This document shows positions 1 to 64,000 of a DNA stretch of 64,000 nt, in pieces. The position numbers and the translations under genes were made by a program. The notes under the pieces were generated by a model. That model saw only the letters and a list, made by a program, of their open reading frames with translations. It ran no database searches and was not told the DNA's origin. Within the stretch, counting starts at the first letter, position 1, and every line of letters starts with the position of its first letter. This stretch comes from Acidimicrobiia bacterium (GTDB taxonomy: Bacteria > Actinomycetota > Acidimicrobiia > Spongiisociales > ZC4RG35), in NCBI GenBank assembly GCA_028285585.1, contig JANQOU010000005.1, positions 1 through 64,000 of the forward strand, read 5' to 3'.

Positions 1-1
1 C

Positions 2-496
2 AAGGGTGAAGTTCGCGACTCGAAGATTGTCGCCTCTGCGACGTGGGGTGAGTTGGAGAACGTGAGCCCGCTCGAGACTGCGAGGTTCATCTCTCAAACA
101 CCGATGCACTTCCGGAGCAAGCGCCGCACGATCCTTGAGCCTGACTCCAATCTGTTGTTTGGGAGTGTATTGAGGCGATGCTCCGATCTGCCGAGCCTCG
201 AAGGTCTCGACTTGAGGTCGATTCGTTTTGGAACCGAGCTCGACGGCGCTTCAGAAACCACAACCGGGCCAGGGCGCTACGACCACACTCTTGCACGAAG
301 GGTCGCTGGTCGCGTTGCAGCGTGGGAAGGCACTGTGACTGTCAATGTCCAGGAGGCTTCGAGCGATCAAAGAAGGTCACTCACAACCCTCGCTCTTCTC
401 GCCGAGTTCAGCGGTGTGGGTGCCGATACGACGGCGGGGTTTGGTGCTGTTCGTGTAGATGTCTCTGATGCGCTTCCAGCAGAGGCCTCTCCTTGA
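2..496 (+). CDS. cas6: Cas6 CRISPR RNA endoribonuclease, 3' part (cut by window edge)
   Basis: The frame is open from base 2, so the gene starts left of the window; about 164 C-terminal residues are visible. They carry the RAMP-type glycine-rich loop near the C-terminus (GVGADTTAGFGAV), preceded by the segment LLFGSVLRRC that is typical of Cas6. Cas6 cuts the CRISPR transcript inside each repeat and leaves the 8-nt 5' handle, here ATTGAAAC. The stop codon overlaps the next ATG as TGATG, so translation is probably coupled to the RT-Cas1 gene. In some relatives Cas6, RT and Cas1 form one polypeptide; here Cas6 is a separate chain in a different reading frame. The active-site region is outside the window, so catalytic residues cannot be checked. 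Confidence 0.85.
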   Translation, partial: KGEVRDSKIVASATWGELENVSPLETARFISQTPMHFRSKRRTILEPDSNLLFGSVLRRCSDLPSLEGLDLRSIRFGTELDGASETTTGPGRYDHTLARRVAGRVAAWEGTVTVNVQEASSDQRRSLTTLALLAEFSGVGADTTAGFGAVRVDVSDALPAEASP

Positions 497-2379
497 TGAG
501 CTCGTTCCTCCAGCGCACTATCGAGCCGCGCAATCTCTTCGACGCCTTCGAGACTGTCCGACGGAGTGATGAGGCAGATGGGCGATCAACCCGACAGTTG
601 CTCAAGATGCTCAGTGACCCGTCTGCTCACCTCGATAATCTAGCCGGCCAACTCACTACCGGTGCGTATCGGCCCGAGCCGCTTTGGCGTGTTGACATCG
701 CTGACGGCGAGGATTCCACAAGAAGTCTGTCCATTCCTTCTTTCACGGACCGGGTGGTTGAACGGGCGATCTACCAGGTTCTCGTTCCTGAATTGGACGC
801 TGAGTTCTTTCCTTCGCCATTCGGTTATCGGGTCGGCATTGGTGTCGACGACGCAGTGGGCGCGATAGCCGAGGCACGTGACCGTGGTGGGTATCTCCAT
901 GTTGCTCGCTTTGACTTCGAGAATTGCTTCGAGAATATTGACCGGAACAGGTTGGTGGAGATGCTATCTGAGGTCGTCGACGACGAATGGCTCCTAGATC
1001 TCATCGGAAAGCTCTTGACGAGAACGGTGGCCAATCGACGCGGGCGTCCGGCCTTGGACGGCCTCGCCCAAGGGTCTCCGTTGTCGCCGCTTCTCGCGAA
1101 CTTCTATCTCCACAAGTTTGACGAGGCGATGTTTCGCCGCGGGTTTCGTGTGATCCGATATGCGGACGACGCCACCGTCTTGTCGTTCTCCAAGAGTGAA
1201 GCCTCGTACGCCTTGAGATCTGCACAAGTGGAAGCAGGGAATCTCGGGCTGACTCTCAATGAGGAGGAGACCACTGTGGCCGATTTTGACCAAGGATTCG
1301 ATTTTCTCGGCGTTGACTTCAGTCGACGAATACCACCTTGGGATGAGGACCGTGAGTTGACAACGCCCAGTCGGCGCAGTCTGTTCGTCACCGAGCAGAA
1401 CTCCTACCTGGCCTTGCAGAGAGGTCAGGTCATAGTCCTGAGCGGCGATGTTCAGCTCATGGCCGCCCCGATATCGCTCATTCGACAGATAGTCGTGTTT
1501 GGTCGAGTGCAGATGAGCCCATGGCTTCGGACTCAGGCACTGTCTTTGGGTATCGAACTGGTATTTCTCTCTCGTACCGGCCGCTACTTGGGCTCAGCTG
1601 CGGGTGATCGGCATTCTTCCGATGACGTGTTGCCGGCTCAGCTGGCCGCTATCGCCGAATTGGGAGTGACCGTAGCCCTCTCTAGGCGATTCGTCGCCGG
1701 CAAGATCGCCAACATGAGGGCACTGATGGTGAGAAGGGGGCAAGCGACGAGCGCAACTGAAGAGATTCTGGTGGCTACCCAGAAGCTGGCGGCTGCCCGA
1801 CGTCGTGTTCTCCGAGCTACCAACTTGGACGTCATACGTGGCATCGAAGGGTCAGCTACCAAGCGCTACTGGAAGGTGTTCGGCGGCTTGCTCGGGGACA
1901 ATGCCAACTTCGAGGGTCGTTCGCGTCGTCCACCTCGAGACCCGGTCAATTCACTCCTCAGCTTTGGTTATGCGGTGCTTCTGCCAGAAGTAGAGGGTGC
2001 TTGCCGAACAGCAGGACTCGACCCTCGCTACGGTTTCTTGCATCCAGTCGGTCGCAACCGCCCTGCGATGGCGCTCGACTTGATTGAAGAGTTCAGGACG
2101 TTGATTGTCGATACAACGGTGCTGACAGCTTTCAACCGCGGGATCATCAAACCGGACAGAGACTTCAAGATGACCAAGGCCGGTGCCTGTCGCATCTCCA
2201 ACGATGAAGCGAGAAAGGCGTTTCTCGGCGCGCTAGAGAAGAGGATGTTGACACGATTCGCCCATACCCCGAGTGGTGTGCGAACGTCATACCGACGCGC
2301 CCTTCACCTCCAGTCGCGCCAGTTGGCGACGGTGTTGCTCGGACTCAGAACCCAGTATGACCCGGTGATGTGGCGGTGA
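496..2379 (+). CDS. cas1: Reverse transcriptase-Cas1 fusion (CRISPR spacer integrase)
   Basis: A 627-residue fusion. The N-terminal half is a group II intron-like reverse transcriptase: metal-binding Asp near residue 140 (RFDFENCF), the QGSPLSPLLANFYL motif near 192 and the catalytic YADD at 222-225. Cas1 starts near residue 296 (LFVTEQ) and keeps Glu451 (GIEGSATKRYW), His516 (GFLHPVGRNRP) and Asp528 (ALDLIEEF), so both enzymes look active. Cas1 integrates spacers with Cas2; in characterised RT-Cas1 systems the RT allows uptake of spacers from RNA. ATG 496 is chosen because it forms TGATG with the cas6 stop; a TTG at 493 is in the same frame. The gene overlaps cas2 by 10 bases. RT-Cas1 usually accompanies type III effectors, which would lie left of the window. 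Confidence 0.95.
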   Translation: MSSFLQRTIEPRNLFDAFETVRRSDEADGRSTRQLLKMLSDPSAHLDNLAGQLTTGAYRPEPLWRVDIADGEDSTRSLSIPSFTDRVVERAIYQVLVPELDAEFFPSPFGYRVGIGVDDAVGAIAEARDRGGYLHVARFDFENCFENIDRNRLVEMLSEVVDDEWLLDLIGKLLTRTVANRRGRPALDGLAQGSPLSPLLANFYLHKFDEAMFRRGFRVIRYADDATVLSFSKSEASYALRSAQVEAGNLGLTLNEEETTVADFDQGFDFLGVDFSRRIPPWDEDRELTTPSRRSLFVTEQNSYLALQRGQVIVLSGDVQLMAAPISLIRQIVVFGRVQMSPWLRTQALSLGIELVFLSRTGRYLGSAAGDRHSSDDVLPAQLAAIAELGVTVALSRRFVAGKIANMRALMVRRGQATSATEEILVATQKLAAARRRVLRATNLDVIRGIEGSATKRYWKVFGGLLGDNANFEGRSRRPPRDPVNSLLSFGYAVLLPEVEGACRTAGLDPRYGFLHPVGRNRPAMALDLIEEFRTLIVDTTVLTAFNRGIIKPDRDFKMTKAGACRISNDEARKAFLGALEKRMLTRFAHTPSGVRTSYRRALHLQSRQLATVLLGLRTQYDPVMWR

Positions 2380-2648
2380 AGTGGGTCGTCGCATACGATA
2401 TTGCGGACGATCGTCGGCGCGCCCAGATTTCCACTCTGCTCTACCACATCGGTTGGCGAATCCAATACTCGATCTTTGAAGTCGAGTTGACCGCTGAGGA
2501 GTTCGCATCGCTACTGGGTGATCTGACTGCCGTCATGGATGAGCTTCGTGACAGGATGCACCTGTTTCCTGCTTGCAAGTGCCGTCGGGAGAGGGTGATG
2601 CTTGGGCAGGCCGAGTTACCTTCGGAGCAACTGTTCTCTGTCGTGTGA
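2370..2648 (+). CDS. cas2: Cas2 CRISPR adaptation protein
   Basis: A 92-residue Cas2, the usual length. It has the ferredoxin-like first strand WVVAYDIADDRRR with the conserved Asp of the family, followed by a helix and the WRIQYSIFEVEL strand. Cas2 dimers bridge two Cas1 dimers in the integration complex. The GTG at 2370 overlaps the end of the RT-Cas1 gene by 10 bases; a second GTG at 2376 would also fit. The CRISPR leader and array follow 211 bases downstream in the same direction, so cas6, RT-cas1 and cas2 form one adaptation and processing operon next to their array. Confidence 0.93.
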   Translation: MAVKWVVAYDIADDRRRAQISTLLYHIGWRIQYSIFEVELTAEEFASLLGDLTAVMDELRDRMHLFPACKCRRERVMLGQAELPSEQLFSVV

Positions 2649-2859
2649 TGTCTGGGTTGGTGATCATGTCCCCCAGTCCAGCCACAAGATCTAGTGGTGT
2701 CCGCGTCTTTGCGCGACGACTTGTTGAAGCGTGTAGCCGTTTGACCAGGGGGTTTGACGCTCAGCTGCTGGCACGAGATGTGTTGAGCGTGGCAGAAAGC
2801 GGCGGTTCGTGATGATGGGTCTCATACCTCCAGGTCAGGCATAGCCGAATTGGGGTAGA
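2649..2859 (+). promoter_or_regulatory. CRISPR leader region
   Basis: The 211 bases between the cas2 stop and the first repeat hold no convincing gene. Their position next to cas2, on the side opposite the decayed last repeat, marks them as the leader, where the array promoter and the integration-guiding sequence should lie. A direct repeat GTTTGAC occurs twice around 2738-2760. No clear -35/-10 pair could be picked by eye. Confidence 0.65.
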
Positions 2860-3889
2860 GTCACGCACAAGGAGCTCGAGGCGAGAGCATTGAAACTCCT
2901 CGCGACAACGCCACCTCAGCGTTAAAAAGTCACGCACAAGGAGCTCGAAGCGAGAGCATTGAAACGCCTTGGCGGCGGTGAGATCATTGATGGTCCGGTC
3001 ACGCACAAGGAGCTCGAAGCGAGAGCATTGAAACGAACAACACAGCCAGCCCAAACACGATGAATACCGGTCACGCACAAGGAGCTCGAAGCGAGAGCAT
3101 TGAAACGAGTCGAAATCCGGGTTTTGATAAACCCGGGCTGGCCGTCACGCACAAGGAGCTCGAAGCGAGAGCATTGAAACTTGAGCCGCCTCGAGAGCGT
3201 GACCGTCGTTGATCTGCTCGTCACTGACAAGGAGCTCGAAGCGAGAGCATTGAAACATGTCACGCTTGCCGGTGTACCAGACGATGAGTCACTGACAAGG
3301 AGCTCGAAGTGAGAGCATTGAAACTGGTTGGGCCTCGCTCGTGGTCGGCGACGTGGTCACTGACAAGGAGCTCGAAGCGAGAGCATTGAAACCTGAAGGA
3401 TGCCGGTGCTGTGGCGTACATGTCGCTAGTCACTGACAAGGAGCTCGAAGCGAGAGCATTGAAACCTGGACCCTCCGGTGACCACTGCCAGTATCAAGTC
3501 ACTGACAAGGAGCTCGAAGCGAGAGCATTGAAACTGACGAAAAATCGCCACGACGGCGGCAGAGCCAAGCCAAGTCACTGACAAGGAGCTCGAAGCGAGA
3601 GCATTGAAACTCCATCTCATTCCTCCTTTCTGTCCGGTTTGGAGTCACTGACAAGGAGCTCGAAGCGAGAGCATTGAAACCCGTCTTGTGCGATTCCCCA
3701 TATGCCCAAGAGTCACTGACAAGGAGCTCGAAGCGAGAGCATTGAAACTCGAGGACGCTGAACGACGTTCTCCGTCCTCGTCGTCGTCACTGACAAGGAG
3801 CTCGAAGCGAGAGCATTGAAACTGGCCTTTGTCGGCCCGATTTGTACCACCAGTCACTGACAAGGAGCTCGAAGCAGACTCACTGCTAG
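2860..3889 (+). CRISPR. CRISPR array, 14 full 37-bp repeats plus one truncated, 14 spacers
   Basis: Repeats start at 2860, 2929, 2998, 3070, 3144, 3220, 3288, 3356, 3429, 3498, 3574, 3644, 3712 and 3786; a decayed fifteenth starts at 3853 and matches only to 3875. Each is 37 bp, contains AAGGAGCTCGAAGCGAGAGC and ends ATTGAAAC. The 3' ATTGAAAC handle and the decayed right end fix transcription as left to right. CTCG-AAG-CGAG can form a small hairpin just before the expected Cas6 cut. Repeats 1-5 begin GTCACGCACAAGG; repeats 6-15 begin GTCACTGACAAGG. Repeat 1 has an extra A-to-G at position 21 and repeat 7 a C-to-T at position 23 that leaves a G-U pair in the hairpin. Spacers range from 30 to 39 bp, a spread common in type III-linked arrays. 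No spacer matches elsewhere in the window by eye. Confidence 0.98.
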
Positions 3890-4019
3890 CTACTGGCTTG
3901 GTTGGGTGTCACCAGCGTTGCGATCGCTGGGTAGAGCCGTGAGAGGCTTCGACGGTTTGCGAAGTCAAGGGTGCTGCGTCAGGACTACTGTTGCCAAAGG
4001 CGATTTGGAGGCGTGTCTA

Positions 4020-4169
4020 ATGGCATCCGAGAAGTGCGTCGTGTGCGGCGGAACTGGGGTCTGTCAGAACTGTCGCGGTGACTATGTCAAGCGGAAGTGC
4101 CCTGTTTGCAGTAGTCCGAATGACGGGAAGTGCCCGCGTTGTAAGGGCTCTGGAAGGGAACCCTCATAG
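4020..4169 (+). CDS. Small DnaJ-type zinc-finger protein
   Basis: A 49-residue protein starting at ATG 4020, behind GGAGG eight bases upstream. It has four Cys pairs in the style of the DnaJ cysteine-rich domain: CVVC-GGTG, CQNC-RG, CPVC and CPRC-KGSG. This should bind two zinc ions. There is no J domain, so it is not a full DnaJ chaperone; stand-alone cysteine-rich modules of this kind have no fixed function. The reading frame continues upstream to 3906, but that part crosses the post-array region and has no recognisable content. It lies between the CRISPR array and the convergent four-gene operon, and no functional link to either can be claimed. Confidence 0.7.
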   Translation: MASEKCVVCGGTGVCQNCRGDYVKRKCPVCSSPNDGKCPRCKGSGREPS

Positions 4170-4242
4170 GTGTAGACTCAGCACGGGCGGAGAGCAATGT
4201 CCTCGAGCCGATGGGTTCGGACGGAGTTCTTGTTGTTCGGCG

Positions 4243-5541
4243 TCAGCCGGGTCCTCTGGGGGATGGCTCTCTCAACGGCGACACAGTTATGGAATCGGCG
4301 TTGATATCTGGTGGTAATTGCCCGACTCTCCATCCTTCACTCGTTGTTTCGCAGTAGTAGTAGCGGCGACCTTCGTAAACGACAAAGACGCCTTCTACCT
4401 CTGTTGGCGCAGCGATGCCAAGTGCCGCATGTCCCGGTGTCAGCAGAGGCAGAACTTCGTGTCCGAGGCGACGGAGAACCGCCGCTGCCAGGATTGTCGT
4501 GTCCTCGCAGTCACCGGTTTCCTCGTGGATGGTCTCGATCGGGTAGCGCCAATACTCGGGGTGGTCGGTCGTTTCTGCGTCAAGCGTGTAGTCCATCGAT
4601 TGGGCGAAGGCGAGGACGGCAGCAGATTCTTGAAGGCTGGTGTAGCCGAGGTCATTGCTGATTCGCCGGATCGCCGAGGCGCTCTGGTCGACCTCGCCCG
4701 TGGCGCCTGCCACGATCCAGGGCGAGAAGTCAGGGAGTGTCAGGTCTGCTGGTGCGATCGGGTTCATCGACTGCATCTGGAGGAACCGCTCCGTGTCTAC
4801 TTCAACCCTGATCGAGAACCGATCGTTCACTCCTCCCCAGGTGACATCCCACTCAAAAGAGTGGGTCGCGTAGCTGCCATCTTCGAGTTCGGTGATCAGG
4901 TCAGGGACCAGCGGGAGATCGTCTAGGAGCCGTCGCGGCGTGTTCGGCGTAGCGAGCAGAATCAGGAAACTGACGGCGGCAAGTAGCATCAGAGGACGGA
5001 GTGCTGGATCGTTCCAGAACAAGATGAGCCCAGCAACGGAAGCACCCCATGTAAACCGTTCGAACCAGATCAATCCGACTCTGCTGGCGATTCGCTCGAA
5101 GAAGCGGGCAACAGCACCTTCGACGTCGCTTCTGATGATTGCCCTCAGCAACAGCGCTACGCCCACAGCCGACCCGTAGATAGCGAGTTGGAACTGGCCT
5201 TCGGACAGTTCGAGCCAGTTGGGCCAGGGGGCTAGATACCAAAAGGCCACCGCTGCTCCGGATCCGATCATCAGGAGGATCGCACGGCCAGGGGTAGGTC
5301 TCGGATCTATGGGAACTTTGGGTGCCCTCTGAAAGATCCGGGCCCAAGCGGCGAGGAGCGCCTGGACCGCACGGCCCAGCCATCCTCTGATCGAGACCAA
5401 CAGGCGCTTCAGGGCTTCGGTCGGTGGCCTGAACAGTCCGGCGACCAAAGCCGACATGTGCTGGAGAATCGACTTGACCACTCTCCAAGTCCCGAGGAAC
5501 ACCGTCTTGAGAAACTCGCGGATGGCACGAATGGCCCTCAT
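4243..5541 (-). CDS. Membrane protein with transglutaminase-like Cys-His-Glu domain
   Basis: 432 residues. An amphipathic N-terminal part of about 80 residues is followed by hydrophobic segments near 87-103, 117-135, 160-177 and 182-198, then a soluble C-terminal domain. That domain has the transglutaminase/cysteine-peptidase-like pattern GDCEDTTILAAAVLR (Cys345), TPGHAALGI (His371) and YYYCETT (Glu398). The fold can cross-link, hydrolyse or bind peptides; which one applies here is unknown. It is the last gene of a four-gene operon and its ATG overlaps the stop of the preceding gene by 4 bases (ATGA). Its partner genes encode a VWA protein, a tubulin-like protein and another membrane protein, so a role in a membrane-bound complex is inferred. 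Confidence 0.8.
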   Translation of the reverse strand: MRAIRAIREFLKTVFLGTWRVVKSILQHMSALVAGLFRPPTEALKRLLVSIRGWLGRAVQALLAAWARIFQRAPKVPIDPRPTPGRAILLMIGSGAAVAFWYLAPWPNWLELSEGQFQLAIYGSAVGVALLLRAIIRSDVEGAVARFFERIASRVGLIWFERFTWGASVAGLILFWNDPALRPLMLLAAVSFLILLATPNTPRRLLDDLPLVPDLITELEDGSYATHSFEWDVTWGGVNDRFSIRVEVDTERFLQMQSMNPIAPADLTLPDFSPWIVAGATGEVDQSASAIRRISNDLGYTSLQESAAVLAFAQSMDYTLDAETTDHPEYWRYPIETIHEETGDCEDTTILAAAVLRRLGHEVLPLLTPGHAALGIAAPTEVEGVFVVYEGRRYYYCETTSEGWRVGQLPPDINADSITVSPLREPSPRGPG

Positions 5542-7556
5542 GGCGTCGGCTCCCGATCGGGTGACAGTCGGTACAGGTGCACTGTTGCAGCGAACCCCGC
5601 GGCGTGGGTTCGTCTGGTGTCGGTGAGTTGCGGCATAACTCCTGTGGCCACGTCACCTTCTTCCGGAATCAAGAGGTTTGCTGTCCCCTCGTCCGGAGCC
5701 ACGAGGTAGTGGGCAATGGAGGCGGTGCTCCCCCCAGCCGGTGTCAGATCCGTTGCCAGGACGCCCAGGGCAGTTTCGAGAGTCTGACCTCCTTCAGCGA
5801 GCGCTTCACCGAGTGTTTCCCAGCGTGCTGCCCGCGGTTCGACAAGCTGGGAGGACCACTGTTCGACAAGCTGCCGCTTCGCAGAGAGAGTGAGGTCGCT
5901 AGAAAGGAGGTTCTCTCGTACGACAGCGATGAGCCCACGAGTCGCCGCGGCTACGTCGATGGGGCGAGTCGCCTCGAACAGCGCTGCTGTCGGCACGTCG
6001 TCGGCGGTTGGCACGTCGATGGCGAATCTGCTTGTTGTGACGGCATCGAATCTTCGTAGATCTGACCGGTCTTGGAAGGTAGAACGGGCGTGTTTTAGCA
6101 GTGCTTTCAGCCATCCAAGCCAATCAGCGACCGAGTCGGCATTAGGTGGAGGAGAGTCTTCGTAGTCGCCGTGAGCTTCGCCAACCCAGTCCCTGAGCCA
6201 GCTCAGCAGGGTGAGGTGCTCGGTGACAGCTTTCGCTTCGGTTGAGTCGACCAATTGCTGTTCCATACGTCGTGCCAGTCGGTCCCTGAGTTGGATGGTT
6301 CGACGGAGCCGGCGACGGTAGAGGCTCCACCCGATCAGGATGACTGCTGTCGAGGCAAACCCGGGCCAGCGGGAGACTGTCACATCCACCGGAATGGTTC
6401 CGGTTCCCACCGCGGCGGACAAGCCCACGAGAATCCAAAGAGCAACCATTGCCACTCGTGTGGCGACAGCAGAAGCGAACGGCAGCCATCGCAGTAGTTG
6501 GCGCAGCTTCTGTCGGTCCGTGGTGAAGTCGGCGATTGGAGAATCCAGCTGGTTGCTCTTGATGCTTGCGATTGCTCGGTCGAGGGCCGATCGCATGCCT
6601 GAGCAGTAGGCGGCTGCCTCCGAGACGTTCTTGGTCGCCTCGATCTGAGCAAGAATCTCAGTGGCTATCAGGAACCGCAGATCGCTGAACCGCTCGTCTC
6701 GTGTGTATGCAATCCGCGAGTTAATGAACGGAACTTCGTTCAGGGTGGCCAGGTCGTAGCGGGTGGTGAGCGTTTCAGACCAGGACTGGATGGGAATCGA
6801 ATCGAAGTCGATGTCAAAGAGCCGCAGTTTGGCGAGGAGTGACCCACCGGAAGGACTGTCGAGCAGCTTTTGCCATGACTCATCGTCACTCAGTTGCAGG
6901 TCGTCGATCCATTGAGTGCCCAGTTCGTAGGCAACGTCGGTTTTTGCGTTTGCAAGGAGTTCATCCAGGGCAACCATGGCCTGAGCTGCGGCATCCGCCA
7001 GCAGAAGTCGCCTAACGCTGTAGGTGATGGACGCCGCACTCCACATCCAGGCACCGCCCCTTTGTCCTATCTCTGACTCGAGTCGGCTCGAGGCCAGGGT
7101 CGCGGCTGCGTCTGCTGCGAATGCGAACTCTTCTTCAGGAGTATGGGCCACTGATTCATTGGTCGATGCCGCGGTGACTACGACCCCGCGCATTTGATCG
7201 CTCAATTCAGTGATCGCCGACATCTCGACGGCGTCCAGCGTCCGGCCGGTGAGGATGATCGCCCATTGACGAAGATCGATCCCCAGATACGCCGATCGGA
7301 TCTCGTGAGCTATAGCGCTTGTGCTGGCTGTGGCTTTTACTCGAGAGTCATCGCTGTCCACCTCAAGGAAGTGGATCAGGAGCAGGGGGTCACCCTGTCC
7401 CACATGCGCGACGATGCGCTCAACCGAAGCTATTGAGAAGCTCTCGACCGTGTCGGAATGAACGACCCCATCAAGGTCGTGGGCCAACCACTCGAAGCGC
7501 GTCGCCGCGTCCGTCGCAGCAGCGCCGTGTGTGATGGCGATCGTCGGCGTCGTCAT
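5538..7556 (-). CDS. Two-TM protein of unknown family in tubulin-like operon
   Basis: 672 residues, not recognised as any named family. An N-terminal region of about 355 residues, rich in Ala, Ser and acidic residues, is followed by two membrane spans near 362-384 and 397-413, then a basic stretch (YRRRLRRTIQLRDRLARR) and a mostly helical C-terminal part of about 250 residues. There is no signal peptide, so both large domains are probably cytoplasmic, joined by a membrane hairpin. It starts 6 bases after the tubulin-like gene and overlaps the transglutaminase-like gene by 4 bases, so it is almost certainly co-expressed with both. A plausible inference is a membrane anchor or adaptor for the tubulin-like protein. 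Confidence 0.75.
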   Translation of the reverse strand: MTTPTIAITHGAAATDAATRFEWLAHDLDGVVHSDTVESFSIASVERIVAHVGQGDPLLLIHFLEVDSDDSRVKATASTSAIAHEIRSAYLGIDLRQWAIILTGRTLDAVEMSAITELSDQMRGVVVTAASTNESVAHTPEEEFAFAADAAATLASSRLESEIGQRGGAWMWSAASITYSVRRLLLADAAAQAMVALDELLANAKTDVAYELGTQWIDDLQLSDDESWQKLLDSPSGGSLLAKLRLFDIDFDSIPIQSWSETLTTRYDLATLNEVPFINSRIAYTRDERFSDLRFLIATEILAQIEATKNVSEAAAYCSGMRSALDRAIASIKSNQLDSPIADFTTDRQKLRQLLRWLPFASAVATRVAMVALWILVGLSAAVGTGTIPVDVTVSRWPGFASTAVILIGWSLYRRRLRRTIQLRDRLARRMEQQLVDSTEAKAVTEHLTLLSWLRDWVGEAHGDYEDSPPPNADSVADWLGWLKALLKHARSTFQDRSDLRRFDAVTTSRFAIDVPTADDVPTAALFEATRPIDVAAATRGLIAVVRENLLSSDLTLSAKRQLVEQWSSQLVEPRAARWETLGEALAEGGQTLETALGVLATDLTPAGGSTASIAHYLVAPDEGTANLLIPEEGDVATGVMPQLTDTRRTHAAGFAATVHLYRLSPDREPTP

Positions 7557-7562
7557 TGTTGA

Positions 7563-10500
7563 CTAACTGAGAATGGCCTGCTGTCGAAGTTCCACCTGCC
7601 AGGATGCGAGGCCGTCGAACACATGCTCAAGCACTTCGACATCCTTCGGACGTTGAGTGTTTGCGTCGATGAGGGCTTCCAGTTTCGTCTCCATGAAGTC
7701 ATCGACCTCTTCGAGGAGTCGTTCGACCCCGAGGCAACGCTTGGCCCATTTGGCGGCGGCTTCGATGCTTGTTCGGAGTCCATGGTTATCCCCGACCGCT
7801 TCGAGCATCGAAGGCCAGCTCTCGCCTAGCGGGATGTCATCTCCGATAGCCCTAGCGCGTCCATCTCGGAAGTCCAGCTGTCTGCCCAGCCAACCACCGT
7901 CGTCGTCGACCCTCAGGTGAGCGACAACTGGGTTGGTGCGGGAGTGATCGTAAAACTCCTCGAGTCCAGTTGACTCGTCCCCGAGGAGGTCTTTGATGAT
8001 GAGCGCTTGCCCCACCAGACGTGCCACATCCTCTACCTCGAAATAGAGGGGCACCAGCGTTTCGAGTTTCTCGGCGAATCGCCGATCGATGTGTACCGGT
8101 GGATGGCTATAGGGGGCGGCCTCGCGGCGTTGCGATACCATCTCATACGCAGCTTTCCAGTTGACGACGTCGTGGAGAGCGTGCACCGGGACCGCCCACT
8201 CGACGCTAAGAGCAACGACCCTTTCAGGATCGGGGATCGGATGCAGCTTGGTATTTGGCGGCAGCGACCCCTTGATCTGATCGGCTAGTCCTTCAGGATG
8301 TGCGATCACCGTTGTAACGGTGGGGGTTCTTGCCGTCCCCGCTCGGAACCGACCCTCTTCCCAGCTCCAGCAGATCGATCGGGACAGGACTGCCAGACCC
8401 GAAAAGGCCCGGGCCAGTTGGAGGGGCTCGGTTTCAGCCGAGGGAAGATCGCTGGGAAGGCGATTTTTCCTAAGGACCCCTTCGCCGGTCTCGAGAGCGC
8501 GCCGCCGAGCCTCCTCGACCAGAGCCAGAGTGAGCGACTTCTCGGCCGCCGACTGTTCAGCAGGGTCAGAAGAACCGAGAGAGAAGAAGGCACGGTTGGC
8601 CCGGTCGTCTGCCCAACGTTTGATGAAGGTGTTCAGATCCTCACCCTGAAGGCCGCTGTAGTGTTCCTTCTTGATGTCTTCAAACAAACTCCTCGCCAAG
8701 GTTGACTCTTCGATCTCCGGCTGAGAGTCGGCCGGGATCAGCGTCGTCGTCGCTTCCGGCCCGGCGTCCTTTCCAACAAGTGTGTCGTCGGTCCAACGCG
8801 CCTTGGCATCATCCGAGATCGCGCGCAAACGGGTGACTGACCTGTCCAGTTCAAGTCGTAGCGTTCCAACGCGCTCGAACATCTCAGTAGCAAGGCTGTT
8901 ACGAGCCGCTGCGAGTTCAGCGTCATGAATAGCCCTTGCCCAGCTCTGAATCGATTGTCCGAGCAAGGTAGCAATGTCCTCTTCGGTCGAGGGCGTGCCC
9001 GTCAGGGAGGCTATCTTGGCAGCCACCTTCTCATGCAATGCTCGGTTCGAGGCCTTCTGGAGATTCTGCACCAGTTGGTTGACTCTTGCCTCCGCGCTTA
9101 CCCGCCCGGCGGTGGTCGTCTGAAGACTGGCCTCCGCCTCATACTGCATCGTGCTCAGGTGCCTCTCCAGGAGCTGCAAAATTTCACCCGCGAATAGAAC
9201 CCCGTGTCCAGAGGTGAACACAGACTCGACAACTCGCTGGTCGAACTCTGCTGCCAGACGTCGATGCTGTTCTTCAGTCGACTTGCGAATCGACCGGACT
9301 ACCGACGGTGCCGACCTTTTGATCGACCCGATCAGCTTCTGCGCGGTCTGAACGTCGGCGGTTCGCTCCATCTCCGCCATCCCTTGTTCGGCGTAGTCCA
9401 GGAAATCGAGAACTTCGTCGTCGAACTCGACGCTTTGAGTTTCGATTCCAACAGATGTGGCAGCGTCGATAAGCCTATGTGTGAGTTCATGACTTCTCGC
9501 GATTCCTCGTAGATCTTCGGCATGCTCGAGAAGACCCTGGTTCACATACCAGTCGATATACCGGTGAGTCAGGTGCCGCCGGTAGGTGTCGCCGGGAAAC
9601 ACGACCCTGGCCACACCGAGACTGCAATACCGCCGCGATCTCCGAAAGTCATCCTCCTCCCCCAAAGCACGATCGGTGTTTGTGGAATCTACGCCCACCA
9701 TGGGCATCCCGATGTCGGTCACAAGGAAGTGGTAGATGGCCTCGGCGGTGATCTCGTAGAGGTCGTTGATCCGAGTGAGCTCACCGATTCCTCGCATCGT
9801 GGATCCGACCAGGTAGATTTGCTTGAGAAGGTCTCTGTCGGGGATGTCCGGTCCGCCCGACTCGGCGGATCTGCCGAGGTAGGTGCCTAGCGTTGACCCG
9901 TGGCGAGTGAAGTGGTCGACTTCCCTGAAGTAGGCATAGGCATTGGAATCGTGGGCGACGGCTAGATCTCCACTCCCGACTGTCCTATTGATTGCAGCTC
10001 TAAACGTGCTCGGAAGATACGTGAAGGCGCGAATTTCGGGGTAGTAGCCGCGACCACGAGCCGCAGCCCATGCCGCTAGAACAACGGTAAGGAATCCGGA
10101 ACTGCCGGTCCCGCCGGTCGAACTGTTGACGATGTAGACCGGGATTGTGGGTACGCCTGGGCTCTCACCCCCGCTGCCGAGTGCGCCGTCGATTTTCACC
10201 GCCTCAGTGATTGACGTTTCAATTCGGCGTACCAACTCATCGGAGCCGCGGTGAAACGCCAGTCTGCCGAGCATTCTCTCGCGTTTCAGGCCTTCGGTGA
10301 TCGGTCCCATGGGGACTCGGTAGGCGGGGTCCCACCATTCGTTGAGGAACTGGTTGTGAGGAAGTTGGCCTTGAAGGTACCGGTTGGCATCGAAAGGAAC
10401 CTCTACCAAGTTGAAGAACTCTCCGACTCCAAGTCCAACCCCCTGTGGCAGCGGTGGGTTCTGGTCACCAAGATCGACTGCGTCGATGCCGAGGAACTTG

Positions 10501-10700
10501 ATGGAGTCGATGGCCGCTTGATCGGGTCGTTGGCCACGAAGGGCGGCTCTGACTCGCGAGATCGTCTGGATACCCGATCCGCCGATTCCGATGACGACAG
10601 CGGCCGAAATCGGTGTGAGGTCGTCACCTCCACCCACGCCTCGAACCGTTTGGTCGAGGCCCAGGTAGCCCAAGGCGCTTGCCGGCTTTGCGTAAGTCAT
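7563..10700 (-). CDS. Tubulin/FtsZ-like GTPase-fold protein (Tubulin_2 type)
   Basis: 1045 residues, far longer than FtsZ. The N-terminal third has tubulin-superfamily nucleotide loops: VVIGIGGSG (residues 35-43, T1-like), GIDAVDLGD (71-79, T2-like) and NSSTGGTGSSGF (192-203, the T4 tubulin signature). The rest is a long, largely helical region with charged heptad-like stretches (about 400-650) and a further C-terminal domain of unknown type. Large tubulin-like proteins of this kind have been described next to VWA-domain proteins and proposed as parts of a membrane-remodelling system; no enzymatic role is established. It overlaps the VWA gene by 4 bases and lies 6 bases before the two-TM gene. 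GTP binding and polymerisation are predictions. Confidence 0.85.
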   Translation of the reverse strand: MTYAKPASALGYLGLDQTVRGVGGGDDLTPISAAVVIGIGGSGIQTISRVRAALRGQRPDQAAIDSIKFLGIDAVDLGDQNPPLPQGVGLGVGEFFNLVEVPFDANRYLQGQLPHNQFLNEWWDPAYRVPMGPITEGLKRERMLGRLAFHRGSDELVRRIETSITEAVKIDGALGSGGESPGVPTIPVYIVNSSTGGTGSSGFLTVVLAAWAAARGRGYYPEIRAFTYLPSTFRAAINRTVGSGDLAVAHDSNAYAYFREVDHFTRHGSTLGTYLGRSAESGGPDIPDRDLLKQIYLVGSTMRGIGELTRINDLYEITAEAIYHFLVTDIGMPMVGVDSTNTDRALGEEDDFRRSRRYCSLGVARVVFPGDTYRRHLTHRYIDWYVNQGLLEHAEDLRGIARSHELTHRLIDAATSVGIETQSVEFDDEVLDFLDYAEQGMAEMERTADVQTAQKLIGSIKRSAPSVVRSIRKSTEEQHRRLAAEFDQRVVESVFTSGHGVLFAGEILQLLERHLSTMQYEAEASLQTTTAGRVSAEARVNQLVQNLQKASNRALHEKVAAKIASLTGTPSTEEDIATLLGQSIQSWARAIHDAELAAARNSLATEMFERVGTLRLELDRSVTRLRAISDDAKARWTDDTLVGKDAGPEATTTLIPADSQPEIEESTLARSLFEDIKKEHYSGLQGEDLNTFIKRWADDRANRAFFSLGSSDPAEQSAAEKSLTLALVEEARRRALETGEGVLRKNRLPSDLPSAETEPLQLARAFSGLAVLSRSICWSWEEGRFRAGTARTPTVTTVIAHPEGLADQIKGSLPPNTKLHPIPDPERVVALSVEWAVPVHALHDVVNWKAAYEMVSQRREAAPYSHPPVHIDRRFAEKLETLVPLYFEVEDVARLVGQALIIKDLLGDESTGLEEFYDHSRTNPVVAHLRVDDDGGWLGRQLDFRDGRARAIGDDIPLGESWPSMLEAVGDNHGLRTSIEAAAKWAKRCLGVERLLEEVDDFMETKLEALIDANTQRPKDVEVLEHVFDGLASWQVELRQQAILS

Positions 10701-12292
10701 CGTGGTTCTCCCGTTGATTTGGTGGGTCTCTTTGTCCGTGAACTTGGTTTGGTCAGATACTTCATCCGAGCGTTGCCTAGCCGGTACCGGCCGAATCGGA
10801 TCTCTGCGCTGTCATGTATCTGGCGTTCCCTGAACTTGCTGGCGACCTCGTAGAAAGGTGGTTGTTCAACCGATGCCCAAACATGTCCTGGGTAGCCTCG
10901 CTTGGTGAACAGCCTGAGTCTTGCGTTGCCCGCTAGAGGGATGTTCGTCCCGTCGAGGACCATCCTCTTCCTTCGAAGCTTGATCACCCGTGAATCCTGG
11001 TCGAGGCCGGCTTCTTCGAGTTCAAAGACGCCGACGAGGGATGGGAGCCGCATGAAACGACGATAAAGCCAGATGAGGATCAGAAGTGTCAAGAGTCCTG
11101 CTCCTGCGACGATTGCCGCCTGTGTCACAGTCCATCCGAAGGTTCTCCGGGTCTCCACGAAGCCGGCACCGGTAACTTTCGCACCAAGCGGATGGGCCGT
11201 GACTCTTCCCAGGAGCAACCTGGGCTCGACGGTGTAGTGGGCGTCGATTTCGATGGTGAACTCTTCGGCTTCGGTTGTTGGCGGGATTGTGAAGTGCGGA
11301 GACTGGATCTCGGGTTGGAGCAGGACCGGTATTTCCACACTTCCAGTCGGAGGGATAGAGACGGTGGACTCGCCGATAAGTCGAATGGATACGGGAGTCC
11401 CGTCGCTACCGCGGGCGACTACTCCGTCGATCTCGACGGCTATCGGGAGCTTGTTGAACTCCGAAGTGAGAGTCACTGTGGTCTCGATTGCAGAGGTCAG
11501 GTCGGCAGCGGTGGTCGATCGGAGTCGGACGCCACCGCGATCTAGCTCGTTGTCAACCCGGAATCTGAGCCTTGCCAAACGCGACTGACGAACGGCGTCT
11601 TCAAAGAAGTCCGAGAGCTGGCCTGGGGGCAGACTGATGATCTCTGGGTTCGAGAACACAGACCTGAGGAGTTCAATGTCCGTGCCTTCAACGAGGCCGA
11701 TGCCAAGGACTGTCAAATCGTGTGTTTGCTCAACACGCGTAGCGCGATCACGAAGATTCTCCCAAGACTCACCCGTTTTCTCGGAGTAACCGGAACCGTC
11801 TGGAGGGTCGTGCAAGCCGTCAGTGATAAAGACGACCGTTTGCACGTCGCTGGAGTCGGCCCGTTCGAGTCTCCGTAGAGTCGCATCTATGGCAGAGCCG
11901 ATGTCTGTATGGGTGCCATCCGCGATTTCTGGAGTTGCGCTCCTGGCTGCCGTTCGAGAGTCGAGCTGAAGCGTTCCTTGAAACACAATGTTGGGGTCGG
12001 AGTCGAAGGTCACCACCGACACGAAATCGCCGGCAGGAATCGAGTCGACGAGGACTCCGAAAGAGTCGACTACGGCCGGATAGAGCGGATTGTCGCCTTG
12101 GGACATGCTCCCCGACGTATCGATCACGATGACAAAGTCGGCGGGGAAGTCGCCAACATCGAACAGGTCGAAGAGTTCGTCGAGCGTCTGAGGCTCATGC
12201 TCGGTTGCTGCCGCAGCTGTCGGGGGTAACCCCGCGGCAAACGCGATCGCAGCGATACCGCTTAGCGCCGCGAGCCGCTTCAAACTGCGCAC
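10697..12292 (-). CDS. Exported, membrane-anchored VWA-domain protein
   Basis: 531 residues. A signal peptide (residues 1-28, ending TAAAA) is followed by a von Willebrand A domain with a complete MIDAS: DTSGSMS near 58-64, the TDIGSA Thr and the FITDG Asp. The middle part looks like beta-rich extracellular domains. One membrane span (AAIVAGAGLLTLLILIWLY, about 390-412) is followed by a basic cytoplasmic tail of about 115 residues. The protein therefore joins an outside metal-dependent binding domain to the cytoplasm, where the tubulin-like protein acts. GTG start behind GGAGGG. First gene of the operon; its stop overlaps the next start by 4 bases. Confidence 0.88.
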   Translation of the reverse strand: MRSLKRLAALSGIAAIAFAAGLPPTAAAATEHEPQTLDELFDLFDVGDFPADFVIVIDTSGSMSQGDNPLYPAVVDSFGVLVDSIPAGDFVSVVTFDSDPNIVFQGTLQLDSRTAARSATPEIADGTHTDIGSAIDATLRRLERADSSDVQTVVFITDGLHDPPDGSGYSEKTGESWENLRDRATRVEQTHDLTVLGIGLVEGTDIELLRSVFSNPEIISLPPGQLSDFFEDAVRQSRLARLRFRVDNELDRGGVRLRSTTAADLTSAIETTVTLTSEFNKLPIAVEIDGVVARGSDGTPVSIRLIGESTVSIPPTGSVEIPVLLQPEIQSPHFTIPPTTEAEEFTIEIDAHYTVEPRLLLGRVTAHPLGAKVTGAGFVETRRTFGWTVTQAAIVAGAGLLTLLILIWLYRRFMRLPSLVGVFELEEAGLDQDSRVIKLRRKRMVLDGTNIPLAGNARLRLFTKRGYPGHVWASVEQPPFYEVASKFRERQIHDSAEIRFGRYRLGNARMKYLTKPSSRTKRPTKSTGEPR

Positions 12293-12330
12293 GTTCCCTC
12301 CGATTCGTGGTGCCCACCGTGTGCCGACCT

Positions 12331-12341
12331 ACATGACATGT
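12331..12341. promoter_or_regulatory. Candidate operator upstream of the VWA/tubulin-like operon
   Basis: ACATG-A-CATGT is a perfect inverted repeat 39 bases upstream of the GTG of the VWA gene, in the 136-base gap behind the CHAP gene. A further inverted repeat TGCGAGC...GCTCGCA lies nearer the CHAP stop and may be its terminator. Both are short enough to be chance. Confidence 0.25.
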
Positions 12342-12428
12342 TAAGTCGACTCACGGTTGATTGCTCAGAAGGTAGAGGCTGCTGCGAGCGCGGTGCGCAA
12401 GGTAAGGCTCGCACACCACGCTTCACGC

Positions 12429-13481
12429 CTAGCTTGCCGGAACAAGTCGCATGGCATCGGCTACGAGTTGGGTCCCGTACGGCGATGTCGAACGGTCGCT
12501 TAAGTGGACCATCACCTTGTCTCCGGGGTTCAGTCGCAGCGTCCTAAGTGTTACCCATTTCGCCGCGTAGTTTTCTTGAGTGACGGTCACGGTTCTCTGA
12601 TACTTGCCATTGAGGTACACCTTGTACTTTGCATGGGCATAACCCCACTTGTGCGGGATGTAGACCTGGAGTCTGGTTTGGCCCCCCTTGCCGGAACCAA
12701 CTCGGAACTCCCAGCGAAAGTAGTTGGTGTCCTTCGAGCGAGTGTTCTGTATGGTGTATGTGGTCCACGAGTCCCTGCCCCATCCGTCATACCAAGCTCC
12801 AGATCTGCGGTCGATGTACTTGGAAGGCCCGTAGCGCCTTGGCTCGTCGATGGTTACCTTGACGGGCCTCAGGGCTGGAGCTGACGGCGAAGACTTGAGG
12901 TCTTTGACGTGGATGAACTTGTTCGGCCAGCCTCGTTGACCCGGTCGCACGGTGCGCTGACGGAATCCGTTGTGAAGGTCGTAGTTCATCTCTGAGATGA
13001 CGATCGAGCCGTCGTTGTTGAGTTTCTCCACATATGCAACATGGTTTGGATACCAAGCGACCGACCCAAGTCCTGGCGTGTTGTTCACCGCGATCCTGGC
13101 TCGATTGGCGGCCGCTACCCACTTCGACGCATTGCTCCATCGGTGGCCCGAGGGCTGTCTATAGGTGTTGTTGAAAGGAATCTGGTTTCGGTCGTTCAGA
13201 CGAAACGCCACCCAACTTGTGCACTGTCCCTGGTAGAAGGCCCACTTATCCGGTACGCAACCGCCAGGTCCGTATTCGTTGCAGTCGGGAGCGTTGGGAT
13301 GAGGATACGCCGTCGCATGAGCCACGGCGGAGGGCTCGTCGCCTACGACTGGGGCTGTAAGGAGCATGCCAGTGAACAACCCCGTCATGACCAGGACGAT
13401 CATCCCTCTGCGCGCGAGGGATGTGTTCCACCAGGTGCTAGCCGGTTGGGGGCGGGTATGTGTTTTCTGTATTGTACTCAC
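12429..13481 (-). CDS. Secreted CHAP-domain protein with golvesin-type C-terminal domain
   Basis: 350 residues from GTG 13481, which has an AGAGGAGAG ribosome site seven bases upstream; the frame runs on to 13676 but that part crosses the divergent gene. A signal sequence (residues 25-54) precedes a CHAP amidase/peptidase domain with Cys87 (GQCTSW), His147 (YPNHVAYVE) and Glu164/Asn166 (SEMNY). The C-terminal 130 residues fit the golvesin C-terminal-like domain: W-YDGWG, YIPHKWGYAHAKYKV, WVTLRTLRLNPGDKV and a final VADAMRLV. CHAP enzymes cut peptidoglycan stem peptides or cross-bridges. It is on the same strand and 136 bases upstream of the VWA operon; co-regulation is possible but not shown. 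Confidence 0.85.
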   Translation of the reverse strand: MSTIQKTHTRPQPASTWWNTSLARRGMIVLVMTGLFTGMLLTAPVVGDEPSAVAHATAYPHPNAPDCNEYGPGGCVPDKWAFYQGQCTSWVAFRLNDRNQIPFNNTYRQPSGHRWSNASKWVAAANRARIAVNNTPGLGSVAWYPNHVAYVEKLNNDGSIVISEMNYDLHNGFRQRTVRPGQRGWPNKFIHVKDLKSSPSAPALRPVKVTIDEPRRYGPSKYIDRRSGAWYDGWGRDSWTTYTIQNTRSKDTNYFRWEFRVGSGKGGQTRLQVYIPHKWGYAHAKYKVYLNGKYQRTVTVTQENYAAKWVTLRTLRLNPGDKVMVHLSDRSTSPYGTQLVADAMRLVPAS

Positions 13482-13560
13482 TCTGCTCTCCTCTCTTGAT
13501 TGACGAGTTCGTACCGTGTGAGTATCCATGCCTGCCTGCGGCCACCGAAAGGACGTAAGG

Positions 13561-14883
13561 GTGCCGGAAACGCGACGAAAGGGTGACACTCCTCCGATAG
13601 AGGAGATGACGTCGGCACTCGAAGCATTCGCGAGAACGACCATCGGTTCCCTGGCTATCGCCGAGGTCGTCGACAAGCTGGCACCACTTCTTTCGCTTGA
13701 CTGCGTTCGAGTGCGGGCCGTTGACTCCAGCGATGAAGCTCGCTATCTGGCTCTCGACGACCTGCTAGACGACCTGCTCCAAACAATGAGCCGGTCGGAG
13801 AAACGAACCGCTTTGCGCGACTTGTACGGGTTTGCGGTTTATGACCGACCTCTGACCTCACCAGAAAGGCGGATCGACGGCATTGAGGCTCGCGGGGCGC
13901 GGGCAGCGGAGACGCTCGGATACGCAGGCTGGCGTTCGCTCCAGCGCAGAACAGAACCCAAACTTCATACGATGGTTGCTCGCCTGCTGTACGCCGTGCC
14001 GCCGTCGATCCAAGAGCCTGACCTAGAGGGCGTATTGAGACTCAAAGATGATATCAACGATGCCTTCGAGGGTTTTGCGGTCTTTCACGATTTGCTCCGA
14101 GACGAGCCATTCCTCGTGGACAAGGGGAGGTTCGAACCAGACGATCCCGACGAAAATCTGCGATCCACCATTGTTCGACTTCGAGATGAGCTCGCCCACA
14201 ACGAGGCAATCGCCTTCATAGGCCAGGTACCGGGAATCAATCGGAAGAGGCCAATACTGGAAGTCAGAAGCGCCGACTACGCAACACTGCGAGCCCTTGG
14301 CATCGCCAGTGCAGCGAGTGGTGATAGGGCGATAGACATATATGCTCTCGGGGCGTACAGCGTTGGCATTGACACGATCAGAGATGACGTGCTGTTGGTC
14401 AGGCGAAAGGCCGGTGTGAACCACTGGTCGGGTGCGATTGCCACCCCTGGCGGTCTGGTTGGTCGGGTAGGGGACGGTATGCCCCATGCTTACGACGAGG
14501 GTGTGGGATCAACGATCCGTCGCGAACTGGTGGAAGAACTCGGCCCGTTTAGGAGCTGGCGAGAACCCGTTGCATACGCATTCACTGAGGATTCGAAGGT
14601 GGGGCGACTACAGGTCGTAGGCATCGGGGCTGTGGGAGAGCACGATGAAGACGAGCCGACAGACCTACTGGAGTCCAGCGTCGAGAGGGTTCTTGTCGCG
14701 GATCTCCCTGAGCGACTCCTAGAAGGTGAGCAATGGATACCTGCAACTCGTATGCATGTTCTGATTTGGCTTCTGGCCGGTGCTCCCGGTGTGGAGTCAG
14801 ATCGACTCACCTACAACCCTCAATTGGCTGCCGAGTCGATTGTGCAGCACATTGGCGATCTTCGTGACCATCGCTGTCTGTAG
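13561..14883 (+). CDS. NUDIX hydrolase with large N-terminal domain of unknown function
   Basis: 440 residues from GTG 13561, which has AAAGGA seven bases upstream; ATG 13528 in the same frame has no ribosome site. The first 275 residues match no family I recognise. The last part is a NUDIX fold: ATPGGLVG, then the NUDIX box ending STIRRELVEELG, with the metal-binding Glu residues near 322-326. NUDIX enzymes hydrolyse nucleoside diphosphate-linked compounds. Such long two-domain NUDIX proteins occur among signal-sensing or defence-linked genes, but the substrate here is unknown. It is divergent from the CHAP gene (80-base gap) and followed after 114 bases by a small gene on the same strand. 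Confidence 0.75.
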   Translation: MPETRRKGDTPPIEEMTSALEAFARTTIGSLAIAEVVDKLAPLLSLDCVRVRAVDSSDEARYLALDDLLDDLLQTMSRSEKRTALRDLYGFAVYDRPLTSPERRIDGIEARGARAAETLGYAGWRSLQRRTEPKLHTMVARLLYAVPPSIQEPDLEGVLRLKDDINDAFEGFAVFHDLLRDEPFLVDKGRFEPDDPDENLRSTIVRLRDELAHNEAIAFIGQVPGINRKRPILEVRSADYATLRALGIASAASGDRAIDIYALGAYSVGIDTIRDDVLLVRRKAGVNHWSGAIATPGGLVGRVGDGMPHAYDEGVGSTIRRELVEELGPFRSWREPVAYAFTEDSKVGRLQVVGIGAVGEHDEDEPTDLLESSVERVLVADLPERLLEGEQWIPATRMHVLIWLLAGAPGVESDRLTYNPQLAAESIVQHIGDLRDHRCL

Positions 14884-14997
14884 CATGTGCGAGATGGGCA
14901 TGTCATCTGTGGTCACATAGATCTGGTCATGACGAGCGAAAGGTTTTTGCTCCGCGTCCGACCCGAGTAGGCCTCAGGAATCGCGGGGAGGGTCCCG

Positions 14998-15357
14998 ATG
15001 TCGGGTTCGCGTATTTGTTGGGAACTAGTGGCCGATTTGGTGGCTCACCTGGAATTGCTGACCCAGATAGATCCGACCTTTGAGCCGGTGCTCATTGAGG
15101 CAACGAAGCTTGCTGATGCAGCTTACGAGGAACCAGATCTTGGGACCCTTCTAGAAGCTCAGGATCGAGTTAGTCAGTGTTTTGAGCAGGCGCAACCGTC
15201 GGTGACCACCATTACGTTCGATCATGAGACAACTCCTGCTTCGTTGCTCCGCAGAATCGAGATGATATGGGAGCGCAAGAAGCATGTAGCGATGTCGCAA
15301 TCGGCGCTAGCTGCCGTTGCGGTACATCTAGAAGAGTTAACAAACAACGGCTCTTAG
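14998..15357 (+). CDS. Small helical protein of unknown function
   Basis: 119 residues, starting at an ATG behind GGGGAGGG. The sequence is mostly alpha-helical, acidic in the first 70 residues (for example IDPTFEPVLIEATKLADAAY), with no signal peptide, membrane span or recognised motif. It follows the NUDIX gene on the same strand and may share its transcript. No function can be assigned. Confidence 0.55.
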   Translation: MSGSRICWELVADLVAHLELLTQIDPTFEPVLIEATKLADAAYEEPDLGTLLEAQDRVSQCFEQAQPSVTTITFDHETTPASLLRRIEMIWERKKHVAMSQSALAAVAVHLEELTNNGS

Positions 15358-15424
15358 GCGGAGGCGCCCGTCGCGGAGATGCGATTGGTCGCTGCGGCGC
15401 CAGGCCGCACCGAGCTGGGCGTGG

Positions 15425-15829
15425 TTACTTGACGAACCTGATCGTCAGCGGGTACCGGTAGTGCTCACCACCACTTGCCTTCACTGACGCTACGATCACC
15501 AGGACGAACCAGGTCAACAGGACGGCGGGGAGAAGGATCAGCCCGACCAGCAGCAACAATGACGCGGCGGACACGATGCCGTAGATCAGGAAGCTGAGGT
15601 TGAAGTTGACCGCTTCCTTCCCGTGGAAGTCGACGTATGCGTCCTCCTGCTTCTTCACCGCCCAGAGCACTGCCGGCCCGACTACCGCCGGTATCCCCAA
15701 GAACATGGCGAACGCCGACAGATGGGTGAGCATCGCCCAGTTCGTGGATTGAGCCGCGATTTGACCGGTAGTCGCTGCCGTTTCGTCGGTTGATGCCGGT
15801 GTGGTCATACCGGTGTCGTTGTCTTCCAT
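15425..15829 (-). CDS. DUF4870 family membrane protein
   Basis: About 134 residues from ATG 15829 (MEDNDTGMTTP); the frame extends upstream to 15991 but the extra part is low-complexity and unlike the family. The core has the DUF4870 pattern: a first span (LTHLSAFAMFLGIPAVVGPA), the conserved VDFHGKEAVNFNLSF motif, then two more hydrophobic spans ending in a basic tail. The family is small, membrane-embedded and widespread in bacteria, without an assigned biochemical role. No operon partner is apparent. Confidence 0.8.
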   Translation of the reverse strand: MEDNDTGMTTPASTDETAATTGQIAAQSTNWAMLTHLSAFAMFLGIPAVVGPAVLWAVKKQEDAYVDFHGKEAVNFNLSFLIYGIVSAASLLLLVGLILLPAVLLTWFVLVIVASVKASGGEHYRYPLTIRFVK

Positions 15830-16015
15830 GACCCTGAGCATGCCTGGACGGCCGCCTCTTGCCAATTGGGGGAGACCCTGGGATGACCCTGATTCGCCCC
15901 GAGAAGAGACAGCAGCGTCGTCCGTGGTTCTTGAGGCCTTCTTGATGTCTCGATGAGGCGTCGATAGGGCGCCATCACCGATCCTTTTCACCGTACCCCC
16001 TATCTGGAGGAGCGT

Positions 16016-16432
16016 ATGAAGAGAAAGTTGCTCAGCCTGCTGGCCGCGGTGGTGACCGCACTCTCGTTGGTCGGCGTCGCAATGGCTGCAACCGAGACCG
16101 GTCAGTCATCGACACCAGCCGAAGACAACGGTGCCACCACCAGCACGTCGCAGGTGGCGGACGTCAATCACTCGGATGATGACGACGAAGACGGACCTGA
16201 CGCATCGACTGACGTCGCACCCGCGAGTGCCGACGATGAGGATCACGAAGCCGATCTGGACGACGAGGATGAGAACGACGAAGAGGATCTCGAGAACGAG
16301 TCCGATGACGTCTCAGACTCCGACGACACGGATGACGACTCCGATGACGATGACGACAGTGACGACGACTCGGACGACGATGACAACGACTCCGACGATG
16401 ACGACGACAGCGACGATGAGGATGAGGACTGA
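16016..16432 (+). CDS. Exported aspartate/serine-rich acidic protein
   Basis: 138 residues. ATG behind GGAGGAG. A clear signal peptide (residues 1-24, cut after VAMA) is followed by a Thr/Ser-rich spacer and then about 85 residues made almost only of Asp, Glu and Ser, with DDDSDD-type runs becoming purer toward the C-terminus. Such a chain would be disordered and could bind calcium or other cations outside the membrane. The repeats are imperfect at DNA level (GACGA-type units), which suggests slippage growth. It lies convergent to a two-component sensor kinase, which might respond to the same ions; that link is inference. Confidence 0.75.
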   Translation: MKRKLLSLLAAVVTALSLVGVAMAATETGQSSTPAEDNGATTSTSQVADVNHSDDDDEDGPDASTDVAPASADDEDHEADLDDEDENDEEDLENESDDVSDSDDTDDDSDDDDDSDDDSDDDDNDSDDDDDSDDEDED

Positions 16433-16502
16433 TCAGAAGCACCGCTTCCTGAGTCCGTTTCACCCTTCCCTATGAGTTCACACGGCTTGCAAACGTTCGG
16501 AT

Positions 16503-16629
16503 GTGAACGCCTCTGGTTGGGAGGTTGAGATCGACAACCGGTCAGTCGATACCGTGCCCGAGTTCGACGAGTTCGAGAGCTGGTATCGCTGACAGGTAGA
16601 TCGAGATCGAAGTGGAGCTCAACGACTGA
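16503..16629 (+). pseudogene. Possible remnant of a PepSY-like domain
   Basis: The gap between the Asp-rich gene and the kinase holds a short frame encoding ASGWEVEIDNRSVD, then a stop, then in another frame IEIEVELND and a stop. Strand-like EVE pairs of this kind occur in PepSY domains, which are common in acidic exported proteins near two-component systems. It could equally be chance. No start signal is convincing. Confidence 0.2.
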
Positions 16630-16641
16630 GGCCCCCCTCCA

Positions 16642-17910
16642 CTACCCAAACCAGATACGGACGACCGCCCCGCCCCCGGGGCGGTCGTCTACTTCCAGAC
16701 TCCCTCCCGTTGACTCCGCAGTTCGTCTGACGATGTCGAGACCCAGGCCGGTCGAGCCGCCTCCGCTGATGCCTCTCTCAACAAGCGCCAAGTCCCCGAA
16801 GCCATTACCGCCGTCGGCGACTTCGAGCCAGGGTCGGCCATCCGTCACTCCGGTGGATATCCAGATCGGTATCCCGGCTTCGGTGTGTGAGAACACGTTT
16901 CCGATCAGCGCGTCGACGACTGCTTCCAACTCGCTCGACTCGAACCCCAATTCGACAGATGGAGCCCCGAGGGCGATGTCGAAAGCCCGAGTCTCCTCGT
17001 TAGCGAGGACACGCCAGAACTCCGAGCGTTGCGACACCACCCCGTCGAGATCGGAGCGAGCTCCGACGGCCCCACGGTCGGACCGTGCCGCGACGATCAA
17101 TTGATCGATCGAGTGCTCGAGGCGGTCGACTAGAGCAATGGTCTCTTCCCTCTCCGTGTCTGCCCTGAGAGTCTCTGCGCGGAGCCGAAGGGCTGTCAGT
17201 GGCGTCCTGAGACGATGAGACAGGTCCGCCACCGATTCGCGTTCTTCGCGGAGCAGCTCGTCCAGCCGGGACGCCAGGGTGTTGAAGGCGTCAGCCACCT
17301 CTGCGAGCTCGCGCGGCTCACCGACCTCGGCTCTGGCCGTCAGGTCGCCTCCACCCAAGCGGTGAGCGGCATCCTCGAGCTCCCTGATCGGCTGCACCAT
17401 TGAGCGACCGAGGCGATCGGCCACCCATACCGCAGCGGCTACGACGACGATGCCGAGCAAACCGAGAAGAAGCCAAGACTCGGTCACGCCATCGGTCAGC
17501 TCGGCGTTTGTTGTCATCACATCGACGACCACCACAACGTCCTGGCCGATCACAGGGAGGGCTATCTCCCACCCGCCATCGATCACAGCCGTGATCGTCG
17601 CCTGGTCCTGGCGGGCCGATTCCACCAAAGACCCCTGGCCTTGGTTGGGCTCGCCGATGACCGAGTCGTCGGGCAAGACAACGATCGTCCCCTGCTGGGT
17701 GGGCCCGAGGGCTGTCTCTATGGCTTCGGGCGCCGTGTCGTCGGCAACGGTCAGGGCTATCAATGAGGCGATGGCCTGAGCCTCTCTCTCGGCCTCGACT
17801 CGCGCCCGGTCCTCGGCCTGACGGCGGACGAGCAGGCCAAGAGGCATGAGGAAGGTGAGGACTACGAGTGTTGTCGTCGCCAATGCGACCAGGGCAAGGC
17901 GCTTTCTCAC
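16642..17910 (-). CDS. Sensor histidine kinase with HAMP domain
   Basis: 422 residues. Two membrane spans (8-28 and 145-167) enclose an extracytoplasmic sensor of about 115 residues. A HAMP segment follows, then the H-box DLSHRLRTPLTALRLRAE with phospho-acceptor His232, an N-box near 335 (DALIGNVFSHT) and the G2 box GGSTGLGLDIVRR. It should sense an outside signal and phosphorylate the OmpR-type regulator whose gene overlaps its start by 4 bases. The last codons contain an 11-bp stem (16661-16671 with 16678-16688), possibly the terminator or simply GC-rich coding sequence. Confidence 0.92.
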   Translation of the reverse strand: MRKRLALVALATTTLVVLTFLMPLGLLVRRQAEDRARVEAEREAQAIASLIALTVADDTAPEAIETALGPTQQGTIVVLPDDSVIGEPNQGQGSLVESARQDQATITAVIDGGWEIALPVIGQDVVVVVDVMTTNAELTDGVTESWLLLGLLGIVVVAAAVWVADRLGRSMVQPIRELEDAAHRLGGGDLTARAEVGEPRELAEVADAFNTLASRLDELLREERESVADLSHRLRTPLTALRLRAETLRADTEREETIALVDRLEHSIDQLIVAARSDRGAVGARSDLDGVVSQRSEFWRVLANEETRAFDIALGAPSVELGFESSELEAVVDALIGNVFSHTEAGIPIWISTGVTDGRPWLEVADGGNGFGDLALVERGISGGGSTGLGLDIVRRTAESTGGSLEVDDRPGGGAVVRIWFG

Positions 17911-18590
17911 CCTTTCGGGTCGACCAGCTTGACCCCCACACCGTGAACCGTGCGTATGTATCGCGGCTCGGATGCGCTCTCGCCCAGCTTGTTACGGAGC
18001 CAGGAGAGGTGGACGTCGATGGTGCGGTCGGAGCCGCCATATGGTTCGCGCCATACCTCGGCCATGAGCTCTCTCTTGCTCACCACGGTCCCTGCTCGCT
18101 CGGTGATGACCCGGAGCAGATCGAATTCCTTGGGGCTCAGATCGAGAGGTTCTCCATCCAAAGATGCCTCTCTGGCGGCCACGTCGATCTTGAGCCCTCC
18201 GACTCGCAGCGTCGAAGCAGCACCGTCGGCCGACCCTCTGCGCAGCACCGCCCGAGTCCTGGCCTCGAGCTGCTCTACCGAGAAGGGCTTGACCAAGTAG
18301 TCGTCCGCACCCGCATCCAGGGTCTTTACGACCACGTCGTCGGCACCGCGCGCAGTGATCACGATGACGGGGACTTGGCTCACAGCTTTGATCATCCGAA
18401 GAAGCTCCGTCCCGTCGAGATCCGGAAGCCCCAGGTCCATGACGACGAGATCGGGCGAGGTATTGACCGCCAGCTCCAGGCCTTCGAGGGCGGTGTTGGA
18501 GCTCTCCACATCGTGGCCGTTGGCGGCGAGACCGTTTGCCACCAGGCGTCGGATGTCGACGTCGTCTTCGATCAGGACCACACTGGCCAT
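17907..18590 (-). CDS. OmpR/PhoB-family response regulator
   Basis: 227 residues. The receiver domain has the acidic pair Glu8/Asp9-Asp10, phospho-acceptor Asp52 (LVVMDLGLPD) and Lys101 (YLVKPF). The C-terminal winged-helix domain has the family pattern LSPKEFDLL and the recognition helix region SDRTIDVHLSWLRNKLG. A GTG directly before the ATG is also possible as start. It is the first gene of the two-gene regulator-kinase operon. A TTGACG direct repeat in the upstream gap fits its expected binding-site geometry, so autoregulation and control of the divergent exported protein are likely. Confidence 0.93.
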   Translation of the reverse strand: MASVVLIEDDVDIRRLVANGLAANGHDVESSNTALEGLELAVNTSPDLVVMDLGLPDLDGTELLRMIKAVSQVPVIVITARGADDVVVKTLDAGADDYLVKPFSVEQLEARTRAVLRRGSADGAASTLRVGGLKIDVAAREASLDGEPLDLSPKEFDLLRVITERAGTVVSKRELMAEVWREPYGGSDRTIDVHLSWLRNKLGESASEPRYIRTVHGVGVKLVDPKG

Positions 18591-18641
18591 CACGCCAGAT
18601 TATCGCCACGTCCCAGGCTCAATCCACGCCTTAGGGATTCC

Positions 18642-18658
18642 TTGACGCTTCGTTGACG
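18642..18658 (+). promoter_or_regulatory. TTGACG direct repeat, candidate response-regulator site
   Basis: TTGACG-N5-TTGACG, an 11-bp period direct repeat, lies in the 101-base gap between the response regulator and the divergent exported protein. OmpR-family dimers bind head-to-tail half-sites with this period. The second half-site could also act as a -35 element for the rightward gene, whose -10 (GACAAT, 18680-18685) ends six bases before its ATG. Confidence 0.5.
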
Positions 18659-18691
18659 GCACCAAATGCAAAATGCTGAGACAATGCCGCG

Positions 18692-19219
18692 ATGCGACGT
18701 CTTGGTCTCATCACGGCGTGGTCGTTGGTTCTCGTTCTCACCACCTCTTTGACGTGGCAGATCGTCAGCGCGGCCGACGACCGGGTCAGCGATCGCCCTG
18801 TTTCGCCGCTCAATGTCGCGGCGCCGACGTTTGCTCCTGCGTCGCCGACGACGACCACCACCATCGCTGTCGTCCCTACGACCTCCATCGCCGACACGGT
18901 TACGCCCACAACCATCCCGGCAACAACCACGACGACCTCGTCGGGATCGGTCAGTTCGACAACTTCGACGACCCAGCCGGAATGGTCGGTCAGGTCCATA
19001 TCCACCGTTGGTGGAGATGTGGTGGTCAGGTATCGGCCGGGCGAGGTCGTCCTTCAGACGGCGACTCCGGCACCCGGCTTCAACACGGAAGTCGACGACG
19101 CGGGCCCGCCAGAGGTCGCCGTCGAGTTCGAGTCCGAAGAGAAGAAGGTCGAGGTATCGGCCAAGTGGTTGAACGGCGACCTTTCGGTCGAGGTCACTGA
19201 GTCGAGCCACGACGACTAG
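18692..19219 (+). CDS. Exported protein with Thr-rich linker, divergent from two-component system
   Basis: 175 residues: a signal peptide or anchor (residues 5-27, ending VSAAD), a long Thr/Ser/Pro linker with TTTTT and TTSSGS stretches (about 50-95), then a beta-strand-rich acidic domain of about 75 residues (VGGDVVVRYRPGEVVLQ, FESEEKKVEVSAKW). No family is recognised. The probable -10 box GACAAT lies six bases before the ATG, so the mRNA is probably leaderless. The shared promoter region with the regulator operon makes it a likely target of that system. Confidence 0.7.
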   Translation: MRRLGLITAWSLVLVLTTSLTWQIVSAADDRVSDRPVSPLNVAAPTFAPASPTTTTTIAVVPTTSIADTVTPTTIPATTTTTSSGSVSSTTSTTQPEWSVRSISTVGGDVVVRYRPGEVVLQTATPAPGFNTEVDDAGPPEVAVEFESEEKKVEVSAKWLNGDLSVEVTESSHDD

Positions 19220-19234
19220 GCCTACTGGTCCTGT

Positions 19235-19292
19235 TTCTCGTTTGTGCTGCAGAGGGTTGCGTTCAAAGCCACCTGATGCAGCCCAGTCGAGG
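19235..19292. repeat. Dispersed palindromic intergenic element, copy A
   Basis: About 58 bp, read on the minus strand: GGGCTGCATC...GAACGCAAC...CTGCAGCACA...CGAGAA. It shares with copies near 20.3, 35.2 and 55.3 kb the outer arms GCTGCAT / ATGCAGC and inner arms around GTTGCG / CGCAAC. It lies in the 115-base gap between the Thr-rich exported protein and the prenyltransferase-like gene. Confidence 0.7.
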
Positions 19293-19334
19293 GGTGAGGT
19301 GACATCGCCGCTGCGTAGTTAGTGTCGATCGGTG

Positions 19335-20273
19335 ATGGATGTGACGGCCTGGTTGCTCGAAGGTGATCCTGCGATTCGATGGCAGGTGATGGCAGATCTC
19401 CTCGATGAGAGCCCATCGAGTGTCGACGAAGAACGAGCGCTGGTGGCAACAGAAGGTTGGGGGAAGCAGTTGCTCGCCCTCCAGGAGCCAGATGGCACCT
19501 GGGCCGGCGGCTTCTACTCACCGAAGTGGATCTCCACCAACTACACCCTTCGCCAGCTTCGCTACTTCGGGCTCGACCCGACAAGCCCCCAGGCTCAGGC
19601 AGCTCGTGACCGGCTGATAGAAGGCGGCCGGACCTGGCGGCACGGCGTGGACGGAGGCGGCGGCGTTCCTTTCTTTCACTACATGGCGGAGACCTGTGTC
19701 ACGGCCATGAATCTGGGGTTGGGCTGCTACTTCCAGGCGACCTCAGAGCGCACGACCGAGGTGGTGCGGTTCCTGCTCGAACAACAGATGGATGACGGCG
19801 GCTGGAACTGCGAGGTGGTCCGTGGCTCTGTTCGCTCCTCCTTTCACACCACGATCAGCACATTGGAGGCGCTGTTGGAGTTCGAGCGGAGTGGATACGA
19901 GCCAGCGCTCGAAGACGCGAGCCAGGCCGCCAGAACCAGGGCTCACGAGTACATGCTTGACCGGCACCTGATGCGCGGCCTGTCCGACGGCGAGATGATC
20001 AACCAATCGTGGACCCGCTTCTCTTTCCCCCCACGTTGGTGGTACGACGTGCTCCGCGGTCTCGACTATCTGCGTGACGCGGCTGTTCCGGTGGACGAGC
20101 GCTGGGATGAGGCGCTTTCACTGGTGGAATCGAGGAGGTCTGCGGAGGGCACCTGGAAGCTTCAGAACCATCATTCGGGCAGGGAGCACTTCCGCATGGA
20201 GCAACCTGGGAAATCGAGTCGGTGGAACACGCTCAGGGCCAGCCGGGTTCTCCGCTACGTGGAGGCTGGCTAG
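19335..20273 (+). CDS. Prenyltransferase/squalene oxidase-repeat-like protein
   Basis: 312 residues from ATG 19335, with an in-frame GTG just before it. It resembles the alpha/alpha-toroid of squalene/hopene cyclases and prenyltransferases: repeated helical units with QEPDGTWAGGF, QQMDDGGWNCEV and RSAEGTWKLQ, which are QW-like motifs, and a Trp-rich C-terminus. It is much shorter than a true triterpene cyclase and lacks the DxDD-type acid motif, so it is probably not a cyclase. Bacterial proteins of this short type are common and mostly uncharacterised. It is flanked on both sides by copies of the palindromic element. Confidence 0.7.
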   Translation: MDVTAWLLEGDPAIRWQVMADLLDESPSSVDEERALVATEGWGKQLLALQEPDGTWAGGFYSPKWISTNYTLRQLRYFGLDPTSPQAQAARDRLIEGGRTWRHGVDGGGGVPFFHYMAETCVTAMNLGLGCYFQATSERTTEVVRFLLEQQMDDGGWNCEVVRGSVRSSFHTTISTLEALLEFERSGYEPALEDASQAARTRAHEYMLDRHLMRGLSDGEMINQSWTRFSFPPRWWYDVLRGLDYLRDAAVPVDERWDEALSLVESRRSAEGTWKLQNHHSGREHFRMEQPGKSSRWNTLRASRVLRYVEAG

Positions 20274-20282
20274 CTGTTCTCG

Positions 20283-20340
20283 CTCGTCTGGGCTGCATCT
20301 AGTTGCGCTCACCGCAACGCTGTGCAGCGCAGCCGAGAGG
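20283..20340. repeat. Dispersed palindromic intergenic element, copy B
   Basis: Plus-strand copy: CTGGGCTGCATC, GTTGCGCTCACCGCAACGC, TGTGCAGCGCAGCCGAGAG. The inner stem GTTGCG / CGCAAC is perfect in this copy. It begins about ten bases after the stop of the prenyltransferase-like gene. Confidence 0.75.
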
Positions 20341-20455
20341 GCCCCTAGAGGCCCGGCGGTCCCGGCGAAAGTCCCTGAATCTCTGGTCATCGGACTCTGC
20401 GCAAACACGGATGACAGGCCGACGATTGGGGTGACCGAACCATAGGAGCCCATAG

Positions 20456-21694
20456 ATGAGGCAGTTGTTGGTGTTGGGCGCAGGTACCGCCGGCACCATG
20501 GTTGTCAACAAGCTCAGGTCGCAGCTCGACGCAGACGAGTGGTCGATCATCGTCGTAGACCCAGACCCGGCACATCACTATCAGCCCGGGTACCTGTTCA
20601 TCCCTTTCGGGACTTACCAGCCCGGCCAAGTGACGAAACCCAAGGCGAAGTTCATCCCCAAGGGTGTCGACCTCGTCACCGCCGAAGTCGACCGTGTCGA
20701 GCCATCAGAGAATCGTGTTTTCCTGTCCGACGGATCTGCGATCGGATACGACTTCCTGGTGATTGCCACGGGCACCACGCCGAGACCCGAGGAGACGCCC
20801 GGGATGCTGGGGGAGGAGTGGCAGCGGAGTGTCTTCGACTTCTACACCCTCGACGGCTCTACTGCCCTCGCCGACAAGCTGCGTAGTTGGGAGGGAGGCC
20901 GACTGGTCGTGCACATCTCTGAGATGCCGATCAAGTGCCCGGTCGCTCCTCTCGAGTTTGCGTTCCTCGCCGACTCCCACTTCAAAGAGCGCGAGATGCG
21001 CGACCGCGTCGAGATCACCTATGTGACTCCTCTTGACGCAGCCTTCACCAAGCCGATTGCCGCAGCCCACCTGGGTGGGATGCTGGAGGAGCGGAAGATC
21101 ACGGTGGAGACCGACTTCTACATCGAGTCGGTGGACAACGAGAAGAAGGAGATCGTGTCCTTCGACGAGAGGGCGATCCCGTTCGATCTCCTGGTGACGG
21201 TTCCCGTCAACATGGGCGCTGACTTCATTGGCCGCAGCGGTCTTGGCAACGATCTCAACTATGTCCCGGTTGACCACGAGACGATGCTCTCGAGGGACTG
21301 GGACAACATCTTCGCAGTTGGCGATGCCGCAGACCTACCAACATCCAAAGCCGGGTCCGTCGCTCACTTCGCCATCGAGATCTTCACCGAGAACTTCTTG
21401 CAGCATGTCGACGGCCAGGAGATGACCCACGCTTTCGATGGTCACGCCAACTGCTTCGTCGAGTCCGGAGGGGGCAAGGGCATGCTGATCGACTTCAACT
21501 ACGAGACACAGCCCTTGCCCGGCCGATATCCGATCCCGGGGCTCGGGCCCTTCAAGCTGCTCGAGGAGACCGAGTTGAACCATCTCGGGAAGCTGATGTT
21601 CAAGTGGGTGTACTGGAACGCCTTGTTGCCGGGACGCGACCTGCCACTTCCGGCCCTGATGTCGATGGCCGGCAAAGAGGAAGTCGAGGCCTGA
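20456..21694 (+). CDS. Sulfide:quinone oxidoreductase-like flavoprotein
   Basis: 412 residues, the usual SQR length. An N-terminal dinucleotide fold (LLVLGAGTAGT), the ATGTTPRP motif near 104-111 and a second FAD motif NIFAVGDAADLP (284-295) place it in the two-dinucleotide-binding flavoprotein family. Cys161 (IKCPVAPLEF) and Cys333 (ANCFVESGGGKGMLIDF) match two SQR redox cysteines; the third, near residue 128, is absent. SQR-type enzymes oxidise sulfide at the membrane and pass electrons to quinone. ATG behind AGGAG. It heads a three-gene sulfur cluster with the DsrC-like and DsrE2-like genes. Confidence 0.82.
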   Translation: MRQLLVLGAGTAGTMVVNKLRSQLDADEWSIIVVDPDPAHHYQPGYLFIPFGTYQPGQVTKPKAKFIPKGVDLVTAEVDRVEPSENRVFLSDGSAIGYDFLVIATGTTPRPEETPGMLGEEWQRSVFDFYTLDGSTALADKLRSWEGGRLVVHISEMPIKCPVAPLEFAFLADSHFKEREMRDRVEITYVTPLDAAFTKPIAAAHLGGMLEERKITVETDFYIESVDNEKKEIVSFDERAIPFDLLVTVPVNMGADFIGRSGLGNDLNYVPVDHETMLSRDWDNIFAVGDAADLPTSKAGSVAHFAIEIFTENFLQHVDGQEMTHAFDGHANCFVESGGGKGMLIDFNYETQPLPGRYPIPGLGPFKLLEETELNHLGKLMFKWVYWNALLPGRDLPLPALMSMAGKEEVEA

Positions 21695-21724
21695 GATCAC
21701 AAACGAGAGAAAGGAGCCTGAGCG

Positions 21725-22039
21725 ATGACTCTGGCGACCATCGCCGGCCAGGAGGTCCACGTCGACGACGAGGGCTTCATGACCGAATACGACGAGTGGA
21801 GCGAAGACCTGGCCAGCACATTGGCGGGCAACATCGGTATCGAGTTGACCGACGACCACTGGCAAGCGATTCGCTTCCTGCGCGACGACTACAAGGTCGA
21901 GGGTGTCACGCCGACACTACGAAGAGTGACGAACACCGGAGGGATCCCGACCAAGCAGTTGTTCGTCTTGTTTCCCAAGAAGCCGGCCAAGAAGATGGCC
22001 TACATCGCAGGTCTTCCCAAGCCGGCCGGCTGCGTTTGA
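21725..22039 (+). CDS. DsrC/TusE-like sulfur carrier with a single conserved cysteine
   Basis: 104 residues, the DsrC/TusE length. It has the N-terminal EGFMTEYDEWSEDLA strand and the helix-rich core with TDDHWQAIRFLRDDY. The C-terminal arm ends AYIAGLPKPAGCV, so the penultimate Cys103 is present, but the second arm cysteine of true DsrC (10 residues before) is replaced by Ala. This is the arrangement of TusE and DsrC-like relatives that carry persulfide rather than trisulfide. It sits 30 bases after the SQR-like gene and 15 bases before the DsrE2-like gene. Confidence 0.87.
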   Translation: MTLATIAGQEVHVDDEGFMTEYDEWSEDLASTLAGNIGIELTDDHWQAIRFLRDDYKVEGVTPTLRRVTNTGGIPTKQLFVLFPKKPAKKMAYIAGLPKPAGCV

Positions 22040-22054
22040 TAGGAGGTTTGTGAG

Positions 22055-22561
22055 ATGACGATGACGATGGAAGCCCCGGTGCCCGTCTTCGACGACGAAG
22101 CCACCGACCGCAAGTTGGCAATCATCTGCTCCAAAGGCTCGCTGGACATGGCTTATCCCGGGCTGGTGCTGGCAAACGCGGCCCTGAGTGAGGGAATCGA
22201 GACCCACCTCTTCTTCACGTTCTGGGGCTTTGACATCATCAACAAAGAGACGATGGATCACCTTCAGTTCACACCTGTAGGCAATCCGGCCACGCACATG
22301 CCGCCGATGCTGATGGGATTGCCGGGCATGACCGCTTTCGCCACCCACATGATGAAGAAGCAGATAGAGGGGATCGACATCCCCGATGTCCCGGAGTTCC
22401 TCGAGTTGATCACCGACGCGGGCGGGCATTTGTGGGCCTGCCGTATGAGCGCAGACATGATGCACCTCGAGGAGGAGCAGCTCTACGAGCGGGTCGAGGG
22501 CATCATCAACGCTGCCGACTTCATCGAGCTCTCGGAGGGCGCTCAGACGATCTTCATCTGA
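22055..22561 (+). CDS. DsrE2-like sulfurtransferase
   Basis: 168 residues. It matches the DsrE/DsrF-like DsrE2 pattern: LAIICSKGSLDMAYPGLVLA with Cys25, the FFTFWGFDIINK segment, and a second conserved Cys129 in LWACRMSADMM. DsrE2 proteins take persulfide sulfur and hand it to TusA- or DsrC-type carriers. The usual membrane-spanning variant features are weak here. It is the third gene of the SQR-like/DsrC-like/DsrE2 cluster. Its end overlaps by 8 bases the end of the convergent cyclase gene. Confidence 0.87.
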   Translation: MTMTMEAPVPVFDDEATDRKLAIICSKGSLDMAYPGLVLANAALSEGIETHLFFTFWGFDIINKETMDHLQFTPVGNPATHMPPMLMGLPGMTAFATHMMKKQIEGIDIPDVPEFLELITDAGGHLWACRMSADMMHLEEEQLYERVEGIINAADFIELSEGAQTIFI

Positions 22562-23351
22562 ATCGGTTTCCGCTCTGCAGCCGGTGGACCGTTTGCTGGC
22601 CTGTGAAGCCTTTGAGCTGTCTTGGCGCGCCTTCGTCGAAGGTGAAACCCGTCGCTGCACCTAGCTGGGCGACACGATCCGAGGTGAGGATCTCGCCAGA
22701 GGAGGCTTCCTCACAGATTCGGCTCGCCAGGGTCACCGCGTCCCCGAAGAGGTCCGAACCGCTCTCAACCGGCTCGCCGGCGGCGAGGCCAATTCGGATG
22801 TCCAAGTCCGGTTGGCTTGCGAAGTCGTCCATGACGTCGAGTGCCCAGTCGAGAGCCGGCTGCACATCGGAGAACACGACCATGATGCCGTCGCCGGTGT
22901 GCTTCACCTCACGTCCCTGCGATCGCAGCAGAGAACGCCGGATCGTCAGGTCGTGCTCGGTGAGAAGAACCATGTACTCCGACTGGCCCAGGCGGTCGAG
23001 TAGTTGGGTCGAGCCGACCAGGTCGGTGAATCCGATCACGCGGAAGGCGCTCGTCACCTCGCTGGCATCAGCTGGGTCGTGAACCTCTCCAAGGAACCGG
23101 ACTACGTCCGTCTCGGAGACTTCGATGATCTCGGCGGCGACTTGGCCGTGAGATGCCTCGTGGGCACCGCTCATCGAGTCGGCGTCAGGTGCACGGGCAA
23201 AGCAGAAGACGAGCCCGGTGTCGGCGTCGTGCCAGTAGGAGAGGAACTCGACGCCGTAGTCACCGGCGATCTCGAGGTCGGCCGCGTGATTCTTGGCGGT
23301 TTCCTCCGCTGTCGACCCGGCGGCTTCGTGCCTGTCCAGAAAAAGGGGCAG
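22554..23351 (-). CDS. DUF4242-class III nucleotidyl cyclase fusion
   Basis: An N-terminal DUF4242 domain (PLFLDRHEAAG, YWHDADTGLVFCFARAPDA, HEASHGQVAAEIIEV) is joined to a class III adenylate/guanylate cyclase domain with metal motif FTDLVGSTQLL and the second Asp in HTGDGIMVVF. It should make cAMP or cGMP. The start is unusual: the frame is open back to a GTG at 23450, but those 33 residues cross the operator region and look non-coding. A CTG at 23351 lies five bases after a perfect GAGGAGG and begins exactly at the DUF4242 N-terminus, so it is preferred here. It is divergent from a TetR-SDR pair. Confidence 0.82.
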   Translation of the reverse strand: MPLFLDRHEAAGSTAEETAKNHAADLEIAGDYGVEFLSYWHDADTGLVFCFARAPDADSMSGAHEASHGQVAAEIIEVSETDVVRFLGEVHDPADASEVTSAFRVIGFTDLVGSTQLLDRLGQSEYMVLLTEHDLTIRRSLLRSQGREVKHTGDGIMVVFSDVQPALDWALDVMDDFASQPDLDIRIGLAAGEPVESGSDLFGDAVTLASRICEEASSGEILTSDRVAQLGAATGFTFDEGAPRQLKGFTGQQTVHRLQSGNRFR

Positions 23352-23414
23352 TGCATCCTCCTCGTTCCCTTCTAGAGGATATTGATTTGGTGTCCGGGAC
23401 GATGGGCTTGACGG

Positions 23415-23453
23415 TGAATGAATGTTCATACATAATGAATGAGTGTTCACTCA
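23415..23453. promoter_or_regulatory. Two tandem 18-bp operator-like inverted repeats
   Basis: TGAATGAATGTTCATACA (23415-23432) and TGAATGAGTGTTCACTCA (23436-23453) are related imperfect palindromes 21 bp apart, two helical turns. They lie in the divergent region between the TetR and cyclase genes. The geometry fits a TetR-family dimer pair. The second site covers the ATG at 23439, which argues that TetR translation starts later, at TTG 23463. Confidence 0.65.
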
Positions 23454-23462
23454 GGAGGCGTA

Positions 23463-24029
23463 TTGAGTCGGGACGACCGGCCAAAGGCAATTCGAGCGGC
23501 ATTGCGGGATCTGGTCGCCGAGCGCGGTTTCCATGGCGCGTCTATGTCGGCTGTCGCCGCCCACGCCGGAGTCGCCACAGGCACCGCCTACGTTCACTAC
23601 GAGTCGAAGGACGAACTGGTCTATGCCACCTACCTGGAGATCAAGCAGGAGCTTGGAACGGCAGTACTGGCAGATCTCGATCTAGGCGCAGGCCCCTTCG
23701 AGCGTTACCGCCATCTCTTCATCGAGGCGTACCGATTCCTCGCCGAGCAGCCGGCGAGAGCTGGGTTCCTGACTCAGCTCGAGGAGTCGCCGTTTCACGA
23801 GGAGGCTCGTGCACGTCTCGTTGAGGCCGGGGACCGGCTCGTTGAGGCCTCAGCGGCTTCGGACTTCGCTGCCTTGCTAGTGGATCTTCCCCAAGACGTG
23901 ATCTACGCCATGTCGCTCGGCGTGGCGGTTCGCCTCATCGCTGCTGGAGCACAACTCAAAGAAGAGGAGCTGGATCTCCTCGTCGACTCGACATGGCGGG
24001 CAATCACCCGCCCGGAAACGGAGACGTAA
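23463..24029 (+). CDS. TetR-family transcriptional regulator
   Basis: 188 residues from TTG 23463, which has AGGAGG four bases upstream; ATG 23439 in the same frame lies inside an operator-like palindrome and has no ribosome site. The N-terminal helix-turn-helix has the family pattern (RAALRDLVAERGFHGASMSAVAAHAGVATG, then AYVHYESKDEL). The C-terminal ligand domain is of the common acyl-CoA/lipid-responsive type, which is a tentative reading. It is followed without a gap by an SDR gene and probably represses both itself and the divergent cyclase gene. Confidence 0.88.
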   Translation: MSRDDRPKAIRAALRDLVAERGFHGASMSAVAAHAGVATGTAYVHYESKDELVYATYLEIKQELGTAVLADLDLGAGPFERYRHLFIEAYRFLAEQPARAGFLTQLEESPFHEEARARLVEAGDRLVEASAASDFAALLVDLPQDVIYAMSLGVAVRLIAAGAQLKEEELDLLVDSTWRAITRPETET

Positions 24030-24923
24030 ATGTCACAGAACAGGAATTGGACGATCGACAACATCGGCGACCAGACAGGTCGAGTGGTGGTCGTCACCGG
24101 CTCGACGAGCGGGATCGGCGAGCAGACGGCCCGAGTTGCTGCGGGCAAGGGCGCTTCGGTGGTGATGGCGGTGCGCAACACCGCAAAAGGTGAGGAAGTC
24201 GCTGCATCGATACGCGCCGAGCATCCGAGCGCCGACGTCTCGGTGCGGGAGCTCGATCTGTCGAGCTTGGCTTCGGTCCGTCAGTTCGCCGACGTCTTCA
24301 CTTCTGAGAGGCAGCGCCTCGATGTGCTGGTCAACAACGCCGGCGTGATGATGCCGCCGTACTCGAAGACGACCGATGGCTTCGAGATTCAGATGGGCAC
24401 CAACCACCTCGGGCACTTCGCTCTGACCGGCCTGTTGATGCCGCTGCTGAAAGCCACCGAAGGTGCTCGCGTTGTGAACGTGTCGAGCCTCGCTCATCGT
24501 TTCGGCAACATCGACTTCGAAGACCTGTCTTGGGAACAGAGGAGCTACAACACCCAGAGAGCCTATGGGGACAGCAAGCTCGCCAATCTCTACTTCACCT
24601 ACGAGCTGGCGAAGCGAGCCGGCAGCGAGGTCCTGCCCGTGGCCGCTCATCCAGGGTGGACTGCAACGGAGTTGCAAAGACACTCGGGGCTGTTCCGGTT
24701 CTTCAACAGATTCTTCGCCCAGACGGTCGAGATGGGAGCACTTCCCACGTTGAGGGCTGCCTTCGACGATGACGTCGCCGCCGGCCAGTTCTATGGCCCG
24801 GCGAAGGCAATGCACTGGAGGGGTCACCCCGTGGCTCACGAGTCCAATGATCGTTCCCACGAAGAGCCTGTAGCCGAAACCCTCTGGGCGACTTCTGAGA
24901 AGTTGACGGGAGTCAGCTTCTAA
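24030..24923 (+). CDS. Short-chain dehydrogenase/reductase (retinol dehydrogenase-like)
   Basis: 297 residues. It has the SDR cofactor motif TGSTSGIG, the NNAG motif (VLVNNAGVM), the catalytic Ser in NVSSLAHR and the YGDSK active-site Tyr/Lys pair. The arrangement fits the retinol-dehydrogenase/WW-oxidoreductase branch, normally NADP(H)-linked. Its ATG follows the TetR stop with no gap, so the two genes are co-transcribed, and the reductase is probably controlled by that repressor. The substrate is unknown. Confidence 0.9.
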   Translation: MSQNRNWTIDNIGDQTGRVVVVTGSTSGIGEQTARVAAGKGASVVMAVRNTAKGEEVAASIRAEHPSADVSVRELDLSSLASVRQFADVFTSERQRLDVLVNNAGVMMPPYSKTTDGFEIQMGTNHLGHFALTGLLMPLLKATEGARVVNVSSLAHRFGNIDFEDLSWEQRSYNTQRAYGDSKLANLYFTYELAKRAGSEVLPVAAHPGWTATELQRHSGLFRFFNRFFAQTVEMGALPTLRAAFDDDVAAGQFYGPAKAMHWRGHPVAHESNDRSHEEPVAETLWATSEKLTGVSF

Positions 24924-24964
24924 CTCGAGTAGCCGGGGGCCGACCGGTGGATAACGTGACCGCC

Positions 24965-25408
24965 ATGTCCACATCGTTTGTCCCCCCTGAGTTCGAACCG
25001 CCTATCTCGTTTGAAGGTCCGGGTTTCAGGCTGGAGCCGTTGGCGCCGCACCACAACGAGCGTGATCATCAGGCGTGGACATCGAGCATGGATCACATCC
25101 ACGCCACCCCTGGGGACTGGGGCAAGTGGCCGTATCCGATGTCGCTGGACGAGAACATGGAAGACATGGAGATGCACTTCCAGGAGTTCGTGGAGCGCAA
25201 GTCATTCACATATTCGGTGTTGGACGGCGACGAAGTGATCGGCTGCCTCTACATCTACCCCGACAAAGATGGCGACACCGACGCATATGTCAGCTCATGG
25301 GTTCGCCAGAGCAGGCCGGAGATGGATGTTGTGGTTTGGAAGACCGTCTCCGACTGGCTCCAAGCCGCATGGCCGTTCGATAGCTTCCGCTACGCCGAAA
25401 GATCCTGA
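24965..25408 (+). CDS. GNAT-like acetyltransferase-related protein
   Basis: 147 residues from ATG 24965; a GTG at 24947 is also in frame. The pattern FRLEPLAPHHNERD at the N-terminus, FTYSVLDGDEVIGCLYIYP in the middle and a strand-helix end resemble GNAT-fold proteins of the RimJ-like type. The usual acetyl-CoA loop (Q/RxxGxG/A) is missing or degenerate, so catalysis is doubtful. It follows the SDR gene on the same strand after 41 bases. Confidence 0.6.
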   Translation: MSTSFVPPEFEPPISFEGPGFRLEPLAPHHNERDHQAWTSSMDHIHATPGDWGKWPYPMSLDENMEDMEMHFQEFVERKSFTYSVLDGDEVIGCLYIYPDKDGDTDAYVSSWVRQSRPEMDVVVWKTVSDWLQAAWPFDSFRYAERS

Positions 25409-25449
25409 CTCTTACCTTTTCTTGACCTTTGGCGACTAAACCTGGAGCT

Positions 25450-25878
25450 ATGGCTGGTTCCGATGAGGCAAAGCAACTGGTCGATGAGATCAACGCTCAT
25501 GCCCGAGCTCATGACAACAAGAGCCTGAGCAAGCTGGCCGCCGACCCTTCGACGAGGGAGCTTCTGAGTCTTCTCTCCGAACGCGAGTCACGGCAGGCGT
25601 CGGTTCACCTGGACGCAGCACAGGTTTGGCGAACCCGCCAGAACGAGAAACTCGGCGGCAAACTCGATGCTGCTGACAAAGCACTCAAGGAGTTGGACCT
25701 TCAGCTTGCTCGAGGGATCCTTCGCAAGATCGATTGGGAGATCCTCGACACCGAGAAACTGGACAGGTTCAACCAGCTGTTCCTGGCTCTCGAGGCGAGA
25801 GCTCACGAGCTAGAGCAGTTCGAAGTGCCCGAGTCTTCGCCACGCCAGGAGCGCTCCAAGAAGTTCTGGAGACGCTGA
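25450..25878 (+). CDS. Helical protein of unknown function
   Basis: 142 residues from ATG 25450, which has GGAG two bases upstream; a TTG at 25429 is also in frame. The chain is nearly all helical and charged, with coiled-coil-like stretches (DAADKALKELDLQLARGILRK), ending in a basic tail KKFWRR. No signal peptide, span or family motif is seen. It converges on zwf. Function unknown. Confidence 0.6.
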   Translation: MAGSDEAKQLVDEINAHARAHDNKSLSKLAADPSTRELLSLLSERESRQASVHLDAAQVWRTRQNEKLGGKLDAADKALKELDLQLARGILRKIDWEILDTEKLDRFNQLFLALEARAHELEQFEVPESSPRQERSKKFWRR

Positions 25879-25901
25879 CAAGGGCCATTTCGGATGAGGG
25901 G

Positions 25902-27287
25902 TCAGGCCCTCGTGGTGAGCCACTTCCAATCGCCGCCGAGGAGGGTGTCGGCCTCACCGGGCCCCCATGAGCCCACCGGGTAGATGTTGGGCGCGGAGGT
26001 GTCTTCGATGGCCGGCTGGACGATGCGCCACGCTTCGAGCACTCCGTCCATGCGTGCGAACAGTGACTGGTCGCCGCGCAGGGCGTCGCCGAGAAGCCGT
26101 TGGTAGGCGTCGATCCCGGGGGAGGTGCCGTGGTCGGCGCCGGTCGCCAAGTCGACTCTCCGGCTCACCATCTCCGGGCCCGGCTGCTTGGCGCGCATCG
26201 ACAGGGTGATCCGATCGTCGGGCTTCGATTGGAAGACGAGACGGTTGGGCCCGGGGACAATGTCGGCCCCGGCGAAGAGCATCCTGGGGGGACGGTCGAA
26301 CTCGATCACGGCTTCTGTGACGGTTGAGGCCATGCCCTTGCCCGCCCGGACGATCCACGGGACGCCCGCCCAGCGCCAGGAGTCGATCTCGAAGCGAGCT
26401 GCAACGAAAGTCTCGGTCGTGGACCCTTCAGCTACGCCTGGTTCACCGAGGTACCCCTCATACTGGCCCCGGACTATCTCGCCCGGGTCGATGGTCTTGG
26501 TCGCCGACAGCACTTTCACTCGCTCGTCTCGCAGCGCGTTCGGCTCGCTCGTGACCGGAGGCTCCATGGCCAGCAGCGCGACCATCTCCAAGATGTGGTT
26601 CTGGACCACGTCGCGCATGGCACCGACTGTGTCGTAGAAGCTGCCTCGCCCCTCCACGCCGAAGTCTTCGGCCAGTGTCAGCTGGACACCTCTGATGTAG
26701 TGCCTATTCCAGACGGGCTCGAGAATGGTGTTGGAGAAGCGGTAGACGAGGAGGTTCTGCACGGCCTCCTTCCCCAGGAAATGGTCGATCCGGTAGACCC
26801 GGTCTTCCGGGTAGTGAGTGGAGATGACATCGTTGAGCTCGATGGCGCTCTTCAGGTCTCGGCCGAACGGCTTCTCCACGACGAGACGGCCCTCTAAGTG
26901 GAGGCCCGCATCGGCAAGCCCCCCGATCACATCCGTGAATGCTCCTGGTGGAACAGCTAGATAGGCGACGGAGCAGTGCGCTCCATCGAGGTGCTTTGTG
27001 ATCTCGGCGTATGTCTCCGGATCTCGGTAGTCACCCTGGACGTAGCTCAGTGAGCGCGAGATGACGTCGAACACACCTGAGTCGACCTCGACGCCAGCAT
27101 CATCCAGTGCCTCCGCCACCCGATCCCGCAACTCGTCCTCTGTGATCTCGGTGCGGCCGACGCCAACAACGGGGTGGGTCAGCGCTCCCTCCTTGGCCAA
27201 TCCGTACAGGGCGGGGAAGAGCTTCCGCCGCGCCAGGTCTCCAGTGATGCCGAACAGGACGAGTCCGTCGGCTTGTCGGGCTGTCAT
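25902..27287 (-). CDS. zwf: Glucose-6-phosphate 1-dehydrogenase
   Basis: 461 residues, close to the usual bacterial length. The N-terminal cofactor motif FGITGDLARRKLFPAL (12-27) and the active-site motif RIDHFLGKE (166-174, catalytic His169) identify it. It oxidises glucose-6-phosphate to 6-phosphogluconolactone with NADP+, the first step of the oxidative pentose phosphate pathway in the cytoplasm. It stands alone here, without opcA, gnd or pgl partners. The divergent MFS gene starts 45 bases upstream, so the two may share a promoter region. Confidence 0.95.
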   Translation of the reverse strand: MTARQADGLVLFGITGDLARRKLFPALYGLAKEGALTHPVVGVGRTEITEDELRDRVAEALDDAGVEVDSGVFDVISRSLSYVQGDYRDPETYAEITKHLDGAHCSVAYLAVPPGAFTDVIGGLADAGLHLEGRLVVEKPFGRDLKSAIELNDVISTHYPEDRVYRIDHFLGKEAVQNLLVYRFSNTILEPVWNRHYIRGVQLTLAEDFGVEGRGSFYDTVGAMRDVVQNHILEMVALLAMEPPVTSEPNALRDERVKVLSATKTIDPGEIVRGQYEGYLGEPGVAEGSTTETFVAARFEIDSWRWAGVPWIVRAGKGMASTVTEAVIEFDRPPRMLFAGADIVPGPNRLVFQSKPDDRITLSMRAKQPGPEMVSRRVDLATGADHGTSPGIDAYQRLLGDALRGDQSLFARMDGVLEAWRIVQPAIEDTSAPNIYPVGSWGPGEADTLLGGDWKWLTTRA

Positions 27288-27332
27288 CGCTCATCAGCTA
27301 AGCAGGCTCCGCTCCACGTCTACCCTCCGGAG

Positions 27333-28793
27333 GTGTCCAGGGAGCCGACAAGCGTTCTTTCCAAAGAGCTGCTGCCCATCTCCACGGCCGTGTTTGCGAC
27401 GGCGGCCCTGGCCTCCTTCCAAGCGTTGGGGATCGCGGCCGCCCTCCCCGACATCGCCGGCGATCTCGGCAATGTCTCGTTGCTTCCGTGGGCGATAACC
27501 GCGTTCCTGGTCACGTCGTCTCTTTCGACGGTTGTCGCTGGGCCGTTCATCGACTCGGTCGGGGTCTCCCGGATGTTTCGGCTGGCCGTCATCACCTTCA
27601 CGTTGACGGGGTTCGCTGCGGCATTCGCGCCCACGATGCCCTCATTGATAGCTCTTCGAGTGCTCCAAGGCATCGGGGCTGGTCTCATACTTTCAACTGG
27701 TAATGCTGCGATCGCCCTTGCCTACCCCAGCAATCTGGTTGCGCGAGCCTTCGCTGCGAACGCCACGGTTTGGGGTGTGATGGGTGTGGCAGGGCCGGCA
27801 GCTGCGGCATTGATCCTCACTGTCGGCTCGTGGCAGTGGATCTTCTACATGAACCTGCCGCTCGGCCTCCTCGCTCTGATTGCCGGCTGGAGCGTGCTGC
27901 CCGGACCTCAGGGTGAGGTGGGGGCGCGGCTCGACTTGAGAGGCACTGTCCTCCTGATGGTCGGCACCGTGGCGACGCTGATGGCGGTAGACGCACTGGA
28001 CACGATCTCACTCGTTTGGCTTGGTGCTGCTGCTCTTGCCGTCGCCGGATACGTTTGGCACGCGAGGGGCGCCGGGTCGCCAGTGGTGAAGTTGGAACAC
28101 ATAGCCAGGCAGCCGTACCGCGGGTTGGCGCTTTCCACCGCCCTGATGCTGACCGGCACTTTCGCGATGAACTCCTATATCCCGCTCTATGTGCGTGCAG
28201 GCAAGGGAGGTTCCGCTGCGCTCACCGCATGGTCGATTCTCCCTTTGACCGTGGGTTGGACGATCGGCGCCAACATCTCGAGCCGCATGGCCGACAAGCA
28301 TTCGGAGTCGTGGATCATGGTTGTCGGGTTCGTCGTCAATATCCCGGCACTGGTGATGACTTGGGCTGTTGTCACCATGGACGCTCCTCTGGTGTTGGCC
28401 TTTGTCGCCTTCTTCTTCGCCGGTGTGGGCGTCGGGATGTCGACCAATGCGGCTTTGACCCTGCTGAGAGCCGTCACCGACCCGACCAAGATGGGACGGG
28501 TGGGTGCAGTTCACCTGTTTGCCCGAAACCAGGGGTTCACCTTCGGGGCAGCCATCGGGGGAGCGGTCTTGCTGTTCGTGGTCACCGCACAACTGGGTGA
28601 TGCCGAGATCGTCCGAGACTTGCTCGGATCGGCCGATGTGGTGGCTTCACCTGCCGCCGCCCAGGCGGTGCGGTCAGGTTTCACGGCCAGCGTCATCGTC
28701 GGGTTGGTCATGTCGGTTCTAGGTGGGCTCGCCTCGGTTCAGCTGAGAACCTCTCTCAGCGAAGCTCGCTTGGCGCGCCGAGGGGCGACGTAG
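27333..28793 (+). CDS. MFS transporter, DHA2-type drug/multiple-compound exporter
   Basis: 486 residues from GTG 27333; the open frame extends upstream into the zwf region but that part is antisense to zwf. It has about 14 hydrophobic spans, the motif C-like segment in the fifth span (WGVMGVAGPAAAALI) and the WQWIFYMNLPLGLLAL motif typical of the 14-TM DHA2 family. These exporters use the proton gradient to expel drugs or metabolites. GGAG lies directly against the start codon, so initiation is either unusual or leaderless. Confidence 0.87.
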   Translation: MSREPTSVLSKELLPISTAVFATAALASFQALGIAAALPDIAGDLGNVSLLPWAITAFLVTSSLSTVVAGPFIDSVGVSRMFRLAVITFTLTGFAAAFAPTMPSLIALRVLQGIGAGLILSTGNAAIALAYPSNLVARAFAANATVWGVMGVAGPAAAALILTVGSWQWIFYMNLPLGLLALIAGWSVLPGPQGEVGARLDLRGTVLLMVGTVATLMAVDALDTISLVWLGAAALAVAGYVWHARGAGSPVVKLEHIARQPYRGLALSTALMLTGTFAMNSYIPLYVRAGKGGSAALTAWSILPLTVGWTIGANISSRMADKHSESWIMVVGFVVNIPALVMTWAVVTMDAPLVLAFVAFFFAGVGVGMSTNAALTLLRAVTDPTKMGRVGAVHLFARNQGFTFGAAIGGAVLLFVVTAQLGDAEIVRDLLGSADVVASPAAAQAVRSGFTASVIVGLVMSVLGGLASVQLRTSLSEARLARRGAT

Positions 28794-28832
28794 CACCAGC
28801 TGGCGAAGGTCACGTGCGTCAGAAGAGGCGGC

Positions 28833-29201
28833 TCAGCCGCTGACTTCGACCGTCAGGCTCATGCCCTCTTGAAAATGGTCGACGATTCGCCCGTCATCTT
28901 TCTCGGCCACGATGCGGCAGGTGATCTGATACTTGCCCTCGGTGAGGTCGACATCCAACGTGGTTGTCTCGCCGGGTTGAATGAGATCGGTGGCCGCAAC
29001 CACAACACCATCACCGTTGGTGACGATGATGGTGTGAGCGAATTGACCACTGTTGGAGGCGGTCAACGAGTTGGGGTCTTCGACGAAGCCGGTGGGGCCG
29101 TCGATATAGAACTCGCCGAGATCGTACTGGCTTGGGTCCGACGTTGTCCCCGTGCAAGCACCGACCAGTAGAGCCAAGACCGCCAGGAATCTGAATCTCA
29201 C
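28833..29201 (-). CDS. Cupredoxin-like lipoprotein
   Basis: 122 residues. A lipoprotein signal (MRFRFLAVLALLVGAC, lipidated Cys16) is followed by a beta-rich domain with a full type 1 copper ligand set: His56 (AHTIIV), Cys95 (YQITC), His109 and Met114 (DHFQEGM), with the His-x4-Met spacing of plastocyanin/sulfocyanin-like proteins. It would sit on the outer face of the membrane as an electron carrier or copper binder. The gap of 13 residues between Cys95 and His109 is longer than usual and needs modelling. It overlaps the upstream kinase gene by 4 bases. Its stop codon lies in a small GCGGC-TCA-GCCGC hairpin facing the convergent MFS gene. Confidence 0.72.
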   Translation of the reverse strand: MRFRFLAVLALLVGACTGTTSDPSQYDLGEFYIDGPTGFVEDPNSLTASNSGQFAHTIIVTNGDGVVVAATDLIQPGETTTLDVDLTEGKYQITCRIVAEKDDGRIVDHFQEGMSLTVEVSG

Positions 29202-30637
29202 GATACTGCTGCGAGCTCCTCGATCCTGATTGCGGGCAGAGCGATCTCAAATGTGGTTCCTTGTGGTGAAGTCTCGACGGCGATCGAGCCGGCGAGCGCC
29301 TCCACCATGAGTTTCACGATGTACAGGCCAAGTCCCGTGCCCGAGCTGAATGAGGCTTTCTCGAACTTCTCGAAGATGCGAGGGAGGAAGTCCGGTTCGA
29401 TGCCGGGGCCGTTGTCCGAAACCGTTATGAAGGCAGCTGTCTCAGGCCTCGATCCGACTGCCACCATCGGTTCCACAGCGGTTCTCGTTCCACAACCCAC
29501 CACTACTTCAGTAGCGCCGTGACTGAAGGCGTTGTCCGCGAGGGAGGCCACGACAATCCCCAGTGTGGAGATGTCGGTGCTCACTTCCATCGGCTCTTGG
29601 ACCTCGTGTCTGCCCGACAAGGTCCTGGGATGGCACTCGCTCACGGCCTGGCAGACCTCGGCCAGCGGGGTCGCTCGCAGCTCGTAGGTGAGACCCTTGT
29701 TCTCGATGCGGGCGACGGCGAGGATCTGGTCGATGATGTCCTGAAGACGGTGGCCGTCGGAGACGATCGAGTTGACGACCTGGTTGGCATCGCTCGGTGT
29801 GAGAGAACCGGAGGCGAGCAGCTCGGCACCGGTCACCACGGAGGTGAGGGGTGTTCTCAGCTCATGGTTGATCATCAGCACAAACTCGGACCTGATGCGG
29901 ATCTTCTCTTCCGCCACGGCAAGTGCGTGATCTAGCTCGTGGTTGGTCGCTTCGAGCGTCTCCGAGTGTTGTCTCAGGAGCTGCGACTCCAACGCCATCT
30001 GGCTGTGCCGTCGTGAGGCTCGCATGTGCCCGACCAGGCCCGCTATCCCGAGAAGGACGAAGACGACGCCCAATGCGATCAGCTGAAGGGTCTCGCTTTG
30101 CAACTCGCCGGGCTGGGTGCGTCGTTGCAGCAACCCCGAGACGTCGTAGTGGATGAGCGTCAGTTGTCCGTCATCGAGAGGTGACAGCACCTGATAGAGG
30201 ACACTTCCGGCGGGCCACTCCACCACGCCGTCGATTGCCAGCTCGACCGGGATCTCCCCGGCGAGGGCCATGAACCTCTGATTGCTCGCTCCGAAGGCGA
30301 GCAGCGGGCTGGAGAGAAGGGATCCGACCAGAGTCGGCGATGTCGATGTCGTGATCACCCCGTCAGGGCCCAACAAGGAAACTGCCTCGACGTTCAACGC
30401 GTTTCGTGACCGTCGGACGGCTTCGTCTGGTTCCGGCAACGCTTCGAGGAGGTCGGAGATGACTGACACATCCGAGACGAACACTTCGCCCTCGCCGATT
30501 GGCGAGGTGGCCGAGCGCTGAAAGGTGAAGGCTGCGATCAACAGCGCAGCGGCGAACACGCCGCAGGCGGCGATGACCACGAGCCACCAAACGGAGGATT
30601 TCTTCGGCACGGACGAGTTTGAGTCCACGTTCAACAA
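29198..30637 (-). CDS. Membrane sensor histidine kinase without adjacent response regulator
   Basis: 479 residues from TTG 30637. Spans near 15-37 and 184-203 enclose an extracytoplasmic sensor of about 145 residues; a coiled coil (about 210-248) leads to the H-box MINHELRTPLTS with His258. The ATPase domain has the N-box SLADNAFSHG, DNGPGI and GTGLGLYIVK. No response regulator gene is next to it. Instead it overlaps by 4 bases a cupredoxin-like lipoprotein, so copper or redox sensing outside the membrane is a reasonable inference. Confidence 0.9.
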   Translation of the reverse strand: MLNVDSNSSVPKKSSVWWLVVIAACGVFAAALLIAAFTFQRSATSPIGEGEVFVSDVSVISDLLEALPEPDEAVRRSRNALNVEAVSLLGPDGVITTSTSPTLVGSLLSSPLLAFGASNQRFMALAGEIPVELAIDGVVEWPAGSVLYQVLSPLDDGQLTLIHYDVSGLLQRRTQPGELQSETLQLIALGVVFVLLGIAGLVGHMRASRRHSQMALESQLLRQHSETLEATNHELDHALAVAEEKIRIRSEFVLMINHELRTPLTSVVTGAELLASGSLTPSDANQVVNSIVSDGHRLQDIIDQILAVARIENKGLTYELRATPLAEVCQAVSECHPRTLSGRHEVQEPMEVSTDISTLGIVVASLADNAFSHGATEVVVGCGTRTAVEPMVAVGSRPETAAFITVSDNGPGIEPDFLPRIFEKFEKASFSSGTGLGLYIVKLMVEALAGSIAVETSPQGTTFEIALPAIRIEELAAVS

Positions 30638-30697
30638 TCGGCCTTTGGTGAAGGGTGCTGAAGCCTGGTGAGGCGATAGACCCAGGTCAGTGCTTAT

Positions 30698-30714
30698 AAA
30701 ATCCGACGTTCGGA
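30698..30714 (-). terminator. Short intrinsic terminator after the SnoaL-like gene
   Basis: On the minus strand, TCCGA-ACG-TCGGA followed by TTTTAT starts just after the stop codon of the SnoaL-like gene. The stem is only five pairs, but the U-tract and position fit an intrinsic terminator. Confidence 0.55.
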
Positions 30715-30718
30715 GTGC

Positions 30719-31129
30719 TCAAATGTGGCGAGTCAGACCGTGACGTCGCAGGAATTCGTCTACTCGTTCTCGCTCGCCCGGAACAGGGCGGTCTTCAATA
30801 TGGACGACGCCGAGACCCGGTTCTACCGTCACCATCTGCTCGGCTTTGTGCCGCATGGTCTCGTCGCCGACAGTCAGGATGTCTCCGTAATGGATGCGGA
30901 ATCGGCCGCGACCTTCGTCGATCGTCTCGTGGTCGTAGCCGACCTCGTCAAACAGCCGGTGCGCCATCTCTGACGCCTTGCGGTAACTTTCCAACACGGC
31001 GTCTCTGCCATGACTCGTGTCGTCGCCGATGTCATAGGTCACGTTGGGGGCCAGAACGGCTCCGGCGGCCTCGTAGTCGTCGTCATCGAGAGCCTGGGCG
31101 AGCTTCTCGACGAGGTCACGAGCAGTCAC
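30719..31129 (-). CDS. SnoaL-like/nuclear transport factor 2 fold protein
   Basis: 136 residues. The NTF2-like pattern is present: an N-terminal helix (RDLVEKLAQALDDDDYEAAGAVLAPNVTYDI), a GRDAVLESYRKA segment and curved strands (GRGRFRIHYGDIL, HKAEQMVTV). These cone-shaped domains bind or isomerise small hydrophobic molecules. No catalytic residues can be assigned. It is a single gene followed by a short terminator. Confidence 0.75.
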   Translation of the reverse strand: MTARDLVEKLAQALDDDDYEAAGAVLAPNVTYDIGDDTSHGRDAVLESYRKASEMAHRLFDEVGYDHETIDEGRGRFRIHYGDILTVGDETMRHKAEQMVTVEPGLGVVHIEDRPVPGERERVDEFLRRHGLTRHI

Positions 31130-31240
31130 GCGCTCAGCCTACGTTGGCTGAGGTATCCAAAGGGCGACCCTGACTGAAACTCCGGGAACCGGATCAGGCT
31201 CGCGCGCGTCGAACCGGGTAGAACTCAGATGAGGAGAACC

Positions 31241-33244
31241 ATGCGGAACCGGATCAAGACCCTGGGAGCGGCCCTTGTCGGCCTGGTGCTGATCGTGACG
31301 GCTTGCACTACCGAAGGTGCGGCGGTCAGCAGCACATCACCCCGCCGAGCGGCCAACTCCGGCGGCCAGTTGGTCGACGCACCGAGAGCGCTTGCCGCCT
31401 TTGACTCGTGCCGTCCTTTTCTCGACTACGTGATCTCGCACGCCGTGGACCTCGTGGGCCCGTACGGGCTCGGCGATCAGTTCTATGGCTTCCCAGGTGT
31501 TGGGCGGGATTTTGCCGTTGAGGAATCTGCCGCCGACTCCGGGCTGCTTTCGGCCGGCGCCACGAGCGCACCGTCCTTCTCTGAGACCAACGTTCAGGTG
31601 TCCGGTGTCGACGAGCCGGACATCGTCAAGACCGACGGGGAGCGCATCGTTGTGCTCTCCGAGGGAATGCTGATCGTCACCGATGTGACAGGAGAGCGGC
31701 CTGTCGTGGAGGGAAGGTTGCGTCTCGGCAACCTCAACGTCCAGAGCTTGTTCCTCAACGGAGACAAGGCGCTTCTCTTCGGTTCGGCGTGGAACTCGTT
31801 CCATCCTCTCGTGGAGAGTGATGTCGAGTATGCGCCCAGCTACCAGACGCCGACCATCCAGATCGTCGAGGTCGACCTGGCACAAGGTGACCCGTCAATT
31901 ACCCGGACCATGACCATCGACGGACGGTTCGTGTCCGGGCGCATGATCGACGGCACGGTGCGCCTGGTGATGCAGTCCGGGCCGGTCGGCTTCGAGTGGT
32001 CACTTCCCACGGGATCGGGGCTGCGCGCCGAGCGCAGGGCAATCGAGGAGAACCAGGAGATCATCCGCAATTCGCGGCCCGACAACTGGATCCCTTACTA
32101 CCTCGTCACCGACTCAGATGGCGACGTGGTCGATGAGGGCACCCTCTTCGACTGCCAGAAGGCGAACCAGCCAGAGGAGTTCGCCGGGCTCGACATGCTG
32201 TCGGTCGTGGCCATTGACCTCTCCGACGGCTTGGCCGTCACTGACTCGATGGGTGTCCTTGCTGCCGGCAACACGGTTTACGCATCTGCCGAGAGCCTCT
32301 ACGTAGCCACCCAGAATTGGGACACATGGCTGTGGGCCGCTTCCGGTGGCGGAGACGACGAGCCGGATCGAGTTTCGACGGACATCCACAAGTTCGACAT
32401 CAGCGATGCCCGTGTCACCACATATGAGGCCACAGGCGTCGTTGACGGGTATCTGCTCAATCAGTTCGCCATGGACGAGCACAACGGGCTGCTGCGAGTG
32501 GCCTCGACTACTCAGCCGGCATGGTGGGGCGGCGGCTTCGACTCGGAGTCGCTGGTCACCGTCCTCGAGCAGAGTGACGGGGTGCTCGAGGAGATCGGCA
32601 AAGTCGATGGCCTGGGCCTGACGGAGCAGATCTTCTCGGTGCGGTTCATGGGTGACATGGCTTATGTCGTCACCTTCCGTCAGACCGATCCCCTCTACAC
32701 CGTCGACCTGTCCGACCCGAGGAGCCCCGAGGTAGTCGGTGAGCTGAAGATCCTCGGCTACTCGGCTTATCTGCATCCGGTTGGAGATGGCTTGTTGCTC
32801 GGTGTTGGCCAAGATGCCGATGAGGACGGCCGGATCAAGGGGGCTCAGGTTTCCACCTTCGACGTGAGTGATCCTTCGGATCCGCGCAAGATCGACCAGG
32901 TCACACTCAGCGAAGGATCAAACTCGGCGATCGAGTGGGATCACCATGCTTTCCTCTACTGGCAGCCCACTGGACTGGCGATGATCCCTGTCCAGCAATA
33001 TTGGTGGACCGAAGAGTCGGAGTCGGTGTTCTTCGGTGCGATCGGTCTCGAAGTTGGCGACGACGGGGAGCTGACCGAGGTGCAGCAAGTCGCTCACCCC
33101 GGCTCCACAGAGCAGGATTGGGACTGGAGGGCTCAGATCATGAGATCTGTCGTGATCGGCGACGCCATCTACACGATTTCCTCCAAGGGGATCATGAAGA
33201 GCGAGCTCGACGGCTTGGACGAAATCGACTGGCTGGGCTTCTAA
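31241..33244 (+). CDS. Beta-propeller domain lipoprotein
   Basis: 667 residues from ATG 31241, which has GAGGAG four bases upstream; ATG 31229 is also in frame. A lipoprotein signal ends at LIVTAC. The mature part matches the secreted beta-propeller family: SETNVQVSGVDEPDIVKTDG followed by many WD-like blades (VDLSDPRSPEVVGELKI, FDVSDPSDPRKIDQVTL). These proteins are surface-bound in archaea and bacteria and have no known enzyme activity. It is a single gene followed by a strong hairpin. Confidence 0.88.
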   Translation: MRNRIKTLGAALVGLVLIVTACTTEGAAVSSTSPRRAANSGGQLVDAPRALAAFDSCRPFLDYVISHAVDLVGPYGLGDQFYGFPGVGRDFAVEESAADSGLLSAGATSAPSFSETNVQVSGVDEPDIVKTDGERIVVLSEGMLIVTDVTGERPVVEGRLRLGNLNVQSLFLNGDKALLFGSAWNSFHPLVESDVEYAPSYQTPTIQIVEVDLAQGDPSITRTMTIDGRFVSGRMIDGTVRLVMQSGPVGFEWSLPTGSGLRAERRAIEENQEIIRNSRPDNWIPYYLVTDSDGDVVDEGTLFDCQKANQPEEFAGLDMLSVVAIDLSDGLAVTDSMGVLAAGNTVYASAESLYVATQNWDTWLWAASGGGDDEPDRVSTDIHKFDISDARVTTYEATGVVDGYLLNQFAMDEHNGLLRVASTTQPAWWGGGFDSESLVTVLEQSDGVLEEIGKVDGLGLTEQIFSVRFMGDMAYVVTFRQTDPLYTVDLSDPRSPEVVGELKILGYSAYLHPVGDGLLLGVGQDADEDGRIKGAQVSTFDVSDPSDPRKIDQVTLSEGSNSAIEWDHHAFLYWQPTGLAMIPVQQYWWTEESESVFFGAIGLEVGDDGELTEVQQVAHPGSTEQDWDWRAQIMRSVVIGDAIYTISSKGIMKSELDGLDEIDWLGF

Positions 33245-33267
33245 GGACTAGTCACTCTGGGCTCACG

Positions 33268-33298
33268 CGGGATGACACCCAAGACGGGTGTCATCCCG
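33268..33298 (+). terminator. Hairpin with 13-bp perfect stem
   Basis: CGGGATGACACCC (33268-33280), loop AAGAC, then GGGTGTCATCCCG (33286-33298). It lies 23 bases after the beta-propeller stop. There is no U-tract, as in the I-shaped terminators proposed for actinobacteria. It could also act on the mRNA of the next gene. Confidence 0.6.
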
Positions 33299-33347
33299 GT
33301 CGAATATGTCAGGGAACGTGAAACGAGTGGCCAAAGGAGGCCTCTGA

Positions 33348-33520
33348 TGTTCCTCAAGAAAGCACGGTTTGAGCGCAGGCAAGCGACGTGCGCCCACCCT
33401 GAGCGAATCACCGGCACGGCCCACGGCATCCGACGCGAAGTCTGCAAGACCTGTGGCCACGTCAGTGTCAGTCACGAGAACGAAACCGTCACCCGCTTCT
33501 TCGACGCTCCGCGCGTCTGA
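33348..33520 (+). CDS. Small zinc-ribbon protein, paralogue of the 39.7-kb gene
   Basis: 57 residues from ATG 33348, with GGAGG six bases upstream. Metal-binding pattern CAHPE ... VCKTCGHVSVSHEN: Cys-x-His then Cys-x2-Cys, a one-zinc ribbon. The segment around CKTCGHVSV is nearly the same as CEKCGHVSV in the gene at 39733, so the two are paralogues. Small actinobacterial zinc ribbons of this kind are uncharacterised. Confidence 0.65.
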
Positions 33521-33549
33521 TTGGGAGAGCTGCTTCGTAGCATTGCTAC

Positions 33550-34128
33550 GTGGCCGAGCTTCCCGACGACCCCTACAACGATGAGCTCTACTTCGAGGAG
33601 CTCGAATACGAGCCACCCGAGCCACCGGCGTGGCGTCGACCTCTTCTCCTTGGGATAGCACTTGTCACGGCCGTGGCGATGGCTGGTGTCCCGGTCTACA
33701 ACCTGATAGCGGCTACGCGGACGCCCGTTGCCGCCAATGGCCTCGCCGTGTGCACCCACGACTACTGCATCGTCCACGATGCGATGCGCGAGCGTGATCT
33801 CGATCTCTCGATGAGTCGCTACGCCAATCAGCGTCTCGACGATGCCAGCGCCGAGCGCCTGGCACAGTCTCTAGCTGAGCAGTTCGGGACGGGACCGGTA
33901 TCGGTCGTTGTCCTCGATCAACTCCAGGGCGGTGTCGAAGGGAGCTTCAACCCGGCGACCCGCACCATCTTTCTTCGGCGGCCAGTGAGTGTCTGGACAG
34001 TGCTCCATGAGGTGGCGCACACCGAGGCGCCCGGTCATGGTGAAGACTTCATGGAGACACTCGCCGAGATGACCCGATGGCTCGACTCGGGTCTCGCCGA
34101 GGCCGCCATGGCCCAGGCAGCCATCTAG
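33550..34128 (+). CDS. Membrane-anchored minimal zincin-like metallopeptidase
   Basis: 192 residues from GTG 33550. An acidic N-terminus (Glu/Pro-rich) precedes one membrane span (PLLLGIALVTAVAMAGVPV, about 31-50) and an exported domain. The domain has HEVAH (153-157) followed by His163 in PGHGEDF, the zinc site of compact zincins. Cys68 and Cys73 could form a disulfide. The start codon sits in a CGTAGCATTGCTACG stem. Function and substrate unknown. The end overlaps the convergent glycosyltransferase gene by 4 bases. Confidence 0.7.
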   Translation: MAELPDDPYNDELYFEELEYEPPEPPAWRRPLLLGIALVTAVAMAGVPVYNLIAATRTPVAANGLAVCTHDYCIVHDAMRERDLDLSMSRYANQRLDDASAERLAQSLAEQFGTGPVSVVVLDQLQGGVEGSFNPATRTIFLRRPVSVWTVLHEVAHTEAPGHGEDFMETLAEMTRWLDSGLAEAAMAQAAI

Positions 34129-35195
34129 GCCAGTCTCTCGTCATACAGGGGAGCGACGGCCTCCCACGAAAACCGTTGCACATGAGCCGACGCTTGTCTC
34201 GAGATGTCCTCCCGGATCTCTTGGCCGGCCACCAGCCGATCAAGTTTGTAATCGAGGGCGTCGTCGGTGTCGTAGAGGATGTCTTCGAGCAGTTCATCAG
34301 GGACCAGCTCGGGATAGGAGAGGCCATTGGGAAGGACGGGTGCGGCACCTGCTGCCATCGCCTCGACGACTGCAACACCGAAGAACTCGTGTTTGGCCGT
34401 GCTGATGACGATGTTGGAGCGATTCAGGATGTCCCGGTAACTCTCCATGTCCGCGTAGCCGAAGTGATCGATCACATCCGATAGCCGACTTCTGGCGACA
34501 TCGAACTCGTTGGGGACGTTTCTGAAGTTCTCGCCGCAGATCGACAGCCGGAACTCAGCGCCCCGCTCTGCAAGTCGATACAACGCCTCGAACAGCCGAA
34601 CCGGGTCTTTGTCGTACTCCCAGCGTTGATTCCAGACGATGCTGGCGACTCTGCCCTCCGTTGCTGGTTTGCACCATGAAAGATCGACTCCGACCGGGAG
34701 GACCGACGACTTGCCGGCTACGGCATCTACGAGGCTTGTGTGGCGATGGTCGGGGAAGTGCCGAAGAAATCGCGGCAGGGCCTCGAACACGGAGTCGAGA
34801 TGGAACTGGCTGTTGAACCAGACCTCGTCGGCTCGGACCATCGATGACCAGTTCATGTAGGCGTAGGCCAGGTCGTCGCGCGCGGTGGGCGACAATGGGT
34901 AGGTCAGCTGGTTCTCGTGCATGTAGAGGACGGTCTTCGCCTTGGCCAGGCTCGGGCCCGTGTGGCCGAGAAACGACGGCAGGTCGAGCATGTCCGACGC
35001 CAGGATCACATCGGGAGCTTCGCGTTGGGATGCTTGCCGGCCCAGGGAGAGGGTTCCGCCGAACATCCGCCACTTCCAGAAACGACCGGGAAGCGACAGG
35101 ATCTGGACGTCATGAGCGCTGGCCGTGGCATAACCCTCGGCCCAGGCTTGGTGTGAGCCCGTCAGGTAAGGCTCCACGAGAAGGACCGAACTCAC
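34125..35195 (-). CDS. DUF3524 glycosyltransferase, tRNA-queuosine mannosyltransferase-like
   Basis: 356 residues. The N-terminal half carries the DUF3524 pattern: LLVEPYLTGSHQAWAEGY, PGRFWKWRMFGG and YMHENQLTYPLSP. The C-terminal half is a GT-B/GT4 domain with SIVWNQRWEYDKDP and the donor-site motif STAKHEFFGVAVVEAMAAG. In animals the DUF3524 protein adds mannose to queuosine in tRNA-Asp; bacterial members are less studied, and no queuosine gene is in this window. It should use a nucleotide-sugar in the cytoplasm, with no membrane span seen. Confidence 0.82.
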   Translation of the reverse strand: MSSVLLVEPYLTGSHQAWAEGYATASAHDVQILSLPGRFWKWRMFGGTLSLGRQASQREAPDVILASDMLDLPSFLGHTGPSLAKAKTVLYMHENQLTYPLSPTARDDLAYAYMNWSSMVRADEVWFNSQFHLDSVFEALPRFLRHFPDHRHTSLVDAVAGKSSVLPVGVDLSWCKPATEGRVASIVWNQRWEYDKDPVRLFEALYRLAERGAEFRLSICGENFRNVPNEFDVARSRLSDVIDHFGYADMESYRDILNRSNIVISTAKHEFFGVAVVEAMAAGAAPVLPNGLSYPELVPDELLEDILYDTDDALDYKLDRLVAGQEIREDISRQASAHVQRFSWEAVAPLYDERLA

Positions 35196-35213
35196 CGGGT
35201 CAACGTAGCCGCG

Positions 35214-35271
35214 TCAACTGTGCTGCATGTGGTTGCGTCCAAAGCGACGCTATGCAGCACTTTGAGATGGG
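35214..35271. repeat. Dispersed palindromic intergenic element, copy C
   Basis: Plus strand: TGTGCTGCAT, GGTTGCGTCCAAAGCGACGC, TATGCAGCACT. Outer arms TGCTGCAT / ATGCAGCA are perfect over eight pairs; inner arms GCGTC / GACGC are perfect over five. It lies between the DUF3524 gene start and the RRM gene end. Confidence 0.8.
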
Positions 35272-35316
35272 AGGGAGATTCAGGGCACCCGGGATCGAGT
35301 GCCCTGAATTGTCAGA

Positions 35317-35568
35317 TCAGGTGCGTGGCCTGGCGACGTTGACCTTCAGGTCACGCCCGCCGAAGTCACTGCCGTCGGTCGCCTCGATAGCCGCCTGCGC
35401 AGCGTTGTCGTCCTCCATCTCCACAAAGCCGAAGCCGCGGGACCGTCCGGTCTCACGGTCGCTTATGACCTGGGCCCGGGAAACGTCGCCATATTGGGCG
35501 AAGAGGTTCTCGAGGTCCTCATTGGTGGTGTTGAAGGGAAGGTTCCCGACATAGATGTTCGTTGCCAT
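35317..35568 (-). CDS. RRM-type RNA-binding protein
   Basis: 83 residues from ATG 35568; an open frame continues upstream but the RRM begins at this Met. It has one RNA recognition motif with RNP2 (IYVGNLPF) and RNP1 (RSRGFGFVEM), like the small glycine-rich-type Rbp proteins of cyanobacteria and other bacteria. These bind single-stranded RNA and are often induced by cold. The probable leader, about 190 bases to the lon stop, has an 18-bp hairpin that might regulate it. Confidence 0.92.
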   Translation of the reverse strand: MATNIYVGNLPFNTTNEDLENLFAQYGDVSRAQVISDRETGRSRGFGFVEMEDDNAAQAAIEATDGSDFGGRDLKVNVARPRT

Positions 35569-35644
35569 TGATGGTTTCTCCTGTTGTACGTCGTGTCCAG
35601 CTCCGCTGAGCCATCCGACGGAAGACAGAAGCAAAGCAAGTCCA

Positions 35645-35662
35645 GCACATCCTTGGATGTGC
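35645..35662 (-). promoter_or_regulatory. Perfect hairpin in the RRM gene 5' region
   Basis: GCACATCC-TT-GGATGTGC forms an 8-bp perfect stem about 77 bases upstream of the RRM start. It lies in the 193-base gap between lon and the RRM gene. It could be an RNA thermoswitch element, an operator or the lon terminator; there is no U-tract. Confidence 0.4.
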
Positions 35663-35761
35663 GGTAGAGACTCTACGCGTCTTTTGCGTCAGTATCTGCA
35701 ACCACGTCGGTCTACTTAGCTGCCGAGCCTCCTGCGGCTCTTCTTCCCGCTACCAGCCCGG

Positions 35762-38053
35762 CTAGCTCAAAGCGGCAGACAGGACGTCATCGGCGGTGTC
35801 CGCGATATGGAAGGTGAGCGCATCACGCACTTCTTCGGGGACCTCGTCGATGTCGATCTCGTTCCGCCGGGGGAGGATCACCTCGGTGAGCCCGGCCCGA
35901 TGTGCGGCCAACACCTTCTGCTTGAGGCCACCGATGGGCAGCACCTTGCCCTGAAGTGTGATCTCGCCGGTCATCCCAACTGTCTCCTTGACCGTGGTGT
36001 CGCTGAGGAGGGACACGAGAGCCGTGAGCATCGTGATGCCTGCCGACGGCCCGTCCTTGGGGATGGCACCGGCGGGCACATGGAGATGCACCCGGCCCTT
36101 TGCCTTCTCTGGGTCCACACCCAACTCATCGGCGTGGGCCTCCACATAGGAGAGAGCGATCTGGGCAGATTCCTTCATCACGTCACCGAGTTGCCCGGTG
36201 AGGGTCAGGCCCGGGTCCCCGTCTTTGATCGTGGCTTCGATGAACAAGACGTCGCCGCCGGCGCCTGTGACGGCCAGGCCGGTCGCAACCCCAGGGACAT
36301 CGGTTCTGTCGGCAGCCTCGTCCTTCCAGACTTTGGGCTTGCCGAGGTACTCCTGGACGTCGCCCTCGTCGACGATGATCGGCAGTGATTCCTTGCCACC
36401 GGCTACCTGGGTCGCCACCTTCCGGCTCAACTTGCCCAACTCGCGTTCCAGGTTCCTGACACCGGCTTCCCTGGTGTAACGATCGACGACAGTGGCCAAT
36501 GCGTCTTCGGTCACCTCGAGCTCTTCTGGCTCCAGCCCGGTGCTGCGGAGCTGGCGGGGGAGCAGGTGGTCGCGGGCGATCTCAACCTTCTCGTTGTCGG
36601 TGTATCCGTCGATCCGGATCACCTCTGTTCGGTCGAGCAGCGGGCCCGGGATCGTCTCGAGGACATTGGCTGTTGCGATGAACAACACCTCGGAGAGGTC
36701 GAGATCCACTTCGAGATAGTGGTCGCGGAAAGTGTGGTTCTGAGCCGGGTCGAGCACCTCGAGCAGTGCCGACGACGGGTCTCCCCTCCAGTCGTTGCCG
36801 ACCTTGTCCATCTCATCCAAGAGGAAGACCGGGTTCATGGTCCCAGCTTCGGTCAGTGCCCGTGCGATTCGGCCGGGGCGAGCCCCGACATAAGTGCGCC
36901 GGTGGCCCCGGATCTCCGCCTCGTCGCGAACACCGCCGAGAGCGACGCGGACAAACTTCCTGCCGAGGGCGCGAGCCACGGATTCGCCCAGCGAGGTCTT
37001 ACCCACTCCGGGCGGGCCGGCCAACAGGAGGATGGCTCCACTGTTGCGCTCGTCTCCTTCGTCGAGGCCGCGTTCTTTCCGGAGCTTTCGCACCGCGAGG
37101 TGCTCGACAATCCGCTCCTTGACGTCGTGGAGACCGGTGTGATCGGCGTCGAGCACGGTCCATGCCTCGTCGAGGTTGAGGCGGTCCTCCGAGGCGGTTC
37201 CCCAAGGGAGGTCGAACATCGTATCGAGCCAGGTCCTGATCCAGGAATGCTCTGGTGACTGCTCGCTCATTCGCTCCAGACGGTCGATCTCCTTGGCGAT
37301 CGACTCGCTCACCTCTTCCGGCAGATCGCGCTCTTCGAGCTTGGTGCGGTACTCGGAAGAGACGTCTGCCTCCTCGCCAAGCTCCTTTTTGATCGCATCG
37401 AGCTGCTGTCTGAGGATGTACTCCTTCTGGCTCTTCTCGATGCGCTCGCTCGCCTCGTCCCGAACCTTGCGACGCAGCTCGAGGTCGGCAAGAACCTCCG
37501 TCATCCATTCGAGGAGCAGGCCCAGCCTGTGCCTGATGTCCAGCGCCTCCAGCAGCTCGATCTTCTGCGCCAGGGACAGGTCGGGGGAGTAGACGGCCAG
37601 GTCGGCGAGCCGGGAGGGGTTGTCCATCGACAGGAGCCGCTCGGCGACCCCGGCGAGGCCCCTGTTCTCGAGGACTGCTGTGACCACCGCTCGATACTCG
37701 GTGACGAGCTCTTCGAGAGGCTCGTCGATGATGTCGACCTCGGGGTAGGTCTCGGCTTCCACCCAGAGTGCGCCGTTCTCGTCTGTTGATCCGGCGCCGA
37801 CTCTGGCTCGGGCGACACCGGAGACGACCACGTTGCCTTCGTCGTCAGACTGGAGGTCGGCGATGGCGCCGACCGCGGCATACCGCCCGTCGAGACGGGG
37901 CACCACGAGTATCTGGCCGTTCGAGCGCTGGGTGGCGGCGATCGCCGTTTTTCCTTCCTGAGTCTCGACGCTGATCGTCACCACCATGTGTGGGAAGACG
38001 ACTCCGTTGTGGAGGGGGAGGACCGGGAGGGTGAGCTGAGCTGTGTCTGGCAT
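35762..38053 (-). CDS. lon: ATP-dependent Lon protease
   Basis: 763 residues from ATG 38053, which is preceded by AGGAAT; the open frame continues upstream to 38335 but Lon begins at this Met. Order: LON N-terminal substrate domain (about 6-195), AAA+ with Walker A GPPGVGKT (346-353) and Walker B FLLDEMDK (410-417), then the S16 peptidase domain with Ser670 (KDGPSAG) and Lys711 (GGLK). It degrades misfolded and regulatory proteins in the cytoplasm. A HAIR-like inverted repeat 66 bases upstream suggests HspR-type heat-shock control. Confidence 0.97.
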   Translation of the reverse strand: MPDTAQLTLPVLPLHNGVVFPHMVVTISVETQEGKTAIAATQRSNGQILVVPRLDGRYAAVGAIADLQSDDEGNVVVSGVARARVGAGSTDENGALWVEAETYPEVDIIDEPLEELVTEYRAVVTAVLENRGLAGVAERLLSMDNPSRLADLAVYSPDLSLAQKIELLEALDIRHRLGLLLEWMTEVLADLELRRKVRDEASERIEKSQKEYILRQQLDAIKKELGEEADVSSEYRTKLEERDLPEEVSESIAKEIDRLERMSEQSPEHSWIRTWLDTMFDLPWGTASEDRLNLDEAWTVLDADHTGLHDVKERIVEHLAVRKLRKERGLDEGDERNSGAILLLAGPPGVGKTSLGESVARALGRKFVRVALGGVRDEAEIRGHRRTYVGARPGRIARALTEAGTMNPVFLLDEMDKVGNDWRGDPSSALLEVLDPAQNHTFRDHYLEVDLDLSEVLFIATANVLETIPGPLLDRTEVIRIDGYTDNEKVEIARDHLLPRQLRSTGLEPEELEVTEDALATVVDRYTREAGVRNLERELGKLSRKVATQVAGGKESLPIIVDEGDVQEYLGKPKVWKDEAADRTDVPGVATGLAVTGAGGDVLFIEATIKDGDPGLTLTGQLGDVMKESAQIALSYVEAHADELGVDPEKAKGRVHLHVPAGAIPKDGPSAGITMLTALVSLLSDTTVKETVGMTGEITLQGKVLPIGGLKQKVLAAHRAGLTEVILPRRNEIDIDEVPEEVRDALTFHIADTADDVLSAALS

Positions 38054-38118
38054 CTGAGGAATTCCTATCCGTGCTGCGAGTTTCGGGCAACTGATATGAC
38101 ACGGAGAATATTCCAAAT

Positions 38119-38137
38119 CTGAGCATATTTCGCTCAG
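38119..38137 (-). promoter_or_regulatory. HAIR-like inverted repeat upstream of lon
   Basis: CTGAGC-N7-GCTCAG, 6-bp arms with a 7-base gap. The HspR operator (HAIR) is CTTGAGT-N7-ACTCAAG, so gap and core are shared with changed ends. CTGACA and TATGCT on the minus strand could be -35 and -10 elements around it, with 15 bases between them. lon is a known HspR target in streptomycetes. Confidence 0.5.
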
Positions 38138-38199
38138 GTTTTTGTCAGTACTGGTTTGGGGTGCCGCGGGTGCGCACCGGCCCTGTTGTTTGCGAACCC

Positions 38200-38244
38200 T
38201 GCGTGTGCAGAAAGGAGTACCAGGTACTCCTTTCTGCACACGCA
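38200..38244. terminator. 45-bp near-perfect palindrome downstream of the TetR gene
   Basis: Arms 38200-38221 and 38223-38244 are perfect reverse complements of 22 bases around one central A. Each arm contains GTGTGCAGAAAGGAGTACC or its complement. It begins 19 bases after the TetR stop on the minus strand and lies about 60 bases upstream of the lon control region. It may be a terminator, although no U-tract follows on either strand. Confidence 0.5.
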
Positions 38245-38262
38245 CACCCGCGCATGGCACGA

Positions 38263-38898
38263 TCAGTTGAGTCGTGCCTCGAGTCCGTCGAGGATGATCT
38301 CCAGCCCGAACATGTACTCGCGGTCCCATTGGCATTCGGAGAGGAGAGGGCCGAGAGCAGCAACATGGGGGTAGCGCTCCTCGTTCTCGGCCATCATCGC
38401 TTGCAGGTTGCTCAACTTCTGTTCCATCACGCCCGGGTTTGTCGCAGCCTGAGATGCGTACCCCATGGTGTGCGAAGCCAGCATCTGCCAGCCGTGGTGG
38501 ATGTCCTCATCGTTGAGCCCGGCGTTGCGAAGCCGGCCGACGACCTCGTTCATGAAGCTGAGGGCGGAGGGCCCGAAGTTGCCACGCTGCATCAGCGTGA
38601 TGACCGCCCAGCTGTGCGTCCAGAGGATCTCCATGGCCGAGGCGCAGATGTCACGAATCCCCGTTCTCCAGTCGACACCTTCGGAGGGCATCTCGATCGA
38701 CTCGAACACGTAGTTGATCATGCCGTCGTAGATGTCGTCTTTGTTGTCTACGTGGTTGTAGAGCGACATGGCTTCGACACCCAGCTCTGCCCCTAGCTTT
38801 CGCATGGAAAGGTCATCGATGCCGTGCTCGTCGGCGAAGGCAACAGCTGCCTCGATGATTCGTTCCCGTGTCAGGGGCAGGCGCTCGGTCGTGGTCAC
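38263..38898 (-). CDS. TetR-family regulator with TetR-type C-terminal domain
   Basis: 211 residues, GTG start. N-terminal helix-turn-helix: REIIEAAVAFADEHGIDDLSM-type pattern with LGVEAMSLYNHVDNKDDI as recognition part. The C-terminal part has the WRTGIRDICASAMEIL and HHGWQMLASHTMGY segments seen in the tetracycline-repressor-like C domain. A TTTAC-ATC-GTAAA palindrome covers the probable -10 box (TACGAT), seven bases before the GTG, so the gene is probably leaderless and self-repressed. No neighbouring target gene is obvious. Confidence 0.9.
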   Translation of the reverse strand: MTTTERLPLTRERIIEAAVAFADEHGIDDLSMRKLGAELGVEAMSLYNHVDNKDDIYDGMINYVFESIEMPSEGVDWRTGIRDICASAMEILWTHSWAVITLMQRGNFGPSALSFMNEVVGRLRNAGLNDEDIHHGWQMLASHTMGYASQAATNPGVMEQKLSNLQAMMAENEERYPHVAALGPLLSECQWDREYMFGLEIILDGLEARLN

Positions 38899-38900
38899 GG

Positions 38901-38913
38901 TTTACATCGTAAA
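38901..38913 (-). promoter_or_regulatory. Operator overlapping the -10 of the TetR gene
   Basis: TTTAC-ATC-GTAAA, a perfect inverted repeat two bases upstream of the GTG start. The -10 candidate TACGAT lies inside it, which would let the repressor block its own promoter. Confidence 0.55.
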
Positions 38914-38934
38914 TTGCTGTCGGGCTACCGCTAC

Positions 38935-39261
38935 CTAGGTGTTTGAGGGCCCCTTGGCCACGCGGTCGTAGACCTGGTGGTCGACGAGATCGTCGTATTC
39001 CGGATTCTTGGCTAGGAACGACGCCACGTACGGACAGAGCGGGACGATCTTGCCGCCTTTGGCCCGCACGTCGTCGAGGGCGTAGCGAACCAACTGCTTG
39101 GCAAGTCCACGGCCCGTGTATCCGTCGTTGACCACAGTGTGTGGGAAGAAGTAGAGGTGCTCATGGCGAAGGTGGTAGACGGTGAAGGCCGCGACATCTC
39201 CTCCGACATCGGCGACGTACCGCTCGTTCTCGGGGTCGTCGCGGAACGTGGCCGTCTCCAT
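38935..39261 (-). CDS. GNAT-family N-acetyltransferase, YjdJ-like short form
   Basis: 108 residues, the length of the short GNAT family. It has VAAFTVYHLRHEHLYFFPHTVV, then the acetyl-CoA loop DGYTGRGLAKQLVRYALDD and the C-terminal CPYVASFLAKNPEYDDLV, which is diagnostic of this family. It likely transfers acetyl groups to small amines or protein residues, substrate unknown. It is upstream of the TetR gene on the same strand with a 36-base gap, but that gap contains the TetR operator. Confidence 0.88.
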   Translation of the reverse strand: METATFRDDPENERYVADVGGDVAAFTVYHLRHEHLYFFPHTVVNDGYTGRGLAKQLVRYALDDVRAKGGKIVPLCPYVASFLAKNPEYDDLVDHQVYDRVAKGPSNT

Positions 39262-39296
39262 GACCTGAAGTTACCCCGTGGATAGCCTTGTCCCGG

Positions 39297-39623
39297 ATGC
39301 AAGAGCTGGCCGAGCAACTACGGGACCGCAAAGTGCAGTTGGAAGGCGAGCTGGCTCGTCTAACCAAGCCTCCTGAGCAGGGCGCCGGTGTTGGGTTCGG
39401 CAAGCGCGTGGGCGACGGGACCACAGAGGCGGTGGAGCGACTCGCCACCACGGCGACCGCACGCTCGATCTCGGCCTCGATCAAGGAGATCGATGTCGCT
39501 CTAACCAAGATCGAAGCCGGTTCCTACGGGGTATGTGACGGTTGCGGGAGCCAGATCGGGGCGGCACGGCTCGAAGCTCGCCCAGCTACGGCGCTGTGCG
39601 TCGAATGTGCCTCGGCCGGCTGA
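39297..39623 (+). CDS. DksA/TraR-type zinc-finger protein
   Basis: 108 residues from ATG 39297; TTG 39288 is also in frame. An N-terminal coiled-coil part (MQELAEQLRDRKVQLEGELARL) is followed by the C4 zinc finger CDGCGSQI ... CVEC. The segment IDVALTKIEAGSYGVCDGCG is the family signature. DksA-like proteins bind RNA polymerase through the secondary channel; the actinobacterial short forms may use only part of that mechanism, as the Asp pair at the coiled-coil tip is not evident. Confidence 0.88.
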   Translation: MQELAEQLRDRKVQLEGELARLTKPPEQGAGVGFGKRVGDGTTEAVERLATTATARSISASIKEIDVALTKIEAGSYGVCDGCGSQIGAARLEARPATALCVECASAG

Positions 39624-39732
39624 CCCATCAGATCAACTGACTAGTCCTTGTTGTGGTGTCTCACAGTCATGCTTTGCCTGGCGATCCGCCGATCTACCTT
39701 GTCGGGAGAAGAGGGAAACGGAGGCGTCTCGC

Positions 39733-40059
39733 ATGTCGAGCAGTCGCAGGATCGTTCAGTGTCAGCACAGGCAGACGATCAGCACAATTCACGCAGGGTT
39801 GGAGAGGATCGTGTGTGAGAAGTGCGGGCACGTCAGTGTCAAGTACATCGAGAGCACGCTGCTGGTCGAACGCGACATGGACGACTCCAGCAGCGAGCCG
39901 GGAGCCGGATGCGGTTGGTGCCTGGCGCCGGTTGAGTTCCTCATCCCTGGGGGCAAGGCCTGTGGGATCCACGCATGGAGAGAGGCTTCCCGACAGCTCA
40001 CCCTCGGCTCTGAGCCTTGGATCCCGATCGAGATCGACCAACCAACCACCACCCGCTAA
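39733..40059 (+). CDS. Small zinc-binding protein, paralogue of the 33.3-kb gene
   Basis: 108 residues from ATG 39733, with GGAGG eight bases upstream; the longer frame from 39535 overlaps the DksA-type gene. It has a first ribbon, VQCQH ... IVCEKCGHVSVKY, related to the protein at 33348, and a second Cys/His set, CGWCLAP ... ACGIHAW. Two zinc sites are likely. No enzyme motif is visible. Function unknown; nucleic-acid or protein binding is possible. Confidence 0.65.
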   Translation: MSSSRRIVQCQHRQTISTIHAGLERIVCEKCGHVSVKYIESTLLVERDMDDSSSEPGAGCGWCLAPVEFLIPGGKACGIHAWREASRQLTLGSEPWIPIEIDQPTTTR

Positions 40060-40060
40060 C

Positions 40061-40110
40061 CCCCCCTACTGCGAACCTCAGGTAAACCCCCTACTGCGAA
40101 CCTCAGGTAA
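40061..40110. repeat. Tandem 24-bp direct repeat upstream of the VOC gene
   Basis: CCCCCTACTGCGAACCTCAG plus GTAA occurs at 40062-40085 and again at 40087-40110, identical, one base apart. CCTCAGG inside each unit is self-complementary. The 138-base gap between the zinc-binding gene and the VOC gene holds nothing else. It may be a pair of activator or repressor sites. Confidence 0.75.
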
Positions 40111-40197
40111 TACCAGCCAGATACGGGTCCTATAGCCTCAAGTTGACGTCGTCGCCGCGTCATCGACACGGTGCCAGCCCATACATGGAGGTGTTTG

Positions 40198-40611
40198 ATG
40201 GCTCATGGAATCCAGATCGTGTTCGCGTGTGAGGACCCGGCCCGAATGACGGTCTTCTGGTCGGAAGCACTTGGCTACATCCCCCAGCCGCCTCCTGAGG
40301 GTTTCGAGAGCTGGGAGCAGTTTGCCGACCAGGTGGGCATCCCGGAAGAACGGAGAAACGACATTGGTGCCGTCGTCGACCCCGATGGGGTCGGTCCCCG
40401 GATCCTGTTCGAGCGGTGGGACGGCGGAGCGCCGAATCAGCGAGTTCACATCGACGTCAACTCGGTGCACGAAACCCCGGCAACACTGGAGTCGGAACGG
40501 GAGCGTCTCGAAGGCCTGGGTGCCACGTTTCACCGCGAAGCCACCGGGATGGCAGGGGAGACATGGATCGAGATGTTCGACCCCGAAGGGAACTGGTTCT
40601 GCGTGCAATGA
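40198..40611 (+). CDS. VOC/glyoxalase-like domain protein
   Basis: 137 residues from ATG 40198, with GGAGG seven bases upstream. One full VOC module in two beta-alpha-beta-beta-beta halves: IQIVFACEDPARMTVFWSEALGY, then VHIDVNSVHETPATL and WIEMFDPEGNWFCV. The family includes glyoxalases, dioxygenases and drug-binding proteins; the metal ligand positions are not clear, so it may be a binding protein. Its stop codon lies inside a 28-bp palindrome shared with the convergent regulator gene. Confidence 0.85.
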   Translation: MAHGIQIVFACEDPARMTVFWSEALGYIPQPPPEGFESWEQFADQVGIPEERRNDIGAVVDPDGVGPRILFERWDGGAPNQRVHIDVNSVHETPATLESERERLEGLGATFHREATGMAGETWIEMFDPEGNWFCVQ

Positions 40612-40664
40612 CACGCGTTGCTATAGCAACGCGTGTCGGTCAGCGCGACGTCTTGCTATAGCAA
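40610..40664. terminator. Paired TTGCTATAGCAA palindromes between convergent genes
   Basis: A perfect 28-bp palindrome (40610-40637, arms GACACGCGTTGC and GCAACGCGTGTC around TATA) overlaps the VOC stop. A second TTGCTATAGCAA (40653-40664) follows five bases from the regulator stop. Each transcript would form a TATA-loop hairpin right after its own stop codon, so this is probably a bidirectional terminator. Confidence 0.6.
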
Positions 40665-40668
40665 CGGG

Positions 40669-41430
40669 TCAGGACGGTGAGGGGAGGGCCTCTCCGGTCT
40701 CCAACAGGCTCTTGAGCCCGGCGACGATGTAGGGGAACCCACTCGTGAACTCGGTCATGGTCTTGGAGTCCTCAGCCACGTCGTACAGCTCGATGGTCAA
40801 CTCGACCATGCCGTTCATCTCGGCCAGAGCCCAGACCTCGCGGGCCGGCCCTTCCTGCTTGAGCTGCTCGTCCCACAATGCGTGGAAAGTGAACTCGAGC
40901 CGTTTCGGCGGGTCGATCGAGATGATGTGGCCTTCTGACGCCAGCGTGCCGTCGGGGTAGGCATAGGTCATCGGTGAACCGACTTCCCATTCCGAGTCCA
41001 CAGCTGTGCCGTAGAAGTACTGCACCGTCTGCTCGGGGTTGGTGATTGCGGCCCACACGGCCTCAACGCTGGCGCGGATGTAGGACTTGTAGATGTGGAC
41101 GGGTTTGTCCATGGCTTGCTCTCCTGTTTCCAGACGAGCCTTGATGCCGGCGATCGCTCCGACCCGTGGCTCGGCGTACCGGCTGATCCAGCGATCATGG
41201 ACCAGCTTGATGGGGACGGGGTTGAGGTAGTGGTACTTCGACCGCCCTTGCTTCAGGGTGGTGACCAAACCGGCCTCTTCCAGGATGTTCAGATGGTTCA
41301 TGACTCCGTATCTGGTCATCTCGGGGAGGTAGGCGCACAACTCGCCCAGCGTCTGCCCATCGCGCTCGTACAAACTGTCGAGCAGCAGCCTTCGGCTGGG
41401 GTCGTTGATGGCCTTGAACACCTCGTCCAT
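40669..41430 (-). CDS. ArsR-type regulator fused to SRPBCC (AHSA1-like) domain
   Basis: 253 residues from ATG 41430. The first 95 residues are an ArsR-like winged helix (VFKAINDPSRRLLLDSLYERDGQTLGEL, HLNILEEAGLVTTLKQGRSKYHYLN). Residues 107-253 are an AHSA1/START-like SRPBCC domain (IRASVEAVWAAITNPEQTVQYFYG). The -10 TATAAT ends seven bases before this ATG, so the mRNA is leaderless and the two ATGs further upstream are excluded. The hydrophobic-pocket domain probably senses a ligand for the DNA-binding part. The -35 lies just after the stop of the upstream DoxX-like gene. Confidence 0.9.
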   Translation of the reverse strand: MDEVFKAINDPSRRLLLDSLYERDGQTLGELCAYLPEMTRYGVMNHLNILEEAGLVTTLKQGRSKYHYLNPVPIKLVHDRWISRYAEPRVGAIAGIKARLETGEQAMDKPVHIYKSYIRASVEAVWAAITNPEQTVQYFYGTAVDSEWEVGSPMTYAYPDGTLASEGHIISIDPPKRLEFTFHALWDEQLKQEGPAREVWALAEMNGMVELTIELYDVAEDSKTMTEFTSGFPYIVAGLKSLLETGEALPSPS

Positions 41431-41437
41431 AGCCTTC

Positions 41438-41467
41438 ATTATATGTGAGTAAATACTCACATGTCAA
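41438..41467 (-). promoter_or_regulatory. Consensus promoter with operator filling the spacer
   Basis: On the minus strand: TTGACA (41467-41462), 18-base spacer, TATAAT (41443-41438). The spacer is an inverted repeat, arms TGTGAGTA and TACTCACA around two bases. A repressor bound here would cover both elements. It drives the ArsR-SRPBCC gene and is probably bound by its product. Confidence 0.88.
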
Positions 41468-41474
41468 TAGAGGG

Positions 41475-41942
41475 CTATTCGACGGCGCTGCCACCACGGA
41501 CTGTTGCACCGATCACGAAGCCAGCCGAGATCAGGACGAAGTTCTTCAAGATGTATTGGCCTTCCAGAGTCAGGGCGAAAGGGAAAGTGGTCCAGATCTG
41601 ATCCGGGAACAGGATGAGCGGTGTCATCGTGCCCGCCATCTGAGCGAAGAGCAGGAGAATGGTCAGCCTGAGGAACCGGCCCGCCACCAGCCCGATGCCG
41701 ATCGTCATCTCGAGGAAGGCGAGAGAGAGCCGGGCAACATCTTCGGACACGAGGCCGAAGGTCAGCCGCATCGTGGTCTCAGTTGCAATCTGGTCCGCGG
41801 GCGAGAGGCCGGGCACGAGTTTGAGCGCTCCGAACCAGATGAAGATGACACCGATGCTCCAGCGGAGGAGAGTGACTCCGTTGGCCGCCATCCATCGGGT
41901 GACCTTCCGGTCGACATCGTCGAACCGCTCGGCGAGTGCCAT
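41475..41942 (-). CDS. DoxX/YkgB-like membrane protein
   Basis: 155 residues, about four hydrophobic spans. TLLRWSIGVIFIWFGALKLVPGLSPADQIA matches the YkgB/DUF417 branch of the DoxX-like superfamily, as does the central LEMTIGIGLVAGRFLRL. The family is linked to small-molecule detoxification or reactive-chlorine stress in some bacteria, but no activity is shown. It is immediately upstream of the ArsR-SRPBCC gene, which has its own promoter. Confidence 0.8.
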   Translation of the reverse strand: MALAERFDDVDRKVTRWMAANGVTLLRWSIGVIFIWFGALKLVPGLSPADQIATETTMRLTFGLVSEDVARLSLAFLEMTIGIGLVAGRFLRLTILLLFAQMAGTMTPLILFPDQIWTTFPFALTLEGQYILKNFVLISAGFVIGATVRGGSAVE

Positions 41943-41970
41943 GGGGAACGAGCGTAGGAATTCGTGCGGG

Positions 41971-42408
41971 CTACCCCGCCTCAGCCAGTCGTTTCACCGA
42001 TCGAAGCCAATCTCGTCTCACCAACCCGCTGAACGGGCCGATCAGCCTCCAGTAGCGGCGAAAGGATCGCTCGGCGCTCGGATCGGTGGCCCCAATGAGT
42101 GTCTCGGTGGTCAAATGTGTCGTGCCGCCACGGTCATGGAGCCGGAATGATGCAGTCGCCTTGACGAACCCGGGTTTGTCGAACCCTCTGAAATCGTTCG
42201 AATCGAGGTCGACGAAATGACCTTTCGGCTTCCAGAACTGACCGATCAGCCCGATGATCAGCAACTCGTTGACCTCCTCGTGCAGAACCTTGAATCCGAG
42301 CTCCTCGAGGTCGCGCATGGTGTTGACCCGACCCATCCCCCGCAAGGTGAATAACACCTTGATCGTTGGTGAGGAGACAGGGTCGAGATGCCGTACGTGA
42401 GGCCACAC
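41971..42408 (-). CDS. SRPBCC/DUF2867-like protein with unclear start
   Basis: 145 residues from GTG 42408. The sequence (VLFTLRGMGRVNTMRDLEELGF, ATASFRLHDRGGTTHLTTET) fits an SRPBCC-type beta-alpha fold. The in-frame sequence upstream of the GTG reads INIDAPKQDVWPHVRHLDP, which looks like the normal first strand of the domain, but no ATG, GTG or TTG exists between it and the upstream stop at 42535. The gene may use a rare start such as ATC/ATT, or it may have lost its start. Confidence 0.6.
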   Translation of the reverse strand: MWPHVRHLDPVSSPTIKVLFTLRGMGRVNTMRDLEELGFKVLHEEVNELLIIGLIGQFWKPKGHFVDLDSNDFRGFDKPGFVKATASFRLHDRGGTTHLTTETLIGATDPSAERSFRRYWRLIGPFSGLVRRDWLRSVKRLAEAG

Positions 42409-42582
42409 GTCTTGCTTCGGAGCATCGATGTTGATGTGATGGCTGCTGCCGAAAGAGGCCTCCGGAAGGAAGCGTGGAGCTGCTGGTGTGCTGCTAATCG
42501 TTGGCGATCCTTGTCTTGGCGACGCCGAGCGAATCTAGGCCATGCCAGACACCTCTATCAGCGAGCACGTTTGTAGCCTTCG

Positions 42583-44172
42583 ATGATGCAGCAAGAGAAG
42601 GTCCGCTACTGGTCGCGGGAAGTCCCATCGGGCAAGTGGGACTACATCGTGATCGGCTCCGGTATGGGTGGGATGACGGCGGCCGCTCTTCTCTCCAAGA
42701 TGGGGAGGAGAGTTCTCGTCATCGAGCAGCACGCCATACCCGGCGGGTTCACGCAGACCTTCAAGCGCCCGGGCTATCAGTGGGACGTTGGTGTTCATCT
42801 CGTGGGAGAGATGACTGAGCGGAGCTATTTGGGCCGATTGCTCCAGAACCTCACCGACGGCCGTCTCGCATGGGAGTCGGTGGGTGAGATCTACGACGAG
42901 TTCAACTTCCCCGACGGGTTCACCATCCAGTTCCCGAATTCGAAGCCGGCATTTCGGGAGACGCTCTATGACTACTTCCCGGACGAGCGCGCGGCAATCG
43001 ATCGCTATCTCGACTTGGTTCGGTCGGCCTCCCGCGCGGCGGCCGGGCACATGCAGGCGCGTGCGGCTCCGTCCCTGATCGCGAGAGGTGCCAAGAGAAA
43101 GGTGACCCGGGCAGCTCTGCCATACGTGAACCGAACAACTGCGAGCGTGCTCGAGGAGTTGACCGACGACCCGCGCCTGCGGGCCGTGTTGGCGGCGCAG
43201 TGGGGCTACTACGGCTCGACGCCCGCCAAGTCGTCTTTCGCAATGCACGCGTTGATGGTGGCCCACTTCTTGTGGGGTGCCTACTACCCGGTGGGAAGTG
43301 CCGAGTCGATCGCCCGGGAGATGTTGCGAACTGTGGCGGACAACGGCGGGTGGACTCTGGTGAGAACTGAGGTCGATCACATCCTCATCAAGGGAGGCAA
43401 GGTTGCCGGAGTCGTTCTGGCCGACGGCTCGACGATCGAAGCCGACTCGGTGGTCAGCGCTGCCGGCGCTCCGCTGACTGCCGCCATGCTTCCAGAAGGC
43501 ACACTGCACGAGCCCGCGACGCTGACCCCCGGCCCTGCGCACGTCAGTCTTTATCTGGGTTTCGAGGGAGATGTGGCCGCCGCCGGTGGCTCGCGCTATT
43601 CGCAGTGGTTCTACGAGACGTGGGACATGGAGCGGGACATCTGGTCGATCAACCCCGGCGGTGGCCTCCCGCGAGCCGACGTCCTCTATTGCAGCTTCCC
43701 GTCATTGAAAGACCCGGCACACCAGCCCGGGCCTAGCCAGCGACACACTGGTGAGATCATCACGTTCGTCCCTTGGGACACCTACGAGCCATGGCTCGGC
43801 TCCCGCTGGAAGAAGAGACCGGCCGAGTACGACGAGTTCAAGGAACAGGTCTCAGCAGCGTTATTGGAGCAATACCTCGAGCACTATCCGCAGCTGCGCC
43901 AACTGGTCAACTTCTCTGAGCTGTCCACGCCATTGTCGACGCACCATTTTGCACGGTCACATCGAGGGTCCATCTACGGGTTGGCGTCCGAGCCCCGTCG
44001 CTTCACCAGCGACAACCTCCAGCCAAAAACTGGGATCAAAGGCCTCTACATGGCCGGAGTCGACGTCATGGCTCCTGGGATTGCAGGAGCGATAGGTGGG
44101 GGAGCGCTAGCCGTTGCCGCCGCCGAGCCAGTCGCTGGGATGCGCTACCTGCGTCCGATCATGCGAGGCTGA
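42583..44172 (+). CDS. Phytoene desaturase/retinol saturase-like FAD oxidoreductase
   Basis: 529 residues, the length of the CrtI/CrtISO/RetSat family. The N-terminal FAD motif is DYIVIGSGMGGMTAAALLSKMG, then VIEQHAIPGGFTQTF and YQWDVGVHLVGEM. The C-terminal FAD motif is GLYMAGVDVMAPGIAGAIGGG. Such enzymes desaturate, isomerise or saturate polyene chains. No other carotenoid gene is nearby, so the substrate is open. No clear ribosome site is seen before the ATG-ATG start. Confidence 0.85.
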   Translation: MMQQEKVRYWSREVPSGKWDYIVIGSGMGGMTAAALLSKMGRRVLVIEQHAIPGGFTQTFKRPGYQWDVGVHLVGEMTERSYLGRLLQNLTDGRLAWESVGEIYDEFNFPDGFTIQFPNSKPAFRETLYDYFPDERAAIDRYLDLVRSASRAAAGHMQARAAPSLIARGAKRKVTRAALPYVNRTTASVLEELTDDPRLRAVLAAQWGYYGSTPAKSSFAMHALMVAHFLWGAYYPVGSAESIAREMLRTVADNGGWTLVRTEVDHILIKGGKVAGVVLADGSTIEADSVVSAAGAPLTAAMLPEGTLHEPATLTPGPAHVSLYLGFEGDVAAAGGSRYSQWFYETWDMERDIWSINPGGGLPRADVLYCSFPSLKDPAHQPGPSQRHTGEIITFVPWDTYEPWLGSRWKKRPAEYDEFKEQVSAALLEQYLEHYPQLRQLVNFSELSTPLSTHHFARSHRGSIYGLASEPRRFTSDNLQPKTGIKGLYMAGVDVMAPGIAGAIGGGALAVAAAEPVAGMRYLRPIMRG

Positions 44173-44838
44173 TCACCGGCTGAACACATGGGTGGTCCAG
44201 ATCACACCATCACCGTCCACCCACACGCCGACACCGAAGTGCGTGAAGTCGCCAAGCATGTTGACCCGATGCCCGCCGCTGTTGGCCAGCGCATTGAAGA
44301 TGCCGCCGACCGATCCTCCTCTTCCGACGTTCTCGGCGCCGAACCCCGAGTGCCCGAGCTGCCCGGACCCGGCCATGGTCTGAGACCAGCTTCTCGCATG
44401 CGAATTGAGTGAGCCACTCGAAGCCAGAGCGTCGAAGCCTTCAGACGCTCTCAGGGAGTTGATCCGGGAGCGGAAATCACTCTCGTGGCCGCTGTTGAAT
44501 CCACCCGATGGCGCTGGCTGGGTAGTCGCTGTCGTGGTGGTTGGCGACGGGCTTGCGGTCGGTTGAGGTGCCGTCGCAGTGGTCGTGGCCGGTGCAACGG
44601 TGGTTGTAGTCGAGCGGGCTATCGCAGCTTCGGTCAGCTCAGTTTCACCTGTGGCGATCTCGTCAGCTCCGGGCAACTCGGCGGCAAGAACCAACGGTTG
44701 AGTTGTTGAGGGCATGTCAGCCAGTGTGGATGAGGGAGCGACTTCGGCAGTGGGTTCGGGCTCTCGGTCAAACACGAGGAGAAAACCGACGCCCAAAACC
44801 ACGACACCGACCAGCGCGAGAAGGTGAGAGGAACGCAT
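44173..44838 (-). CDS. Membrane-anchored CAP/SCP-domain protein
   Basis: 221 residues. An N-terminal span (LLALVGVVVLGVGFLLV) is followed by a long Thr/Pro/Ser linker (about 35-110) and a C-terminal CAP domain with HARSWSQTMAGSGQLGHSGFGAENV, NSGGHRVNMLGDFTHFGVGVW and a final WTTHVF. Bacterial CAP proteins are exported and of mixed function; the two His and two acidic residues of the CAP cavity look partly conserved. It converges with the upstream oxidoreductase gene with no gap. Confidence 0.88.
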   Translation of the reverse strand: MRSSHLLALVGVVVLGVGFLLVFDREPEPTAEVAPSSTLADMPSTTQPLVLAAELPGADEIATGETELTEAAIARSTTTTVAPATTTATAPQPTASPSPTTTTATTQPAPSGGFNSGHESDFRSRINSLRASEGFDALASSGSLNSHARSWSQTMAGSGQLGHSGFGAENVGRGGSVGGIFNALANSGGHRVNMLGDFTHFGVGVWVDGDGVIWTTHVFSR

Positions 44839-44876
44839 ATCGAGACGTTGCCGACCCTAGCGACGGCCGGCAGTAC

Positions 44877-45917
44877 TCAGCCGAGGTGGCCCCAAGCCTC
44901 CAGATCGTGCATCGCATCCACGAAGGTCTCGTCGATGTTGCGGAACTCGAGCCCAAGCTCGTTTTGCACTTTTGACGTGTCGAGGCGGTATTCCTGCCCG
45001 ATCGCCATCTTGAGGAAGGCGCGGGTGCCTTTCGGCTGGAAATTGGCCGCGAACTTGACGATGGCGTTGCCGAAGGCGTTGTCGAGGCTTCGAGTCGGGA
45101 ACTTGTACTTCTCGCCGAACCCTTCCGCATTTGCCAACTCCACCATCCGGCGAAAGGACAGGGCGGGTGCGCTGGTGAGATAGCGACCCGAGGCCTCGGG
45201 CTTCTCCATGGCTCTGACGTGAGCGAGGGCTACGTCCCGAACGTCGACGAACGGAAACGCCAGGCTGATGATGCCGGGGTACTCGCCGCGGCTCGCCGCC
45301 ACGATGAACTGGTGTGAGGCGTTGACATGTGGGACCACCGAGGGACCGATCACCCCGGTTGGGTTCACAACAACCAGGTCGAAGTCGACCTCGTTCTGTT
45401 CCACGAAGTCCCAGGCTGCCTTCTCAGCGAGGGTCTTGGAGTACGAGTAAGGGGAATTGTCGAGAGATGAGACATCGTTCCAGTGCTCCTCGGACCACAC
45501 GTGGTCGCGGGCCTCACCCGAGATTGCGGCGAACGACGAGGTGAGGACAACTCTCTTCACGCTCGGCGTTTTCTTTGCTGCCTCGAGGACGGAAAGAGTG
45601 CCGCGCACCGCCGGGTCGATCAGGTCTCGTTGCGGGTCTTCCACATCGATGATGTAGGGAGATGCGGTGTGCATCACGTACTCGCAGCCTTGCATCAGGG
45701 CGTCGAAGGCGCCGTCGTCCAGCAAGTCGGCGGCGACCAGCTCCAGGCGGTCGGCGGCACCGGGGACTCCCGTCAGGTACCCGTCTTGTTTGGCCTTCTC
45801 GACGTTCCGCGTGGTCCCTCTGACGGAGTAACCGGCGTCGAGCAGTTGCTTGACCAGCTCGGCGGCGACAAATCCTGTTGCTCCGGTGACGAGTACGGGG
45901 GCGTTGGTGACTGGCAT
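44877..45917 (-). CDS. NAD(P)-dependent epimerase/dihydroflavonol reductase-like
   Basis: 346 residues of the extended SDR family. Cofactor motif VTGATGFVAAELVKQL, the catalytic YSYSKTLAEKAAW (Tyr/Lys) and VVLTSSFAA (Ser) are present, as in dihydroflavonol-4-reductase and 3-beta-hydroxysteroid-type reductases; it should reduce a carbonyl with NADPH. It starts 9 bases after the threonine synthase-like gene on the same strand, so the two are co-transcribed. The substrate is unknown. Confidence 0.88.
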   Translation of the reverse strand: MPVTNAPVLVTGATGFVAAELVKQLLDAGYSVRGTTRNVEKAKQDGYLTGVPGAADRLELVAADLLDDGAFDALMQGCEYVMHTASPYIIDVEDPQRDLIDPAVRGTLSVLEAAKKTPSVKRVVLTSSFAAISGEARDHVWSEEHWNDVSSLDNSPYSYSKTLAEKAAWDFVEQNEVDFDLVVVNPTGVIGPSVVPHVNASHQFIVAASRGEYPGIISLAFPFVDVRDVALAHVRAMEKPEASGRYLTSAPALSFRRMVELANAEGFGEKYKFPTRSLDNAFGNAIVKFAANFQPKGTRAFLKMAIGQEYRLDTSKVQNELGLEFRNIDETFVDAMHDLEAWGHLG

Positions 45918-45926
45918 GAGCCGAAG

Positions 45927-47105
45927 TTACACGTACTTCAGCGCACTGCCGGTGTTGAACAGCACAACGGTCTCTCCGGCTTCGAGCCAACTCGAGTCCC
46001 GGAGTGTCTCGTAAGCGGCGAGGACCGCACCACCTTCGGGCGATCCCCAGATCCCCGCTTCTCGGGCAAGACGGTCGGTGGCGTCGAGCATTGCTGTCTC
46101 GCTGACAGCCACCCCCGTCCCATTGGTGTCACGCAGACCTTTGAGCATGAGCTGATCACCGAGCGCAGAGGGGACACGCAGCCCAAACGCTGCTGTTGTG
46201 TCGGGGTTTTCCCAGGCAGGTGCGCTGTCGAGGCCTTCGTGATGGGCTCTCACGATCGGTGCACACCCTTCCACCTGCACTGCGACCATGCGTGGCCGCT
46301 CGGAGCCGATCCACCCGAGCTGCTCCATCTCGTCGAAGGCTTTGATCATGCCGACCAGGCCGGTGCCGCCTCCGGTCGGATAGAGGACGACATCTGGCAT
46401 GCGGCCCAGGTCCCAGAACAACTCGTAGCCCATCATCTTTTTCCCTTCGATGCGGTAGGGCTCGTGAAGCGTTGCCACGGAGAACCAGCCGTTGGCTACC
46501 GCCTTTTCCTTCTGGATCCGCCCGGCGTCGGCGATGGTCCCGTCGACGAGAGTCACGTTGGCCCCCAAGGCACGGCTTTCGTCGACAAGGGCCTGGGGCG
46601 TGTTGGCCGGCACGGCAATGTCGACCTTGACGCCGAGCAAGGCGCTGTATGCCGCAGCGGCTCCGCCGGCATTCCCGTTCGATGGAAGGCAGAACTCAGT
46701 CGCTCCCAGCTCGACGCTGCGCGCTATCGCCACCGCCATGCCCCGCGCCTTGAACGACCCAGTCGGATTCTGCGATTCGTCTTTGACGTGCACACCAGGA
46801 CCGAGTGGCCGCGATTCGATCAGCGGGGTGGCGCCTTCGCCAAGAGTCGGGGTGCCGCCGCCGGCGGCGGTGGGCAGCACCTCGTGGAATCGGAATTGGC
46901 CAGGTCGTCGGCTCATCACCTCATCTAGGGAAGGCATCTCCGGGTTGGCAAGGTCGTAGCGCGCCAGCAGCGGCCCTGCACAAGCACCACAGGTGGTCTG
47001 GAGTCGGTCGGCGTCGTGGCTCTTGCCACAGTTGCCACACTCGAGGTGGGTGAAGAATCGGTTCACGAAAAAGGTCCCTCTGAATTTCGGGCGCCGCGCC
47101 ATCAT
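45927..47105 (-). CDS. thrC: Threonine synthase-like PLP enzyme with zinc ribbon
   Basis: 392 residues. An N-terminal zinc ribbon (Cys23-x2-Cys26, Cys39-x2-Cys42) precedes a PLP beta-family domain with NPTGSFKARG (Lys119 binds PLP), SNGNAGGAAAAY and PTGGGTGLVG. This matches threonine synthases, which convert O-phosphohomoserine to threonine in the cytoplasm; related enzymes with other substrates share the pattern. ATG 47105 is used, but GTG 47066 behind GAGGG also fits and begins just before the zinc ribbon. No hom or thrB gene is adjacent. Confidence 0.82.
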   Translation of the reverse strand: MMARRPKFRGTFFVNRFFTHLECGNCGKSHDADRLQTTCGACAGPLLARYDLANPEMPSLDEVMSRRPGQFRFHEVLPTAAGGGTPTLGEGATPLIESRPLGPGVHVKDESQNPTGSFKARGMAVAIARSVELGATEFCLPSNGNAGGAAAAYSALLGVKVDIAVPANTPQALVDESRALGANVTLVDGTIADAGRIQKEKAVANGWFSVATLHEPYRIEGKKMMGYELFWDLGRMPDVVLYPTGGGTGLVGMIKAFDEMEQLGWIGSERPRMVAVQVEGCAPIVRAHHEGLDSAPAWENPDTTAAFGLRVPSALGDQLMLKGLRDTNGTGVAVSETAMLDATDRLAREAGIWGSPEGGAVLAAYETLRDSSWLEAGETVVLFNTGSALKYV

Positions 47106-47133
47106 CTAGGCGGCTTCAACGAGGAGGCACGTT

Positions 47134-47955
47134 ATGCCCGTGGACGAATTCATGGAAACCAATCGCGCCAACTGGGACTCCCGCGCCGCTATTCATTACG
47201 GGTCCGACATCTATGGGATCCAGCGGTTCCTCGATGATCCCAATTTCGTCGGCGAGGTGGCCAGCTTCGATGCGGAGCGGATGCCGCCGTTAACCGGAAA
47301 GAAGCTGCTCCATCTTCAATGTCACATCGGGACCGACACCATCGGTCTTGCTCGACATGGCGCCGAAGTCACCGGCGTGGACATCTCTCCGAAATCGATC
47401 GAGTTGGCCAGGCAGTTGAGCGAAGAGTCGGGGACGCCGGCCAGGTTCCTGGTCAGCGAGATGTACGACGCACCCTCTGTTCTCGGGGAGCCCTTCGACG
47501 TCGTATACACCGGTGTCGGCGCAATCTGCTGGCTGCCCGACATCGCCGAGTGGGGGAGGGTCGTCGGTTCGTTCCTCGAGCCGGGCGGGATCTTCTACAT
47601 GCGCGAGGCGCATCCGATTGTTTGGACGATCGACGATGAGCGTGACGACGACGAGATCGTGATCAAGTGGCCCTACTTCGAGATCGACAAGCCGACGTAC
47701 TGGGAAGAGGAGACCACCTACGCCGGTGAAGGTGTGTTGACCTCCAAGGGAAGTTACGAGTGGAATCACGGGGTGGCGGAAGTGCTTCAGGCGCTGATCG
47801 ATGCCGGTCTTCGGATCGACCGCGTCGAAGACTATGACTCACTCGAATGGGAATCGGGCCCGATCAACCAATTGGGTGAGGATGGCCGTTTCAGGCTCAA
47901 AGAAGGGCGCGAGCGTCTCCCGTTGATGTGGTCGATCCTGGCGACGAAGACCTAG
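47134..47955 (+). CDS. SAM-dependent methyltransferase
   Basis: 273 residues, class I methyltransferase fold. Motif I LLHLQCHIGTDTIGLARHGA, the acidic motif II VTGVDISPKSIELA and the FDVVYTGVGAICWLPDI segment are present; the CHIGTDT form is typical of a subgroup of small-molecule methyltransferases. It is divergent from the threonine synthase-like gene (28-base gap). Substrate unknown. Confidence 0.88.
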   Translation: MPVDEFMETNRANWDSRAAIHYGSDIYGIQRFLDDPNFVGEVASFDAERMPPLTGKKLLHLQCHIGTDTIGLARHGAEVTGVDISPKSIELARQLSEESGTPARFLVSEMYDAPSVLGEPFDVVYTGVGAICWLPDIAEWGRVVGSFLEPGGIFYMREAHPIVWTIDDERDDDEIVIKWPYFEIDKPTYWEEETTYAGEGVLTSKGSYEWNHGVAEVLQALIDAGLRIDRVEDYDSLEWESGPINQLGEDGRFRLKEGRERLPLMWSILATKT

Positions 47956-48026
47956 CAAAGGGCCTGCTCGCGGTAACCCTCGGTGCGTAACCTGAAGTCG
48001 AAGCACCGTCACGTCTAGGAGGTCAT

Positions 48027-48446
48027 ATGGACATTGTCGTATTGGTCGGGCGGATCTTGTTTGCGCTCATCGCCGTCGGTGCTGCCTTTGGCGGCCACTT
48101 CGGAGCTACCGCCGATACCGCCGCCTACGGAGAGTCTCGTGGTTTGAAGAACGCCCGATTCTGGGTGCTGGCTTCGGGTGCCTGGCTGCTGGTGGCCGGC
48201 CTGATGGTGATACTCGGCATCTACCCGGACTTGGGTGCTCTGATGTTCGGCTTCTTCACTCTCGTCACCGCGTTTGTCGTTCACCACTTCTGGACCGATG
48301 ACGACCCGATGGTTCGCAACGGCGAGATGTCGAGCTTCATGAAGAACCTGTCGATCACGGGTGGCGCTCTGGTTGCCTTTGCCTACTTCGTCACAGTGGG
48401 CGAAGCCGGCCCGTTCCAGATCACAGCGAACCTGATCGATCTGTAG
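48027..48446 (+). CDS. DoxX-family membrane protein
   Basis: 139 residues, four spans, starting at ATG behind GGAGG. IVVLVGRILFALIAVGAAFGG at the N-terminus and the last span FAYFVTVGEAG fit DoxX. The family joins small-molecule oxidoreductase or reactive-oxygen responses in some bacteria. Second DoxX-type gene in the window, the other being at 41475. Confidence 0.82.
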   Translation: MDIVVLVGRILFALIAVGAAFGGHFGATADTAAYGESRGLKNARFWVLASGAWLLVAGLMVILGIYPDLGALMFGFFTLVTAFVVHHFWTDDDPMVRNGEMSSFMKNLSITGGALVAFAYFVTVGEAGPFQITANLIDL

Positions 48447-48452
48447 GCCGGT

Positions 48453-49298
48453 CTAGCCGGTGAGGTCGGAGACGACCTCGGCGATTGGGTAGACGACTGT
48501 TGTCTCCGTGTCGGGGACGGCCAGGGCTTCCCATGTGCCGCCGGCCACTCGCCAACGTGCCGTCCAGTCGTAGGAGACAGTGATCGGGACTCCGTCCTCG
48601 TTCTTGGTCTCATAGACATGGGTGGCGAACCCGTCGGGATATCCGGCCATCGCACGATCGGTGGCCGGATATGTCTTTGCTGTTCCGTCGCCCCAGTCGA
48701 CTACCACGACCGACACTTCGATGTAGATGTCGAGGGTTGAGCTTCCACTGCCGATTTGGGTGGTGTGGAGGTCAGGCACCGGCACTCCGACAAAGGTCTC
48801 CAGCCCGGTGACACCGTCACCTGTGGCCGGGCTCAGCTCGGGCGTCGGTGGCGGGTGGATGTATTGGGTGACGTAAGCCCAGGCGTCGGCACGCGGGTCG
48901 GCGACGGGGACCGGTTCCGAGGTGCAGCGGGGGAGTGTCGGGCCGATGGCGACGATGCCACCGGGGACGGACGGGTCGGTGTCGAATCCGATGTCGGCCG
49001 ACCCGTCGGCGTATTGCGCCAGGATGACGTATTGGGTGGGAGCGGAGGTGTAGTACCAGCACTGCCCGCTGAGATCGGTGCCGGTCTGGGCATAGAGGAC
49101 CGAGGGGACATCGCCGTCCGAGGTGTAGTCGATGACATCCCCACCGGCGATGCGACAACGAGTGACCTGGTGCATGAAGCCCGTGTCGGGATCTTGAACT
49201 TGGGTGACCCAGCAGGAACTGAACGCAGCTGCTCCTGCGGGGATTGCAAGTCCGACGGAGATGGCTATGGCAACAAGACTGCGCAATCCGTCTCCCAT
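48453..49298 (-). CDS. Exported protein with PKD-like domain
   Basis: 281 residues, signal peptide (residues 5-26, ending GAAAFSS). Several Cys residues in the first half (SSCWVTQV, VTRCRIAG, GQCWYYTS, LPRCTSEP) suggest disulfides. A WGDGTAKTYPATD segment near 207 is like a PKD repeat. No catalytic motif is seen. It overlaps the upstream gene by 34 bases and is likely co-transcribed with it. Confidence 0.7.
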   Translation of the reverse strand: MGDGLRSLVAIAISVGLAIPAGAAAFSSCWVTQVQDPDTGFMHQVTRCRIAGGDVIDYTSDGDVPSVLYAQTGTDLSGQCWYYTSAPTQYVILAQYADGSADIGFDTDPSVPGGIVAIGPTLPRCTSEPVPVADPRADAWAYVTQYIHPPPTPELSPATGDGVTGLETFVGVPVPDLHTTQIGSGSSTLDIYIEVSVVVVDWGDGTAKTYPATDRAMAGYPDGFATHVYETKNEDGVPITVSYDWTARWRVAGGTWEALAVPDTETTVVYPIAEVVSDLTG

Positions 49299-49843
49299 AA
49301 GTCGTCAGGACTGGTCCAGACTGTCATGAGTTTCCACAAGTTCGAAGTACGACGAATGACGTAGACACCGCTTGTGCCGATGGCCTCGGGTCGGAAGTCG
49401 GCGACGTCGAGAGAGCCGAAGAGAGCGAGGCATTCGCTGTCAGATCTGAGTATCTGGAGGCCATTTACCTGTATCGCGTCCGCTGTTGGAATAGTTGAAA
49501 ACGCCATTTGTCCAAACAGATCGTTTGCTGCTTGAACCGTTTCCTCCAGGATCACCACCTCGCGTATCCGGTCGATGTTCTGGTTGTAGATCCCTTCGAA
49601 CCAGCCGAACCACAGCTCACGGAGGATCTCTTCGGCTTCCTCAACGGTGGTCACCACATGTGACTCCGGTCCGGTGGTGGATGTAGCTGTCGCGGCGGCA
49701 GTCGTCGGAGTCGGGGCAACTGTCGTCGTGGGCGAGGCCGCCACAGTGGTCGTAGCCGGCTCGACCACGTTTTCTTGTGGCCAGAACAACCAAATCCCCA
49801 GAGCCAGGACTGTGATCACAAGCCCGGCGACAACAAATCTCAT
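49265..49843 (-). CDS. Anchored protein with Thr-rich linker and unknown domain
   Basis: 192 residues: an N-terminal span (VVAGLVITVLALGIWLFW), a Thr/Ala/Pro linker (about 28-60), then a mixed alpha-beta domain of about 130 residues (VEEAEEILRELWFGWFEGIYNQNIDRIREVV ... VYVIRRTSNLWKLMTVW, quoted in parts) that may be NTF2-like. It overlaps the downstream gene by 34 bases. No function assigned. Confidence 0.68.
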   Translation of the reverse strand: MRFVVAGLVITVLALGIWLFWPQENVVEPATTTVAASPTTTVAPTPTTAAATATSTTGPESHVVTTVEEAEEILRELWFGWFEGIYNQNIDRIREVVILEETVQAANDLFGQMAFSTIPTADAIQVNGLQILRSDSECLALFGSLDVADFRPEAIGTSGVYVIRRTSNLWKLMTVWTSPDDLWETDCAVLLP

Positions 49844-49951
49844 ACGTCTGAAGACGAAGCTACGCCATGTCGATACCCATATGAAGGATCAGATGAGAGG
49901 TCGCGAAAACGCAATTCCGGGGCTGAGTTAGAGTCGAGTTCGGAGGTGTTT

Positions 49952-50266
49952 ATGGCAGCTGAAGTAGAGAAGGCACGTCATCCATTCCGCTTCATCTTCA
50001 AGTTCTTGCTCTTTGCCGGGATCGTCTACGTGGTCGGCAAGGTGCTCGCCGAGAAGAAGAACGAGTACTACGGGATCACGGAGTCGGAGGCCCGAGTCAA
50101 GATCGAGACCAAGCTCGGCCCCAAGATGGGTGAGGCTCAGGCGGCAGAGTTGGCCGACCAGATCATTCCCAAGTTGATGGAGAAGGGTGTCATCGTGGCC
50201 GACGAGCCACACGACATCGTTGACTCCGCGGAGGCGGCGACGGAAGACGACGACTCCGAGGAGTAG
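49952..50266 (+). CDS. Small membrane-associated protein of unknown function
   Basis: 104 residues from ATG 49952 with GGAGG five bases upstream. One hydrophobic span (FIFKFLLFAGIVYVVGKVL, about 13-32) is followed by a helical, charged domain (YYGITESEARVKIETKLG, AAELADQIIPKLMEKGV) and an acidic tail. It may be a single-span protein with a cytoplasmic helical domain. No family recognised. Confidence 0.65.
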   Translation: MAAEVEKARHPFRFIFKFLLFAGIVYVVGKVLAEKKNEYYGITESEARVKIETKLGPKMGEAQAAELADQIIPKLMEKGVIVADEPHDIVDSAEAATEDDDSEE

Positions 50267-50335
50267 CGCCCTCGGCTGACAACCGATCGCGCAGGTCACG
50301 GTCTACGCTGAGCAGACGCGGACTTCTGGGGAATT

Positions 50336-50500
50336 GTGACCTATCAGGGACAGCCATCCACTTCGACCAACACCGTTCTCAAAGTGCTTGTTGTCGGGCT
50401 GATCATCTGGGTCGCCTATTGGGCCGCAACGGGTGGTCTCGACGAGATCGCCATCCCGGCTCCGGCCGAGCCCACGACGTCGAGCACCCTGGCGGGGTAA
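50336..50500 (+). CDS. Small single-span membrane protein
   Basis: 54 residues, GTG 50336 with TGGGGA five bases upstream. A polar start (TYQGQPSTSTN) is followed by a clean membrane span (VLKVLVVGLIIWVAYWAA) and a Pro/Thr-rich end. It is too short for standard gene filters, but the start signal and hydrophobic span support a real gene. It lies between the 49952 gene and the double GNAT genes, same strand. Confidence 0.5.
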   Translation: MTYQGQPSTSTNTVLKVLVVGLIIWVAYWAATGGLDEIAIPAPAEPTTSSTLAG

Positions 50501-50544
50501 TTCGCATACATCGCTGAGTGAGGCCCTCCTAGCCTCCCGCACTC

Positions 50545-51573
50545 ATGGGTTTCCTCATTCAAAAGATCGACCCGCTTGGCGCGCCCGAAGAGGTGCTTCT
50601 GGAGATGTGGGAGTACTACAAGATGGTGCATGCCGAGGAGCGGCCTGGTGACCCGCAGATGCCGGCGGAGCGTCAGATCCTCAACTGGCGCCACACGGTC
50701 GACGACCATCTATTCGACCGCTGGATCATGCGAGATGATGCCGGCGAGATCGTCGGTGTTGCTGTCGCCTGGCGGAATCGGACTCAGAATCTTCAGAACG
50801 GCTTGGTGCGGGTGCACATCCGTGAGGACGTGAGGCGTCAGGGTCTCGCTGCCAAGCTCGCCCAGCCTGCTCTCGATATCCTCGAGGAGGACAAGCGAAC
50901 CCGTGTCGAGACCGACTGTGCCATCGGGTCTCCGGCGGAGGCTTGGCTGGAGGGCCTCGGGTTGAAGATGGTGTATGTCGATCGAGTGAGCCGTCTCCTG
51001 GCTCAAGAGGTTGACCACGGGTTGATGAGGTCATGGATCGAGCGAGCCTCGGAGAGAGCTTCTGACTACGAGCTTCAATATCACGAGAACCTCGCCGGCG
51101 CCGAGATCGTCGAGAAGTACACCGAGTTGCTGTATCAGATGAACACCGCCCCGCTCGATGACTACGAGCAGGAGCCCGAGGTTTTCACCCCCGTGATGTG
51201 GCAGGACATCGTCGCCCAGGCCGACGCCACCCAACACGACCTCCACACCTATGTCGCGGTTCACAAGCCATCAGGCGACTACGTGGGCTCGACGACGATT
51301 CAGACCGACCGGCTCTGGCCGGAGCAGGCCTGGCAGTGGGAGACGGTCACTCACCCCGACCACCGCAACAAAGGCATAGGTCGTTGGCTCAAGGCAGCGT
51401 TGATCGAGCATCTGCTCGACGCCGGCCATCCGGTGGAGCGGATCGACACGGGTAACGCCGACTCGAACGCACCGATGCTCGCCATCAACGTCGCGATGGG
51501 TTACCGGGAAATGCACAAGCGCCACGTCTATCAAGGAGATCTGGCTAAAGCCAGAGAGAGGATGTCCAACTGA
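50545..51573 (+). CDS. Double GNAT-domain acetyltransferase 1
   Basis: 342 residues with two GNAT domains. Domain 1 has an acetyl-CoA loop REDVRRQGLAAKLAQPAL (about 92-110), domain 2 has HPDHRNKGIGRWLKAALIEHL (about 270-292). The layout is as in mycothiol synthase MshD and related double GNATs, but the MshD substrate residues are not evident. The stop overlaps the ATG of a paralogue by one base (TGATG). Confidence 0.85.
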   Translation: MGFLIQKIDPLGAPEEVLLEMWEYYKMVHAEERPGDPQMPAERQILNWRHTVDDHLFDRWIMRDDAGEIVGVAVAWRNRTQNLQNGLVRVHIREDVRRQGLAAKLAQPALDILEEDKRTRVETDCAIGSPAEAWLEGLGLKMVYVDRVSRLLAQEVDHGLMRSWIERASERASDYELQYHENLAGAEIVEKYTELLYQMNTAPLDDYEQEPEVFTPVMWQDIVAQADATQHDLHTYVAVHKPSGDYVGSTTIQTDRLWPEQAWQWETVTHPDHRNKGIGRWLKAALIEHLLDAGHPVERIDTGNADSNAPMLAINVAMGYREMHKRHVYQGDLAKARERMSN

Positions 51574-52598
51574 TGGCCATTGAGTACCGAAAGATCGACA
51601 TCCACTCGGTCAGCGACCATGTCCTGCAAGGCATACACGAGGCTTCGGTGGATCGTCACCGGAACTTCTATCCGGATGATCCCGACCTCACTCTGGAGTA
51701 TCACAAGGCGAATTGGCGCGCCCCACAGGGTGTGCACCGCAAGGAGCAATGGTGGGTTGCTCTAGACGGCGACGATGTGGTCGGCTCCTCACGCGCCACC
51801 ACCTGGGCAGACCACGAAGACTCAGGGTTGATCGTCACTGCGGTCAAAGACAGCTACCGGCGACGTGGAGTGGGGGCGGGCTTGCTTGGGCACAGCCTGG
51901 ACGACCTGGAGGAGGAGGGCCGGAGCAAGCTCATCATCGATGCTCCGGAGAATTCGCCTGCGGAGCCGCGTCTCGAGTCATTGGGCCTCAAGATGGCGTT
52001 GGGCGAGCGGGTCAGCAGGCTCGCTGTTGGCGATGTCGATTGGGATCTGATCAAGGACTGGATCGCAAATGCCTCGGAGCGTGCCGCCGACTACAGCTTG
52101 ATGTTCTTCGACAGCGTGGTGCCGGAGGAGCATCTGGAGAACTGGGCGCGGGTCAACAACGTCATGAACTCAGCCCCACTGGAAGGGCTGGAGCTCGAGG
52201 ACTTCAACATGACTCCGGAGATGTGGCGCAGCATCGAGAACAGCTACGGGCCAAAAGGGCTCGAGTTCCGGGGTTGTGCCGCTGTGCATGGGCCGACAGG
52301 GGACTTCGCCGGGCTGACGGTTCTGATGAATCAGCGCTACGAGCCTTGGCTCGGCGTCCAAGACGACACCGGTGTCGACCCGGAACATCGGAACAAGGGC
52401 CTCGGGCGTTGGATGAAAGCGGCCATGCTCGAGCGTTTCATGGCCGAGTTCCCCGATGTAACACACATCGAGACCGGCAACGCCGGATCAAACGAGCCGA
52501 TGTTGAACATCAACATCGCCATGGGGTTCGAGACGGTGCTGGTGGTCAACGCCTGGCAAGGCGACATCTCAACGGTGCGTGAGAGGCTGAACCGCTAG
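51573..52598 (+). CDS. Double GNAT-domain acetyltransferase 2 (paralogue)
   Basis: 341 residues, a diverged tandem copy of the preceding gene. Domain 1 loop: DSYRRRGVGAGLLGHSL; domain 2 loop: DPEHRNKGLGRWMKAAMLERF. Both copies share the ESLGLKM/EGLGLKM segment and the TGNADSNAPMLAIN / TGNAGSNEPMLNIN segment. The two proteins may act on related substrates or as a heterodimer. Confidence 0.85.
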   Translation: MAIEYRKIDIHSVSDHVLQGIHEASVDRHRNFYPDDPDLTLEYHKANWRAPQGVHRKEQWWVALDGDDVVGSSRATTWADHEDSGLIVTAVKDSYRRRGVGAGLLGHSLDDLEEEGRSKLIIDAPENSPAEPRLESLGLKMALGERVSRLAVGDVDWDLIKDWIANASERAADYSLMFFDSVVPEEHLENWARVNNVMNSAPLEGLELEDFNMTPEMWRSIENSYGPKGLEFRGCAAVHGPTGDFAGLTVLMNQRYEPWLGVQDDTGVDPEHRNKGLGRWMKAAMLERFMAEFPDVTHIETGNAGSNEPMLNINIAMGFETVLVVNAWQGDISTVRERLNR

Positions 52599-52608
52599 CC
52601 GGTCGGGC

Positions 52609-53187
52609 TCAACGTCCGTAGAGCGCCATCAACTGAGCTTCGCCGAGGACCTTTCCCTCCATCGCGGTGCGGATCCCGGCAGAGTCGATGCCCGGCGGCA
52701 GTCCCAGGCGCTCGCTCAGGGCATAAACGGTGAAGAAGTATCTGTGCTGCTCGTCTGGCGGTGGGCACGGTCCGCCGTATCCGGTGAGGTTCCAGCTGTT
52801 GACGCCTTGGATCCCGATCTGACCTGAGCCCTGCTGGATCGTGTGGTCGCCACGCTCTGCGGCGATGTCGTACTCGACCCAGTGATCCCAAGTGCCGACC
52901 GGTGCGTCCGGGTCGTCCACGATGAGGACCAGAGCGGCTGTCTCGTCCGGGAGCCCGACGATGTCGAGCTGCGGGTTGATGTCCGCCCCGTCGCAGGTGA
53001 ACTGCGTCGGTACCAACTCTCCTTCCTGAAGCGAGGGGGAGCTGACGGCGAGTGGGGGCAGAGGCTCCGTGGTGCTGGTTGTCGTCGGTGCGGTCGTCGT
53101 GGTTGTGCTGGTGTTCGCCGGCTCGTCGGACGAGCACGCCGTCACCACGAGTGCGAAGGCGAATCCTGCGGCCAAGGCTTTGCGCAT
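52609..53187 (-). CDS. YbhB/YbcL-type PEBP lipoprotein
   Basis: 192 residues from ATG 53187 (MRKALAAGFAF); the open frame upstream is not a signal peptide. Lipobox VTAC, then a Thr-rich linker and a PEBP domain with DDPDAPVGTWDHWVEYDI and GVNSWNLTGYGGPCPPP, the ligand-pocket signatures of the family. Function in bacteria is unclear; ligand or phospholipid head-group binding has been proposed. Divergent from the RibD-type gene. Confidence 0.9.
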   Translation of the reverse strand: MRKALAAGFAFALVVTACSSDEPANTSTTTTTAPTTTSTTEPLPPLAVSSPSLQEGELVPTQFTCDGADINPQLDIVGLPDETAALVLIVDDPDAPVGTWDHWVEYDIAAERGDHTIQQGSGQIGIQGVNSWNLTGYGGPCPPPDEQHRYFFTVYALSERLGLPPGIDSAGIRTAMEGKVLGEAQLMALYGR

Positions 53188-53254
53188 TGCTCCCGAATCT
53201 AGGGCAGCTCCGGCGAAAAGTGGTTCGTCTGGGGCTGGGTTATGTTTGGTCACG

Positions 53255-53983
53255 ATGCTTCGTCACGCAGAAGCCCAGGATCAAGCCGTGGACCCAACCG
53301 GTCTCGTCCTCTCCGAACGGCGAGAAGGCCCTGATCGGCCTTGGGTGATGATGAACATGATCGCTTCAATCGACGGGGGGACGGCGATATCAGGCAAGTC
53401 TTCCGCCTTCGGCGACGAGGACGACCGGGAGATGTTCAAGGCGATTCGAGCGGTCCCAGACGTCATATTGGTGGGCGCAGGCACCGTCGCAGCCGAGGAT
53501 TACCACCCGGTGACCCTCGACGCCGAGCACCGGGCGTTGCGAGCAGAGCTGGGCATGGCCGAGACGCCCACACTTGCGATCGTCAGCGGGCGCCTGAGCG
53601 TCAATCCCGAGGCTCGTGTCTTTGGTGACCCGGAGCACAAGCCGCTCCTGCTCACGAGCACGGAAGCCGATCCATCGAAACTGGTCATGATCGGTGACGC
53701 CGCGGACGTGGCGGTTCTTCCCGATTTGGAGCCAGCCACGATCCTCAACCACCTCGCTGCCGCCAAGGTCATCCTTCTCGAGGGCGGGCCCACACTCAAC
53801 GGCCAGTTCGCGTTCGCGGGGCTCGTTGATGAGATCAACCTGTCGGTGGCTCCGGTGCTTCTCTCGGGGGATTCGCCCCGAATCGCCCGTGGAGGTGAGC
53901 TGGTGCCACCCCAGGAAATGCGACGCGACCGGGTTTTGCTCGGTGATCGCCTCATGTTTGTGCGATATTTGCGGGGCACATAG
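53255..53983 (+). CDS. RibD C-terminal-type dihydrofolate reductase-like protein
   Basis: 242 residues from ATG 53255. The domain has VMMNMIASIDGGTAISGKS, VPDVILVGAGTVAAEDY and ILLEGGPTLNGQF, the pattern of the reductase half of RibD and related pyrimidine reductases that use NADPH. No deaminase domain is present. A role in riboflavin synthesis is possible, but no rib gene is near. Confidence 0.85.
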   Translation: MLRHAEAQDQAVDPTGLVLSERREGPDRPWVMMNMIASIDGGTAISGKSSAFGDEDDREMFKAIRAVPDVILVGAGTVAAEDYHPVTLDAEHRALRAELGMAETPTLAIVSGRLSVNPEARVFGDPEHKPLLLTSTEADPSKLVMIGDAADVAVLPDLEPATILNHLAAAKVILLEGGPTLNGQFAFAGLVDEINLSVAPVLLSGDSPRIARGGELVPPQEMRRDRVLLGDRLMFVRYLRGT

Positions 53984-53999
53984 AAGAAAAGGACGGCGA

Positions 54000-55283
54000 A
54001 TGGGCAAGCACGCCGAGCTATACGAGCGGCACCGGGCGGTTCTACCCGGGTGGTCCCCCCTCTACTACGAGCAACCGATATCGATCGTCGACGGTGACGG
54101 CCGCCATGTGACCGACGCCGAAGGCAACCGCTATCTCGACTTTTTTGGCGGGATCCTGGTCACGATGAGCGGATACAACGTCCCCGAAGTCGTCGAGGCC
54201 ATCAAATCGCAGGCGGACCGCATGCTGCACACTTCCACGCTGTACCTGATCGAGTCGCAGATCGAGCTGGCGGAGAAGATCGCCGAACTGTCCGGGATTC
54301 CCGACGCCAAGGTCTTCTTCACCAACTCGGGGACCGAGGCGAACGACACAGCCCTGGCGCTGGCCACCACCTATCGCAAGTCGAACCAGGTGCTGGCGAT
54401 GCGCGGGAGCTATCACGGCAAGTCGCATTCGGTGACCTCGGTCACCGGGCAGAAGACGTGGTCTGGCACCAGCTTTTCACCCTTCCAGGTGACCTACGTT
54501 CACGGGGGGTACAAGCTGCGCAGCCCGTTCGGCCACCTCCCCGACGAGGAGTTCATCGCCGCCTGCGTAAACGACCTGCGCGACCTGCTGACAGTGGCCA
54601 CGGCGGGTGATGTCGCAGCGATGATCGCCGAGCCGATTCAAGGTGTTGGTGGTTTCGTCACCCCACCCGACGGGTTTTTCGGCGCGATGAAAGAGGTGCT
54701 CGACGAGAACGGAATCCTCTTCATCTCAGATGAGGTGCAGACCGGCTGGGGCCGCACCGGTGAGACGTTTTGGGGATATCAGGCGCATGGGATCACCCCG
54801 GATCTGATCACCTTCGCCAAGGGAATCGGCAACGGGCTGTCCGTTGGCGGCGTCATCGCGGGAGCCGAGATCATGGAGTCGTATCCATCCATCGGCATGA
54901 GCACCTTCGGCGGCAACCCTTTGGCCACGGCCGGTGCCCTCGCCAATCTCGAGTACGTCCTCGACAACGATCTTCAAACCAACTCGTTGAAGGTGGGAAA
55001 CAAGCTGATGCAGGATCTTGTGCCTCTCGGAGAAGAGCTGGATGTGATCGGCGAGGTTCGAGGGAAGGGCCTGATGATCGGTGTCGAGCTGGTCGGGCCT
55101 GGCGGCGAGCCGGCACCAGAGAAGGCAGCGGAGGCTTTAGAGGCGACTCGGGAGAGGGGCCTCTTGGTGGGGAAAGGCGGCCTTTACGGCAACGGATTGC
55201 GGCTGGCGCCACCATTGTCGATCACCGAGGATGAGGCGGATGAGGGCTACACCATCCTCGAAGAGGTGCTCCGCGGTCTCTGA
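54000..55283 (+). CDS. Class III aminotransferase (AGXT2/4-aminobutyrate-type)
   Basis: 427 residues from ATG 54000 with AAGGA upstream. PLP fold type I: FFTNSGTEANDTALALA, the AEPIQGVGGFVTPP segment, DEVQTGWGRTG and the PLP lysine in TFAKGIGNGLSVGG. It transfers amino groups to or from an omega-amino acid or alanine/glyoxylate-type substrate. It follows the RibD-type gene closely and may be in the same operon. Confidence 0.92.
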   Translation: MGKHAELYERHRAVLPGWSPLYYEQPISIVDGDGRHVTDAEGNRYLDFFGGILVTMSGYNVPEVVEAIKSQADRMLHTSTLYLIESQIELAEKIAELSGIPDAKVFFTNSGTEANDTALALATTYRKSNQVLAMRGSYHGKSHSVTSVTGQKTWSGTSFSPFQVTYVHGGYKLRSPFGHLPDEEFIAACVNDLRDLLTVATAGDVAAMIAEPIQGVGGFVTPPDGFFGAMKEVLDENGILFISDEVQTGWGRTGETFWGYQAHGITPDLITFAKGIGNGLSVGGVIAGAEIMESYPSIGMSTFGGNPLATAGALANLEYVLDNDLQTNSLKVGNKLMQDLVPLGEELDVIGEVRGKGLMIGVELVGPGGEPAPEKAAEALEATRERGLLVGKGGLYGNGLRLAPPLSITEDEADEGYTILEEVLRGL

Positions 55284-55310
55284 CCTCTGACTCGCTGAGC
55301 GGCTCACTGT

Positions 55311-55374
55311 TTCTCCTCGTCTGCGCTGCATGACGTCGCACGAGGCGCAACCTGATACAGCGCGGTCGAGGGGA
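55311..55374. repeat. Dispersed palindromic intergenic element, copy D
   Basis: On the minus strand: CGCGCTGTATCAGGTTGCG, CGTGCGACGTCATGCAGCGC, AGACGAGGAGA. It shares the arms of copies A-C with a few changes (TGTATC for TGCATC). It lies in the gap between the convergent aminotransferase and sigma factor genes. Confidence 0.7.
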
Positions 55375-55394
55375 GTGCGCAGCGGCTCGCCGGG

Positions 55395-56345
55395 CTAGAG
55401 CAGGCCGGAGAGGTCGATGTCGCAGGAAGGGTGCCGGAGCTTGGCCAGGCCGCGAGCCTCGATCTGACGGACGCGCTCCCGTGTCGAGTTGATCACCTTG
55501 CCCACATCCGAAAGGGTCCAAGGCTCGTCACCGTCCAAGCCGAAGCGGAGCCAGAGCACCTGCTGCTCCTCGTGATCGAGATGTCCCAGGGCCACGACCA
55601 GCCGCTCGCGTCGCCAGGCGGCAGCAGCGCGGTCCTCCGGGTTGGCGGCGGCTGCGTCCTCGACGAAGTCCTGCAAGGAGACGTCGCCGTCTTCTCCGAC
55701 TGGCCTGTCGAGGGACACGGTCTCCGCCGGGGCCTGCAACGCCGCCATCACCCGTTCCGTATCGAGACCCGATGCCTCTGAGATCTCTTCGAGAGTCGGA
55801 GCGCGGTGGTATTGGTCGAGAAAGCTCTGCTTGGTGTCGTGGACCGTGCGGACGACATCGACCATGTGAACCGGAAGTCGGATGGTCCGGCCGCTGTTGC
55901 CCAAGCCTCGGGTAATGGCCTGCCGGATCCACCATGTGGCATAAGTCGAGAACTTGAAGCCCTTGCGCCAGTCGAACTTCTCCACAGCCCGGATGAGCCC
56001 CAGGTTCCCTTCTTGAATGAGGTCGAGGAGATCGAGGCCGCGCCCGGTGTATCGCTTTGCTATCGAGATGACGAGCCGCAGGTTGGAGCGGATGAAGGTC
56101 ATCTTGGCCTCGTCGCCGGCAGCGATGGCCCGCATCAGCTTGGCGCGCTCGGCACGTTTGAAATCGCCGGATTCGACGATCACCTTTGCTTTCTTGCCCA
56201 GCTCCATGGCGCGGGCGAGATGGACTTCGTCTTCAGCAGTTAGCAGCTCATGTTCGGAGACCTCGTCGAGGTACAGACCAACGGTGTCAGCGGGGCTGGC
56301 GCCACGCTCTGGTCTTGCATCACTGGCCCTGATGGCCTTCCCCAA
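55395..56345 (-). CDS. Primary-like (group 1/2) sigma factor of RNA polymerase
   Basis: 316 residues from TTG 56345, with GGAGG six bases upstream; the frame opens further to 56402 without a good start. Region 1.2 (DTVGLYLDEVSEHELLTAEDE), region 2 (IRSNLRLVISIAKRYTGRGLD, DLIQEGNLGLIRAVEKFDW, KFSTYATWWIRQAI), region 3 and region 4.2 (LSDVGKVINSTRERVRQIEARGL) are all there. It lacks the long region 1.1 of the housekeeping factor, so it is probably a group 2 factor (HrdB/SigB-like). It may drive a stress or growth-phase regulon. Confidence 0.92.
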   Translation of the reverse strand: MGKAIRASDARPERGASPADTVGLYLDEVSEHELLTAEDEVHLARAMELGKKAKVIVESGDFKRAERAKLMRAIAAGDEAKMTFIRSNLRLVISIAKRYTGRGLDLLDLIQEGNLGLIRAVEKFDWRKGFKFSTYATWWIRQAITRGLGNSGRTIRLPVHMVDVVRTVHDTKQSFLDQYHRAPTLEEISEASGLDTERVMAALQAPAETVSLDRPVGEDGDVSLQDFVEDAAAANPEDRAAAAWRRERLVVALGHLDHEEQQVLWLRFGLDGDEPWTLSDVGKVINSTRERVRQIEARGLAKLRHPSCDIDLSGLL

Positions 56346-56468
56346 ACTCGGCCTCCTAACGGCCCCCTGTGGAAAACTACAGGTCCTGGTTGAATCTGGC
56401 AACCGAAACCTGTGTGACGGCGGATGCCACGTCGACTATCGCTTTTGGCTCGGTATTCTTTGCTTCCC

Positions 56469-57932
56469 GTGACCCGCCGAACCCAGTTTCGATTGCTGGT
56501 CGCGCTCACCATCGTCTGGGCGGCTTGGGCCGGCTGGTCATTGCTCGGGCGGGCCACTCCCTATGAGCTTCAGGTTGTTGATGACCTGGGGGAGCCTGTG
56601 GCCGCAGCAATCGTCGACATAGAAGGCACTCAGGTGGGCACCTCGGACGATGCCGGCCGGATTCCGATGGAGTGGGACCGTTCGTCGACCGTCCTCGAGG
56701 TGAGTGCCCCCGGTCATGTTCCCTTGATGCTCACAGTCGCCGAGGCGCCCGAAGGGGTTGTCGACGTGGTGCTCAAGGCGCGAGTGCTTCGTGGCCGGGT
56801 TGTGGACGACCAAGGGGTTGGCGTTTTGGCCGCGGTCGTCACTACAGAGGCATCGTCGGCGGTGACCGACGCCGAAGGCCACTTCATCATCCGTGGGGCG
56901 GAGCCGGGAGAGGTGTCGGTGCGCCGGCCTGCCTGGCAGTCCGCCACCTTTGAGTGGGACGGCGGGGGCGGCGAGGCCCTGGTGGAGTTGTCCCACTTCT
57001 CAGCTCGCGCAGTCCACATCACCGGGCCGATGGTGCAAAACGAGCTCGCTCGATTCATTGAGATGGCACGAAGCACCGAATTGAACGCTCTCATGATCGA
57101 TCTCAAGGACGAGAAGGGCCACGTCTACTACCGGACTTCCAATGAGACGGCGATTGAGGTTGGAGCCGACAAGAACGCCTACGACCTGGAAACCGTCGTT
57201 GATCTGGCCCACAACGAGAACCTCTACGTCATCGGCCGGATCGTCCTGTTCAACGACCCGATCACCGCCAAGGCCAAGCCTTCGATGGCCATCTGGGATT
57301 CTGCGGCCAACGGTCCGTTTGAGTCTCGCGGGCAGTTCTTCTTGGACCCGACGGACCCCGACGCACGGCGGTACGGGCTTCAACTCGCCGTCGAAGCTTG
57401 CGAGTTCGGTATCGACGAGATCCAATTCGACTACGTCAGGTTCCCTGACCGGTTGACCGACTCGGCTGTGCTCGATCAGGGTGTCGGTGACGACGTGCGG
57501 GTGCCGACCATCAGTGGTTTCCTCGCCGAGGCGGTGTCTCTGCTTCATCCCATGGGGTGTGCGGTGGCTGCCGACATCTTTGGCTTCCTGACCACCGCTC
57601 GCGACGACGGCTTCATCGGCCAGCAGTGGGAGGAGGTGGCGATGATCGTCGACGTGGTCTCGCCGATGGTGTACCCGTCCCACTACTCCGCCAATTGGTA
57701 TGGGTTCGAGAACCCGAACGACAACCCGGGGCCCATGGTCAAGAACGCCCTGGAAGACGGGATCGAGAGACTTCCGCGCAACGTGGTTGTGAGACCCTGG
57801 CTCCAGGACTTTGGCTACGACGCATCGCAAGTGCGGGCTCAGATCGATTCCGCCGAGTACTTCGGCCTGGGGTGGATGCTCTGGAATGCCGTGTCCGAGG
57901 TCACCGTCGGTGCTTTGCTCCCGGTGGAGTAA
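56469..57932 (+). CDS. DUF4015 glycoside hydrolase-like exported protein
   Basis: 487 residues from GTG 56469. A membrane span (QFRLLVALTIVWAAWAGWSLL) is followed by two carboxypeptidase-regulatory-like beta domains (VVDDLGEPVAAAIVDIEG, RVVDDQGVGVLAAVV) and a TIM-barrel-like DUF4015 domain (NALMIDLKDEKGHVYY, FGIDEIQFDYVRFPD, VSPMVYPSHYSANWYG). DUF4015 domains resemble GH13/GH36-type glycosidases. The conserved Asp/Glu positions (IDLKDEKG, IQFDYVRFP) support a hydrolase. Substrate unknown. Confidence 0.85.
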   Translation: MTRRTQFRLLVALTIVWAAWAGWSLLGRATPYELQVVDDLGEPVAAAIVDIEGTQVGTSDDAGRIPMEWDRSSTVLEVSAPGHVPLMLTVAEAPEGVVDVVLKARVLRGRVVDDQGVGVLAAVVTTEASSAVTDAEGHFIIRGAEPGEVSVRRPAWQSATFEWDGGGGEALVELSHFSARAVHITGPMVQNELARFIEMARSTELNALMIDLKDEKGHVYYRTSNETAIEVGADKNAYDLETVVDLAHNENLYVIGRIVLFNDPITAKAKPSMAIWDSAANGPFESRGQFFLDPTDPDARRYGLQLAVEACEFGIDEIQFDYVRFPDRLTDSAVLDQGVGDDVRVPTISGFLAEAVSLLHPMGCAVAADIFGFLTTARDDGFIGQQWEEVAMIVDVVSPMVYPSHYSANWYGFENPNDNPGPMVKNALEDGIERLPRNVVVRPWLQDFGYDASQVRAQIDSAEYFGLGWMLWNAVSEVTVGALLPVE

Positions 57933-57987
57933 TTAGGACTATCGCCATAGTGGAAATACGATTCGACTGTTCCCTTTGGAGTGACTC

Positions 57988-59244
57988 TTGACCGCTTTTG
58001 ATGCCGGATTGATCCCGATTCTCACAGCAGGCCTGCCCGAATGGCGCAAGTCGCAGATGGCGGCGGCTTTCCCTGTCTTCGAAGCGCTGGATGAGCCCAC
58101 GGGTGTCGAGGAGGACTGGCGCTATGTCGAGTACGACCACCAGTTCTCGGACCTCCAAGCAGCTCTGGAGCCGGGAGAGGCATTGCCTGACGGGCCGTTT
58201 CTCACCTCGGTTGGCGATACGTCCGGGCATGTCCTCATCGTCGATGGTCACGTTGTCGAAGCGTCATCAGACAGTTTGCAGTTGGCGAGGCTCCGCGACT
58301 CGGAGGAGCGAGAGTTCGGTCTGGTTGCTCCTGATCACAACAAGCTGACGGCCGCTCATGCTGCGTTTGCCGCCGACGGCTTGTTCATCACCGTTCCCGA
58401 AGGCACCTTCGTGGAAGAGCCGTTGGTCATTGAAGTCCAAGGCTCCACACCGGGCGTCGCCTCCTTCCCGCACATCGCCGTCGACGTCGGAGTCAATGCC
58501 GAAGCACAGATCCTTGTCGTTTATCGGTCCGCCGAGGGCGAGCGCCTGCTCATGGTCCCCAACGTCGATCTCAACATCGCCGCCGGTGGGCGTCTTAGGT
58601 ACCTGTCGGTGCAAGGGCTCGACCATCAGGCCTCCAACGTCATCCACCAGCGGATGAAGCTGGGTCGCGACGCGAGCGGCCGTGTTGGGGAGGTTGGCCT
58701 TGGCGGGGACTTCGCCAGACTCGACCTGGCCGTGGACCTCGAAGGTGACGGATGCTCATCCGAGGTCGGAGGCCTCTACTTCGGCGAAGGGTCTCAGACC
58801 CTGGATTACCGGATGGTGATCAACCACTCCGGTAAGAACACATCATCTGACGTCTTTCTGAAGGGAGCTGTCGAAGACGACTCCCAGAGCGTCTTCACTG
58901 GTCTGCTCCGGATTGAGAAGGACGCGACACGAACATCGACTTTTGAGACGAACCGCAATCTCGTCCTCTCGGAGAACGCCAAAGCGAATTCGGTCCCGAA
59001 CCTCGAAATCTTGTGCGACGACGTTGTCTGTGGCCACGGATCGTCGGTGGGCCCCCTCGAAGAGGATCATCTCTATTACATGCTGAGTAGAGGGCTCTCC
59101 CGGGTACGGGCCGAGCGTCTCCTGATCAGGGGCTTCTTTCAGGAGGTCGTCGACAGGCTTCCGGTTGCGGGTCTCGCCGAGCCGGTGTCTGCGGAAGTGT
59201 TCCGCCGGTTCGTGCATGCACAAGATGAAGGCCGGGTGGCATGA
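57988..59244 (+). CDS. sufD: Fe-S cluster assembly protein SufD
   Basis: 418 residues from TTG 57988. The SufBD-type beta-helix core is visible (EEDWRYVEYDHQFSDLQ at the N-terminus, YVEAN-type end replaced by NLVLSENAKANSVPNLEILCDDVVCGHG quoted in part, LEEDHLYYMLSRGLS). SufD forms the scaffold complex with SufB and SufC. Normally sufB is directly upstream; here the preceding gene is DUF4015, so sufB is elsewhere. The next genes are a Rieske protein and sufC. Confidence 0.9.
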   Translation: MTAFDAGLIPILTAGLPEWRKSQMAAAFPVFEALDEPTGVEEDWRYVEYDHQFSDLQAALEPGEALPDGPFLTSVGDTSGHVLIVDGHVVEASSDSLQLARLRDSEEREFGLVAPDHNKLTAAHAAFAADGLFITVPEGTFVEEPLVIEVQGSTPGVASFPHIAVDVGVNAEAQILVVYRSAEGERLLMVPNVDLNIAAGGRLRYLSVQGLDHQASNVIHQRMKLGRDASGRVGEVGLGGDFARLDLAVDLEGDGCSSEVGGLYFGEGSQTLDYRMVINHSGKNTSSDVFLKGAVEDDSQSVFTGLLRIEKDATRTSTFETNRNLVLSENAKANSVPNLEILCDDVVCGHGSSVGPLEEDHLYYMLSRGLSRVRAERLLIRGFFQEVVDRLPVAGLAEPVSAEVFRRFVHAQDEGRVA

Positions 59245-59552
59245 GGGTAGAGATAACTGACCTCGACAAGCTTCCTGCCGATCGTGGGCTCAAGGTGACC
59301 GTCGGCGAGGAACGGATTGCACTGTTCAAGATCGATGGAAGTGTCTACGCCATCGGCGATCGTTGCAGTCACGCCGAAGCTTCGCTGGCAGAGGGCGAGT
59401 TGTGGGATCGCTCAGTCGAGTGCCCGCGGCACGGGTCGGAGTTCGACCTCGAGACGGGTGTTCCGGCATCGCTGCCGGCTACGGCTCCGGTTCCCGTCTA
59501 CGACGTTGTGATCGAAGACGGCAAGGTCTTTCTCGATATGGAGTCATCATGA
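59241..59552 (+). CDS. Rieske-type [2Fe-2S] ferredoxin
   Basis: 103 residues. The Rieske pair Cys-x-His (DRCSHAEASL) and Cys-x2-His (SVECPRHGSEFDLETG) binds a [2Fe-2S] cluster. Small Rieske proteins of this type carry electrons to oxygenases or act in Fe-S assembly. It overlaps sufD by 4 bases and sufC by 4 bases, so all three are co-translated. Confidence 0.92.
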   Translation: MRVEITDLDKLPADRGLKVTVGEERIALFKIDGSVYAIGDRCSHAEASLAEGELWDRSVECPRHGSEFDLETGVPASLPATAPVPVYDVVIEDGKVFLDMESS

Positions 59553-60352
59553 CAGTTGCTTTGAAGGTTGATCGACTCTCGGCTGGCGTCGAGGGCAAGC
59601 AGATCCTCAACGAGTTGTCCATAGAGATCCCCTTCGGCGAGGTGCATGCCGTCATGGGCCCCAACGGGTCGGGCAAGTCGACTCTCTGTCATGTCCTCAC
59701 CGGCAAGACCGGATACACGGTCGAAGGGGCCGCGGCGGTCGCAGGAGAAGACCTGTTCTCCCTGGACATCGACGAGCGGGCGCGGCTTGGGCTGATGCAG
59801 AGCTTCCAGTACCCGACCGAGATCCCCGGTGTCCGGCTGAGGGAGTTCATGCTGGAGGCGTCCGAGGAGCGCGGCATAGACGAGGCCACGGCCGTGTCGA
59901 GGATCGACGAAGCGGCTCAGCAGTTCAACATGGAGCCGTTTCTCGAGAGGTCATTGAATGACGACCTGTCCGGTGGAGAGAAGAAGCGCTCAGAGATTTT
60001 CCAGATCTCCGTCTTGCAGCCGAAGGTGGCCTTGCTCGATGAGATCGACTCCGGTCTCGACATCGATGCTGTCAAGCAAGTCGCCGAAGCGGTGGAGCAG
60101 ATGCGATCCCCGGATCTCGGTGTGCTGATGATCACGCACTACAGCCGGATTCTTCGCTATCTGTCTCCCGACCGGATCCACGTGATGATCGACGGGAGGA
60201 TCGTCGACTCTGGAGGCGCCGAGCTGGCCGAGGAGCTCGAACAGGGCGGCTATGACGCCGTGCGACGGCGTTTGGGGATCGAGAAGGTCGTCGAAGAGGC
60301 TCCGAAACAGAAGCCCTCCGACTTCTTCACCGACACACCCTTCGACGTCTAG
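59549..60352 (+). CDS. sufC: Fe-S assembly ATPase SufC
   Basis: 267 residues from ATG 59549. ABC ATPase with Walker A GPNGSGKST, signature LSGGEKKRSEI, Walker B VALLDEIDSGLD and the switch His (ITHYSRIL). The pattern DEIDSGLDIDA is diagnostic of SufC. It energises the SufBCD scaffold. The gene ends at the GTG of the M42-like peptidase with no gap. Confidence 0.95.
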   Translation: MTVALKVDRLSAGVEGKQILNELSIEIPFGEVHAVMGPNGSGKSTLCHVLTGKTGYTVEGAAAVAGEDLFSLDIDERARLGLMQSFQYPTEIPGVRLREFMLEASEERGIDEATAVSRIDEAAQQFNMEPFLERSLNDDLSGGEKKRSEIFQISVLQPKVALLDEIDSGLDIDAVKQVAEAVEQMRSPDLGVLMITHYSRILRYLSPDRIHVMIDGRIVDSGGAELAEELEQGGYDAVRRRLGIEKVVEEAPKQKPSDFFTDTPFDV

Positions 60353-61429
60353 GTGGCCTCCAAGGCCACGGTTGAGAAGTGGCTGGGGGATCTGACCAAT
60401 CTCCCTACTGCCTCCGGCATGGAGGACGCGGTCATCGATTGGGTGAAGAGGTGGGTCGCCCGCCGTGATGACCTTCGCTCGGCTTCGGACAGCGGCGGCA
60501 ACGTCCTGATCACCCAGAAGGGACGCAAGACGAAGCCACCCGTGATCGCCGTTGCTCACATGGATCACCCGGCGTTCGTGATCACGGGAGTCGAGGGTGA
60601 TCTGGCGAGTTTCGAGTTTCGTGGTGGTGTCAACCCGGAGTACTTCGAGGGAGCTGCCGTCGAGGTGGTCTCCCGGGACGGCGGGCGAGGGGTGGTGATC
60701 GACTACGACCCGGCGGGCTCGAAAGGGACCATCGAGGTCAAAGGCGATGTGAAGCCTGGGGACATCCTCATGTGGCGCATGCGCAGACCGCGTGCCAGGC
60801 ACGACGTTCACGCCGCACCTGCATGCGACGACCTGGCGGGTTGTGCCGCAGCGCTTGCTGCCCTCGACAAGTGCAGGGGCAGGCCGGAGCTGCGTCATTT
60901 CGGAGTGCTTCTGACCAGGGCCGAGGAGGTCGGCCTGATTGGAGCCCTCCACGCAGCCAAGACTGAAAGCGTCCCCAAGACGGCGAGGATTCTCTCCATC
61001 GAGACGTCGAGAGCCCTCCCCACCGCTCCGCTTGGCGGTGGCCCGGTGATAAGGACAGGCGACTACCACTCGGTCTTCGACCGTGACCTCACCAACCGGA
61101 TCACCTTTGCTGCCCGAAGGGCCGGTTTGCGTCATCAGCGCAAGCTGATGGACGGCGGTGGCTGTGAAGCGACAGCTTTCGGCTCATACGGGTACGCGAC
61201 GGGCGCTCTCTGTGTCCCGCTTCACTATCACCACAACCGGGGCAACCTGGACCAGTTCGAGGTCGGTGAAGCCGAGCCGGTGCCGATGCACGAGGAGATC
61301 TCGCTATCGGACTTTCACGGCCTGGTGGATCTGATGGTGCTGGCGGCGAAGGCAGTGGACTCGCCGGACCCGATTGTCGAATCGCTGGACAGGCTGTTCG
61401 ACGCCAACAGCCACTATCTCGCCGAGTAA
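60353..61429 (+). CDS. M42/M20-family metallopeptidase
   Basis: 358 residues, GTG start. The dinuclear zinc site is visible: AHMDHPAF (His, Asp), ACDDLAG (Asp), RAEEVGLIGA (Glu-Glu), SIETS and HYHHNRG (His). This is the M42 aminopeptidase/endoglucanase-type pattern; the usual DNRxG is changed to DDLAG. It follows sufC without a gap, but a functional link to Fe-S assembly is doubtful. Confidence 0.85.
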   Translation: MASKATVEKWLGDLTNLPTASGMEDAVIDWVKRWVARRDDLRSASDSGGNVLITQKGRKTKPPVIAVAHMDHPAFVITGVEGDLASFEFRGGVNPEYFEGAAVEVVSRDGGRGVVIDYDPAGSKGTIEVKGDVKPGDILMWRMRRPRARHDVHAAPACDDLAGCAAALAALDKCRGRPELRHFGVLLTRAEEVGLIGALHAAKTESVPKTARILSIETSRALPTAPLGGGPVIRTGDYHSVFDRDLTNRITFAARRAGLRHQRKLMDGGGCEATAFGSYGYATGALCVPLHYHHNRGNLDQFEVGEAEPVPMHEEISLSDFHGLVDLMVLAAKAVDSPDPIVESLDRLFDANSHYLAE

Positions 61430-61448
61430 CGCCAGTAGCGTCACGGAT

Positions 61449-62828
61449 ATGGAACATCGCATCGAAAAGGACTCGATGGGCGAAGTGAAGGTTCCGGCGG
61501 ATGCCTTGTACGGAGCTTCCACGCAGCGGGCTGTCGACAACTTCCCCATCTCGCAGCATCGTTTCAGCCGCCGTTTCATCTGGGCGCTGGGTCTTCAGAA
61601 GGGCTCGGCAGCCACGGTGGCGGCCGACATGGGGTTCAAAGCGGCCGACGTCGCCGGAGCCATTCGTAAGGCTGCGGACGAAGTCATGGATGGGTCTCTC
61701 GACGATCAGTTCGGCCTCGACATCTTCCAAACCGGGAGCGGCACGTCCACCAACACCAATGCCAATGAGGTGATCGCAGCTCGTGCCAGCCAGCTCTTGG
61801 CCGACGGGTCCGTGCATCCGAACGACGATGTCAACTTCGGGCAGTCCTCCAACGACGTCATTCCCACCGCGATGCATGTCTCGTCCGTGGCATCCATCCG
61901 GGAGGACCTTCTGCCGACCCTCGATGCGCTTGCAGAATCACTCGAGGCCAAGGCCGAGGAGTTTGCTGACGTAGTGAAGTCGGGCCGAACTCATCTCATG
62001 GACGCGACGCCTGTGACTCTCGGCCAGGAGTTCGGCGGCTACGCCGTCCAGGTGAGAAACGGCGCCGAGCGGGTCTCAAAAGCTCTGCCCGAACTAGAGG
62101 AGCTTGCCCTTGGCGGGACTGCCGTGGGAACCGGGATCAATGCCCCCGATGGCTTTGCCGAGGCGGTGATCGCTCTGATGGCAGAGCGAACCGGGTTCCC
62201 CTACCGGGAGGCAGCTGACCACTTCGAGGCACAAGGAGCCAAAGACGCCGTCGTCATGGCATCAGGTGCTCTGCGGACTGTCGCCATCTCTCTGTTCAAG
62301 ATCGCCAACGACATCCGGTTCCTGGGGTCGGGGCCGACCTCCGGCATCTCCGAGATCAAGATCCCATCGCTCCAGCCAGGGTCGTCGATCATGCCGGGGA
62401 AAGTGAACCCGGTGATGTCGGAGATGCTGATGCAGGTCGCAGCTCAAGTCATCGGGAATGACACGGCTGTTGCCTGGGGTGGCGCAAACGGCAACTTCGA
62501 GCTCAACGTGATGATGCCGATGATGGCCCACAATCTCCTCGAGTCGGTCTCCCTGCTGGCAAACGCCTCAAACGTGTTCCGGGAGCGTTGCATCGACGGC
62601 ATCGAGGCCAACGAGGCCAGAGCCCGCGAGCTGGTGGAGCGCAACGCGATCATCGTCACTGCCCTCAACCCTCACATCGGCTACGACAACGGCGCCCGCA
62701 TCGCGAAGGAGGCCGTGGCGACGGGTCGCTCCGTGCGGGAACTGGTCCTCGAAGCCGGCTTGATGAGCGAAGAGGAGCTGGACGACGCCCTCGACATCAA
62801 GAAGATGACCGAGGGAGGGGTGCGCTAG
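61449..62828 (+). CDS. fumC: Fumarate hydratase class II
   Basis: 459 residues from ATG 61449. The superfamily signature GSSIMPGKVNPV and the tract DIFQTGSGTSTNTNANEV, together with the SGRTHLMDATPVTLGQEF region, identify it. It interconverts fumarate and malate in the TCA cycle, without a metal cofactor. It follows the M42 gene on the same strand after 19 bases. Confidence 0.96.
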   Translation: MEHRIEKDSMGEVKVPADALYGASTQRAVDNFPISQHRFSRRFIWALGLQKGSAATVAADMGFKAADVAGAIRKAADEVMDGSLDDQFGLDIFQTGSGTSTNTNANEVIAARASQLLADGSVHPNDDVNFGQSSNDVIPTAMHVSSVASIREDLLPTLDALAESLEAKAEEFADVVKSGRTHLMDATPVTLGQEFGGYAVQVRNGAERVSKALPELEELALGGTAVGTGINAPDGFAEAVIALMAERTGFPYREAADHFEAQGAKDAVVMASGALRTVAISLFKIANDIRFLGSGPTSGISEIKIPSLQPGSSIMPGKVNPVMSEMLMQVAAQVIGNDTAVAWGGANGNFELNVMMPMMAHNLLESVSLLANASNVFRERCIDGIEANEARARELVERNAIIVTALNPHIGYDNGARIAKEAVATGRSVRELVLEAGLMSEEELDDALDIKKMTEGGVR

Positions 62829-62844
62829 ACCCAGTCGCGGGGTC

Positions 62845-62878
62845 GTGACAGCGGGGATACGCGTTGTAATCTGACTCT
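62845..62878 (+). promoter_or_regulatory. Candidate promoter of cysD, leaderless
   Basis: GTGACA (62845-62850), a 16-base gap and TAATCT (62867-62872), ending six bases before the GTG of cysD. TGTAAT two bases earlier is an alternative -10. The mRNA would start at or next to the start codon. Confidence 0.5.
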
Positions 62879-63787
62879 GTGCCCAACTACCAGCTGAGCC
62901 ATTTAGACGCGCTCGAAGCGGAGTCGATTCACATCGTCCGCGAGGCAGTTGCCGAGTCGGAGAACCCTGTGATCCTCTTCTCAGGTGGGAAAGACTCGGC
63001 AGTGGTGTTGCATGTCGCCGTCAAGGCATTTTGGCCCGCCCGGCTTCCCTTCCCGGTCATGCATGTCGATACGGGACACAACTTCCAGGAGGTGATGGAG
63101 TTTCGCGATCGTGCCATCGAGTCAATAGGTGGTCAGCTGATCGTTGCCTCGGTGCAAGAGGCGATCGACCAAGGGAGGGTTGTCGAGGAGACTGGCCCCA
63201 GAGCGTCGAGGAACCGTCTGCAAACCGAACCACTGCTGGATGCAATCGACAAGCACCGTTTCGACATGGTGTTCGGCGGCGCCCGTCGAGACGAAGAGAA
63301 GGCGCGGGCAAAGGAGAGGATTCTCAGCTTTAGGGATGAATTCGGCCAATGGGATCCCAAGAACCAGCGTCCCGAGCTTTGGAATCTCTACAACTCCATG
63401 CATCGAATGGGTGAGCACATTCGCGCCTTCCCGATATCCAACTGGACAGAGATGGACATTTGGCAGTACGTCCGCCGCGAGAGCATCGAGCTGCCCAGCG
63501 TTTACTTCTCGCATCGCCGGAGAGTCTTTGAGCGGGACGGGATGCTGATGGCCGAATCTCCCTATCTCACACTGATCGACGGCGAAGAAGTGGTGGAGAA
63601 GACTGTCAGATTCAGGACGGTGGGTGACATGAGTTGCACGGGAGCATTCGAGTCGGAGGCCACGAGTCTCGATGAGATCATCGAAGAAGTCGCCGTGAGC
63701 CGGATCACCGAACGGGGGGCGAGCCGCGCAGACGACCGTACGGCCGAGGCAGCCATGGAGGATCGCAAGAAGATGGGGTACTTCTAG
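62879..63787 (+). CDS. cysD: Sulfate adenylyltransferase subunit 2
   Basis: 302 residues, the usual CysD length. PP-loop ATP pyrophosphatase motif [10 protein letters not shown] (33-42), the conserved [15 protein letters not shown] and [15 protein letters not shown] segments, and the C-terminal [10 protein letters not shown]. With CysN it makes adenosine 5'-phosphosulfate from ATP and sulfate, the first step of sulfate assimilation. The stop overlaps the cysN start by one base. Confidence 0.95.
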
Positions 63788-64000
63788 TGAGCGAGCTGGT
63801 ACGCATCGCCACCACGGGATCTGTCGATGATGGGAAGAGCACCCTCATCGGACGACTCCTCTACGACTCGAAGCAGATCTTTCAGGATCAACTCGAAGCG
63901 GTCGAGGCTGCGAGCACAAAGCGGGGGACCGACTACGTTGATCTCGCCTTGCTGACCGACGGCCTTCGCGCAGAGCGTGAGCAAGGGATAACCATCGATG
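63787..64000 (+). CDS. cysN: Sulfate adenylyltransferase subunit 1, 5' part (cut by window edge)
   Basis: 71 residues are visible from GTG 63787. The N-terminal GTPase P-loop is [10 protein letters not shown] (residues 11-20), followed by [16 protein letters not shown] and the switch I region [14 protein letters not shown]. This is the CysN pattern. The subunit couples GTP hydrolysis to sulfate activation. The rest lies beyond the window. Confidence 0.93.

Follow-up and report, generated by a model that had tools for sequence, protein, structure and literature searches.

Acquisition of a spacer by a CRISPR array splits the first repeat, the sequence of which passes to the two daughter repeats. 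Propagation of repeat mutations by duplication has been described for CRISPR arrays (CRISPRDetect, PMC4869251), and repeat mutations have been surveyed on a large scale (Mitrofanov et al., microLife 2026, uqaf050, as referred to by papers citing it). The array described here lies near the start of a stretch of 64,000 nucleotides from an Acidimicrobiia bacterium (GenBank assembly GCA_028285585.1, contig JANQOU010000005.1, positions 1 to 64,000), referred to below as the window. Like type III-D systems with an RT-Cas1 fusion (RT-linked type III systems, PMC5513706), it belongs to a locus that unites Csx10, Csx19, Cas10, RAMP genes, Cas6, RT-Cas1, Cas2 and the array; the closest RT-Cas1 homologues found, those of the loci G250 and G589, are about 40% identical, and their loci have near-uniform repeats of another sequence.

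The part of the locus between the contig start and the array comprises the following features:

2..496, forward strand, 3' part of cas6, the gene being interrupted by the contig start (PF10040 Cas6, E 6e-11)
496..2379, forward strand, RT-Cas1 fusion gene (PF00078 RVT_1, E 1.4e-25, and PF01867 Cas1, E 6.4e-78, in one frame)
2376..2648, forward strand, cas2, a frame of 90 aa ending at 2648 (PF09827, E 4.3e-15)
2649..2859, forward strand, leader region of 211 nt from cas2 to repeat 1, assigned by position and array polarity

The reverse transcriptase and Cas1 domains share one open frame with a YxDD motif (YADD, at 1159-1170) and cas2 is adjacent, as in an RT-Cas1 adaptation module. The effector genes are found on another contig of the same genome (G000:C5), the first 99 bases of which are the exact reverse complement of window positions 1-99. 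This contig bears RAMP genes (TIGR03986, E 1e-60), Csx19 (TIGR03984, E 3.3e-17, above the cut-off), a Csx10-like gene (TIGR02674, E 2.6e-13, below the curated cut-off) and Cas10 (palm domain, E 1.2e-13). Because the 99-base overlap joins the window to these genes, the locus is, judged by its sequence, a type III-D CRISPR-Cas system with an RT-Cas1/Cas2 adaptation module.

Regarding the surroundings, one of two genes beside cas10 (L018 7840-10893 of contig G000:C5, reverse strand) has a weak Cas_APE2256 match (E 3.4e-4, below the cut-off) and possibly encodes a CARF-type ancillary protein, while the second has no family matches. Directly 3' of the array, window positions 4021-4167 (forward strand) encode a cysteine-rich CxxC peptide of about 48 aa resembling a DnaJ-type zinc ribbon. 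A run of overlapping or abutting genes adjoins the CRISPR locus at 4243-12292 on the reverse strand, possibly as one functional unit, and encodes a protein weakly matching LapG cysteine proteases, one that belongs to no family, a tubulin-like protein (PF13809, E 1.8e-31) and a protein with a VWA domain. Among 395 genomes sampled from the class, a full-length relative of the RT-Cas1 (E <= 1e-60) was detected in the genome of the window and two others, and in no other sampled genome of the same family; this very patchy distribution suggests horizontal transfer.

The array itself (2860-3889) has a repeat length of 37 nt, with 15 repeats separated by 14 spacers of 30-39 nt, and falls into three parts:

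2860..3180, forward strand, newer-type repeats 1-5 with spacers 1-4, reading GTCACGCACAAGG, repeat 1 also with A21G
3181..3219, forward strand, spacer 5, between repeat 5 of the new type and repeat 6 of the old type, containing GCGTGAC and CGCCTCGAG
3220..3875, forward strand, older-type repeats 6-15 with spacers 6-14, reading GTCACTGACAAGG

Reading the array repeat by repeat confirmed the observation of the first-pass annotation that repeats 1-5 and 6-15 differ near their start with a clean boundary: positions 6-7 are GC in repeats 1-5 (starting at 2860, 2929, 2998, 3070 and 3144) and TG in repeats 6-15 (starting from 3220 to 3853). The boundary had been placed between spacers 5 and 6, and is in fact between repeats 5 and 6, across spacer 5. 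Three features were added to the earlier description, namely that the switch consists of two adjacent substitutions (T6G and G7C), the single-step intermediate of which is absent from the array, that repeat 7 (3288-3324) has a private C23T, and that repeat 15 (from 3853) is broken, retaining nt 1-23 and lacking the remainder. The substitution reported at position 21 of repeat 1 is A21G and occurs in no other repeat. The further proposal that repeat 1 has founded another variant finds no backing, as A21G is limited to this repeat and nothing shows a lineage; repeat mutations can stay single, because C23T is private to repeat 7.

Several features support the left side of the array as its leader end, since cas2 and the leader are located there, the ATTGAAAC handle forms the 3' end of the repeat and the broken repeat is at the right. 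A 3' ATTGAAAC handle is typical of type I and type III crRNAs, and the order cas2, leader, array is common to the homologous loci G250 and G589. The variant repeats are thus contiguous and adjoin the leader. Under random placement, five identical double variants would be grouped at an end of a 15-repeat array with a probability of 2/3003, so this position is not attributable to chance.

The pattern is very probably explained by one change to the leader-proximal repeat that every later acquisition duplicated, and this process, put forward in the first-pass annotation, fits the leader-end block and the polarity best. The TG at positions 6-7 of the leader-proximal repeat would have become GC no earlier than the acquisition of spacer 5 but before spacer 4 was added, and the acquisitions of spacers 4 to 1 would each have copied the changed first repeat, giving GC in repeats 1-5. 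The change presumably arose while repeat 5 was the first repeat, since this is the deepest repeat of the new type, either in the repair step that accompanied the uptake of spacer 5 or later. The boundary therefore gives a relative time mark, spacers 5-14 having been acquired before the repeat changed or at the same time and spacers 1-4 later, which could help to order strains of the species as genomes accumulate. That the boundary dates the change had been recognised earlier; the dating was one step off, because both daughters of a split repeat inherit the mutation. What speaks against simple copying is that two bases changed at once, so that either several bases mutated in one event, or two events fell between successive acquisitions, or intermediates were deleted. 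Homologous repeats (G250, G589 and the KSB1 locus) failed to polarise TG versus GC, their 5' ends being too diverged.

Regarding crRNA processing, repeat folds were computed for the window, G250 and KSB1 repeats, and a 4-bp stem is present immediately 5' of the 8-nt handle in the repeats of the window (GCTC/GAGC), G250 (GCCC/GGGC), G589 (GCCC/GGGC) and the KSB1 locus (GCAC/GTGC), the third stem pair varying on both sides across these four RT-Cas1 loci. Given this shared position of the stem, GCTC/GAGC (nt 15-18/26-29) is more likely to be the Cas6 stem than CTCG/CGAG, the hairpin suggested before; the accompanying statement that the switch lies outside the stem holds for both candidates. A21 is situated in the loop of the repeat hairpin. 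As none of the variable sites 6, 7, 21 and 23 falls within the likely Cas6 stem or the 8-nt ATTGAAAC handle, Cas6 cleavage, and with it crRNA processing, is probably retained in both repeat types.

The double change itself may have been templated, a sub-mechanism of copying that is possible but improbable. The first repeat and spacer 5 would have supplied the two arms of an imperfect inverted repeat (GTCACTG ... GCGTGAC). A template switch during repair synthesis would then have converted the repeat arm to GTCACGC, and later copying would have spread the change. Template switching between the arms of imperfect inverted repeats, by which arms are homogenised, is an established class of mechanism giving multi-base changes (PMC8604942 and PMC3820800). 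Spacer 5, which adjoins the deepest new-type repeat, contains both GCGTGAC, the inverse of the new GTCACGC, and CGCCTCGAG, an inverted 9-mer with A21G, and a 7-bp stem is possible in the repeat-spacer strand with the new type and impossible with the old type. With both strands considered, a genomic segment of 39 nt would hold the inverted 7-mer by chance with a probability of 0.017, and the 7-mer and 9-mer would occur together with a probability of 0.001 in spacer 5 or 0.008 in any of the 14 spacers, these values being post hoc; for none of the 15 other dinucleotides does spacer 5 or spacer 6 contain a match of 7 nt. Spacer 6 (3257-3287), however, holds GTCACGC in direct orientation and spacer 12 (3681-3711) an inverted 8-mer, CGCACAAG, and because these spacers match too, one or more of the spacer matches must be due to chance. 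The test as a whole was devised post hoc, and flanking spacers were strictly the best template for the observed base in just 15 of 80 other repeat substitutions. The idea that flanking spacers template repeat mutations in general was rejected, with no effect among the 80 events. It is doubtful, though conceivable, that spacer 5 templated the TG to GC change of its own repeat, and perhaps the later A21G in repeat 1, so that spacer content would steer repeat evolution; if spacers do act on adjacent repeats in this way, the drift of repeat sequences would be governed by what the spacers contain. This candidate resembles the quasi-palindrome template-switch mutations (PMC8604942 and PMC3820800) in that the first 7 nt of the repeat became the perfect inverse of a spacer segment, and differs from the cases given there in having only 5 bp of prior identity and a loop of about 50 nt.

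A mosaic array, in which the leader-end units of the new type were gained by recombination from the array of a related strain or from a second array since lost, is unlikely. The clean boundary and the joint difference of two bases without an intermediate would suit such an exchange; the remaining 35 repeat positions are nevertheless the same in both types, private single changes aside, and no other copy of the repeat was detected in the 2.59 Mb genome (allowing <=3 mismatches in 30 nt), the assembly of which comprises 14 contigs and is estimated to be 96.85% complete, so that recombination would be without a donor in the genome. The repeat was likewise absent from all 119 related genomes, sampled from the family and order, as well as from genome-contig and viral-contig collections, IMG/VR and plasmids, no strain-level relative came to light in these searches, and a recombination origin of the new-type units is thus unsupported. 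Regarding spacer targets, no convincing self-targeting match was found in the genome itself, no protospacers for the cores of spacers 1, 2, 5 and 6 were found in IMG/VR, and phage records gave weak matches at chance level, none of them convincing.

It is very unlikely that the reverse transcriptase of RT-Cas1 accounts for the change by filling repeat gaps in an error-prone manner, with faster mutation and spread of repeats in RT-linked arrays. RT-Cas1/Cas2 or host Pol I have indeed been proposed as gap fillers (PMC11014452), but variant inner repeats numbered 9 of 230 in RT-linked arrays (at least half of them from the present array) as against 44 of 804 in others, and G250 (26/26 repeats identical) and KSB1 (12/12) are uniform RT-linked arrays. 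RT-driven repeat mutagenesis is therefore unsupported, the other RT-linked arrays showing at least the uniformity of the remaining arrays. Least credible is an in silico fusion of the arrays of two strains, for although the assembly is fragmented (14 contigs) and the window begins at a contig end, the exact 99 bp contig overlap suggests a final k-mer of about 99, a false join would require a shared 99-mer, and the repeat-spacer-repeat unit over the boundary is longer than that (113 nt), with all spacers unique.

Inheritance of a changed leader-proximal repeat also has parallels in other arrays. Among about 20 unrelated cas1-linked arrays of the same phylum, four (G170, G476, G458 and G291) have inherited blocks of variant repeats, in each case confined to the oldest repeats. 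In G170, for instance, A37C marks the last 8 repeats of a total of 38, and in G476, T26C is present in almost every one of the 12 oldest repeats of a 51-repeat array. The inherited block of the present array illustrates well a process that is known and ordinary. As in propagated repeat mutations described previously (PMC4869251; uqaf050, through citing papers), the variant block is contiguous and located at one array end; unlike the cases presented in these sources, it involves two adjacent substitutions at once, occupies the leader-proximal third of the array and belongs to an RT-Cas1 type III-D locus.

Follow-up and report, generated by a model that had tools for sequence, protein, structure and literature searches.

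A likely variant of the FtsZl1/VWA system with a putative membrane-anchored, degenerate tubulin paralogue

How could a cytoplasmic FtsZ-like protein work with proteins on the outside? Jekely asked this as a reviewer of the 2010 study in which Makarova and Koonin described operons of FtsZl1 with vWA proteins (PMC2875224), and such operons have been known since that year without a mechanism. An operon in an Acidimicrobiia bacterium is analysed here. It lies in the window, by which we mean the whole 64,000-nucleotide stretch of DNA that was analysed, and consists of four minus-strand genes running from position 12292 down to 4243, with junctions of −4, +6 and −4 bases. The products are, in order, a VWA protein, a Tubulin_2 protein, a two-TM protein and a transglutaminase-like protein. 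ORF coordinates match exactly the four-gene layout of overlaps and gap described for the locus in the initial annotation (Table 1).

Table 1. Coordinates of the operon and its features in the window
Feature	Position	Strand	Basis
VWA protein, 531 aa	10697..12292	-	Pfam VWA_2 1.6e-14; hydropathy and charge
MIDAS metal site D58-T-S-G-S62	12107..12121	-	alignment of six VWA proteins
TM of VWA protein, residues ~385-407	11072-11140	-	hydropathy and charge
4-base overlap, first and second genes	10697-10700		
Tubulin_2 / FtsZ-like-1 protein, 1045 aa, long C-terminal extension	7563..10700	-	PF13809; alignments; tree
T1-type loop GIGGSG, residues 38-43	10572..10589	-	invariant glycines, alignments of 6 and 8 sequences
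T4 nucleotide loop SSTGGTGSSG, residues 193-202	10095..10124	-	GGTG invariant, alignments of 6 and 8 sequences
6-base gap, second and third genes	7557-7562		
Two-TM protein, 672 aa	5538..7556	-	homology to relatives' third protein, residues 172-435
TM hairpin, residues ~362-414	6315..6473	-	hydropathy and charge; aligns with relatives' hairpin
4-base overlap, third and fourth genes	5538-5541		
LapG/transglutaminase-like membrane protein, 432 aa	4243..5541	-	NCBIfam LapG; PDB LapG; relatives 3.6e-29, 1.1e-20
Catalytic Cys345 of GDCED (Ser in L045, Ala in L049)	4507..4509	-	alignments
Catalytic His371 (Lys in L045, Trp in L049)	4429..4431	-	alignments
Glu398 of YYYCETT, third triad residue	4348..4350	-	alignments

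The second gene connects the operon to the earlier work. PF13809 matches residues 35-381 of its product with an E-value of 1.8e-31 (110.1 bits against a curated cut-off of 27), and this is the FtsZl1 family of Makarova and Koonin (PMC2875224), which supports the link that the initial annotation drew to their study. The T4 loop pairs with the GGGTGTG of FtsZ in hhalign, in a comparison that aligned the T3/T4 region alone; placement of the T7 catalytic loop by this route failed for that reason. A conserved TN[IT]D motif (residues 340-343) precedes an SSLG strand and is similar to the T7 loop of FtsZ; it is an unproven candidate for that loop, profile alignment giving no support. The T6-H7 elements, which filaments require, could not be identified in FtsZl1 in the study of Makarova and Koonin (PMC2875224). 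A PDB search with the tubulin profile gave no real match. The genome has this one Tubulin_2 gene and an ordinary FtsZ elsewhere. The 1045-aa protein would be a soluble, GTP-binding member of the tubulin superfamily that probably self-assembles. The original proposal for FtsZl1 was a tubulin-type filament that remodels membranes or forms vesicles. Such a role would suit the shared PF13809 family and VWA neighbour (PMC2875224) and the three membrane proteins of the operon, but the sequences carry no evidence on remodelling as such and the FtsZ comparison reached only the T3/T4 region; we regard this explanation as very unlikely.

Relatives of the operon are few, and every one is a metagenome-assembled genome (MAG). 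A Tubulin_2 gene is present in 10 of the 138 genomes of the window's order, the window's own counted. The proteins of the other nine belong to a distant type, with 17-20% identity in the ones that were aligned, and most of their operons consist of a VWA gene, the tubulin gene, a gene for a several-TM protein of ~900-1070 aa and sometimes one for a small membrane protein. Among 395 genomes of the class the window tubulin has no close relative besides itself, and none was found in phage and plasmid collections or in IMG/VR. A sample of the phylum supplied the true relatives, which are MAGs belonging to two families of a different class; a scan of genome contigs returned the same organisms. Their proteins match those of the window with E-values of 1e-54 to 1e-59 (tubulin), 1e-15 to 1e-37 (VWA) and 1e-20 to 1e-29 (last protein). 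The initial annotation had staked its reading on the four genes being neighbours in related genomes, and the full set recurs in the same order in two complete copies, L045 (G540) and L049 (G728), with five further partial copies that are cut by contig ends (L043, L044, L046, L061 and G681 pieces). Since this order recurs across two classes of one phylum, it exceeds chance. Maximum-likelihood analysis puts the window tubulin in the clade of the four-gene relatives with 100/99 support, and the Tubulin_2 proteins of its own family fall on the opposite side of the tree; long branches were flagged in this tree, and the gene-order match agrees with the placement. Horizontal transfer is likely.

Several observations concern the extent and surroundings of the operon. 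One locus, L051 (positions 7318-12138), has the VWA and tubulin genes without the other two; its VWA protein is the closest to that of the window (31%), and it may represent a two-gene minimal form. Just upstream of the operon, at 12429-13676, is a gene for a secreted protein with CHAP and Golvesin_C domains. Because a divergent NUDIX gene overlaps the first start of this ORF, the real start is probably further in. The CHAP gene was rejected as a fifth member, being separated by a 136-base gap and absent upstream in the relatives. Beside the other end of the operon, at the contig start (2-3880), are a Cas6 fragment, an RT-Cas1 fusion of 628 aa, Cas2 and a CRISPR array with ~15 copies of the 37-base repeat GTCACTGACAAGGAGCTCGAAGCGAGAGCATTGAAAC. 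Elsewhere, in two genomes of family f71 (L055:7512-11141 and L054:415-4089), the gene for a P-loop protein is next to a pair of neighbouring ORFs of ~500-573 aa with a weak likeness to Tubulin_2, possibly another tubulin pair.

The third gene yields the principal result, which is new: a degenerate domain of the tubulin superfamily, set on a membrane hairpin, makes up the N-terminal half of the two-TM protein in the relatives. The product had been described as a two-TM protein of no known family. The two TMs stand; the absence of a family does not, because profiles and a model identify the protein in the relatives as a membrane-anchored, degenerate tubulin paralogue. The N-terminal domain of the relatives begins TPTVLIGLGEFG..., resembling the QPTLVIGLGGTG... 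of the neighbouring tubulin, and finishes FGLSSLVYPAE..., resembling its SSLGLSRILFPR.... A first profile test of this domain against that tubulin gave hhalign scores of 31.9 (local) and 30.0 (global), where 100 column-shuffles reached at most 26.9 and 20.3. With the L051 tubulin added to the profile the scores rose to 72.2 and 68.2, against maxima of 21.1 and 19.3 in 40 column-shuffles, and the whole domain was aligned with a probability of 96.7% and an E-value of 4e-10; hhalign E-values here come from single comparisons, which is why shuffled controls were used. Consistent with this, an HMM of the two-TM family run against ~270 proteins found mostly tubulins as its best matches outside the family, that of L051 at 1.9e-5, and Pfam Tubulin_2 matches the two-TM proteins of L043 (E 5.7e-4, under cut-off) and G681 (E 7.2e-8).

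Structural comparison agrees. The N-domain of L060 was modelled with AF2 from an alignment free of tubulins, and the model is of low confidence (pLDDT 51, pTM 0.53). For this model Foldseek placed TubZ first (E 2.6e-4), and 49 of the 50 leading rows were tubulin or FtsZ; VIA-align returned FtsZ or tubulin in all 50 rows, the best being FtsZ with a Z of 11.8 over 153 residues at 3.4 A. The GGxGxG of the T4 loop is replaced in the relatives by GDSQEL, GRSEDV or ADREDP, and this exchange of GGTGSG for acidic sequence suggests a non-canonical tubulin that is probably nucleotide-free.

The window copy belongs to this family through residues 172-435. Over that region, TM hairpin included, it aligns with the third protein of the relatives at an hhalign score of 46.5 (shuffled mean 17.5, maximum 22.8); a Pfam scan of the 672-aa protein gave no match. 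Basic residues flank the hairpin on both sides, from which both ends are predicted to be cytosolic. The N-domain of the window copy is shorter than that of the relatives, has lost the GLG loop and has no T4 loop, and residues 1-250, taken by themselves, have diverged too far to be recognised: no likeness to tubulins or to the domain of the relatives is detectable (score 15.6; shuffled 14.8). The tubulin identity is thus held by the family and extended by inference to the window copy. An AF2 model of the whole window protein was unusable (pLDDT 36). We also considered the ~1000-aa third proteins of the operons in the order as degenerate tubulins and dropped the idea, as there was no signal (16.3 against 14.2 when shuffled).

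Hydropathy and charge support, as a predicted topology, the proposal that the VWA protein faces outside and has a cytoplasmic tail. They predict a signal peptide, an extracytoplasmic VWA domain at residues 52-217 and a cytosolic tail of ~120 aa. The MIDAS is complete (D58-T-S-G-S62, T129 and D158) and invariant in the family, as judged from six aligned VWA proteins. In three of the four-gene relatives, Pfam FHA matches the tail at the same place with E-values of 0.02, 0.055 and 0.24 and bit scores of 15.8, 14.3 and 12.3, below the cut-off of 20.7; Pfam found no FHA in the tail of the window protein or in that of L051.

We propose, with a probability of roughly 0.45, that the four products form a switch or scaffold that is built on tubulin and bound to the membrane, with the two-TM protein as a docking, nucleating or capping subunit. 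The VWA protein would bind a metal-dependent ligand outside and reach into the cytoplasm with its FHA-like tail, and the two-TM protein would most likely dock, nucleate or cap the GTP-binding tubulin at the membrane, beside the VWA protein. The LapG/papain-like protein, with its four TMs, would be an accessory: a potential protease in the window genome, whose catalytic residues are missing from both complete relatives. The direction of the signal and the output of the system are, like assembly and docking, parts of the scheme that we infer. Because L051 has no two-TM gene, docking by this protein would not be universal. The stricter form of the proposal, a membrane-integral tubulin pair in which a transmembrane, nucleotide-free paralogue lies below an extracellular VWA receptor and acts as nucleator or cap for the GTP-binding tubulin, is tentative and, in our estimate, somewhat unlikely. 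It would be unusual for a degenerate tubulin paralogue to persist as a transmembrane protein, and a membrane-anchored partner of tubulin fold in the operon would provide a concrete link between the cytoplasmic FtsZl1 and its outside-facing partners.

The fourth protein had been read as a Cys-His-Glu transglutaminase-like effector that cross-links or cuts. It has four predicted TMs followed by a papain-like domain that, from the charge pattern, is predicted to be cytosolic, and the triad is intact in the window. By its matches the domain is LapG/papain-like: NCBIfam LapG gives 4.4e-6 (26.1 bits against a cut-off of 320), Pfam C93 11.9 bits against a cut-off of 27, and Pfam Transglut_core a sub-threshold 0.0083, and a PDB sequence search returned LapG structures at 8e-4 and 0.01. 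The likeness to the periplasmic cysteine protease LapG (PDB 4u65, 4fgo) consists of the GDCED motif and local sequence over ~50 residues; the protein differs in its four TMs, its predicted cytosolic domain, scores far below the family cut-off and an active site that relatives do not retain. The Cys and the His are gone from both complete relatives, so catalysis is not general; the resemblance is kept and the chemistry gone, and the subunit therefore need not act by cutting in the L045 and L049 genomes. Of the effector claim the triad survives in the window, the cross-linker gives way to a LapG-like protein and is further weakened by this loss, and cutting as a general function falls. The loss also argues against a simple protease as effector for this variant.

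Protease-like neighbours of another kind occur elsewhere in the order and class: trypsin-like proteins, membrane-anchored or fused to the TM protein, are encoded beside VWA/Tubulin_2 genes. A membrane-anchored one holds a comparable place in distant Tubulin_2 operons (L016:16406-17368, L018:15981-17042, L019:12431-13354); one adjoins the VWA gene (L048:7307-8290) and one is fused to the third protein (L052:4087-7338). With a LapG-like protein here and trypsin-like proteins there, protease-like membrane partners are recurrent and mutually non-homologous. Control of envelope surface proteins is a second explanation, in which a Lap-like device for regulated proteolysis or secretion uses the LapG-like domain to cut or hold a surface protein, and the tubulin and VWA proteins position or gate it. 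The closeness of the fourth protein to LapG, the intact Cys345, His371 and Glu398 in the window and the membrane-linked trypsin/HtrA-like proteases of other Tubulin_2 operons fit it. We find it distinctly unlikely: known LapG is periplasmic, whereas the domain here is predicted to be cytoplasmic, and both complete relatives are without the catalytic Cys and His.

A third explanation is a conflict system, anti-phage or self-limiting, of the GTPase/tubulin/vWA type proposed by Kaur, Burroughs and Aravind in 2020 (PMC7159879), in which the VWA protein would sense a disturbance outside or in the membrane, the tubulin assemble and the membrane protease be released as effector. Tubulin and membrane VWA protein belong to the GAP1-N2 tubulin theme (PMC7159879), the operon adjoins Cas6, RT-Cas1, Cas2 and a CRISPR locus, its spread in the order is patchy, the tree parts the window from its own family, and the distant operons have their trypsin-like proteases. 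However, DO-GTPase2, the defining GTPase, was found in none of the eight genomes with the system (a positive control, Corynebacterium glutamicum, was found). The operon is therefore distinct from the GTPase-centred conflict system as published, and membership in GAP1-N2 was dropped. PADLOC matched none of the four proteins except for a coiled coil at 0.017, the neighbours in L049 resemble biosynthetic genes rather than a defence island, as judged from first residues and motifs, and the complete relatives lack the catalytic residues. We consider a conflict system unlikely.

The switch or scaffold that we prefer can be set beside the known systems. The GAP1-N2 GTPase-centric tubulin systems (PMC7159879) share with it a tubulin with a helical extension and a membrane-bound vWA protein; here DO-GTPase2 is absent, Pfam finds no FNIII in the window VWA protein (a diverged beta domain could escape Pfam), and a LapG-like protein is present instead. 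In Firmicutes, GAP1-N2 versions have two tubulin-domain genes, described as coiled-coil-fused (PMC7159879), the nearest parallel to a tubulin pair. Sulfolobus FtsZl1 SSO1376 (PMC2875224) is likewise a tubulin-superfamily protein with TM helices, but its TMs are N-terminal and its GTP motifs kept, whereas in the two-TM family the hairpin follows the domain and the T4 loop is lost. With the FtsZl1/vWA operons the locus shares a large protein that is FtsZ-like at its N terminus and has a long C-terminal extension, an adjacent VWA protein with a signal peptide, and further membrane proteins; it differs in a third gene of a membrane-anchored, degenerate-tubulin family and a fourth that is LapG-like. 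The main text of PMC2875224 mentions neither proteases nor a tubulin-type partner. We conclude that the operon is likely a new variant of the FtsZl1/VWA system in which, on the function we infer, a membrane-anchored pseudo-tubulin would serve as the docking subunit.

Follow-up and report, generated by a model that had tools for sequence, protein, structure and literature searches.

A DUF4242 class III cyclase gene with a probable CTG start codon in an Acidimicrobiia bacterium

Organisation of the locus

The window, a stretch of 64,000 nucleotides from an Acidimicrobiia bacterium, carries on its minus strand an open reading frame of 298 codons (23450-22554). The short form of this frame (22554-23351, minus strand) has a CTG start, encodes 265 amino acids and joins an N-terminal SCO4226-like domain, formerly DUF4242, to a class III nucleotidyl cyclase. 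Both domains passed the Pfam gathering cut-offs. PF14026 (SCO4226-like) covers 23118-23342, residues 4-78 in the short-form numbering used here (CTG = 1), with 52.8 bits against 28.5 and profile positions 1-76 of 76, and PF00211 (Guanylate_cyc) covers 22578-23036, residues 106-258, with 44.3 bits against 21.9. A cluster encoding a pyridine nucleotide-disulphide oxidoreductase, a DsrC-like and a DsrE-like protein (20456-22561, plus strand) is convergent with the cyclase gene, and the last gene of this cluster ends at 22561, giving an overlap of 8 bases with the 3' end of the cyclase gene.

The probable start codon, CTG (23349-23351, minus strand), follows the Shine-Dalgarno sequence GAGGAGG (23357-23363, minus strand) after the 5-nt spacer ATGCA. 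The original prediction had described a frame without ATG, GTG or TTG near the start of DUF4242, with CTG 23351 five bases past GAGGAGG, and this was borne out: no in-frame ATG, GTG or TTG lies between ATG 23429 and CTG 23351, and after the CTG the frame has its next ATG at residue 60 of the short form. The spacer contains a further, out-of-frame ATG (23354-23356, minus strand), on which the prediction was silent. It abuts the Shine-Dalgarno sequence with zero spacing, and opens a frame of only 61 residues whose sequence is unlike the domain.

Upstream of the CTG the frame stays open for 33 codons (23352-23450, minus strand), a stretch that is apparently untranslated, judging from the codon composition and homologue searches described below. 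Within it are two 14-bp direct repeats with the appearance of operators, TGAATGAATGTTCA (23415-23428) and TGAATGAGTGTTCA (23436-23449), the second 21 bp from the first. They share TGAATGA[A/G]TGTTCA on the plus strand, and no further copies were found in the 2.59-Mb genome. GTG 23450 and ATG 23429, the two longer starts that had been predicted to fall within operator sites, do each overlap one of these repeats, by two of their three bases and in identical register in each copy.

A gene encoding a TetR-family regulator (23463-24029, plus strand) is divergent from the cyclase gene. It is preceded by a promoter-like element, TTGACG-17-CATAAT (23408-23436, plus strand), which overlaps both repeats, so that the repeats are most simply explained as operators of the TetR gene. 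As the start of this gene we infer TTG 23463, which has AGGAGG 4 nt upstream. It is likelier than ATG 23439, since the latter lies inside an operator-like repeat and upstream of the transcription start expected from the TetR promoter. Neither a TetR match at E <= 1e-8 nor the exact repeat pattern was found in eight flanks of relatives (L097-L104), which makes TetR control look specific to this locus. Around the gene of one close relative, G017, just two neighbours are shared: an acetyltransferase-like protein (69% identical) at a distance of about 3 kb, and a weak SDR match at 31%. No consensus match to a promoter was found on the minus strand; the sequence TATCCT at 23381-23376 (minus strand) was spotted by eye only.

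The start position of the cyclase gene

Alignment of homologues, which had been suggested as a check of the original prediction, set the start at CTG 23351. The homologues were taken from whole genomes, and 66 distinct DUF4242-cyclase genes, the window included, could be compared. Six rows with an alignment starting past residue 12 were left out of this count (L019-L023, covering the cyclase part, and L094, aligned from residue 13), as were 12 repeats of the same gene. The codon aligned with CTG 23351 is ATG in 47 and GTG in 17, that is, one of these two in 64 of the 66 genes; the others are the CTG of the window and a single ATA. Five further genes have ATG (3), GTG (1) or TTG (1) at this codon. 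They comprise a gene from a named actinobacterial assembly (L033), whose contig holds the first 42 residues only, two from Rhizobiaceae plasmids and two from elsewhere in the phylum. In both rhizobial plasmid relatives examined, the annotated start is exactly the residue aligned with CTG 23351. TTG starts are nearly absent from these families, being found in one of 71 genes that are fused or presumed to be so, and in none of 61 standalone SCO4226-like genes.

Translation could instead begin at ATG 23429 or GTG 23450, which would add 26 or 33 residues and reduce the Shine-Dalgarno sequence and CTG to mere decoration. The frame is open and holds these ordinary start codons, and an orthologue with ATA at the aligned position (G039) likewise has an in-frame ATG 26 codons upstream. 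Against this, both codons belong to the operator-like repeats in the same register, and inspection by eye found no good Shine-Dalgarno sequence before either of them. Furthermore, an in-frame stop lies no more than 33 codons upstream in 44 of the 66 genes, in 27 of these only three codons up. The extension also differs from the gene in composition, and is non-coding in type: GC at the three codon positions is 48/48/39% in the 33 extension codons, 69/45/77% in the gene body and 73/45/79% over the opening 33 codons of the body. This switch at the CTG indicates that coding-type composition starts there.

A conserved N-terminal extension matching residues 1-33 of the long form was the observation that the original prediction had named as speaking against it. 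When the window's 33-codon extension was searched against the upstream frames of the 65 remaining genes, the best match had an E-value of 0.12 and nothing was significant. Some alignments made with the long form as query do enter the extension, reaching query residue 6 in G037:C57 and G054:C58 and residues 13-30 in several others; that of G054:C58 crosses two stops within the extension region. There is also a precedent in the sigR gene of Streptomyces, where, as reported in PMC5472188, an upstream canonical codon was wrongly annotated as the start in all available streptomycete genomes. We therefore regard initiation at either upstream codon as improbable, and CTG 23351 as very likely the start of the gene.

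As a bare DNA pattern, the combination of Shine-Dalgarno sequence and CTG is not clearly beyond chance. GAGGAGG followed after five bases by CTG is found at two places in the window, where 0.39 would be expected, and 6 of 100 shuffles reach this number. The support for the CTG start comes from homology. Once the codon is fixed by the alignment, the chance of a perfect 7-base Shine-Dalgarno sequence within about 6 positions of it is roughly 0.001, an estimate based on 24 occurrences of GAGGAGG in 128 kb of strand. Folding of the RNA from -30 to +41 around the start gave no structure beyond that of shuffled sequences (z = +0.89); an ATCCTC upstream of the start could pair with GAGGAT.

An error of assembly or sequencing in an ordinary ATG gene would also give this picture, as CTG differs from ATG by one base. 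The genome is, however, assembled into 14 contigs, with 96.85% completeness and 0.28% contamination, and error rates make a substitution exactly at a start codon unlikely a priori. We regard such an error as very improbable.

Distribution, integrity and domains of the fusion protein

The original prediction regarded DUF4242 as an unusual input domain for a cyclase, and proposed a survey of such fusions. The survey shows that the architecture recurs in the order. Matches at E <= 1e-30 were found in 48 of 138 genomes, the organism's own included; two of these (G043 and G085) match the cyclase half only, which leaves the fusion in 46 of 138. It was also found in nine further genomes in a class sample of 395, and in 2 of 395 other genomes in a phylum sample at E <= 1e-35, so it looks rare in the phylum at large. 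Among 165 matching plasmid records, 16 carry the fusion at a cover of at least 80%, from Rhizobium, Agrobacterium, Ensifer and Azospirillum. A scan of viral contigs returned no relative, and a single-sequence scan of genome contigs returned one relative, cut at the contig end after 42 residues. Literature searches on DUF4242-cyclase fusions and on CTG-started bacterial cyclases gave no paper on either among the matches listed. The gene smc02178 of Sinorhizobium was examined as a possible link, and none was found. This type of cyclase is thus widespread but unstudied as far as the searched literature shows, and what sets the present gene apart is only its weak start. Accordingly, the part of the original prediction that concerns the CTG start stands, with 66 aligned genes, closed upstream frames, codon composition and a gene free of decay behind it, and the part that called the domain combination unusual does not.

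A mutated start codon could also mark a gene that has fallen silent, at an early stage of becoming a pseudogene. As controls we used 62 standalone SCO4226-like loci from the same order, 44 read by tblastn and 17 by coordinate, with L130 and, outside the 62, four partial matches left out. The 44 loci start with ATG (40), GTG (3) or CTG (1), and the 17 divergent ones read by coordinate all with ATG. The single CTG belongs to L136 (G011:C68), from the same family of genomes, a pseudogene with an in-frame TAG and one invariant His lost; a CTG at the aligned place can thus mark decay. The terminal branch of the window gene is, moreover, the longest of the three in its clade (0.48, with 0.22 and 0.26 for the other two and 0.41 for the next row out). 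On the other hand, all 265 codons of the window gene are open, the nine invariant residues of the N-terminal domain and the catalytic residues are all kept, and a perfect Shine-Dalgarno sequence is retained at the right distance. Its departures from conserved columns are no more than those of its relatives: of 33 columns conserved to at least 98% across the family it matches all, and of the 78 columns that are invariant among the other close genes it departs from 2 (12 close genes, whose own range is 0 to 4). Early decay is therefore very improbable, and by these comparisons the gene is intact, with no sign of decay.

The catalytic positions of the cyclase half were assigned by alignment to Ma1120 (4wp3), and residues were counted over 64 rows, two rows of fewer than 200 residues being left out. 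D110, K150, D154 and R211 are present in all 64 rows and D200 in 63. We take D110 and D154 to be the metal-binding aspartates, K150 and D200 the substrate-recognising Lys and Asp, and R211 the transition-state Arg. Position 207, that of the usual transition-state Asn, holds Asn in 49 of 64 rows and Thr in the window protein and the two relatives closest to it; as Ma1120 has Ala here, the missing Asn is not decisive. The base-recognition positions hold Lys and Asp, which suggests ATP as substrate, and the enzyme is probably an adenylyl cyclase. A single-sequence AlphaFold2 model (mean pLDDT 41) was too poor for a fold search.

In the N-terminal domain, D6, H8, H22, D25, W40, C50, H64, H68 and G69 are invariant in all 64 rows. 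The homologous SCO4226 of Streptomyces coelicolor binds nickel at surface sites with a Kd of 10 uM, and its authors considered Ni-1 (Asp43, Ser46, His76) the site that might be conserved (PMC4186839). The alignment legend of that paper includes a Streptomyces homologue named "gualylate cyclase" (PMC4186839). By our count by hand, the Ni-1 residues correspond to D42, T45 and I76 in the window protein. None of the 64 rows has His at position 76, where all have I, V or L. The protein also misses the equivalog cut-off of the NCBIfam family NF033706 (SCO4226 family nickel-binding protein), with 51.7 bits against 125. The fusion is annotated as "nickel-binding protein" in 4 of the 16 plasmid records, the remaining 12 being without annotation there. 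Given the missing Ni-1 ligands and the NF033706 score, this name is a label rather than a result, and it is doubtful for the fusions. The nine invariant residues point to a site other than Ni-1, and our guess is that a metal or redox ligand is sensed at the invariant His/Cys/Asp set.

Near-cognate starts and comparison with known systems

As a positive control we used infC, a gene known to have a near-cognate start, ATT in E. coli and ATC in Streptomyces, and to be regulated by its own product IF3 (PMC5472188). A match was obtained in 30 of 31 genomes of the order (the organism's own and 29 relatives); 28 of these have ATC and 2 have ATT at the aligned start. In 25 of the 30 the codon is preceded by AGGAGG at 5-8 nt, and in the remaining five by a shorter match rich in purines, such as GGAGG or GGGAGG. 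In the organism's own infC, AGGAGGTAAAGGC is followed by ATC. The approach thus finds near-cognate starts where they are known to exist, and this order does make use of them. Gene callers restricted to ATG, GTG and TTG would miss these infC starts (L173-L202).

The second near-cognate start among the fusion genes is that of G039, which is 65% identical to the window protein and has, at the aligned position, ATA six bases past AGGAGG. Its start is less certain than that of the window gene because of the upstream in-frame ATG, which lies 13 nt past the stop of the previous gene. The leader of G039 is almost identical to that of G017, whose start is ATG. In a maximum-likelihood tree the window gene, G017 and G039 form one clade (100/99), in which a sister relation of the window gene to G017 has less support (98/78). 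This pairing makes separate changes from ATG the simplest reading; G017 may alternatively have returned to ATG.

The fusion genes differ in what precedes their start. In 43 of the 66, TANNNT lies 5-8 bases before the start without a Shine-Dalgarno sequence, a count for which there is no shuffled control. These genes look leaderless, the pattern being that expected of leaderless mRNAs. The rest have a Shine-Dalgarno sequence only (18), both elements (2) or neither (3). The TANNNT element (for example in L051, L066, L073 and L082) frequently also provides an in-frame TAG, three codons before the start. The CTG and the ATA are in the Shine-Dalgarno group, and both are among the six fusion genes with a full AGGAGG. 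By simple arithmetic the chance of this is 0.007, for a grouping made with the data already in view. That near-cognate starts recur in one clade is suggestive. It is conceivable, if doubtful, that such a start arose there on separate occasions and serves as a translational throttle, with cAMP signalling capacity tied to the IF3 level, in the manner of sigR and ccpN.

CUG pairs weakly at its first base in structures with an initiator tRNA variant, and with the E. coli initiator tRNA its initiation complexes are less stable than those on AUG, GUG or UUG (PMC11497404). In the mechanism that we propose, CTG 23351 would be read by fMet-tRNA and positioned by the strong GAGGAGG. Its poor pairing with the initiator and rejection by IF3 would keep the protein at a low rate of synthesis. 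Transcription is probably limited as well, through binding of the divergently encoded TetR protein to its two operators. The ferredoxin-like N-terminal domain is probably dimeric and would bind a metal or small ligand through the invariant His, Asp and Cys residues, and ligand binding would set the dimer geometry, and hence the activity, of the cyclase halves. Taken as a whole, a soluble class III cyclase with SCO4226/DUF4242 input, started at CTG 23351, made at low output and limited by TetR is a reading that we hold with good, though not full, confidence.

A gene caller restricted to ATG, GTG and TTG would skip the CTG and pick an upstream codon within the operator. The case shows that homology together with a Shine-Dalgarno sequence can recover near-cognate starts. 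If correct, it brings a signalling enzyme into the small group of genes with such starts, and it is of the known kind, a near-cognate start with a strong Shine-Dalgarno sequence.

The cyclase half resembles Ma1120 (4wp3) and LipJ (1ybt), both presumably from Mycobacterium, in being a class III domain whose metal Asp, Lys and Asp stand at matching positions, and Ma1120 also is without the usual Asn. The two have another fused domain or none, and the E-values of 7e-23 and 7e-21 indicate family resemblance only. SCO4226 (4oi3/4oi6), matched by sequence over 75 aligned residues, has a homologous N-terminal domain, but is a single-domain protein. Like the cyclase gene, infC has a near-cognate codon past a strong Shine-Dalgarno sequence; it has such a start in all 30 genomes with a match, whereas the CTG of the cyclase gene is found in one genome. 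A further parallel is sigR, a regulator gene of an actinobacterium in which annotators overlooked the near-cognate start in favour of an upstream canonical codon, and for whose function low output matters (PMC5472188). Its GTC start is repressed by IF3, and changing GTC to ATG raised a reporter about fourfold; it differs from the present case in having GTC rather than CTG, in having been tested experimentally and in being followed by an anti-sigma gene (PMC5472188). In Staphylococcus aureus, near-cognate starts with extended Shine-Dalgarno sequences are reported for ccpN and citZ (AUA) and for cvfC1 (AUU), with about 10% of AUG output from AUA and AUU in poor medium and up to 30% from the ccpN AUA in rich medium (PMC13009471). 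These too are weak starts rescued by a strong Shine-Dalgarno sequence, and the ccpN codon is the ATA of G039; they belong to a Staphylococcus, were detected by Ribo-Ret and reporters, and in ccpN and cvfC1 are conserved across species (PMC13009471), unlike the single CTG described here.
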